33,195 bases of DNA, taken from contig MNYK01000134.1 in NCBI GenBank assembly GCA_001873115.1, forward strand, positions 1-33,195. The letters are read 5' to 3'. Of the stretch, positions 1-33,195 are shown in pieces. The notes under the pieces are model-generated. The model made no database searches. It was not told where the DNA came from and saw nothing but the letters and a program-made list of their open reading frames with translations. The position numbers and the translations under genes are program-made. Source of the DNA: Desulfobacterales bacterium CG2_30_60_27 (GTDB lineage: Bacteria > Desulfobacterota > Desulfobulbia > Desulfobulbales > CG2-30-60-27). Every line of letters begins with the position of its first letter. The stretch's first letter is position 1.

Positions 1-255
1 TTCCAGGCTGGCCCGCGCCACGTTGGTGAGTTTCAATTCAGTCTTTTTAGAGGTTCCAGAAGCCTGGCTGCCTTCGGCGATATTCTGCACTCCCGACCGG
101 GCCGCCTGCACCATCTGGTCGCGAGTGCGACTGTACTTGTCGACATAGCGGTCACAAAAACGTACCGTAATGTCGTAAACCAGTTGAGCCACCTGAAAAC
201 TCTTAAGTTTTCGGTAGCCGCCATGCTTCGGTATCAAAGGCTCACTGGAGGTCAT
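1..255 (-). CDS. Four-helix bundle protein (23S rRNA intervening-sequence protein family), partial
   Basis: An open frame runs from an ATG at 253-255 to the left edge of the window without a stop, so the C-terminus is missing (85 codons seen). The protein begins MTSSEPLIPKHGGYRKLKSF and contains the signature QAARSGVQNIAEGSQASGTS, followed by KKTELKLTNVARASLE. This is the conserved core of the longer version of the S23/four-helix-bundle family. Family members are small helical proteins of unknown biochemical function, found in rRNA intervening sequences and as free genes, often near restriction or mobile genes. Here it lies just downstream of hsdR on the same strand. Other frames over this stretch are shadows. 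Family assignment is confident; function is unknown. Confidence 0.85.
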   Translation of the reverse strand, partial: MTSSEPLIPKHGGYRKLKSFQVAQLVYDITVRFCDRYVDKYSRTRDQMVQAARSGVQNIAEGSQASGTSKKTELKLTNVARASLE

Positions 256-310
256 GTTGTTTTAACGCCCCATCGCCGTGAGAACAAAGCTGTTGAGCCC
301 TGCCCTATTT

Positions 311-339
311 TTAACCCCCCCGAATTCGAGGGGTTTAAA
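311..339. terminator. Hairpin between hsdR and the four-helix-bundle gene
   Basis: The sequence TTAACCCC, a short centre containing GAATTC, then GGGGTTTAA forms a G/C-rich stem flanked by A/T runs. It sits 20-50 bases past the hsdR stop. Neither strand has a clean U-tract after the stem, so it could be a weak terminator, an attenuator or simply a palindrome. Confidence 0.3.
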
Positions 340-361
340 ATCGATTTGCGCATAAATCCTC

Positions 362-2896
362 CTATGCGGCGAACTGATTCAAGGAAACGTAGTCCTTGAC
401 GTATTCGGGGATGAGGGTGCGGTATTTCTTCGGCACGGCCCGGAAGTCGTGGCTGGAAAAAACCGGGTTGGTGGCCAGGTCGGTGAAGTCGCGGCTTTCG
501 ATGATGTGACGCACCTGGTCGCTGGTGACGTAGGCCTTGAAAAAGGTCTTGATGGCCGGGATGGCCTCGGCCTCCTCGGGCTTGTAGTCGGTCACGAACT
601 TGGCGAATTCCTCTTCCAGCAACTCGTCCTTGGACTTGAAGCGCGGGATGAGGCCGAAGATCTTTTCCAGGATCTCGCGCAGGGTGAGGCGGCGGTCCAC
701 GGCGGCGGCTTTCCTGAGTTTGTCCAGATTGTAATACTCCTCGGGCTTGTCAAAGACCTCGCGGTTGACGTAGTCGATGACCCGATCCCACTGCCCGGCT
801 TCAACGCTCCTGGCGATGAAATCGTTTTCCCGCACCGTGTCTTCAAAATGCTCGAAGAACATGCGGTCGATCTTCATGCCTTCGTAGCCGATGGTCTCTT
901 CCCGGACCGAGGCGATTAGATCCTCGCCGAGGTGTTCGTAGGTGGACGTTGTGGACGGGGTGGACGAGGTGGAGAGGAGGGGGTGCTGCCTGGGTTTCGG
1001 CAGTTTCACCACCTCGTCGTAGTTGAATTCTTCCTCGAAGTATTCGCAGTTGGCGAAGAAATCGAAGAGCTTGAAGGCGGTCTTCTGCGGCTGCGTCACG
1101 CCATCCTTGATGCTGTCGTCGAAGAGCTGTTCGAGGAAGTTGTGCCTGCGGGTGCCGCGTCCCTTGATCTGGATGAAGTCGGTGGGCGAGAAGATGGGGC
1201 GGAAGAGGCCCAGGTTGAGGATGTCCGGGCAGTCGTAGCCGGTGGTCATCATGCCAACGGTCACGCAGACGCGGGCCTTGCTGGTCCTGTAGGTATCCAG
1301 GAAGTTGGCCGAGCCCAGCAGGTTGTTGTTGGTGAAGTTGATGGTGAGCTGCTGGGCGTCGGTGATCTGCGAGGTGACCTGCACGGCGAAGTCGGACTGG
1401 TACTTGGCCGGAAACATGCGGTCGGCCATCTGGTTCAAGATCTGGGCGAGCTTGGCGGCGTGGTGCTGACTGACCGCGAAAATGATGGACTTGCCGATCT
1501 CGCCGCTCACCGGGTCGCGCAGGGCATTCTCCAGAAAGGTCTTGCAGAGAAGTTGGTTGGTGGCATCGGCGAAAAAGTGCCTCTCGAACTCCCGCTGCTT
1601 GAAGGCTTCCTGCTGATCTTCGCCCGTGTCGTCGGTGAAGGAGACGACGAAGCCCTTCTCGGAGAGCAGTTCGGTGGTGATTTCGGTGCGGGCGTCCACC
1701 ACCGTGGGGTTGACCAGAAAGCCCTCCCGCACGCCGTCGAGCAGGGAGTAGCGGAAGGTGGGCTGGCTGTCCTCGCAGCCGAAGGTGCGATAGGTATCAA
1801 GCAGCAGGCGGCGCTCGGCCTCGCGCGGATCGCGGGTACTGGGATTGGCCCGGTCGAAGCGCTTGAGGTAGTCACGGGGCGTGGCGGTGAGGCCGAGTTT
1901 GTAGCCGATGAAGTAGTCGAACACGGCGCGGGCGTTGCCGCCGATGGAGCGGTGTGCCTCGTCGGAGATGACCAGGTCGAAGTCGGTGGGCGAGAAGAGC
2001 CGCTGATACTTGTTGTTGAAGAGCAGCGACTGCACCGTGGTGACCACGATCTCGGCCCGTTGCCAGTCGTCGCGGTTCTCCTTGTAGATCACCGTCTGAA
2101 AGTCAGCCGACAACAACGCCCTGAACGCCTTCCAGGCCTGATCCTCCAGTTCGAGCCGATCCACCAGAAAGAGGACGCGCCCGGCGTTGCCAGAGCGCAG
2201 GAAGAGCTTGATAACCCCGGCGGCGGTGAGGGTTTTGCCGGTGCCGGTGGCCATCTCGAACAGGAAACGGTCCTTGCCGGCTTTTACTGCCCGTTGCAGG
2301 ACGTGGATGGCCTTTAACTGATAGGGCCGCAAAAAACGCAGCTTGTTGGCCTGGATGTAGCCGGGACGCTCGGCCGCGTTTTTCCACGCCGCTTCGGATT
2401 GGTAGTTCGGGCGCTGGGTAAGAACGATATAGTCTTCGTCGATCTGTTCCTCTATAAGGCGCTGCGGGTTGGGCAAGACCTTCTGGTAGCCGATCACCGA
2501 GTCAGGGGTCGGGAATGAGGTGATGATGTATGGGTTGCCGCGCTCCAGGTCCCAGAAGTAATGAAGATTGCCGTTGGAGAGGATGACGAAGCGGCAATTC
2601 TGCGAGCGGGCATACCTGCGGGCCTGCTCCTTGCCGACCAGCGGGTTCTTGTCCTCCGCCTTGGCCTCCAGGACGATGAACGGGAAGCCTTTGGCATCGA
2701 GCAGCAGAAAGTCGATGAAGCCTTTTTTTGTCCTTTCGAAGTTGTCGCCCAGGCCATCCAGATCGGTTGCCTTGAGCGTGACGCTTGGTTCAAGGCGGAT
2801 GTTGGCGAGCGCCTTGCCTTCGGGAAAGAATCGCCAGCCGGCGGCTTCCAGCCGTTTGTTGATCTTGATGCGGGCGGTGGCTTCTTTATAGGACAT
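362..2896 (-). CDS. hsdR: Type I restriction endonuclease R subunit (HsdR, EcoEI-like)
   Basis: This is the motor and nuclease subunit of a type I restriction system, cutting unmodified DNA after ATP-driven translocation. The start was placed at the ATG at 2894-2896 (AGGAG about 7 bases upstream, protein MSYKEATARIKINKRLEAAG) rather than the longer frame from 2986. That gives 844 residues. An N-terminal HSDR_N nuclease domain shows D62 and E77-A-K79 of the PD-(D/E)xK fold. The helicase core has ATGTGKT near 216-222, DEAH at 312-315 and TATP at 337-340, then a second RecA domain with GMMTTGYDCPD and QIKGRGTRR. The C-terminal 200 residues resemble the EcoEI R C-terminal domain. No hsdM or hsdS is in the window. 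They may lie to the left, or this may be an orphan. A 9-bp repeat is embedded in the frame at 942-974, encoding a Ser/Thr-rich linker. All core motifs are intact. Confidence 0.9.
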   Translation of the reverse strand: MSYKEATARIKINKRLEAAGWRFFPEGKALANIRLEPSVTLKATDLDGLGDNFERTKKGFIDFLLLDAKGFPFIVLEAKAEDKNPLVGKEQARRYARSQNCRFVILSNGNLHYFWDLERGNPYIITSFPTPDSVIGYQKVLPNPQRLIEEQIDEDYIVLTQRPNYQSEAAWKNAAERPGYIQANKLRFLRPYQLKAIHVLQRAVKAGKDRFLFEMATGTGKTLTAAGVIKLFLRSGNAGRVLFLVDRLELEDQAWKAFRALLSADFQTVIYKENRDDWQRAEIVVTTVQSLLFNNKYQRLFSPTDFDLVISDEAHRSIGGNARAVFDYFIGYKLGLTATPRDYLKRFDRANPSTRDPREAERRLLLDTYRTFGCEDSQPTFRYSLLDGVREGFLVNPTVVDARTEITTELLSEKGFVVSFTDDTGEDQQEAFKQREFERHFFADATNQLLCKTFLENALRDPVSGEIGKSIIFAVSQHHAAKLAQILNQMADRMFPAKYQSDFAVQVTSQITDAQQLTINFTNNNLLGSANFLDTYRTSKARVCVTVGMMTTGYDCPDILNLGLFRPIFSPTDFIQIKGRGTRRHNFLEQLFDDSIKDGVTQPQKTAFKLFDFFANCEYFEEEFNYDEVVKLPKPRQHPLLSTSSTPSTTSTYEHLGEDLIASVREETIGYEGMKIDRMFFEHFEDTVRENDFIARSVEAGQWDRVIDYVNREVFDKPEEYYNLDKLRKAAAVDRRLTLREILEKIFGLIPRFKSKDELLEEEFAKFVTDYKPEEAEAIPAIKTFFKAYVTSDQVRHIIESRDFTDLATNPVFSSHDFRAVPKKYRTLIPEYVKDYVSLNQFAA
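942..974. repeat. GTGGAC 9-bp tandem repeat inside hsdR
   Basis: Three full 9-base units beginning GTGGAC (942, 951, 960) and a partial fourth (969, GTGGAG) lie in the plus-strand sequence. On the coding strand they read GTCCAC and encode a Ser/Thr-rich linker (STSSTPSTTSTY) between the helicase core and the C-terminal domain. The unit is a multiple of three, so the frame is kept. The same unit occurs at 3054-3098 and 31669-31756. Confidence 0.75.
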
Positions 2897-3004
2897 TCGG
2901 GCTCCTGCGGCGCCGAGGTTGTGGGCATTCTCCTGGCAAGCGGCACTGGCAGCCCGGATGATACTTGCCGTTTGGCAGGCAGGCAAGCATCTTTGTTGGC
3001 AGGG

Positions 3005-3038
3005 GAGGGAACAAGAAAACTGTGCTGACGTGTAGCAC
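3005..3038 (-). terminator. Possible terminator after the hydrogenase operon
   Basis: Read on the minus strand, GTGCT-ACACGTC-AGCAC is followed by AGTTTTCTTGTT, starting 13 bases past the stop of the protease gene. The stem is only five base pairs, so this is a weak candidate. Confidence 0.35.
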
Positions 3039-3050
3039 GGGGGGAAGGCT

Positions 3051-3560
3051 TCAGTCCACTACGTCCACCCCGTCCACGGTGTCCACCAGGTCCAGCGGCG
3101 GGAGACCCAGGCCGGTCAACTCTTCGACCACGGCCTTGATGATCTTCTCCAGCCCGGCCCGCACCACCGCCGACAGCGCCAGGCCGGTTGCCATGCTCTC
3201 CGGCTCGATGCCGAAGAGTACCATGGAAGCCGGCAGGTCGCCAGTGATGGTAGCCGCGGCCAGCACGTCGGAGATGCCCAGTTGGTGCGGAGAGATGCGG
3301 GTCTGGAAGGTGGCGGGCACGTCCTCGCCCTCCACCCGTACCACGGTGCCTGGCGGCCGGCCGGCCGCCAGGGCGTCGATCAGGATGAGGTGATCGGCCT
3401 CGCTTATGGCGCCGATCAGTTCCATGCCGGCGGTACCGCCGTCCAGCAGCCGGACGGCTTCTGGGAACTGGTAGCGCTGCTCCAGTTCCTCCACCGTCCG
3501 GCAGCCCACCCCTTCGTCGGAAAGCAGGATGTTACCGACCCCGAGAATCAGCACCGCCAC
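3051..3560 (-). CDS. hybD: [NiFe] hydrogenase maturation endopeptidase (HybD/HupD family)
   Basis: This nickel-dependent peptidase removes the C-terminal extension of the hydrogenase large subunit once the NiFe centre is built. The 169-residue protein starts MAVLILGVGNILLSDEGVG, the family N-terminus. The start codon is GTG (3558-3560), three bases after the large-subunit TAA, so the two are translated together. The metal ligands of HybD-type proteases are seen as E16, D62 and H92, the last in SPHQLG. It is the last gene of the hydrogenase operon and its target is encoded immediately upstream. The final 15 or so residues (LVDTVDGVDVVD) are encoded by a 9-bp GTCCAC tandem repeat that ends at the stop codon, giving an unusual acidic tail unlikely to be part of the catalytic fold. 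Confidence 0.93.
   Translation of the reverse strand: MAVLILGVGNILLSDEGVGCRTVEELEQRYQFPEAVRLLDGGTAGMELIGAISEADHLILIDALAAGRPPGTVVRVEGEDVPATFQTRISPHQLGISDVLAAATITGDLPASMVLFGIEPESMATGLALSAVVRAGLEKIIKAVVEELTGLGLPPLDLVDTVDGVDVVD
3054..3098. repeat. GTCCAC 9-bp tandem repeat forming the 3' end of hybD
   Basis: Five 9-base units start at 3054, 3063, 3072, 3081 and 3090, four beginning GTCCAC and one GTCCAG. They abut the TGA at 3051-3053, so the repeat supplies the end of the reading frame. Confidence 0.8.
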
Positions 3561-3563
3561 CGT

Positions 3564-5264
3564 TTACAGAACCTTGACCCGGGAGATCTCCTGGCGCCGG
3601 CCGTCCACCAGGTGGACGGCGCAGGCCAGGCAGGGGTCGAAGGAGTGGATGGTGCGCAGGACCTCCAGGGGTTTTTGGGGGTCGGCGATCGGGGTGCCGA
3701 CCAGCGAGGCCTCATAGGGCCCCATGGCGTCGTCACCGTTTCTCGGCCCGGCGTTCCAAGTGGAGGGCACCACGCACTGGTAGTTCTTGATCCGGCCGTC
3801 GGCAATCACCACCCAGTGCGACAGGTTGCCACGCGGCGCCTCGTGGAAGCCGAAGCCGCGCTGCTCGCCCTTGGGGAAGGTCGGCGGGTTGAAGGTGGCG
3901 TAGTCGCCGCGGCCGATGTTGTCCACTAGCAGTTGCCACTGCCGGCCAAGGGTGTCGTGCAGCAGGGCGCAGCGGATGGCGCGGGCGGCGTGGCGGCCGA
4001 TGGTGGAGTGCAGGGCTGGCACGCCGACCTTGCTGCCGGCCAGGCTGCTCACCGTGTTCAGCACGGCGGTAACATACTTCCTGGTAGGCTCGTGGCCGGC
4101 GGCGTACATGCAGAGGACGTTGGCCAGGGGGCCGACTTGGGCCGGCTTGCCATTGAAGGTGGGCGACTTGACCCAGGAATACTTGCCGTCCTCCTGGAAG
4201 CCGGTGAACTTGGGCGCGGTCTCCTCCTCCCAGGGGTGCTTGGTCCAGTCGCCGTCGTAATAGGAGTGCTTGATCCCCTCCTTGACCCCGTCGCGGAAGA
4301 AGGTGTCCTGGAAACTCTTGATCTCCTGAAACTTGCTGATATCGCCGTCCGGAATATAGCCGCCGGGCAGGTCGAAGGTGGTGCCGGCCGTGTTCATCGG
4401 CATGTCCGGCACCGCCAGGTAGCTGGTGACCCCGGCGCCAATGGCGGTCCAGTCCGCATAAAAGGCGCCCACCGCGGCCACGTCCTGCATGTAGACCTCG
4501 TGAATGAAGGCGCCGATCTCGTCGATCAGGGTCTTGATGTAGAACAGCCGCTCCATGGTCAGGGTGGACTGGTTGTTGGGATTGATGGGGTTGGCGACCC
4601 CGCCCACGGCCAGGTTCTGGATATGCGGGGTCTTGCTGCCCAGGATGGCCACCACCTTGTTGATGGAGCGCTGGTATTCCAGGGCCTGCAGGTAGTGGGT
4701 CGCGGCCAGCAGGTTGACTTCCGGACTAAGCTTCATGGCCGGATGGCCCCAGTAGCCGCTGCCGTAGATGCCCAATTGACCGGAATCGATCAGGGCCTGC
4801 AGCTTCTCCTGGGCCGCCTTGATCTCCTCGTAACTGTTGTGCTGCCAGCCCGAGAGCTTCTGGCCCAGCGCGGCCGTGGCTCGTGGGTCGGCCTTCAGGG
4901 CCGAGACCAGGTCCACCCAGTCCAGGGCCGAGAGGTGGTAGAAGTGGACGATATGGTCGAAGATGCCGTGGGCGGCGATGATCATGTTGCGGATGTGCTG
5001 GGCGTTCAAGGGGATCTCCAGGCCCAGGGCGTTTTCTACCGCCCGCACCGAGGCGATGGCGTGCACCGTGGTGCAGACCCCGCAGATGCGCTGGGTGTAA
5101 ATCCAGGCCTCCCGAGGATCGCGATCTTTGAGGATGAGCTCGATGCCCCGCCACATGGTGCCGGAGGACCAGGCCTTGACCACCTTGCCCTGGTTCACTT
5201 CGCACTCGATGCGCAGATGACCCTCGATGCGGGTGATGGGATCAATGACGATACGTTCGGACAT
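3564..5264 (-). CDS. hybC: [NiFe] uptake hydrogenase large subunit (HybC-like, group 1)
   Basis: This is the catalytic subunit carrying the NiFe(CN)2CO site, which oxidises H2 in the periplasm. It has 566 residues starting MSERIVIDPITRIEGH, with AAGGAG nine bases before the ATG. The N-terminal nickel motif is RICGVCTTVH (C61, C64) and the C-terminal one is DPCLACAVH (C545, C548). All four are cysteines, so it is not a selenocysteine enzyme. The 15 residues after H551 (LVDGRRQEISRVKVL) are the expected extension removed by the protease encoded next to it. It has no signal peptide, as usual: it should be exported with the Tat-bearing small subunit. Gene order (small, HybA, HybB, large, protease) is that of hybOABCD. 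Length and motifs are normal. Confidence 0.96.
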   Translation of the reverse strand: MSERIVIDPITRIEGHLRIECEVNQGKVVKAWSSGTMWRGIELILKDRDPREAWIYTQRICGVCTTVHAIASVRAVENALGLEIPLNAQHIRNMIIAAHGIFDHIVHFYHLSALDWVDLVSALKADPRATAALGQKLSGWQHNSYEEIKAAQEKLQALIDSGQLGIYGSGYWGHPAMKLSPEVNLLAATHYLQALEYQRSINKVVAILGSKTPHIQNLAVGGVANPINPNNQSTLTMERLFYIKTLIDEIGAFIHEVYMQDVAAVGAFYADWTAIGAGVTSYLAVPDMPMNTAGTTFDLPGGYIPDGDISKFQEIKSFQDTFFRDGVKEGIKHSYYDGDWTKHPWEEETAPKFTGFQEDGKYSWVKSPTFNGKPAQVGPLANVLCMYAAGHEPTRKYVTAVLNTVSSLAGSKVGVPALHSTIGRHAARAIRCALLHDTLGRQWQLLVDNIGRGDYATFNPPTFPKGEQRGFGFHEAPRGNLSHWVVIADGRIKNYQCVVPSTWNAGPRNGDDAMGPYEASLVGTPIADPQKPLEVLRTIHSFDPCLACAVHLVDGRRQEISRVKVL

Positions 5265-5276
5265 GGCGAGGGCTCC

Positions 5277-6425
5277 TTACATTTTTGCTTGGATTGGTTC
5301 CAGGACAGGCAGCACGGGCAGGCGTTTCACGAACCAGGCATAGCCCATGAGTTCGATGGCGATGATACCGAAGGTGATGAGCAGTTCCGGCGCCGACGGG
5401 AAATATTGCCAGCCGGTGCCGGGATCAAAGCCGACGATATAGGTGTTGAAGCGGTAAAGCCCGCCTGCCGCCAGCAGGGTGCAGGCCGCGGCAAACAGCA
5501 GCCGCGGGTTGCGCTGGTTGCTCGGGTAGATGAGGATGAGCAGAGCCAGGAAAAACAGGGCGTTCTCCAGCAGGAAGAGGTCGCTCTGCAGGCCGCCGCT
5601 GAAAGCGAGGGGCAGCAACCCCCGCAGGTTGACGTCTTCCACCCTGACGACCAGGTAAACCATGAGCAGCCAGGGGATGACGCCCGCGAGTTTGGCGAGC
5701 AGCGGGGTCTCCAGGGGCCGCTTGAAAAGCAGGGACGCCAGGCAGGACTCGACGATGACCACCGCGAAACCCATGGTGATGGCGGAGATCAAAAAGAGCA
5801 GCGGCAGAAAACCGGTGCGCCACAGGGGCGAGAGCTTGTAGCCCGCCATGAGCATCATGGTGCCCAGGGAGGACTGGTGCATGGTGGGCAGCAGGACGCC
5901 CAGGGCGATGAAGGCGAAGATGTAGCGGTTCAGGCGGGCGTGCAGGGCGTCGGCCTTGAACTTTTCCAGCACGGCGGGCGCGAACTCCACCCACAGCACC
6001 AGGATGTAGAGGCCGACGCAGAGGGCGACCTCGAACATCACCGAATGCAGGTTGCTGTACCAGGGCACCACGATGTTGTAGGCCTGCCAGTAGCGGCCGA
6101 CGTCGATGAGCACCGAGACTCCGGCCAGGGTGTAACCGAACATGCTGGTCAAGAGCGCGGAGCGCACCAGGGGGTGGTACTCCCATTTGTTGAAGACGTA
6201 GACCATGAGCGCCATGGAGTAGCCGCCGCAGGCCAGGGCCGTGCCCACCACCACGTCGTAGGCGATCCAGATACCCCAGGGAAAGCCGTCGTTCAGGTTG
6301 GTGACCGCGCCGAGACCGTACATATAGCGTTTGGCCACAAAGAACATACCGATGAGCGCGATGGTGAAGAGGGCGAGAAAGGTGCGGGTGAACAGCTTGC
6401 CGCCCACGGGTTTGTTGACTTCCAT
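5277..6425 (-). CDS. hybB: Hydrogenase integral membrane subunit HybB (NrfD family)
   Basis: This 382-residue, highly hydrophobic protein is of the NrfD/HybB type, with roughly ten predicted membrane helices by eye. The first is around FLALFTIALIGMFFVAKRYM and the last near the C-terminus (LLITFGIIAIELMGYAWFV). It should take electrons from HybA and reduce quinone without binding heme. AAGGAG lies about six bases before the ATG. It sits between hybA and the large-subunit gene. The 96-base gap to hybA holds a repeat. The best alternative label is a generic polysulfide reductase NrfD subunit, but context favours HybB. Confidence 0.92.
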   Translation of the reverse strand: MEVNKPVGGKLFTRTFLALFTIALIGMFFVAKRYMYGLGAVTNLNDGFPWGIWIAYDVVVGTALACGGYSMALMVYVFNKWEYHPLVRSALLTSMFGYTLAGVSVLIDVGRYWQAYNIVVPWYSNLHSVMFEVALCVGLYILVLWVEFAPAVLEKFKADALHARLNRYIFAFIALGVLLPTMHQSSLGTMMLMAGYKLSPLWRTGFLPLLFLISAITMGFAVVIVESCLASLLFKRPLETPLLAKLAGVIPWLLMVYLVVRVEDVNLRGLLPLAFSGGLQSDLFLLENALFFLALLILIYPSNQRNPRLLFAAACTLLAAGGLYRFNTYIVGFDPGTGWQYFPSAPELLITFGIIAIELMGYAWFVKRLPVLPVLEPIQAKM

Positions 6426-6440
6426 ATCCGGCTCCTTTTT

Positions 6441-6512
6441 TCAAGCGGTCAGCGTTCAGCGATCAGCGGTCAGCTAAGGGATTCAAGCTGATAGCTGACA
6501 TCTGACCGCTGA
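6441..6512. repeat. Inverted/tandem CAGCGGTCAGC word repeat in the hybA-hybB gap
   Basis: TCAGCGGTCAG (6463-6473) is a perfect inverted copy of CTGACCGCTGA (6502-6512), with further CAGCG/TCAGC words at 6444-6461. It almost fills the gap between hybA and hybB and would form a hairpin in the operon transcript, perhaps setting relative expression or protecting one segment. No U-tract follows, so it is not an obvious terminator. Confidence 0.65.
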
Positions 6513-6521
6513 AAGCTTTCA

Positions 6522-7499
6522 TCATTCCTTTTTCTCCAAATTATCCTCGCCCCGGCGGATCATGTAGATCAGGGCGCCGAGCACCACCAGCGGGTAGACC
6601 ATGCCCTTGTAGATGGCGTACTGAATGCCGTCGGCCAGCTTCACAAAAGACTCGGCCGGCAGGTCCGGCAGGCCAAGGAGACCGAAGCCGACCCCGGCCA
6701 TGAGCAGCACCTGGGTGCCGCCCACCTCGTTTTCACCGTAGACGTGGGGGATGTACTTGGCCACCTGGTGCGACTGATACTGGGCCGGGAAACCGGCGCC
6801 GATGGAGGAGACCGGGAAGTCCTGGTAGGTGCCGGGCGTGAGGGTGAGCCGCCGCTTGGCCTCGGCCAGCAACATCTCCACCGGCCCGAACAGGGAGGCG
6901 CCGGTCGGGCAGGCGCCGCAGCACGCCGAGATTTCGCCTTTAGCCAGCAGATGGTTGCACAACTGGCATTTGACGATCTCGGGGGTCGGGGAGTCCCACT
7001 GAAATTTCGGGATGTTGAACGGGCAGGCGATCTGACAGTACCGGCAGCCGATGCAGGCGTCCTTGTTGTAGGTTACCACCCCGGTATCCGGGTTCTTGAT
7101 AAGGGCCGAAACCGGGCAGGCCGTGACGCAGGACGGGTCTATGCAGTGCATGCAGTGCCGCTTGACAAACGAGTAGCCGTCCACCGCCTGATCCTTGCGA
7201 GCCGCGCTGCCGTTCTCGAACTTCTTGATGACGTTGATGGTCTTGCCGGACAGATCCCGGGGATTATCCCAGAGCTGCAAAAGGTCGGTGGACTCCACCG
7301 GCAGGTAGTTCGCCTTCTTGCAGGCCACCATGCACGACTGGCAGCCGACGCACAGGGTGGCGTCATAGAGGATGCCCTTGGCGTTCGGCGGCAGGGCCTT
7401 CTTTTCGCCCCGGGCCAGGGCCTGCGCCGGCCCTTGGGCGGCCAGCAGGACCCCCCCGCCGGTCGCGGCCTTGAGGAAAGCGCGTCGCTTGATCTTCAT
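6522..7499 (-). CDS. hybA: Hydrogenase 4Fe-4S ferredoxin subunit HybA
   Basis: This electron-transfer subunit links the small subunit to HybB. Its 325 residues begin with a Tat signal (KIKRRAFLKAATGGGVLLAA, cleavage near AQA). Four cysteine clusters follow: C50-x2-C53-x2-C56-x3-C60; HCMHC with CVTAC; CIGCRYCQIAC; and CQLC with CCGAC, the usual set for four 4Fe-4S clusters. One C-terminal membrane helix (MVYPLVVLGALIYMI) before a charged tail anchors it on the periplasmic side. AGGAGG lies seven bases before the ATG, inside the end of the small-subunit gene. Only two bases separate it from that stop, so translation is probably coupled. Confidence 0.94.
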   Translation of the reverse strand: MKIKRRAFLKAATGGGVLLAAQGPAQALARGEKKALPPNAKGILYDATLCVGCQSCMVACKKANYLPVESTDLLQLWDNPRDLSGKTINVIKKFENGSAARKDQAVDGYSFVKRHCMHCIDPSCVTACPVSALIKNPDTGVVTYNKDACIGCRYCQIACPFNIPKFQWDSPTPEIVKCQLCNHLLAKGEISACCGACPTGASLFGPVEMLLAEAKRRLTLTPGTYQDFPVSSIGAGFPAQYQSHQVAKYIPHVYGENEVGGTQVLLMAGVGFGLLGLPDLPAESFVKLADGIQYAIYKGMVYPLVVLGALIYMIRRGEDNLEKKE

Positions 7500-7501
7500 G
7501 G

Positions 7502-8626
7502 CTAGGCCTCCTTGGCTGGCTTGCCAGACTCCCGGTCCTTGGCGCCCAGATTCTTGGCCGCCATCATCCCGGCCCCGGCCGCCACGCCCACGGCAGCGCC
7601 CGCCAGGGCCGCCGCCCCGATGGATACGCCGTTACCGCGTTTGGTCTCGATGGGGGCCTGACCGGCGGCCGGCGTTACCTGTTTTACTTCGGCCTGGGTG
7701 TGGAGGGGGATGGTGAAGCCGACCCCCTGTTCGGTGCAGCCGAAGCAGGGGTGGCCCGTACCCACTGGCCAGGCGCCGGAGCCCGCGTCGCTGAAGAGGA
7801 TGGATGGGCAGTTGGCATAGGTCATGGGGCCCTTGCAGCCCAGCTTGTAGAGGCAGTAGCCCAGGCGATGTCCCTCGTCGCCGAACTCCTTGGCAAAGCG
7901 GCCGGCGTCGAAATGCGGCCTCCGTTCGCAGTTCTCATGGATGAGCCGGCCGTAGGCGAACTTGGGCCGGCCCTTGTCGTCCAGCTCCGGCAGCTTGTTG
8001 AAGGTCAGGAAATAGAGGACCGTGGACAGGAAGTTGTAGGCGTTGGGCGGGCAGCCTGGAATGGTGACCACGGTGGTGCCGGCCAGTACCTCGGGCACGC
8101 CCTTGGCGCCGGTGGGGTTGGGCGCGGCCGAGGGAATGCCGCCCCAGGAGGCGCAGGAGCCGATGGCGATCACCGCCGCGGCCTTGGCGGCCGTCTCCTT
8201 GACGATGTCCACGAAATTCTGGCCCGCCACCTGGCAGTAGATGCCGCCGTCCTTGGTGGGGATGGCGCCCTCGACCACCAGGATGAAGCGGTTGAGGTTG
8301 TCCTGGATGGATTTTTTCTTGTACTCCTCGGCCTGGTGGCCGGCGCCGGTGTTCAGGGTCTCGTTGTAGTCCAGGGCGATCTGGTTCAAGATGAGATGTT
8401 CGAGGCTCGGGTGGCCGGGCCGCAGCAGGGATTCGGTGCAGCCGGTGCAGCCCTGGCCGGAGAGCCAGATCACCGGTGGACGCTGCGTTCTGGTGGCCGC
8501 CGCCGCCAGTTGTACCCCCATGGAGGCCGGCAGCCCCATGTAAACCGCCGCCGCCGTACAGACCTTCAGAAAGTCTCTGCGGGACACCCGGCCTGATGGC
8601 GTGGTGTCTGTTGCCCAGTTACTCAT
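7502..8626 (-). CDS. hybO: [NiFe] uptake hydrogenase small subunit (HybO-like)
   Basis: This 374-residue small subunit carries three Fe-S clusters between the active site and HybA. The Tat motif SRRDFLK (15-21) precedes a hydrophobic stretch. Proximal cluster cysteines are C60, C63, C158 and C192 (in PGCPP). The distal cluster is H230 with C233, C258 and C264. The medial cluster is C273, C294 and C297. The proximal motif is GCTGCTE, lacking the extra cysteine of oxygen-tolerant enzymes, so a standard oxygen-sensitive hydrogenase is expected. The C-terminus has an Ala/Gly-rich hydrophobic segment (about 336-357) and a charged tail, the normal membrane anchor. GAGGAGG precedes the ATG. Confidence 0.95.
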   Translation of the reverse strand: MSNWATDTTPSGRVSRRDFLKVCTAAAVYMGLPASMGVQLAAAATRTQRPPVIWLSGQGCTGCTESLLRPGHPSLEHLILNQIALDYNETLNTGAGHQAEEYKKKSIQDNLNRFILVVEGAIPTKDGGIYCQVAGQNFVDIVKETAAKAAAVIAIGSCASWGGIPSAAPNPTGAKGVPEVLAGTTVVTIPGCPPNAYNFLSTVLYFLTFNKLPELDDKGRPKFAYGRLIHENCERRPHFDAGRFAKEFGDEGHRLGYCLYKLGCKGPMTYANCPSILFSDAGSGAWPVGTGHPCFGCTEQGVGFTIPLHTQAEVKQVTPAAGQAPIETKRGNGVSIGAAALAGAAVGVAAGAGMMAAKNLGAKDRESGKPAKEA

Positions 8627-8644
8627 ACGAGCCTCCTCTGTTTA

Positions 8645-8971
8645 TTAAAGCATGACTGGTGATCCTTGCAGGTAGTGGATAATGGCCCAGAGTTGCGGTT
8701 CGGCAAGGTCGCGGATGATGGGCATCCGGGCTCGGGGGTTCTGGCGCACGGGGTTTCGGACATAATTGCGGATTTGCCAGAAACTAAGCCGGCCCGAGAC
8801 CGCGGTGAGGTCGGGGCCCATCCGGCCGCCGTGGCCGTTGACGCTATGACATTCGAGGCAGCCCGTTTGGGCAAAGAGGGCCTGGCCGTCCCCGACGCAG
8901 GCGGACAGCAGAGAACAGAGGAGAAGGGCGGCATGCCGGCGTGGCAGGCGGCCAGGGAACGCATTTTCCAT
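8645..8971 (-). CDS. Small lipoprotein c-type cytochrome, first gene of the hydrogenase operon
   Basis: The 108-residue protein has a basic N-terminus, a hydrophobic stretch and a lipobox-like LLSAC (C25), then one heme c motif CLECH (C38, C41, H42) and a likely axial Met at M83 in RARMPI. The fold order (CxxCH, GPDL, later Met, C-terminal helix LWAIIHYLQ) is that of a class I monoheme cytochrome. It is 18 bases upstream of the small-subunit gene and in the same orientation. It may be an alternative electron acceptor for the hydrogenase or a link to a periplasmic cytochrome pool. The standard hybOABCD operon has no such gene. Lipidation is a reading of the motif only. The start at 8971 has TGGAG six bases upstream; a stronger AAAGGAGG lies further up without a suitable start near it. 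Confidence 0.82.
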   Translation of the reverse strand: MENAFPGRLPRRHAALLLCSLLSACVGDGQALFAQTGCLECHSVNGHGGRMGPDLTAVSGRLSFWQIRNYVRNPVRQNPRARMPIIRDLAEPQLWAIIHYLQGSPVML

Positions 8972-9096
8972 TACGGACTCCAGAAAGCTGGGTGCGTACC
9001 TCCTTTGTACATAAATAATGTCGCATTAGGCAAGAAAAAGATTTGCCGGTTGCCAGGCCGCTGGAAGCGAAGCCAGGAATGAGGTAGAGTGGGGGC
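8972..9096. promoter_or_regulatory. Divergent control region between the hydrogenase and hyp operons
   Basis: These 125 bases separate two head-to-head operons and must contain both promoters. The middle (about 9003-9045) is A/T-rich, including TTGTACATAAATAATGTCGCATTA, written here in part. No convincing -24/-12 (sigma-54) pair with GG-N10-GC spacing and no good -35/-10 pair is visible, so the elements are not assigned. Confidence 0.35.
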
Positions 9097-9441
9097 ATGC
9101 ACGAGATGTCGCTGGCCATGCACATTGTTGACCTTGCCGCCAGTCGCGCCCGGGAGGAAGGGGCCGGCCGGGTCAGCGCCATCGAGCTGGAGGTGGGCGC
9201 CATGGCCGGGGTCATGGTGGAGGCCCTGGAGTTCTGCTTCGAGGCCGCGGCCCGTAATACGGTGGTGGAGGGCGCCGTTCTCGTTTCCCGCCTGGTGGAA
9301 GGTCTGGGCACCTGCCTGGACTGTGCTGCCAGCCATCCCATGCGCGGGGTGCATGAGACCTGCCCGAGTTGTGGCGGCTCCCTCATTCATGCCGAGGGCG
9401 GGCTGGAGCTGCGGCTTAGATCGATCACTATTGATGAGTGA
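9097..9441 (+). CDS. hypA: Hydrogenase nickel incorporation protein HypA
   Basis: This nickel metallochaperone works with HypB to load Ni into the large subunit. The 114-residue protein starts MHEMSLAMHI, with the nickel-binding His2 and Glu3. The zinc-binding loop is C73-x2-C76 (CLDC) and C89-x2-C92 (CPSC), at the family positions. It opens the plus-strand hyp series, divergent from the hydrogenase operon. A 96-base gap with an inverted repeat precedes hypB. Length and motifs are standard. Confidence 0.95.
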   Translation: MHEMSLAMHIVDLAASRAREEGAGRVSAIELEVGAMAGVMVEALEFCFEAAARNTVVEGAVLVSRLVEGLGTCLDCAASHPMRGVHETCPSCGGSLIHAEGGLELRLRSITIDE

Positions 9442-9442
9442 T

Positions 9443-9495
9443 TTGAATATCGAATGTTGAACGGTGTTCACTTCGTAATTCGATATTCCTTGTTC
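9443..9495. repeat. Inverted repeat in the hypA-hypB gap
   Basis: GAATATCGAAT (9445-9455) and ATTCGATATTC (9478-9488) are perfect 11-base inverted arms. Inside them TGAAC-GGT-GTTCA (9458-9470) forms a smaller stem. The whole lies between hypA and hypB and would fold in the transcript. No U-run follows. It looks like a short intergenic repeat rather than a terminator. Confidence 0.7.
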
Positions 9496-9537
9496 AATTT
9501 TCCGCGTCCCTAAGCGTTTCAAAGACAAGAGGGAGTC

Positions 9538-10332
9538 ATGTGCGATACCTGCGGCTGCGACGGCACGGACGGCATACGGGTGGCCAGGGTGGGCGGGCAT
9601 GCCGGTCGCCACGCCCACCACGACGATCACGACCATGGCCATAGCCATGGCGACGAGGATGCCCGGCCAGGCCGCACCATCCTCGTTGAACAGGACATCC
9701 TGGCCAAGAACCGGGATCAGGCTGATGCCAACCGCACCTTTTTCCACCACCAGGGGGTGCTGGCCCTGAACCTCCTGTCGTCGCCCGGTTCCGGCAAGAC
9801 CACCCTCTTGGAGCACACCATCCGGCGGCTCAAGGGCGAACTGGCCCTGGCGGTCATCGAGGGCGATCAGCAGACCCTGCGGGACGCGGAACGGATCAGC
9901 GCCACCGGCGTCGACGTGGTGCAGGTCAACACCGGCGCCGGCTGCCACCTGGACGCGGCCATGATCCACCGGGCCCTGCACCAGATGGAGCTGCCCCAAG
10001 GCGGGGTGCTCTTTATCGAGAATGTCGGCAACCTGGTCTGTCCGGCCATGTTCGACCTGGGCGAGGCCCATAAGGTGGTGATCATCAGCGTCACCGAGGG
10101 CGAGGACAAACCGTTGAAATATCCTTACATGTTCAGGGAGGCGGATATCTGCGTGATTACCAAGACCGATCTGCTGCCCCACCTGGACTTTGATCTGACC
10201 GCCTGTCGGCGCTTCGCCCTGGAGGTCAATCCGCGCCTCACCCTGTTCGAGGTGTCGGCCAAGAGCGGCGCGGGGCTCGACCCTTGGTGCGACTGGGTGC
10301 GGCAGGCCGGTCGGGGACATGAGCAGCGATGA
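9538..10332 (+). CDS. hypB: Hydrogenase nickel incorporation GTPase HypB
   Basis: This GTPase donates nickel to the hydrogenase precursor. Its 264 residues start with the high-affinity metal motif CDTCGC (C2, C5, C7), then a His/Asp-rich stretch around residues 21-40 that can store nickel. The P-loop is SPGSGKTTLLE (about 82-92). The second metal site region is ENVGNLVCPAMFDLGE, and the G4-type motif is TKTDLLPH. GAGGGAG lies about five bases before the ATG. It overlaps hypF by 14 bases. All motifs are intact. Confidence 0.96.
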   Translation: MCDTCGCDGTDGIRVARVGGHAGRHAHHDDHDHGHSHGDEDARPGRTILVEQDILAKNRDQADANRTFFHHQGVLALNLLSSPGSGKTTLLEHTIRRLKGELALAVIEGDQQTLRDAERISATGVDVVQVNTGAGCHLDAAMIHRALHQMELPQGGVLFIENVGNLVCPAMFDLGEAHKVVIISVTEGEDKPLKYPYMFREADICVITKTDLLPHLDFDLTACRRFALEVNPRLTLFEVSAKSGAGLDPWCDWVRQAGRGHEQR

Positions 10333-12589
10333 CATGAGAAAAAGGCAACGGCTGACCGTGCGCGGCCTGGTCCAGGGGGTCGGCTTCCGGCCCTTTGTGT
10401 ATGGCGCGGCCCACCGCCATAGCCTGACAGGTTTCGTGACCAACACCCCGGCCGGGGTGGTGATCGAGGTGGAGGGCGCGGCCGAGAGCCTCTCCGCCTT
10501 TGCCGACGACCTGGCCCGCCGGTCGCCGCCCCTGGCCGTAATCCAGGGGATTGAGCAGGAGGAACTGGCGCCTATTGGCGCCACCGACTTTGTCATCCGG
10601 CCGTCGGCCGAACCGGGGCCAATGGCCACCTGGATCGCCCCGGACAGCGCGGTCTGCGCCGACTGCCTGGCCGAGTTCAGCGATGCCGCTGACCGGCGCT
10701 ATCATTACCCCTTCATCAACTGCACCAACTGCGGGCCGCGCTACACCATCACCGCCAACATCCCCTACGACCGGCCGTTCACCTCCATGCGCGGTTTTGT
10801 CATGTGCCCGGCCTGCCAGGCCGAGTATGACGATCCGGCCAATCGCCGTTTCCACGCCCAGCCCAACGCCTGCCCGGCGTGCGGGCCGCACCTGGAGTTG
10901 CGCGACGCGGCGGGTGAACGCCTGGCCGGGGCGGAGGAGGCCGCAGGTCTCGCCCGGCAAGCCCTGGTTGATGGCCGGATCGTAGCGGTCAAGGGCCTGG
11001 GTGGCTTCCACCTGGCCGTGGACGCGGCCTGCGCGGCGGCGGTGGTCCGGTTGCGACAGCGCAAGGGTCGCCCGGCCAAGCCCCTGGCCGTGATGGTGGC
11101 CGACCTGGCCATGGCCCACCGCCTCTGCCACTTGGACCAGGCCGAGATAGCGGCCCTGGCCTCGCCTGCCGCGCCCATCGTCCTGGCCCGTAAGCGGCCG
11201 GGCCACGGCCTGGCCGACGCGGTGGCGCCGGGCAACGATATGTTCGGCATCATGCTGCCCTCCACCCCGCTGCACCATCTGCTCTTCCACGGCGTCTGCC
11301 CGGCCCTGGTCATGACCTCGGCCAACTTCAGCGAGGAGCCCCTGTGCGCGGACAATAGCGAGGCGCTACGGCGCCTGGCTGGCATCGCCGATCTCCTGCT
11401 GCTCCACGACCGCGACATCTATCTGGCCAACGACGATTCCGTGGTGATCCACCTGGCCGGCGCCATGCGCCAGGTGCGGCGCAGCCGGGGTTATGTGCCG
11501 CAGCCGGTGGAGATTGACAGCAGCGGCCCGCCGGTCCTGGCCGTGGGCGGCGAGTTGAAGAACACCATCTGCCTGCTCAGGGAGGACCAGGCCCTGGTCA
11601 GCCAGCACCTCGGCGACCTGAAAAATCCGGCCGGCTTTGGGCTGTTCAAGAAAACCATCGCTCACCTGGGCCGCATCTTCACCACGGTCCCGGCGCTGGT
11701 GGTGCATGACCTCCATCCTGGCTATCTCTCGACGCGCTGGGCCTTGGAAGAGCAGGAGATCCCGACCCTGGCGGTGCAGCACCACCACGCCCACCTGGCC
11801 GCCTGCCTGGCCGAGAATCGCTTTTCCGGCCCGGCCATCGGCCTGATCATGGACGGCGCCGGCCTGGGAACGGACCAGACCATCTGGGGCGGCGAGGTAA
11901 TGATCGGCGATGCGGCCGGCTATGAACGCTTTGCCTCATTTACGCCCATGCCCCTGCCTGGCGGCGACCGGGCCGTCGCGGAACCCTGGCGCGCCGCCCT
12001 GGGCTATCTCCACACGATCTTTGGCGACCACCTGCCTGACCTTCCCTTTCTGGCCGGTCACGCTATCGGGCCCGTCCTGGAGATCCTGGCCAAGGACCTT
12101 AACTGCCCCAAAACCACGAGCTGCGGCCGGCTGTTCGATGCGGTGGCCGCCATGAGCGGCGGCTGCCAGGTCATCGGCTACGAGGCCCAAGGGGCCATAG
12201 AGTTCATGGTTGCCGGTGGCAGCGCCGAGGCCCTGCCCTTTGAATTCAGCCTGCGGTCCGGCGACGACCGGCTCATCATGGAGGTGGCGCCCATGCTTCA
12301 TGGCGTGGTTGCGGCGGTCCAGCACGGCGAGGGCTTGGCCCTGATCAGCCGCCGCTTCCACCGCACCCTGGTGTTGCTGCTCACCGAGGTGGCGCGCCAG
12401 GCCCGGCAGGCCACCGGCCTCAACACCGTGGCCCTGTCCGGCGGCGTCTTCCAGAATCAGGTGCTCTTCACGGCCCTGCTGGCGGAGCTTAACCAGGCAG
12501 GTTTTCAGGTCCTCACCCACGCCATGCTGCCCAGCGGCGACGGCTGCCTCTCGTTGGGTCAGGCCGTTATCGGCCGGCGGGCTTTGTAG
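10319..12589 (+). CDS. hypF: Carbamoyltransferase HypF
   Basis: HypF makes the thiocarboxamide on HypE from carbamoyl phosphate, the precursor of the active-site cyanides. The 756-residue protein contains, in order: an acylphosphatase domain (GLVQGVGFRPFVYGAAHRH); two zinc-finger units (CADC with CTNCGPRYT, CPAC with CPACGP); a YrdC-like domain (VKGLGGFHLAVDA, KPLAVMV); and a Kae1/TobZ-like domain (HHHAHLAACLAE, MDGAGLG, LSGGVFQNQVL). It ends DGCLSLGQAVIGRRAL. The start overlaps hypB. A second ATG at 10334 would also be possible. A broken copy of its last codons lies at 13866-13934, after the inserted toxin-antitoxin genes. Confidence 0.96.
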   Translation: MSSDDMRKRQRLTVRGLVQGVGFRPFVYGAAHRHSLTGFVTNTPAGVVIEVEGAAESLSAFADDLARRSPPLAVIQGIEQEELAPIGATDFVIRPSAEPGPMATWIAPDSAVCADCLAEFSDAADRRYHYPFINCTNCGPRYTITANIPYDRPFTSMRGFVMCPACQAEYDDPANRRFHAQPNACPACGPHLELRDAAGERLAGAEEAAGLARQALVDGRIVAVKGLGGFHLAVDAACAAAVVRLRQRKGRPAKPLAVMVADLAMAHRLCHLDQAEIAALASPAAPIVLARKRPGHGLADAVAPGNDMFGIMLPSTPLHHLLFHGVCPALVMTSANFSEEPLCADNSEALRRLAGIADLLLLHDRDIYLANDDSVVIHLAGAMRQVRRSRGYVPQPVEIDSSGPPVLAVGGELKNTICLLREDQALVSQHLGDLKNPAGFGLFKKTIAHLGRIFTTVPALVVHDLHPGYLSTRWALEEQEIPTLAVQHHHAHLAACLAENRFSGPAIGLIMDGAGLGTDQTIWGGEVMIGDAAGYERFASFTPMPLPGGDRAVAEPWRAALGYLHTIFGDHLPDLPFLAGHAIGPVLEILAKDLNCPKTTSCGRLFDAVAAMSGGCQVIGYEAQGAIEFMVAGGSAEALPFEFSLRSGDDRLIMEVAPMLHGVVAAVQHGEGLALISRRFHRTLVLLLTEVARQARQATGLNTVALSGGVFQNQVLFTALLAELNQAGFQVLTHAMLPSGDGCLSLGQAVIGRRAL

Positions 12590-12632
12590 GGTAAATGAAA
12601 GTTACCTGGAAAGCCTGTCTGCCGCTTTTCGC

Positions 12633-12662
12633 TTGACTTTATTGGCTTTCCAGCATTACAAT
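12633..12662 (+). promoter_or_regulatory. Sigma-70-type promoter upstream of hicAB
   Basis: TTGACT (12633-12638), an 18-base spacer and TACAAT (12657-12662) make a good match to the consensus. It lies 44 bases after hypF and 136 bases before hicA, so the inserted genes probably have their own transcription. Confidence 0.55.
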
Positions 12663-12695
12663 TCCTGTCACGATAAAGATGTTTTTGCTGTTGCA

Positions 12696-12722
12696 CGGGC
12701 TGACGTGAAAAAGGCCAGCCCG
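12696..12722. other. CGGGCTG/CAGCCCG hairpin before hicA
   Basis: CGGGCTG (12696-12702) and CAGCCCG (12716-12722) are seven-base inverted arms with a 13-base loop, between the predicted promoter and hicA. No U-tract follows. It could be an operator-like or leader structure for the toxin-antitoxin operon. Function is not known. Confidence 0.35.
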
Positions 12723-12797
12723 CGATAAACGAACGTCCGCCTATAAACGAAGTTATGATTCCCGTATAGTGGACTGTTATGGCTAGGGTGAAGATAA

Positions 12798-12998
12798 ATG
12801 AAAATTCGTGATGTAATCAAAATCATTTTAGATGATGGTTGGTACTTGGTCGCAACAAAGGGCAGTCACCGGCAATACAAGCATTCCCTCAAGGCAGGCC
12901 GCGTTACTATTGCCGGTCATCTCAACGATGATTTGGCCCCAGGATCATCGAACAGTATTTTCAAGCAGGCTCGGATGCAAAAGCCGCAGAAAAATTAG
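12798..12998 (+). CDS. hicA: HicA-family mRNA interferase toxin
   Basis: A 66-residue protein matches HicA: MKIRDVIKIILDDGWYLVAT, then KGSHRQYKHS with the catalytic His, and AGHLNDDLAPGSSNSIFKQA. HicA is a dsRBD-like ribosome-independent ribonuclease held inactive by HicB. The C-terminal part differs slightly from the usual GTLNSILKQAGL ending and is a few residues longer. The hicB gene follows after 15 bases. The pair lies between hypF and hypC and is visibly less GC-rich than its neighbours. Confidence 0.88.
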   Translation: MKIRDVIKIILDDGWYLVATKGSHRQYKHSLKAGRVTIAGHLNDDLAPGSSNSIFKQARMQKPQKN

Positions 12999-13013
12999 AG
13001 CAAGGAGCGATCC

Positions 13014-13226
13014 ATGTATCGGTTTCTCATCGTTATCGAAAAGGCGGACGGCAACTACTCGGCATACTCCCCAGACTTGCCAGGTTGTGTGGCGACAGGC
13101 AAAACTCGCCAGCAAGTGACACGAAACATGCATCAAGCGATTGAAATGCATGTACACGGACTGCTTGATGACAGGTTGCCTGTCCCAAAAACTCATGCCT
13201 TTGCGGAGTATATTGCGGTCATGTAA
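13014..13226 (+). CDS. hicB: HicB-family antitoxin
   Basis: A 70-residue protein (YRFLIVIEKADGNYSAYSPD, then LPGCVATGKTRQQ) is a short HicB with the partial RNase H-like fold. There is no obvious C-terminal DNA-binding helix-turn-helix, so it probably neutralises HicA with little or no DNA binding of its own. AAGGAGCGATCC precedes the ATG, and the toxin gene ends 15 bases before. Confidence 0.88.
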   Translation: MYRFLIVIEKADGNYSAYSPDLPGCVATGKTRQQVTRNMHQAIEMHVHGLLDDRLPVPKTHAFAEYIAVM

Positions 13227-13328
13227 ATGATCCCGAACATAGAGGAGAATAGATTCGAACAAGTCGCTTAAGCCGGCGGCGCCGGTTGCGTGGCTCCGAG
13301 GCTGAGCATGTCGGAGGTGCCAAAGATA

Positions 13329-13760
13329 ATGAACCGACCAACCGCCGCAACTTTTGATGATCTCATCGCCGCCTACGGGTGGGTCAGCGCTTCCGGCCTC
13401 TTCGAGAATACGGCGTACATTTGCCGCAGAACTGGCCGTGTGTACCGGGACTCCTCCGAGTCCGGAGTTGTGGAAGAGCTCCCAAAAGACATCGATGACG
13501 ATTCCAAGTATATTGCCGTACCTAGCAAGCGCGACCTCGACCTCGGCAATCCTCTGGTCTTCGCGTTCATGGAAGAAAATCTGGGAAACGACCTTGCTTC
13601 TGTAGAGGGGTTCTTCGAACGGCCGGGCGCGTATGGAAAATTCAAGTCACTTCTTGAGCGTCGCGGAGAGCTTCAGCACTGGTATGAATACGAGGAGCGA
13701 GCAGTACGCGCCGCCCTTGAAGAGTGGGTTGAGCAGAATCACCTGCCTGTCCAGCGGTAG
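13329..13760 (+). CDS. UPF0158 family protein
   Basis: Starting at the ATG at 13329 (GGAGG about 11 bases upstream, protein MNRPTAATFDDLIAAYGWVS) this gives 143 residues. The motif YIAVPSKRDLDLGNPLVFAF and the end HWYEYEERAVRAALEEWV are those of UPF0158 proteins, which have no established function. Longer starts at 13290 and 13308 lack better ribosome sites. It follows hicAB and belongs to the same inserted segment between hypF and hypC. It is often seen in accessory regions, but no role is claimed. Confidence 0.75.
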   Translation: MNRPTAATFDDLIAAYGWVSASGLFENTAYICRRTGRVYRDSSESGVVEELPKDIDDDSKYIAVPSKRDLDLGNPLVFAFMEENLGNDLASVEGFFERPGAYGKFKSLLERRGELQHWYEYEERAVRAALEEWVEQNHLPVQR

Positions 13761-13834
13761 ACTCTGCACGATAGCGCCTCGCGGTGAACGGTAGACGGCG
13801 CAAACCGAAAAGGGGAGGAATGAGTAGCGTGAGA

Positions 13835-13859
13835 AAAACAGGGGAGTGTCCCTGGTTTT
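13835..13859. repeat. REP-like palindrome AGGGGAGTGTCCCT
   Basis: AAAACAGGGGA-GTG-TCCCTGGTTTT is an imperfect palindrome that could form a compact hairpin. It resembles the palindromes mobilised by REP-associated Y1 transposases and lies directly before the hypF relic. A similar one (CAGGAACGTTCCTG followed by TTTTAG) is at 20886-20904. The family assignment is inference. Confidence 0.45.
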
Positions 13860-13865
13860 AGGTCG

Positions 13866-13934
13866 GCGGCGGATGCCTCTCTGGGCCAGGCAGTCATAGG
13901 CCGCCGGTTTCTGTTGAAAAAGATGAAAATGTAG
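13866..13934 (+). pseudogene. hypF: Relic of a second hypF 3' end
   Basis: This stretch closely matches the last codons of hypF at 12539-12589. After the first part (GGATGCCTCTC) a two-base loss shifts frame, and the sequence then reads LGQAVIGRRFLLKKMKM to a TAG at 13932-13934. The intact gene ends LSLGQAVIGRRAL. The relic differs at several third positions from the intact gene, so it is a diverged copy rather than a fresh duplication. It lies just before hypC, where the end of the original hypF would be expected. It marks the right edge of the hicAB-UPF0158 insertion. Confidence 0.75.
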
Positions 13935-13954
13935 CACCCGGAAGACGCGCAGTC

Positions 13955-13963
13955 TGGTATGAT
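13955..13963 (+). promoter_or_regulatory. Extended -10 promoter candidate for hypCDE
   Basis: TGGTATGAT contains TG-N-TATGAT, an extended -10 element, 67 bases before the hypC start and after the hypF relic. No good -35 is seen. If real, it would restore transcription of hypCDE downstream of the insertion. Confidence 0.4.
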
Positions 13964-13968
13964 TTTTT

Positions 13969-14010
13969 AGCCTTGAGCTTTGAGCCTTGAGCTTTCAGCC
14001 TTGAGCTCCG
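13969..14010. repeat. Three 14-bp tandem copies of AGCCTTGAGCTTTG upstream of hypC
   Basis: Units begin at 13969, 13983 and 13997 (AGCCTTGAGCTTTG, AGCCTTGAGCTTTC, AGCCTTGAGCTCCG). They occupy the hypC leader up to 20 bases before the start codon. Their role is unknown. Word repeats of this kind are an intergenic feature of many related genomes. Confidence 0.75.
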
Positions 14011-14029
14011 AATGACAATGAGGAATCTT

Positions 14030-14302
14030 ATGTGCCTGGCGGTTCCTGGCAAGGTTATTGCCATCATGGAAGAGGGCGGTCTCAAGACCGGGCGCATCGA
14101 CTACAGCGGCATGGTGAACACCGTCTGCCTGGAACTGGTGCCGGACATTGTGGTGGGCCAGTACACCGTGGTGCACGCCGGTTTTGCCCTGTCCATCATC
14201 GACGAGGCCGAGGCCCTGCAGAGCCTGGAAACCTGGGCCGAATTTCTGGAATTGCAGAGGGTGGCCGATGGCCCTGGCCGTTCCGAACCAGAGAATCCTT
14301 GA
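14030..14302 (+). CDS. hypC: Hydrogenase maturation chaperone HypC
   Basis: HypC carries the Fe(CN)2CO group with HypD and escorts it to the large subunit. The start is set at the ATG at 14030 (AGGA five to eight bases upstream) because the protein must begin MCLAVPGKV, with Cys2 exposed after Met removal. The longer frame from 14012 would bury it. It has 90 residues, including [19 protein letters not shown] and [17 protein letters not shown], standard for the family. It is followed by hypD after 17 bases. Confidence 0.95.
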
Positions 14303-14319
14303 GGCCCAGGCCTGCGACC

Positions 14320-15417
14320 ATGCGCTTTGTCGATGAATACCGTGACCCTGAATTAGCCCGGCGGTTGCTTGCCGAGATCCGGGCTACGGTCACCCGGCCG
14401 TGGACTATCATGGAGATCTGCGGCGGCCAGACCCACGCCATCATGAAGCACGGCCTGGACCAGTTGCTGCCGCCGGAGATCGAGCTGGTGCATGGCCCGG
14501 GCTGCCCGGTGTGCGTAACGCCCTTGGAGAAGATCGACCGGGCCATCGCCATCGCCGGCCGGCCCGCGGTGATCTTCACCAGTTTTGGCGACATGCTGCG
14601 GGTGCCTGGTTCTTGTCAGGATCTCTTCATGGTCCGCGCCGCGGGTGGCGACGTGCGCATGGTCTATTCGCCCTTGGAGGCGGTGAAGCTCGCCCGCCAG
14701 TACCCGGAGTGCGAGGTGGTCTTCTTTGCCGTGGGCTTCGAAACCACGGCGCCGGGCAATGCCCTGGCCATCCGGCAGGCGGCCCGCGAGGGGCTCGCTA
14801 ATTTTTCCGCCCTGGCCAGCCACGTGCTGGTGGCGCCGGCCATGCGTTATCTTCTGTCCCAGCCCACCAACCGGGTGCAGGGCTTTCTGGCCGCCGGCCA
14901 TGTCTGCACGGTCATGGGCCTTGAGGAATACGAGCCCCTGGCCGCCGAGTTCAAGGTGCCCATGGTGGTCACCGGTTTTGAGCCGGTGGATATCCTGGAG
15001 GGAATTCTGCTCACCGTGCGCCAGTTGGAGAAGGGCGAGCACCGGGTGGAAAATCAGTATGGCCGGAGCGTGCAGCCGCGGGGCAACCCGGCGGCCCGGC
15101 AGGTCATCGACGAGGTGTTCGAGGTGGCGGACCGCGGCTGGCGGGGCATCGGCATTATCCCGGCCAGCGGTTTGGCCATCCGGGCAAGGTACGCCAGCCA
15201 TGATGCGGAAAAGAAGTTTGCCGTGACGGCCATCACGGCCACGGAACCAACGGGGTGCGTGAGCGGTCGGATCCTGCAGGGGCTCACCAAGCCGCCGGCC
15301 TGTCCCGCCTTTGGCCGGGCATGTTCCCCGGCCCATCCGCTGGGCGCCACCATGGTCTCCAGCGAGGGGGCCTGCGCCGCCTATTACCGTTACCAGAGGA
15401 GGGCAGTCCTGTCGTGA
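14320..15417 (+). CDS. hypD: Hydrogenase maturation protein HypD
   Basis: HypD is the Fe-S scaffold on which the Fe(CN)2CO unit is assembled with HypC. The start is the ATG at 14320 ([20 protein letters not shown]), giving 365 residues. Conserved cysteine motifs are EICGGQTH (C34) and GPGCPVC (C62, C65). The C-terminal 4Fe-4S ligands lie in [24 protein letters not shown] and [10 protein letters not shown]. The longer upstream frame that reads through hypC is spurious. Its end overlaps the GTG of hypE by four bases. Confidence 0.95.
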
Positions 15418-16466
15418 ATCCCGTACCCCCGCGCCTTTCCTGCCCGCTGCCCATCATGGATCATGACCGGGTGCAGCTCGCCCACGGTTCCGGCGGCCTG
15501 CTTTCGGCCCAGCTCATCGACCGCCTCTTTCTGCCCCGCTTCGCCAATCCGATCCTGAACCGCCTGGAGGACCAGGCCACCCTCGAACTGCCAGCGGGGC
15601 GGGTGGCCATGAGTACGGACACCTTTGTGGTGGACCCGATCTTCTTTCCGGGCGGCAGCATCGGCGACCTGGCGGTAAACGGCACGGTGAACGACGTGGC
15701 CATGAGCGGGGCGCCGCCGCTGTATCTTGCCGCCGCCTTTGTCCTGGAGGAGGGACTGCCCATGGCCGACCTGCACCGGGTGCTGGTGGCCATGGAGGAG
15801 GCGGCCCGCGTGGCCGGGGTAGTGGTGGTTACCGGCGACACCAAGGTGGTGCCGCGCGGCGCCTGCGACAAGATCTTCATCACCACCACCGGCATCGGCG
15901 TGGTGCCGGAGGGCGTCACCATCTCCGCCGCCAGTCTGCGGCCAGGCGATGCCATCATTCTGTCCGGCACCCTGGCTGACCACGGCATGGCCATTCTCAC
16001 CACCCGGCAAGGTCTGTCCTTCCACTCCCGCATCCAGAGCGACACTGCCGCCCTTTATGGCCTGGTGGCGGCCATGCTGGCGGTCTGCCCGACGATCCAC
16101 GCCCTGCGCGACCCCACCCGCGGCGGCGCCGCCACCACCCTGAACGAGTTCGTCCGCTCCTCCCGGGTGGGCATCGAACTGGAGGAGGGGCGGATTACGG
16201 TGCGGCCGGAAGTCCAGGGGGCCTGTGAGGTGCTGGGCATCGACCCGTTGTTCGTGGCCAACGAGGGCAAGCTCATCGCCGCGGTGCCCGGCGAGGCTGC
16301 CGCAGGGGTGCTGGCCGCCATGCGCAACCATCCCCAGGGCCGCGAGGCGGCCATCATCGGCCGGGTGACCGCACAGCACCCCGGCCTGGTGGTCCTGCGC
16401 ACCGCCCTGGGCGCCGAGCGCATTGTCGAGATGCCGGTGGCCGAGCAGTTACCGAGAATCTGCTGA
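15414..16466 (+). CDS. hypE: Hydrogenase maturation protein HypE
   Basis: HypE dehydrates the carbamoylated C-terminal cysteine to thiocyanate and donates cyanide to iron. The start is the GTG at 15414-15416, overlapping the hypD stop (GTGA), with GAGGAGG about 11 bases upstream. An ATG at 15456 ([14 protein letters not shown]) is a possible alternative. The protein is about 350 residues and has the AIRS/PurM-like fold: [56 protein letters not shown]. It ends EQLPRIC, with the C-terminal cysteine required for cyanide formation. Confidence 0.95.
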
Positions 16467-16488
16467 GTACCTTGCTGGAGTCATTGCC

Positions 16489-17868
16489 ATGTCGCCAAAC
16501 CTGATCCATGCCAACAAAAAACGGATGGTGCATTCATGCGACTTCCTTGTCCAGAAAGAGGACAAGGTTACCCTGGAGGCCTGGCTGGCCACCTGCGTCG
16601 CCGTCGCCCTTGTCGACCGGCAGGCTGGGTTGGGCGGGCTCATCCACCTGCTGTTGCCCGAACCCACGGGCACGGATATCGCCTTTCAGCCGGCCACCTA
16701 TGCCAGCACCGGTCTGCCGCTGCTCATCTCCGGACTGCGGGCGGCCGGCGCCGCCCTGTCAAGGCTGGAGGCCAGCGTGGCCGGCGGCAGCCTGGTGGCC
16801 CCGGTCTCGGCCCACGACATGCGGCTGAACATCGGCGGCCGGACCACGGATGTGGCGCTGGCCATCCTGGCCCAGGCCGGCATCCCGGTTGCCAAGGCGG
16901 AAATCGGCGGCTATGGCCACTGGAAGCTCAGCCTTGATTGTTGGTCGTGGGAGACCAGCATCGCGCCGCTGTGGCAACCCGGCCAAGATCCACCGCTGCG
17001 GCAGGCGGCGCCCGACCTTACCCCGGACGGCATCGGCCGGGCCATTGCCATGGTGCGGCCCATTCCCCAGATAGCCTTGAAGATCATCCAACTGACCCAG
17101 GATGGTGACTACGCCATGGCCGGCTTGGCCGCGGAGGTGCGGCAGGACCAATTTATGTCCGGCCGGGTGCTTTCCCTTTGCAACAGCGCCTTCCTGGCCC
17201 ACCGGGGGCACATTGACTCGGTGCAGGGGGCCTTGTCCCTGCTGGGCGAAAGAAAGTTTGTCCAGATCGCCATGGCCGCCTGCCTGGAGGGCATGCTGCC
17301 GGAATCACCCTGGGGCTATTCCCTGTGCCGGGGCGGGCTGTTCCATCACGCCCTGGGCACGGCCAGGGTCGCCGAGGAACTGGCCAGATTCACCGGCCGG
17401 GCCGATGCCGAGGTGGCCTTCACCGCCGGCCTGTTGCACGACATCGGCAAGATCATCCTCGACCAGTACCTGGCCGCTTCCTCCCCTTATTTTTATCGCA
17501 CCGTGCACGCGGGCGGCCGTGAACTGTGCGAGGTGGAACACGAGCAGTTCGGCATCGATCATACGGACATGGGCCGGCGCCTGGGAGAGGAATGGGCGTT
17601 GCCGGATAATCTCATCGAGGTCATCAGCCATCATCATGATCCCGAGCATGCCACCCTGGACCGGGATCTGGTCACCCTGGTCTATCTTGCCGATCTGCTC
17701 ATGGCCGGTTTCCAGCCCGGCTGTGACCTGGGAGGTATGAACAGCGGGCAACTGGTGGCGAACCTTGGCCGGGTGGGGCTTACGCCGGAACAGTTTCCCG
17801 TCATCGCCGACCGCATGCCGCGCAACATCTTCATGTACAACAAACATCAGGAAGGAGGAGCGGTTTGA
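16489..17868 (+). CDS. CheD-HDOD fusion protein
   Basis: The 459-residue protein (ATG at 16489, GGAG ten bases upstream) has two parts. Residues about 20-150 resemble CheD, the chemoreceptor glutamine deamidase: ATCVAVALVDRQAGLGGLIH puts Cys36 and His53 17 residues apart, the spacing of the CheD catalytic Cys and His. LLLPEPTG, GLPLLISGL, LNIGGRTTDVALAILAQAGI and AEIGGYGHWKL follow, as in that family. The threonine usually six residues before the Cys is not in place. Residues about 180-455 are an HDOD domain (IPQIALKIIQLTQDGD, LSLCNSAFLA), including an HD signature LLHDIGK (H317, D318) and SHHHDPEH. No chemotaxis gene is nearby. It shares a TTGA overlap with ftsH. Its target is unknown. The CheD call is by motif reading. 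Confidence 0.75.
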   Translation: MSPNLIHANKKRMVHSCDFLVQKEDKVTLEAWLATCVAVALVDRQAGLGGLIHLLLPEPTGTDIAFQPATYASTGLPLLISGLRAAGAALSRLEASVAGGSLVAPVSAHDMRLNIGGRTTDVALAILAQAGIPVAKAEIGGYGHWKLSLDCWSWETSIAPLWQPGQDPPLRQAAPDLTPDGIGRAIAMVRPIPQIALKIIQLTQDGDYAMAGLAAEVRQDQFMSGRVLSLCNSAFLAHRGHIDSVQGALSLLGERKFVQIAMAACLEGMLPESPWGYSLCRGGLFHHALGTARVAEELARFTGRADAEVAFTAGLLHDIGKIILDQYLAASSPYFYRTVHAGGRELCEVEHEQFGIDHTDMGRRLGEEWALPDNLIEVISHHHDPEHATLDRDLVTLVYLADLLMAGFQPGCDLGGMNSGQLVANLGRVGLTPEQFPVIADRMPRNIFMYNKHQEGGAV

Positions 17869-19637
17869 ATACCTTTTTGAAGCGATTGACCCTGTGGCTG
17901 ATCATCGGCCTGGCCGGTCTGGGGGTGATCAATCTCCTGAATCCGCCCGGCGAAGGGGCCAATACCCTGAGCTACAACGATTTCATGGAAAAGGTGACAA
18001 CCGGCAAAATCGCCCGGCTCACCATCAAAAATTATGAGGTCACGGCCCAGGATGCGGGCGGCGTGCGCTTCAAGACCGTGATCCCCAAGGATGCCGGCCT
18101 GGTGCAGCCCTTTCTCGATGCCGGGGTCAAGGTGCTGGTCGAGCAGGACAAGGAACCGCCCTGGTATGTGGCCAGCCTCATCTCCTGGGTGCCCATGCTC
18201 CTGCTGGTCGGCGCCTGGATCTTCTTCATGAAGCAATCTCAGGGCGGCGGCAAGGGCATGATGAGCATGGGCAAGAGCCGGGCCCGACTCGTGGAGGGGG
18301 AAGACTCCAAGGTCAGCTTCAAGGATGTGGCCGGCATCGAGGAGGCCCGCGAGGAGTTGGGTGAGATCGTCGATTTTCTGAAAAACCCCGCCATGTTCGC
18401 CGCGGTGGGGGCCAGGATCCCCAAGGGCGTGCTGCTCTCCGGCGAGCCCGGCACCGGCAAGACCTTGCTCGCCAAGGCCATTGCCGGCGAGGCCGGCGTG
18501 CCGTTCTTTTCCCTGAGCGGCTCGGATTTCGTGGAGATGTACGTGGGGGTCGGCGCCTCGCGGGTGCGCGACCTGTTCAAGCAGGCCCAGAAGAAGGCGC
18601 CCTGCATCATCTTTATCGATGAGATCGACGCGGTGGGCCGCCAGCGCAGTGCCGGCGGCGCCGGCACCAACGATGAGCGGGAACAGACCCTGAATCAGCT
18701 CCTGGTGGAGATGGACGGTTTCGAGGCCAACTCCGGCATCATCATGGTCGCGGCCACCAACCGGCCGGATATTCTCGATCCGGCCCTGAAGCGGCCGGGC
18801 CGCTTCGACCGCCAGGTGATCATCCCCCTGCCCGACGTCAACGGCCGGCAGATGATCCTGCAGGTGCACGCCCGCAAGGTGCCGCTGGCCACCAATGTGG
18901 ATTTCCTTACCCTGGCCAAGGGCACCCCCGGCTTTTCCGGGGCCGAGCTGGCCAACATGGTGAACGAGGCCGCCCTGCTGGCGGCTCGCACCAAGGTCAG
19001 CACCATCGGCATGGAGCTCTTTGAACAGGCCAAGGACAAGGTGATGATGGGGGCCGAGCGCACCAGCATGATTATCTCACCCAAGGAGAAGGAGGTGACC
19101 GCCTATCACGAGGCCGGCCACGCCCTGATCGCCGAGCTCCTGCCCGGTGCCGACCCGGTGCACAAGATCACCATCATCCCCCGGGGCCGCGCCCTGGGCA
19201 TGACCATGCAGTTGCCGGACGTGGAGAAGCATGCCCAGTCGCGCTCCTATCTGCGCAACAACATCCTGATCCTCCTGGGCGGCCGGGTGGCCGAGGAGAT
19301 CGTCTACGGCGAGATCACCACCGGCAGCGGCAACGACATCGAGCGCGCCTCGTCCATTGCCCGCAAGATGGTCTGCGAACTGGGCATGAGCGTGCTCGGC
19401 CCGATCACCTACCCCAGCCCCGGTGACCAGGCGGCGGCCGGCACCGTGCCCTCCTACTACAGCGAGGCCACCGCGGCCAGCATCGATCAGGCGGTGCGGG
19501 AACTGGTGACCGACGCCCACCAGGAGGTCACCACCCTGCTCACCGCCCACCAGGCCACCATGACCGCCCTGGCCCAGGCCCTGCTGGAGCAGGAGACCAT
19601 CGGCCGCGAGGAGATTGCGCGGTTGCTGGCGCAATAA
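17865..19637 (+). CDS. ftsH: ATP-dependent zinc metalloprotease FtsH
   Basis: This membrane-bound AAA+ protease degrades misfolded membrane proteins and selected regulators. The start is TTG at 17865-17867, overlapping the stop of the previous gene, with AAGGAGGAG four bases before it. It has 590 residues. There is an N-terminal membrane helix (about 9-27), a periplasmic domain and a second helix (about 101-119). AAA motifs are GEPGTGKT (193-200), FIDEIDAVG (about 249-257) and the arginine-finger region RPGRFDRQV. The zinc site is HEAGH (415-419), with the third ligand expected in [10 protein letters not shown]. It is slightly shorter than E. coli FtsH at the C-terminus. It may or may not be the only ftsH in the genome. 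Confidence 0.95.
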
Positions 19638-19644
19638 TCAAACA

Positions 19645-19672
19645 TTGACTTATTTTGCTAAATTGATATAAT
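19645..19672 (+). promoter_or_regulatory. Strong sigma-70 promoter upstream of the AAA/DUF4143 gene
   Basis: TTGACT (19645-19650), 16 bases, then TATAAT (19667-19672) is close to consensus and lies 30 bases before the ATG at 19703, directly after ftsH. The gene is therefore probably transcribed on its own. Confidence 0.75.
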
Positions 19673-19702
19673 CAGACATCATTCAATTATGGATAAAGCG
19701 TC

Positions 19703-20869
19703 ATGTTTGAGCGCACCATCAAACAACATCTGCTCGACCATCTGGGCAGCGCCTCCGGCCAGCCTGGCGCGGCGCTGATTCTCTACGGTCCGCGCCAGGC
19801 GGGGAAAACCACGCTGGTGCGGATGCTTCTCGCGGATATCCCCGACGCCCTGGCCCTTACCGGCGATGATCTTTATATCCAGTCGCTGCTTTCCCGACAT
19901 GAACTCGATCACCTGAAGCGGGTGGTTGGCAACGCCCCGATCGTCTTTATCGACGAAGCCCAGCGCATCGACAACATCGGGCTTACCATCAAGCTGCTGG
20001 TTGATCATCTGCCGGTCAGGGTAATCGCTTCCGGCTCGGCGTCGTTCGAGCTGGCCGACCGTCTGGCCGAGCCGCTTACCGGGCGAGCCCGCACCTTTCA
20101 TCTGTATCCCTTGTCGTGGCAGGAGCTGTCGCCGAAATACCGGCTCACCGCACCAGAAACGGCATTGGAGGAAATGCTGCGCTTTGGCATGTATCCCCGC
20201 ATCCATACGCTTGCAAGCGATCGCGAGCGGGAGGAGTACGCCTACGACTATCTCAACCATTATCTGTACCGCGACCTTTTGGAGTTTGAACAGGTGAAGA
20301 AGCCGAAAAAGGTGGTGGACCTGCTCGTCCTGCTGGCCCACCAGATCGGGCGCGAGGTGGCGATCTCGGAGTTGGCCGGCGCGCTGGGCTTGAGCCAGCG
20401 CACCGTGGAGAGCTATCTCGACATCCTGGAGAAGATGTTCGTGCTGGTGAGCATCCGGGGTTTTTCCCGCAACCTGCGCAAGGAAGTGACCAAGTCCTCT
20501 CGCTATTACTTCTGCGATGTCGTTCTGCGCAACGCCCTGATTCGCAATTTCACCCCCCTGGCCCTGCGCGGCGATGCGGGTGAGCTGTTCGAAAACTGGT
20601 TTGTCATGGAACGCATCAAGTTGGCCGGCAACGCCCGCCAACCCACGGGCTTTTATTTCTGGCGCACATACGACCAGAAGGAGATTGACCTCGTCGAGGA
20701 CCGCGATGGCCGGCTTTGCGCCTTTGAATGTAAATGGTCGCCGGTAAAGCGCGTCAAAGCACCCGCGGACTGGACAACGGCCTATCCGGAGGCTGAATTT
20801 ACCGTTGCCACGCGCGACAACTGGCAAGGGTTGCTGGAACAGCCCGAGGCTTACTCGGGCTCGATATGA
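19703..20869 (+). CDS. AAA ATPase with DUF4143 C-terminal domain
   Basis: The 388-residue protein starts MFERTIKQHLLDHLG. Walker A is GPRQAGKTT (29-37) and Walker B is VFIDEAQRI (DEAQ 84-87). A sensor-type SGSASFEL follows, then a winged-helix-like segment (ISELAGALGLSQRTVESYLD) and the DUF4143 region with NWFVMERIKLA. At the end, EIDLV (E327, D329) and AFECKW (E342, K344) match the nuclease-like fold of DUF4143. These proteins are common accessory genes, often mobile or toxin-like, with no agreed function. It is a single gene with its own promoter. Composition is a little less GC-rich than ftsH at the start. Confidence 0.87.
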   Translation: MFERTIKQHLLDHLGSASGQPGAALILYGPRQAGKTTLVRMLLADIPDALALTGDDLYIQSLLSRHELDHLKRVVGNAPIVFIDEAQRIDNIGLTIKLLVDHLPVRVIASGSASFELADRLAEPLTGRARTFHLYPLSWQELSPKYRLTAPETALEEMLRFGMYPRIHTLASDREREEYAYDYLNHYLYRDLLEFEQVKKPKKVVDLLVLLAHQIGREVAISELAGALGLSQRTVESYLDILEKMFVLVSIRGFSRNLRKEVTKSSRYYFCDVVLRNALIRNFTPLALRGDAGELFENWFVMERIKLAGNARQPTGFYFWRTYDQKEIDLVEDRDGRLCAFECKWSPVKRVKAPADWTTAYPEAEFTVATRDNWQGLLEQPEAYSGSI

Positions 20870-20874
20870 GAGGA

Positions 20875-20904
20875 GAGGACGTCCTCAGGAACGTTCCTGT
20901 TTTA
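20875..20904. repeat. Two abutting perfect palindromes after the AAA gene
   Basis: GAGGACGTCCTC (20875-20886) and CAGGAACGTTCCTG (20886-20899) share one base, and TTTTA follows. The second could act as a terminator for the AAA gene if the hairpin forms, or both could be a REP-like element related to the one at 13835-13859. Confidence 0.5.
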
Positions 20905-20945
20905 GTGATTTAAGCTAGTACCATGGAACACATATTTTTTCGCAT

Positions 20946-21024
20946 CCAACCCCTCCAAACCTCCCCTTATCAAGGGAGGCTTAAAGGCTTCCCCCCTGAT
21001 AAGGGGGGATGGAGGGGGGTTGGG
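20946..21024. repeat. Large inverted repeat between convergent genes
   Basis: CCAACCCCTCCA (20946-20957) pairs with TGGAGGGGGGTTGG (21010-21023). Inside are CCTCCCCTTATCAAGGGAGG and CCCCCCTGATAAGGGGGG, each a hairpin by itself. The roughly 79-bp element fits a small palindromic mobile repeat, and its position between convergent genes suits a two-way terminator. Confidence 0.75.
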
Positions 21025-21052
21025 CTTAAATGTTACAGGGGATCAGCCATCC

Positions 21053-21991
21053 TCACTGCGCCGGCTGTTTATTCGGGATGATGATCTCCACCCGACGGTT
21101 CAGCTTGCGGCCGCTCTCGGTGTCGTTGGTGGCGACCGGGTAATCCGCGCCCATGCCGCGGGCGGTGATGCGCTCGACCGTGATGCCGTGATTGATGAGG
21201 AAATCGTGGACCGCTTCCGCCCGGCGTTGGGACAGGGCCTGGTTGGCCTCCGCCGCGCCGACGCTGTCGGTGTGGCCCTCGATGTCCGCCTGGCGCTCGG
21301 GATTCTCCTTCAGGAAGTTGACTAGTTTCTGTAAACTCGGCCAGGCCATGGGTTTGATCTCCGCCTGGCCGGGTGCGAACATCACGCCGTCCAGGGTGAG
21401 GACCAGGCCGCGCTCGGTTTTCCTGGTTTTCAATTCAGACATTTCCTGCTCCAGGTTCTGGAGCTTGGTTTTCTCGGCCAGTTGCTGCTGGCGGGCCTTC
21501 TCGATGGCCTGCAGCGCGGCCTCCGCCTTAAGTCTGTACTCTTCCGCCTCCCGGGCCCGGTTCTCGGCCAGGGTCAGGGACTCCAAGGCCTGGCGTTTAC
21601 CTGCTTCCGCCTCCCGGGTCCGCATTTCGAGCATGGCCATTTCGCGCTCACGGGCCATATCCTGGATGGAGGCCTCCGCGGCCTTGCGTTCCGCGGTAAG
21701 CTTGGCGATCTCACTCCTTTTTTCGACCAGGTAGGCATAATGCTCCACCGCCTTTTCATCCTTATCCTGTTGCCAGGCGCCTTCGGCCGCCTGCAGGCTC
21801 TTCTCCGCCTCGTAGAGCGGCACGGGCGCCAGGGTGGCGATTTCCGGGACCGTTTTGATACGGTCATAGGTGGCTCGGGCATGATCCAGGGCCGCGGGAT
21901 TGGACAGGCTGGCCCCGCATCCGGCGAGGGCGGCCCCGGCCAGCATCGCTGCCGCGACCATGATGAGCGGACGAATGGTTGTGCGTCGCAT
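21053..21991 (-). CDS. DUF4398/OmpA-family lipoprotein
   Basis: The 312-residue protein has a signal with lipobox LAGC (cysteine near 25), an N-terminal DUF4398-type helical segment (DHARATYDRIKTVPEIATLA) and a long coiled-coil (about 90-190) of Glu/Ala/Arg-rich heptads. It ends with an OmpA-like peptidoglycan-binding domain: LDGVMFAPGQAEI, IEGHTDSVGAAEANQALSQR and GRKLNRRVEIII. It is expected to tie the outer membrane to the cell wall. GGAGATACGAAG precedes the ATG. It follows the smaller DUF4398 gene after a 33-base gap, and the two are likely cotranscribed. Confidence 0.92.
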   Translation of the reverse strand: MRRTTIRPLIMVAAAMLAGAALAGCGASLSNPAALDHARATYDRIKTVPEIATLAPVPLYEAEKSLQAAEGAWQQDKDEKAVEHYAYLVEKRSEIAKLTAERKAAEASIQDMAREREMAMLEMRTREAEAGKRQALESLTLAENRAREAEEYRLKAEAALQAIEKARQQQLAEKTKLQNLEQEMSELKTRKTERGLVLTLDGVMFAPGQAEIKPMAWPSLQKLVNFLKENPERQADIEGHTDSVGAAEANQALSQRRAEAVHDFLINHGITVERITARGMGADYPVATNDTESGRKLNRRVEIIIPNKQPAQ

Positions 21992-22024
21992 CTTCGTATC
22001 TCCTTCGGATGGCCCGCAATCGGG

Positions 22025-22402
22025 TTAGTTCGTTTCGTTCAGGGGGCGTTCCAGGTTCTGCCGGAGCAGCTCGATGCTCGTCCGCATCTCTTCGGCTGCC
22101 TGTTTGGCGGTATGCGTCATGGCATGGGCCTCGGCGGTCTCGGCATCGACCAGGGCCTGCTCGGCAAGGCGCCCGGCGGCCAGATAATCCTTGGCGCCCA
22201 TGGCCTGTTTGGCGGCGTCCAGCTTCTCTTTGGCAAGGCGTAACGACGCGGGGTCCAGTTCCACCGCGTTGCTGGATTGCGCCTGCATGACCGCGAGTTC
22301 GGCCCGGGATACAGCCCCGGTGGGCGGGGCCGGCGACACCCCGCAACCAATGAGCAACAGGCCGCAGGCCAGGGCGGGGAGGAGGGTAGCGTTAAACTTC
22401 AT
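22025..22402 (-). CDS. DUF4398 lipoprotein
   Basis: A 125-residue protein with a lipobox GLLLIGC (cysteine at 20) and a helical DUF4398 domain (LDPASLRLAKEKLDAAKQAM, then LAAGRLAEQALVDAETAEA). Its biochemical role is unknown. It is encoded just upstream of the DUF4398/OmpA gene, so both probably serve the envelope. AGGAG lies about eight bases before the ATG. Confidence 0.85.
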   Translation of the reverse strand: MKFNATLLPALACGLLLIGCGVSPAPPTGAVSRAELAVMQAQSSNAVELDPASLRLAKEKLDAAKQAMGAKDYLAAGRLAEQALVDAETAEAHAMTHTAKQAAEEMRTSIELLRQNLERPLNETN

Positions 22403-22758
22403 TTTTTTAGCTCCTCGGTTGGCAGGTGATCCAGGGACGGATAGTAGCCTGCGCTTTTATGAAAATGATCATGCTAGCCATGATATGCCGAGAATGCAAG
22501 CGCAGGTCAACCAGTATTTGCACGCCCTGGGAAGGGCGCAGGCGGACAGACTGTAGGCATTTAGATGGATAGGCAAGAATAACCATTTGAGATTACTAAT
22601 CTTATGTTGATTCATAACAGACTACAGTCTATAGCCTAAACAACCTGTTGGCACTCATTTTTCCTGGAAGTATTGGCATTTCAAGGTTATTATGCCAGCA
22701 TCAGGCTGGTTTTGCATGGCTAATCAAGGACCATCCACCACCCCGGGCAACGGACTGC
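22403..22758. other. Divergent intergenic region between the DUF4398 pair and the GGDEF gene
   Basis: This 356-base stretch must hold promoters in both directions, but none is clear. On the minus strand TTGCAT-17-TAGCAT near 22460-22495 is a weak candidate for the lipoprotein genes. A 9-base inverted pair AGACTGTAG/CTACAGTCT lies near 22549-22557 and 22622-22630 in an A/T-rich part upstream of the cyclase. The GGDEF frame is open from a TTG at 22648, but the protein upstream of 22759 does not look genuine. Confidence 0.4.
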
Positions 22759-24705
22759 ATGAAAACCTCCTCCACCAAGGGCCTGGCTCTCGCGTTTGTC
22801 TTCATCACCTCCATCATCGTCTTGCTGTGGATTGTTTCGCTGGTCTCCATGGAGAAAAGCGCCAAGGCCATTGCCAACGTCCTGGCGATAAGCCAGTTCG
22901 TCCGGCAGGCCAAGGAAGGCACCCTGAACCTCGCCCTGGCCGGCCAACTGCCCAGGGATATTCAGGCCAGCGCCGGCGACCTGGCCCCCCTGCGGGAGAA
23001 GATGAACACCCTGCGGGAGGCTTTCGCCGTCATCAAGGACCAAATCAGCCAACGATCCCTGGGCTCCGAGGCCGAGCAACGCCTGGTTGCCGATTTCCTC
23101 CGCACCGGGGAAGAGTACTACCTCGCCCTGGCACGCTTTTTCCCCATCAAGGAGCAGTTGGCCGTCTTCGCCACCGTCTACAAGGGAGAAAACAGTACGT
23201 TGGCGGATGTGCTGAGCGAGCGGGAGTTGGACCACGTCCGCTATGTGCGGGCCTTGCGCCGCTCGGTGGAACGGAAAACCCTGCTGGTCGGCACCCTGGA
23301 TTACCGGGACTGCGGCTTTTATCAATGGTACACCGACCATCTGCCGCAAGACGAAGACATCGCCGCGATCATCCGCGACGAGATGGATCCGCTGCACCAG
23401 CACCTGCACACCATTGCTGCCCGGGTGGCGGCGTTGCTCGCCGACCGGCAGTATGACAGGGCGCACGTCATGCTCGGCCAGGCCGACGATGAGCAGGTGC
23501 GCCTGGGCAATTATTTTTCCGGCCTGCGCAGTCTGGCGCGTGAGAAACAGGACGCGGTCCAGCATGAATTTTCCCGGCAGCTTGAGGCCCAGCGCGACAT
23601 CTATGCCGAGGCGGTTCAGGCCGCCAACCTGCTTGAGGCCCATCTGCTGGGCGATGACCTGGGGCCGGCCCTGGCGGACCTGACCGGCACCACCAGCAAA
23701 AACCGGGTACTCGTTTGGGTTTTATCCTTGCTGGGCACTATCATGTCCATCCTGGTCGCCTGGTTTACCTCCCGGAAGGTGCGGAGTCGCACCAGGAAAC
23801 TGGAGGAACTGACCGCGACGCTGCAGCAAACCCAGGACGCCATTGTCAAAAACCGCAATGAGTTGCAGTCTGCCTTTGACGCGGTATCCCTGCTTATCCA
23901 GGAGGTCGCCCACGACCAGCAATTCGATATCCGTTTCGCCAACCCGCACCTGGTGAAATGCTATGAGATCATGGACTGCCACCATGAATTATGCGTCTGT
24001 TTCGGCAAGGAGCCCATGCGCTGCTGGCAGATGGTGGGCACCTTCTGCGGGGGCGAGGTGCAAAACACTTTTGTCAAGAAGGTGGAACGCTGCATGGCCT
24101 GTAAGGTATTTCATCAGGCAACCGTTGGTGCTGACCCGCTTTTCCTGATCGGCGAGTATTTCAATAATATGATGGCCATGCTGGAGGCCAAGAACCGGGA
24201 GGTGGAGGAACTCTCCGTCACCGACCCGCTTACCGGCCTGTACAACCGCCGGGGCTTCCTGAACATGGGGGCGCGGCAGTTGGGCCTGTCGCAACGGAAC
24301 ACGGGCGAACTGCTGCTCCTCTACGCCGATCTCGACAACATGAAATGGATCAACGACACCCTGGGCCACGACATGGGTGACCTGGCCCTCAAGGAAACGG
24401 TCGATCTGCTGCGGCAAAGCTTCCGGCAGACCGACATCATCGGCCGCCTGGGCGGCGATGAATTCGCTGTGCTTTTTCTGTGCGAAGCCGCTGACCAACG
24501 GGAATGCGAGCAGGTCATTCTGGAACGCCTGCGGCAAAATATCGAGGCCTGCAATCGTAAGACAGGCCGCTGCTATGAAATTTCCATCAGTATCGGGGTG
24601 TCCTGGTTCGATCGTGAGTCTCCGGTGCCCATCGAAAAACTCTTGTCAGAGGCGGACCGGCTTATGTATGAGGAGAAAAACCGGAAAAAGGCCAACACGC
24701 ATTAA
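22759..24705 (+). CDS. Membrane diguanylate cyclase with two-CW cysteine domain
   Basis: This is expected to make cyclic-di-GMP. From the ATG at 22759 it is 648 residues: TM1 at about 8-30, a periplasmic helical sensor (about 31-315, without a recognisable family), and TM2 at about 316-335. A coiled-coil stretch follows (KLEELTATLQQTQDAI). Next is a cysteine-rich segment at 401-448, with KCYEIMDC, CVCFGKEPMRCWQMVGTFC and RCMACKVF, matching the two-CW type. Last is a GGDEF domain with GGDEF at 565-569 and an inhibitory-site RQTD at 556-559, five residues before it. All active-site motifs are intact, so it should be active and product-inhibited. The cysteine segment may sense redox state or bind metal. 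The ribosome site is weak and the start is not certain. Confidence 0.85.
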   Translation: MKTSSTKGLALAFVFITSIIVLLWIVSLVSMEKSAKAIANVLAISQFVRQAKEGTLNLALAGQLPRDIQASAGDLAPLREKMNTLREAFAVIKDQISQRSLGSEAEQRLVADFLRTGEEYYLALARFFPIKEQLAVFATVYKGENSTLADVLSERELDHVRYVRALRRSVERKTLLVGTLDYRDCGFYQWYTDHLPQDEDIAAIIRDEMDPLHQHLHTIAARVAALLADRQYDRAHVMLGQADDEQVRLGNYFSGLRSLAREKQDAVQHEFSRQLEAQRDIYAEAVQAANLLEAHLLGDDLGPALADLTGTTSKNRVLVWVLSLLGTIMSILVAWFTSRKVRSRTRKLEELTATLQQTQDAIVKNRNELQSAFDAVSLLIQEVAHDQQFDIRFANPHLVKCYEIMDCHHELCVCFGKEPMRCWQMVGTFCGGEVQNTFVKKVERCMACKVFHQATVGADPLFLIGEYFNNMMAMLEAKNREVEELSVTDPLTGLYNRRGFLNMGARQLGLSQRNTGELLLLYADLDNMKWINDTLGHDMGDLALKETVDLLRQSFRQTDIIGRLGGDEFAVLFLCEAADQRECEQVILERLRQNIEACNRKTGRCYEISISIGVSWFDRESPVPIEKLLSEADRLMYEEKNRKKANTH

Positions 24706-24721
24706 CGCTGCCTGCGCCTGT

Positions 24722-26443
24722 CTAATGGTATAGCGGCGGCAGTGGGTTATCCTTTGTCCTGGTTTCCCTGCTGTTCTTCCGAATCTTGTTGACCAACGCC
24801 AGTATACCCTGACCCTGCCAAGTCCCGGCCTGCTCCCCGTGGCCGTACAAGGTCTGGTCCAGTTCCTGGCAAAGCGCGGCCAGCCGTGGATCGGGGTAGA
24901 GCCTTTCGATATCGATCAGGGTGTGCCGTCTCTCCAAGGGCCAGCGGGCGGCGGCCCAGCCGATGATGGCCGAGCGGGCTGACAGCGGGTCGTTCGCCTG
25001 GCAGGCGCGGCGCAACAACTGCAAGGCCTCCTCTTCCTTCATGGCGACCGCCGGATTAGCGGGGCGCGGCGGCTGGCCGGCAGCGGCGAGGCGGCGGGCC
25101 CGCCACCAGAGGCAGGTGGTGGTGAGCCAGGCCAGGGCCAGCAGCAGAGTCAGGGCCATCCAGCCGGTCGGTCTGGCGGTTGGTGCCGGTGGCGGCGCAA
25201 CGGCTGGCGCGGTTGGCGGGGCTTGCAGCGGCGGCGCCGGCTCCGCTGGCCGGGCCGCGGCCGGCTCGGCGGCTGGCGCGCCGTGGACCGTAAGCCGCGT
25301 GGCGGGCAGCACCGCATACTGGACCTGCTGCTTGTCCTTGTCCCACCAGGGGATGCGGATCTCGGGCAGCTCCACGTTGCCAGGTTTGGTCGGCACCAAA
25401 GCCATGCTCTCCTGACGGCTGCCGGTGATGCCTTGCCCTGTGGGGTGATTGGCCACCTCGGCCTTGTTCTGGTAGAGCTTGATGGTGTCCATCTCCGGCA
25501 GTTGGATGGGCGGCAACTGGGCGCCGGGCAGCCCGTCGGCGACCATGGTGATGGTAAGGGTGGCGGAGTCGCCCACTTTTAACTCATCGGGCTTCTGGCT
25601 CCACTGGGCATCAAGGGAAAACTTGTCGGCCGGCAGCCATGCGGCGGTGGTCGGGTAATCCGCAGGTCTCTCCCGCACGGTAATCGTTTCACTATTGCTG
25701 CGCAGGGTGACGGGTTTGCCCCGGCTGCCGAAGGGGTCGAAGAAAGCGCCGGAGCGGTGCTGGCCCGCCACCTCCGCCTGCACGGTCATCGGAGGAATGG
25801 TAAGCTGGCCGCTCGTCTGCGGGAAGATGGCATAGCGCCGTTCGAACACCTTGCAGGACTGGCCGTTGATCATCTTGTCAAAGGTGGTATCCTCGAGTTT
25901 TTCCAGGATGGCGTTCTCCAGTTGCGGGTCAGCCGGATCCTGGATCTGGGCCGGCACGGCCCACAAGAGGCGCAGGGTGAAAATCACCTGGGACTGCACC
26001 CACACCTCGCGGTGATCCACCTCGGTTTCCAGAAAGAGCGGCTGGTCGTCGGCCCGGGGCCGTGAGGGCGCCTCCTGGCTGACCTCCACGCTCAGGGGGG
26101 CGGTAGCGTCCTTGCCCAGGGTAAGCGGTGGAATCTGCAAACGGCCGGCCCGTTTGGGGGACAGCACAAAACGCCATTGCACCGAGGCCGACATCTGGCC
26201 GTTGATGATCTGGGTGGAACTGCTCTGATTTTTGCTGATTACCGTAAAGTCCGGCTCCAGCGGGGCCAGGTCCGGCTCCGAGAAAAACGAACTGCCGTCC
26301 TTGCTGACGGTCAAAGTCAGGGTCTCGTCCAGGGCCAGGCGCTGGCGGTCGATTTTGGCGACCAGGGCAGCCTGGGCCACGGTGGCCAGGCAGAGGGTGG
26401 CGAAGAGGGCGGCCAACAGGAGGAAGGGGGCGTTACGTTGCAT
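24722..26443 (-). CDS. batD: BatD family protein
   Basis: The 573-residue protein has a signal peptide (FLLLAALFATLCLATVAQAA), Ig-like periplasmic repeats (VAKIDRQRLALDETLTLTVS, FTVISKNQSSSTQIINGQMS) and a Pro/Ala-rich linker (about 390-425). One membrane helix follows (WMALTLLLALAWLTTTCLWW), then a cytoplasmic tail. It is the last gene of the MoxR/Bat operon, three bases after batB/C. BatD proteins are linked to stress and oxygen tolerance in several bacteria, but the mechanism is not settled. It ends 16 bases from the convergent GGDEF gene. Confidence 0.85.
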   Translation of the reverse strand: MQRNAPFLLLAALFATLCLATVAQAALVAKIDRQRLALDETLTLTVSKDGSSFFSEPDLAPLEPDFTVISKNQSSSTQIINGQMSASVQWRFVLSPKRAGRLQIPPLTLGKDATAPLSVEVSQEAPSRPRADDQPLFLETEVDHREVWVQSQVIFTLRLLWAVPAQIQDPADPQLENAILEKLEDTTFDKMINGQSCKVFERRYAIFPQTSGQLTIPPMTVQAEVAGQHRSGAFFDPFGSRGKPVTLRSNSETITVRERPADYPTTAAWLPADKFSLDAQWSQKPDELKVGDSATLTITMVADGLPGAQLPPIQLPEMDTIKLYQNKAEVANHPTGQGITGSRQESMALVPTKPGNVELPEIRIPWWDKDKQQVQYAVLPATRLTVHGAPAAEPAAARPAEPAPPLQAPPTAPAVAPPPAPTARPTGWMALTLLLALAWLTTTCLWWRARRLAAAGQPPRPANPAVAMKEEEALQLLRRACQANDPLSARSAIIGWAAARWPLERRHTLIDIERLYPDPRLAALCQELDQTLYGHGEQAGTWQGQGILALVNKIRKNSRETRTKDNPLPPLYH

Positions 26444-26445
26444 GG

Positions 26446-28242
26446 TTACCAGATCTTGGTGGCTGGCCGGCGTTGCTGCTGGCGCTGGTTGTTACGGGAT
26501 TCATACTCGAATTTCCGGCGCAGCAGGCCGCCCGGGTCATCAGGGACCTGCCGCAGCCATTGTTCCAAGGCCTGCCGTTCTTCAGCGGACATCTTCTGCT
26601 CATCTGCCTCGGCCGTCTTTTGCTCTGTCTCCTTTGGGGCAGGCCTGGCGTCGGGTTGGCCGGACTGCCGCCGGTCCTGCTGGTCGCCCGGCCCGGGCTC
26701 CTGCTTGGCGGTCTCCTTGCCCTGATCCTGCGGCGGTTGCTCGGCAGCCTGGTTGTCCCGCCCTTGTTGTTGCTGAGCGTCTTGGCCTTGCTGACCCCGG
26801 GAGGCCTGATTCTGCTCCTGTCCTTGCTGCTGGTCCTGTTGTTGTTTCTCCTGACTTTGTTGTTGCTGCTTGTGCAGCAGCTTTTCCACCAACTCCTTGT
26901 TGAAGCGGGCGTCTTCCAGCTTGGGGTCGAGCTGCAGGGCCTGTTCGTAGGCCTTGATGGCCTCCGGCAGTTTACCCGCCTTGGCCAGGGCATTGCCCTC
27001 ATTATAGCGCGCCTCGGCCGAGGGCGCGTGGGCAAAGGCCGCGGCCGCCTCGGCATACTTGCCGGCCCGGTACTGGGCGGCGCCCTGCCAGGGCGGGGCG
27101 GTAAACAATGCGGCCGCCTTGCCCGGCTCGCCCTGGGCCATAACCCTGGCCCCCTGCTGGTCCCTGGTCAGCCACAAGTCCTGCCAGCTCATGGCCTGGG
27201 ACTCGCCGCTCCATAAGCCTAGAATCAAGACCAGCCCCAGCAGCCAGCCCCGCCGCCAGGCCAGGGCCGCCATGGGCAGGATGAGCAGGACCAGCCAGTG
27301 CCCCTGCTCCTGCCATTGGTCGAACTGCCGCTCCACCGGCTGCAAGCCCCCGGCCCCGGGCAGCCCTGCCTCGCCACCCAGCAGACAGGTGATGTCGTCG
27401 TCGCCCAGACTGATGTCGTGGTAGCGGCCGCCCGTGGCGGCGGCCAGTTCCCGCAGCACGGCCGGGTCCAGACGGGGCACGACGATTACCCCCTGGTCGT
27501 CCTGCAGGAAGCCGCCATCGTTTTTGGGGATAGGGCCGCCTGCCTCGGTGCCGACCCCCAGCACCGCGAGGCTGACGGTTTTATCGGCCAGCAGTTTGGT
27601 AATCTCGGCGATAGCGGCGGGCGTTACCTCATCGGTGATGAGCAGGATTCTGCCCCGGCTTAGTCCGGCGTTGGTCAACAGTTGCAGGGCCAGGGCCATT
27701 GCCTCCTGCACGTTGCTGCCAAAGCTCGGCATGATGGCGGGCGACAGGGCCGGGACCAGGGCGGCGATGGTCTTGCTGTCGTTGGTGAGGGGGCAGACGG
27801 TGTGGGCCTCGCCGGCATAGACCACCAGGGCCGTCGCGCCTTCCCTGCGGGCCTGCAGGATGTCCAGCAGCTTGTGTTGCGCCCGGGTCAGACGGTTGGG
27901 CGAGAGGTCCTGGGCGTACATCGACAAAGAGAGATCCTGGATAATGATCAGGGCATCCTCCTTGCGTTGCACCGGCTGGGGCAGCTTTTCCCATACCGGC
28001 CCGGCGAGAGCGAGGCAAGCCAGCAGCCAGGCCAGCAGCAGCAGGATGAAGGGCCAGCCCTGCCTCGAATTTTGCGTGCTTTCCAGCAGGTGGGGCAGCA
28101 GCAACTCGTCGATGGCCTGGCGCCAGCCGCTGGCCTGGCCATGCCGGCGCCAGAGGGCCGCGGCCAACAGGCCGGCCGGCGGCAGGGCCAGCAGCCAGAG
28201 GGGCCGGAGGAAGTGGAAGTTGCTCGGGAGGTGCGCCATCAT
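26446..28242 (-). CDS. batB: BatB-BatC fusion: VWA protein with TPR and Gln-rich tail
   Basis: The 598-residue protein combines BatB and BatC. Two N-terminal membrane helices (about 14-30 and 63-82) precede a von Willebrand A domain with MIDAS motif DLSLS (103-107). Another hydrophobic pair lies at about 310-345. TPR units follow (RYNEGNALAKAGKLPEAIKA, YEQALQLDPK), then a long Gln-rich low-complexity segment (KQQQQSQEKQQQDQQQGQ) and a basic tail. It starts on ATGATG overlapping the BatA stop. A VWA domain with an intact MIDAS suggests metal-dependent protein binding. The fusion of BatB and BatC is common outside Bacteroidetes. Confidence 0.88.
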   Translation of the reverse strand: MMAHLPSNFHFLRPLWLLALPPAGLLAAALWRRHGQASGWRQAIDELLLPHLLESTQNSRQGWPFILLLLAWLLACLALAGPVWEKLPQPVQRKEDALIIIQDLSLSMYAQDLSPNRLTRAQHKLLDILQARREGATALVVYAGEAHTVCPLTNDSKTIAALVPALSPAIMPSFGSNVQEAMALALQLLTNAGLSRGRILLITDEVTPAAIAEITKLLADKTVSLAVLGVGTEAGGPIPKNDGGFLQDDQGVIVVPRLDPAVLRELAAATGGRYHDISLGDDDITCLLGGEAGLPGAGGLQPVERQFDQWQEQGHWLVLLILPMAALAWRRGWLLGLVLILGLWSGESQAMSWQDLWLTRDQQGARVMAQGEPGKAAALFTAPPWQGAAQYRAGKYAEAAAAFAHAPSAEARYNEGNALAKAGKLPEAIKAYEQALQLDPKLEDARFNKELVEKLLHKQQQQSQEKQQQDQQQGQEQNQASRGQQGQDAQQQQGRDNQAAEQPPQDQGKETAKQEPGPGDQQDRRQSGQPDARPAPKETEQKTAEADEQKMSAEERQALEQWLRQVPDDPGGLLRRKFEYESRNNQRQQQRRPATKIW

Positions 28243-29234
28243 TTACCCAGGCCTCGCATGGGTTTTGCGTGGAGTCCGGCCAGCCCCAGGCTGACGAGCA
28301 GCGCCCCGGCCAGGGGCCAATGGCATAACGCCCTGGTCGGCCGAAAGGTTTCATCCTCCTGGGGCACTGGTTCCAACTGGTCGATGAGCTGATAAACCTT
28401 TTCCAGCTCCGTCGGGTTTCTGGCCCGGAAATACTGGCCGCCGGTCAGCTTGGCGATTTCCTGCAAGGTCGCCTCGTCCAGGTCGGCGGAGGGGTTCACC
28501 CGGCGGTTGCCGAAGAAGGTGCGGATCGTCATCTCGTCGGCGCCCACTCCGATGGTATGGATGCGGACCTCGGTCTGGGCGGCCAGCTTGGCGGCCTGCA
28601 GCGGTTCGACGTTGCCGGCGGTGTTGTTGCCGTCGGTGAGCAGGACCAGGACGCGGCTGTTTGCCGGCCGTTCCTTGAGGTGTTTGACCGCCAGGCCAAT
28701 GGCGTCGCCGATCGCGGTCTTCTTGCCGGCAAAACCTGTCTGGGTTTCGGCGAGCAGGGTTTTCACCGTGGGCCGGTCAAAGGTAAGCGGCGCCTGGATA
28801 TAGGGCTCGGTGCCAAAGAGCAGCAGGCCGACCCGATCGCCCTGGCGGCGGTCGATGAACTCGTTGACCACCTTTTTGACCAGGTCGATGCGCGCCACCG
28901 GGCTGCCATGCAGCAGCATGTCCGGGGTGTCCATGCTGCCGGAGATATCGACCCCGAGCATGAGGTCGCGGCCGCTGGCCGGCAGGGCCACGGCCTCGCC
29001 CACCCATTGCGGCCGGCTGGCCGCCAGCAATAACAGTACCCAGATCAGCCCGAGCAGCAGCCTGGTGGCCAGGCGACCACCGGCCCTGGCGGGGTGGCGG
29101 TCACCCCCCTGCACCTCCTTAAAAAAGGGCACGAACAGGGCCGCATCCAGGCGGGTCGCCCTGGGCATGGCCCAATAAACCAGCAAGGGCAAGGGGAGCA
29201 GCAGCCCGATCCAGGGCCAGGTGAAACTCAGCAT
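28239..29234 (-). CDS. batA: BatA-like VWA domain membrane protein
   Basis: A 331-residue protein with N-terminal membrane helices (about 5-22 and 58-72), a VWA domain with intact MIDAS motif DISGS (96-100), and a C-terminal helix (ALCHWPLAGALLVSLGLAGL). VLLLTDGNNTAGN and TIGVGADE are further VWA features. It overlaps the DUF4381 gene by seven bases upstream and batB by four bases downstream, so translation is coupled. BatA and BatB usually act together in the membrane. Confidence 0.9.
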   Translation of the reverse strand: MLSFTWPWIGLLLPLPLLVYWAMPRATRLDAALFVPFFKEVQGGDRHPARAGGRLATRLLLGLIWVLLLLAASRPQWVGEAVALPASGRDLMLGVDISGSMDTPDMLLHGSPVARIDLVKKVVNEFIDRRQGDRVGLLLFGTEPYIQAPLTFDRPTVKTLLAETQTGFAGKKTAIGDAIGLAVKHLKERPANSRVLVLLTDGNNTAGNVEPLQAAKLAAQTEVRIHTIGVGADEMTIRTFFGNRRVNPSADLDEATLQEIAKLTGGQYFRARNPTELEKVYQLIDQLEPVPQEDETFRPTRALCHWPLAGALLVSLGLAGLHAKPMRGLGK

Positions 29235-29698
29235 GGCCGGTGCCCCTTGATCCAGGTTTTGACTACCTCGCAGACCTGGGCCGGGTCAACCGCCAAGTCC
29301 GGCTGGTAAAGGGCCGTCCCCAGCACCTGGCCCGGGCCCTGGCTGAATTGGCTGGTCTTGCCGGTGCGATCCAGGAATTCCAGCCAGGCCGCCCCGGTGA
29401 GCCGCGCCACCGCCGGCCGACCGTAGCTCTCTATGGCCACCCGCCGCAGCAGACTGGCGATCTCCGGCACCAGCAGGCGAGCTTCATCCTGGCTGGCGGT
29501 CAACCGGGCCAGGGCCTGGAGGGCGATCTTTTTATAGCGGCACCGTCGGGCTGATCGCCACCACCAGCAGGCGCCAAATCCCAGGGCCAGGCCCAGGATA
29601 GCCAGCCCCCACCAGCCCGGGGCCGGCGGCCACCAGCTTATGGGGGCGGGCAGATGCAGATCGCGTAACCCGGCCAGGGGATCGACAGGGGCGTTCAT
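29228..29698 (-). CDS. DUF4381 membrane protein
   Basis: The 156-residue protein has the DUF4381 signature LRDLHLPAPISWWPPAPGWW at its start, then one membrane helix (LAILGLALGFGACWWW) and a cytoplasmic domain with VAIESYGRPAVARLTGAAWL. It sits in its usual place between the DUF58 and VWA genes of MoxR operons, overlapping both. Its function is unknown beyond that context. Confidence 0.88.
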   Translation of the reverse strand: MNAPVDPLAGLRDLHLPAPISWWPPAPGWWGLAILGLALGFGACWWWRSARRCRYKKIALQALARLTASQDEARLLVPEIASLLRRVAIESYGRPAVARLTGAAWLEFLDRTGKTSQFSQGPGQVLGTALYQPDLAVDPAQVCEVVKTWIKGHRPC

Positions 29699-30633
29699 TT
29701 CCTTCTACCCAGCAGGTTGCGGAAATAATAGAGCGGCGCATCCACGGTCGACACCTGGAGCAGCGGGATGCCCATCGACCCCAGGCGCTCCTTGAGCAGG
29801 GCGGTTTTGCTGGCGAAATTTTGTTGGAAGCGGCGGCGCATGGCCTGGTCGCCGGTCAAAAGCAAAGAGCGGTCGCGGCCGTCGGTGATACTGTAGGCGC
29901 CGGCCGGCGGCAGTTGCTGTTCCAGCGGGTCGTAGACCTGGATGGCCGAGATGTCGTTGTGCCGGCTGAGCTGAAAGAGGTGCTTTTCGCCCGCCGCGCC
30001 AAAGCCCTGGAAGTCGCTGATCAGAAAAAGGTTGGAGCCCGGCCGGGTGATGCGCCGCAACTCCTCCAGTGCCCGGTTGAGGCCGGTGGCGTCCGGGACT
30101 GGCTGCCGGCGCAGGAGTCGGTTGAAACGATGGATGTTGCTCAACAACTCAAGCACGGTGCGGGTCTGGCGCTTGGGCCGTACCTCGACATGATCCGTAT
30201 CGTTGCAGACCAGGCCGCCGACCCGGTCGTTGCCCTGCAGGGCAGCCCAGGCCAGCAGGGCGGCGATGTGGGCCGCGGTCACTGACTTGCAGCAGGTGCG
30301 GCTGCCGAAGAACATGGACAACCCCTGATCGACCAGGAGCAGCACTGGCCGTTCGCGTTCCTCGCGGAAGAGCTTGGTGTGGGGTTTGCCGGTGCGGGCC
30401 GTCACCCGCCAGTCGATACTCCTGATGTCGTCGCCCGCCTGGTGGAGGCGGACCTCTTCAAACTCGATGCCCCGGCCGCGAAAGCGGGTCTGGTGCGGGC
30501 CGACCAGCAGGCTGAAGGCCTGGCGCTGCCTACGGAGTTTGAGGTCGCGGGCGCCATGACGCAGGCGGATAAGTTCGGGCAGGTCGCTGTAGGCGCCACG
30601 GGGCGGGGCGGCCAGGGGGGCGGGGGCGCTCAT
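29695..30633 (-). CDS. DUF58 domain protein
   Basis: The 312-residue protein has the DUF58 core GRGIEFEEVRLHQAGDDIRS, then IDWRVTARTGKPHTKLF, and a degenerate VWA-like region (VLLLVDQGLSMFFG). It is almost certainly cytoplasmic and is the regular partner of MoxR ATPases. It begins one base after the MoxR stop, and its stop overlaps the start of the DUF4381 gene (ATGA). Confidence 0.9.
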   Translation of the reverse strand: MSAPAPLAAPPRGAYSDLPELIRLRHGARDLKLRRQRQAFSLLVGPHQTRFRGRGIEFEEVRLHQAGDDIRSIDWRVTARTGKPHTKLFREERERPVLLLVDQGLSMFFGSRTCCKSVTAAHIAALLAWAALQGNDRVGGLVCNDTDHVEVRPKRQTRTVLELLSNIHRFNRLLRRQPVPDATGLNRALEELRRITRPGSNLFLISDFQGFGAAGEKHLFQLSRHNDISAIQVYDPLEQQLPPAGAYSITDGRDRSLLLTGDQAMRRRFQQNFASKTALLKERLGSMGIPLLQVSTVDAPLYYFRNLLGRRK

Positions 30634-30634
30634 T

Positions 30635-31594
<960 letters not shown>

Positions 31595-31668
31595 GCGCGG
31601 CCTCCGAATTCGCAGGCCGCTATAGTGCTACAATTCGGCTGGATTTGCAAGACCTGCGGCAGAGTGGG

Positions 31669-31756
31669 GTGGACGAAGTGGACTTTGTGGACAGAGTGGA
31701 CCCATGACTTTGTCTGACGTGTCCACCAAGTCCACCAAGTCCACTACGTTCACCAC
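31669..31756. repeat. Inverted arrays of GTGGAC / GTCCAC 9-bp units upstream of moxR
   Basis: Four units begin GTGGAC (31669, 31678, 31687, 31696), then after 16 bases three units begin GTCCAC (31721, 31730, 31739) and one begins GTTCAC (31748). The two arrays are reverse complements and could form one long hairpin. It separates the decayed response regulator from moxR. The same 9-bp unit occurs inside hsdR and hybD. Confidence 0.8.
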
Positions 31757-31767
31757 CCCGTCCGCCC

Positions 31768-31998
31768 TCACTCCGCCGCCTCCCCTCCATAAGCCTCCCG
31801 GTAAACGATCTTGATCTTCTCCACCAGCACGTCAAACTCGATGGGTTTCAGGCAGTAGTCGTTGGCGCCGTACTCCAGGCTGCGCAGGCCGGTCTGGATG
31901 GAGGCGTAGCCGCGGCGGGTCAGGCGTTTGGCGGTGTTTTCCAGAAAATCGATTTCGTCGTCAACCAGCAGGATGTGGATCGGGGTCTTCATGTGCAT
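31768..31998 (-). pseudogene. Response regulator receiver domain with internal deletion
   Basis: The 76-residue frame starts like a normal receiver (ILLVDDEIDFLENTAKRLTR, D13-D14-E15) and ends like one (GANDYCLKPIEF). The middle runs RRGY directly into ASIQTGLRSLEYG. In intact receivers about 50 residues lie between, including the phosphorylated Asp and the following Thr/Ser. The deletion keeps the frame, so a peptide could be made, but it cannot be phosphorylated as usual. It overlaps the end of the PEP-synthase-like remnant by 38 bases, as expected of a former two-gene operon. Confidence 0.82.
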
Positions 31999-32955
31999 GC
32001 TCCGCTTGTGGGGCGATGGTTGCCAGGTCGGCTATGATCTTGTGTCGGTAATGTTCCAGCATGTTCTGGTCGGCCATGACCATGTCGATCTGGCGGGTGT
32101 GGATGAGGAGATGGCCGAAGCCCCTAAGGCTCACCGGCGGCGGCCCCTGCCAGGGGATGGCGGTCATGCCGGCCCAGATGGCCAGCATGGGCACGGAAAC
32201 AATCTGGCCGATCTGGACGAATTTTTCTTTCTGCACAAAATCATCACTAAGCCGCTGTAAAAAAATAACATGGCCAACGAGTTGACTGGAGCGGCATAAG
32301 GAGCCGTAACGAAATCAATATAAATGGCCAAGTTATTTCGTAACGGCTCCTAAAGCCGTCATCCAGGTTGATGACCCACCACTGGAAGGGGGTTTCACCC
32401 ACCAGTTGTTTGGCCGACTTGGCGTCAAAGCCGTGCCTGGCGCCAAAGGCGAACATCTCGGCCACCGCCTTTTCATGGCAGAAGCGGGTCAGGTCGTGAA
32501 AGGTGGGGCAGGATGATGCCAGGAAATAGAGGGAGGCCGGGTCGGTGAGGTGCAGTGGGGTGGCGAGGCGCAACACCTCTTGGAGCAGGCGGTGGACCGG
32601 GCTGCCGGCCATCAGGTTCGGCAACGGGGCCGAGTCGGCCAGGATCTCGGCCTGGCGGCCGTCATAGACCCGGCAGCCGGTGGCATCCACGGTGATCAGT
32701 TGACCGCTGGTGATTTTTTGGGTGGCGCCCGCCATCCCGAAGATGGCGGGGATCCCGAACTCGCGGGCCACGGTGGCCAGATGCGCGGCCACCTGGCCGG
32801 TCTCGCTGACTACGGCCACGGCCCGAGACATCAGGGTGGCCCACTCCGGCAGGGGATGGGACACCACCAGCACCGCGCCCTTGGGAAACTGCAAAAGATC
32901 CAGGCTGGAGGGGTGTAGATCTTTTAGGGCCACTATGTATTCTTTTAAAATCAGC
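31961..32955 (-). pseudogene. PEP-synthase-like (PEP/pyruvate-binding) gene, truncated and interrupted
   Basis: The N-terminal ATP-grasp part is absent: the frame opens after a TAG at 32955-32957. What remains is the swivelling phosphohistidine domain (VVSETGQVAAHLATVAREFG, then IPAIFGMAGA) and a C-terminal part (FHDLTRFCHEKAVAEM, PFQWWVINLDDGF). At about 32352 a palindromic insertion breaks the frame. The reading resumes below 32249 in another frame as SDDFVQKEKFVQIGQIVSVP, then MTAIPWQGPPPVSLRGFG. Removing about 103 bases (32249-32351) joins the two frames as DDGF-SDDFVQ. Such proteins occur beside response regulators in related bacteria, as here. It is not expected to function. Confidence 0.8.
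32249..32352. mobile_element. Palindromic insertion (MITE-like, about 100 bp)
   Basis: The element has a 17-base inverted repeat, AGGAGCCGTAACGAAAT (32299-32315) and ATTTCGTAACGGCTCCT (32335-32351), with one mismatch. A second hairpin is GCCGCT (32251-32256) with AGCGGC (32290-32295). AAGCCG flanks both ends (32249-32254 and 32353-32358), as a target duplication might. TGGCCA occurs in both hairpins. It encodes no protein and disrupts the PEP-synthase-like gene. Confidence 0.7.
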
Positions 32956-33195
32956 TAGATAGCCAACTTAATGTTTTTTTTACAGCTTCCGGATTGCAGG
33001 AAACAATGCAGTCATACCATGGTGCACGACCCTTACATTTTTGCGAACAAGCAGTGCTCGCTTACCCAGTTGTGCCATCATCATCAAGAAAACCTTTATA
33101 TTTGGATAGTTATTCACTGCTTGCTTATATAACCCATGGAGGCGCATTTTGGCAGGCCGTGCCTGTTTATATCAAGATGATATTACAATGATTTT
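32956..33195. other. A/T-richer stretch without a recognisable gene
   Basis: From about 32935 the composition shifts clearly toward A/T. A plus-strand frame at 32994-33191 would give a 65-residue peptide, but it has no ribosome site or family resemblance and is not called. The boundary coincides with the lost N-terminus of the PEP-synthase-like gene, so this may be the edge of a foreign or rearranged segment. Confidence 0.45.

Follow-up and report, generated by a model that had tools for sequence, protein, structure and literature searches.

The question raised by this locus is what kind of sequence interrupts a minus-strand gene near the end of a contig from Desulfobacterales bacterium CG2_30_60_27, and how it came to be there. 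The window, that is the whole stretch of DNA analysed, is contig MNYK01000134.1 with its 33,195 nucleotides (C138 among the 157 contigs of this 2.5-Mb genome). A first-pass annotation had described a palindromic insert of two hairpins at 32249-32358, directly flanked by AAGCCG, and interpreted it as a non-autonomous mobile element inserted in a gene. The interrupted host gene (31961-32933, minus strand) is a remnant which we take to be PEP-synthase-like. In G001, a genome of the same genus, the orthologous gene is uninterrupted and forms an open frame of 886 aa, with 92% identity over query residues 8-246. The G001 DNA across the insertion site reads GGCTTTAGTGACG, and the window without 103 bp gives this sequence, confirming the earlier claim that deletion of 103 bases restores the frame. 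On the plus strand the empty site is CACTAAAGCC, with a single CTAA, and the insertion adds 103 bp 3' of it.

The exact insertion thus occupies 32251-32353 on the plus strand and follows the target tetranucleotide CTAA at 32247-32250, which lies outside the element; the span first proposed was too wide. The AAGCCG flanks, whose starts are 104 bp apart, proved to be a coincidence. The left one consists of the target's AA and the element's GCCG, the right one of the element's last A and host AGCCG. Being such a composite, with the right AAGCCG missing at other copies, they were ruled out as a target duplication. Compared with G001, ~487 residues are missing from the start of the gene remnant and ~100 from its interior, so the gene has been damaged beyond the insertion of the element. 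The tail of the contig, from about 32911 to 33195, has no alignable counterpart at the G001 locus.

Next, we looked at further copies. The window interval 32248-32353 is a repeat of 106 bp, consisting of TAA and the 103-bp element, which has no coding capacity, runs from GCCGCTG to GGCTCCTAA and ends in CTCCTAA. The genome holds 21 matches to it, of which 18 cover its full length. Twelve of these agree with the window copy at every one of the 106 bp, another is broken by Ns and five belong to a second subtype (92%). These 18 matches represent 14 distinct flank pairs, several lying at contig ends with repeated flanks. All full-length copies in this genome share both ends and lie between unrelated flanks. 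Second copies in the genome or its relatives, which the annotation had proposed to look for, are therefore plentiful, many being found in relatives, and the empty site sought in a homologue is present in G001, with further ones in relatives. Evidently, the element is mobile, as the annotation supposed, and identical copies together with empty sites in a congener indicate that the family has been active recently.

Several copies show peculiar arrangements. Loci L002 (end of C142) and L014 (start of C6) have identical flanks and carry element subtypes A and B, respectively; strain variation, gene conversion or assembly error are alternative explanations. L015 and L016, at the ends of C101, have the right flank in common and not the left one, and an end of C101 folds back on itself through the element (loci L015, L016 and L019, at both ends of C101 and the end of C147). 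Either recombination between copies or chimeric assembly might account for the C101/C147 arrangement.

Within the order, 15 of 38 genomes carry the element, the own genome included, and diverged copies occur in 14 of the 37 others. The right-end pattern, with three mismatches allowed, was likewise positive in 15 of 38 genomes, at 58 places in G023 and 61 in G032. A draw of 297 genomes from the phylum yielded five positives, two of which were own-order genomes already counted. At least 80 named genome contigs match an internal 20-base pattern, and 73 of the 86 pattern matches there are full length. Among the matches listed, named carriers are mostly Desulfobulbaceae, Desulfocapsaceae, Desulfurivibrio and unclassified Deltaproteobacteria MAGs; the others are MAGs labelled Geobacter, Holophagaceae and Acidobacteria and one Candidatus Methylomirabilota. 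The last MAG accounts for 11 of the 80 loci among these matches (L261, L262, L266, L268, L274, L276, L281, L287, L289, L310 and L328). Its copies possibly result from cross-phylum transfer or from misbinned contigs, and outlying carrier MAGs in general may be misbinned. A phage or plasmid origin was considered and dropped, since at the sensitivity used viral contigs contained no exact pattern match and plasmid and phage collections no similar DNA. There is also a second subfamily, of which nine copies were aligned (loci L238-L244 and L253 in G032 and G023, for example L239:2623-2697). Its right half is the same (from GGCATAAGGTGCCG to CGGCACCTAA), its hairpin 1 is long and perfect, and its left end is different and longer.

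To define the borders, we took full-length copies from the 15 genomes of the order and the at least 80 named contigs, kept those with distinct flanks (166 copies), omitted the chimeric contig end L019 and applied a symmetric filter to both ends. The left triplet is TAA in 126 copies and the right one in 156, while the tetranucleotide CTAA stands on the right in 154 copies, next to any left flank, and on the left in 68. Non-TAA triplets occur on the left only in 33 copies, on the right only in three and on both sides in seven, and the two triplets are equal in merely 2 of these 43 copies. In copies with a left TAA, the preceding base is C in 54% of cases, as compared with 10% at background TAA, and the right TAA is followed by A in 50% (35% in the background).

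Empty sites complement these counts. We queried 13 own sites against three genomes and found four of them spanned, all in G001 (L014, L015, L017 and L012, at 73-85% identity with small gaps); the own site L006 was matched only from CTAA rightwards. When sites of G023 were queried in its sister genome G032, 7 of 14 were spanned. At one site of G023 (L087, contig C70), the filled form reads TTG-element-GCC, with TAA at the right, and the empty form TTG-GCC; as there is one TTG and no second, nothing has been duplicated, the junction being slightly ambiguous in that GCC is common to the flank and the element start. Two other filled sites, L160 and L179, have the left triplets GAA and CAA where G032 has TAA, so left triplets also drift; at L156 the deviation lies in the empty site instead. 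Border counts and empty sites with a single triplet together show that the left triplet is the target, that the right CTAA (32350-32353 in the window, plus strand; TTAG on the other strand) belongs to the element, and that no target duplication takes place. In entering 3' of a fixed short target and duplicating nothing, the element behaves as IS200/IS605-derived elements do.

Comparison of copies with neighbouring reading frames revealed an enrichment at stop codons. The sample comprised 115 copies with a left TAA, each having 260 bp or more of flanking sequence at both ends; reading frames of at least 80 codons were defined mechanically, and background sites were drawn from the same loci. Exactly on the stop codon of a flanking frame lie 56 copies (32 on the in-frame stop of a left frame, 21 on that of a convergent right frame and three on both); 21 copies are within frames and 38 elsewhere. 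Outside frames, 56 of 94 copies are at a stop, in comparison with 401 of 1818 background TAA. For YTAA the corresponding figures are 48 of 77 and 230 of 735, and for CTAA 29 of 47 and 87 of 233 (p = 0.003). Such a bias can reflect either targeting or the elimination of harmful insertions. Both borders read CTAA, which is TTAG on the opposite strand, so that an element inserted at a stop would leave a stop codon for the genes on both sides; either gene would keep its stop, which may be why so many surviving copies sit exactly there, and we infer selection as the cause of the bias. At L087, in a gene that we take from its sequence to encode CTP synthase, the insertion removes the stop codon, and the element would give a new one a few codons on.

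The two-hairpin palindrome noted at first is present beyond chance, although its supposed 17-base arms, those of hairpin 2, comprise 16 positions with one A.A mismatch. A single DNA strand of the element is predicted to fold at -21.2 kcal/mol, as against -10.5 ± 2.4 for shuffled sequences (z -4.4; none of 200 shuffles as good). In the plus-strand coordinates of the window, hairpin 1 pairs its 5' arm 32251-32256 with the 3' arm 32290-32295 (paired cells 92.1%; one pair shows a T-A/C-G exchange in 14 of 42 sequences). An internal TAA (32297-32299), read from the sequence and lying in invariant or nearly invariant alignment columns, immediately precedes hairpin 2, whose arms are 32300-32315 (GGAGCCGTAACGAAAT) and 32335-32350 (ATTTCGTAACGGCTCC); here 92.7% of cells are paired and 5 of 15 pairs changed on both sides. 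In addition, AACATGGCCA in the loop of hairpin 1 (32267-32276) covaries with 32325-32334 in the loop of hairpin 2, with double changes at 4 of 10 pairs, and these two segments may be arms of either a loop-loop pairing or a sub-terminal inverted repeat.

Over the three helices in a chosen diverse set of 42 copies, 88.5% of cells are paired versus 84.3 ± 0.4 in shuffled alignments. Double-change cells number 51, against 18.3 ± 3.2 when shuffled and at most 26 in slid versions, and the covariation score is 0.163, against 0.099 ± 0.006 and at most 0.075, respectively. Further pair types are not unusually numerous (34 versus 32.3), and the number of pairs with a double change, 12, is equalled by one slid version. 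For a larger set (144 sequences), every helix beats 500 of 500 shuffles, a control which kinship among sequences can beat without structure. The loop-loop helix in a 14-pair register has 1564 of 1981 cells paired versus 1418.9 ± 10.1 when shuffled, and the left and middle direct repeats display in this set none of the covariation that a shared protein-binding site would give. As judged from these alignments, the structure is conserved. Covariation of the loops does not by itself prove base pairing, as a symmetrical inverted repeat would look alike; sub-terminal symmetrical arms are indeed present, and the outermost bases of the two ends differ.

The element contains no gene, and clustering of 832 reading frames around copies gave no recurrent transposase cluster. 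Of the order's 38 genomes, 34 have genes of Y1 transposases (PF01797), as do all six additional element-bearing genomes tested, so their mere presence does not discriminate. At the Y1 gene loci fetched, none of the genes was flanked by the element and no significant match to the element ends was detected. In the own genome the left-end pattern with three mismatches retrieved known copies only, and 20 regions inspected among the non-matching hits of the right-end pattern in the 38 genomes were full or diverged copies or members of the second subfamily. A transposase with matching terminal repeats, proposed by the annotation, was found neither at the fetched Y1 loci nor by these searches of the left end (own genome) and the right end (38 genomes). 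Three RAYTs of the own genome, on contigs C90, C29 and C47, have GGGACGTT-type inverted ends, and a weak-scoring Y1 gene on C129 has a GTAG repeat of its own, GTAGGGTGCG; the RAYT-like genes with ends of these two types are at loci L129, L130, L131 and L132. A group of RAYTs of 320-350 aa was initially found only in element-bearing genomes, in a comparison which element-negative genomes entered by best match only; it was dropped as a candidate mover because its members possess GGGACGTT-type ends of their own and because G023 has no member among the matches listed, although the right-end pattern occurs there 58 times. A weak profile match at L110 lies within a glycosyltransferase-like reading frame and was judged to be due to chance. 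With no gene inside, no linked transposase and none of the fetched Y1 genes flanked by the element, the mover presumably acts in trans or is absent from these assemblies.

Our preferred interpretation, held with slightly better than even confidence, is a non-autonomous single-strand DNA element of the REP or IS200/IS605 kind, inserted 3' of CTAA and mobilised in trans. Single-stranded DNA would fold into two adjoining hairpins, TAA-HP1-A-TAA-HP2-TAA, whose loops could also pair. An enzyme encoded elsewhere would cut after a CTAA-like target and after the terminal CTAA of the element, and would join the element 3' of the target without duplication, which is the Y1/HUH logic of IS200/IS605 and TnpA-REP. 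The single-sided target, the lack of duplication, the hairpins and the terminal tetranucleotide within the element make this logic the best fit and the mechanism a probable one; the single-stranded intermediate, the enzyme class and the action in trans are its presumed parts. Against it stand the lack of a cognate Y1 enzyme at the loci fetched and of space for a guide between the left cut and the left hairpin, as well as the loop-loop arms, which are equidistant from both ends like a terminal inverted repeat. Moreover, insertion into the lagging strand would predict a strand bias, whereas GC skew, our proxy for strand, was positive in 66 of 114 cases (p = 0.11).

That equidistance would suit a classical MITE derived from a DDE insertion sequence, whose terminal inverted repeats would be imperfect and ~26 bp long and whose target duplication would be the 3-bp TAA. 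Positions 4-29 on the left mirror positions 78-103 on the right, both stretches contain AAATAACATGGCCA, the inverted arms covary, and TAA flanks most copies on both sides. A duplication should however leave equal triplets, which is so in only 2 of 43 non-TAA copies, with left-only deviations outnumbering right-only ones 33 to 3, and the single TTG at L087 contradicts it. The pairings of HP1 and HP2 also covary separately, and no insertion sequence with these ends emerged from the left-end search of the own genome or from the inspected part of the non-matching right-end matches in the 38 genomes, so we consider this origin quite unlikely. One core in the empty site and cores on both sides after insertion, the left from the target and the right from the element, are what strand exchange would leave if a site-specific recombinase, of the IS110 or the tyrosine type, integrated a circle-forming element at a TAA/CTAA crossover core. 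Yet the flanks have no conserved target sequence beyond CTAA and the reading frames around copies include no linked recombinase gene cluster, which leaves this mode unlikely. The conserved, covarying structure and the location at gene ends would agree with a structured RNA or terminator, immobile and spread by ordinary duplication. This reading is very improbable, being contradicted by the identical 106-bp copies in unrelated flanks and by the empty orthologous sites; besides, the window has no Rfam match at gathering scores and, by eye, no T-run directly 3' of either hairpin. A host role may possibly have been gained later.

Among known systems, the single-strand element favoured here resembles REP/BIME/REPIN sequences of the RAYT/TnpA-REP type, being short, non-coding, hairpin-bearing and present in many copies 3' of genes. 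As a high-copy extragenic palindrome lying mostly 3' of genes, it behaves as expected of a REP/RAYT system, and, like REPs, it has an internally mismatched hairpin beside whose foot a tetranucleotide lies. According to PMC3733652, GTAG REPs are located at gene ends and "often provide" a TAG stop codon, just as the end of this element supplies a stop. It differs from REPs in its border, CTAA/TTAG instead of GT[AG]G, in its two hairpins of dissimilar sequence with covarying loop-loop pairing, in its fixed 103-bp unit and in that no RAYT gene among the Y1 loci fetched is flanked by it. In the literature consulted (PMC3733652, PMC6006769 and PMC8266576), the TnpA-REP of E. coli accepts no alteration of GTAG, while other enzymes tolerate some. 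PMC6006769 describes the IS200/IS605 scheme as insertion 3' of a short target without duplication, with the right tetranucleotide inside the element and hairpins near the ends. IS200/IS605 elements also carry a guide, which separates the left cut from the left hairpin. Our element agrees with these features in all but the guide, for which there is no room on the left, and it is peculiar in that target and right-end tetranucleotide are identical (CTAA); also, pattern searches and the Y1 loci fetched disclosed no tnpA or tnpB with its ends. The GGGG-type ends of the own-genome RAYTs resemble the inverted-repeat consensus that PMC6006769 gives for subclass 2.1. Bacterial MITEs are similar in size, in lacking genes and in sub-terminal inverted repeats, and dissimilar in that the present element has unequal termini and makes no target duplication.

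A limited literature search retrieved neither a REP or MITE family described for Desulfobulbaceae or deltaproteobacteria nor the sequence of the element. This is a real, recently mobile and, as far as searched, previously undescribed family of REP-like hairpin elements. It may even represent a distinct, Desulfobulbales-type system of ssDNA transposition, a notion that we put forward as rather doubtful: its target would be the right-end site (CTAA/TTAG), its hairpins would be locked by the covarying loop-loop contact, and its enzyme, perhaps no known RAYT or IS200 transposase, would steer to stop codons where both genes keep their stop. A tiny hairpin family in sediment bacteria, clean and recently active, makes it possible to examine if single-strand insertion is how REP-like elements spread, to our knowledge an open question in the field, and its insertion without duplication, stop-preserving border and covarying loops offer a direct route to the enzyme. 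Elsewhere in the window, between two genes, positions 31664-31760 contain an inverted, internally repeated GTGGAC/GTCCAC stretch.
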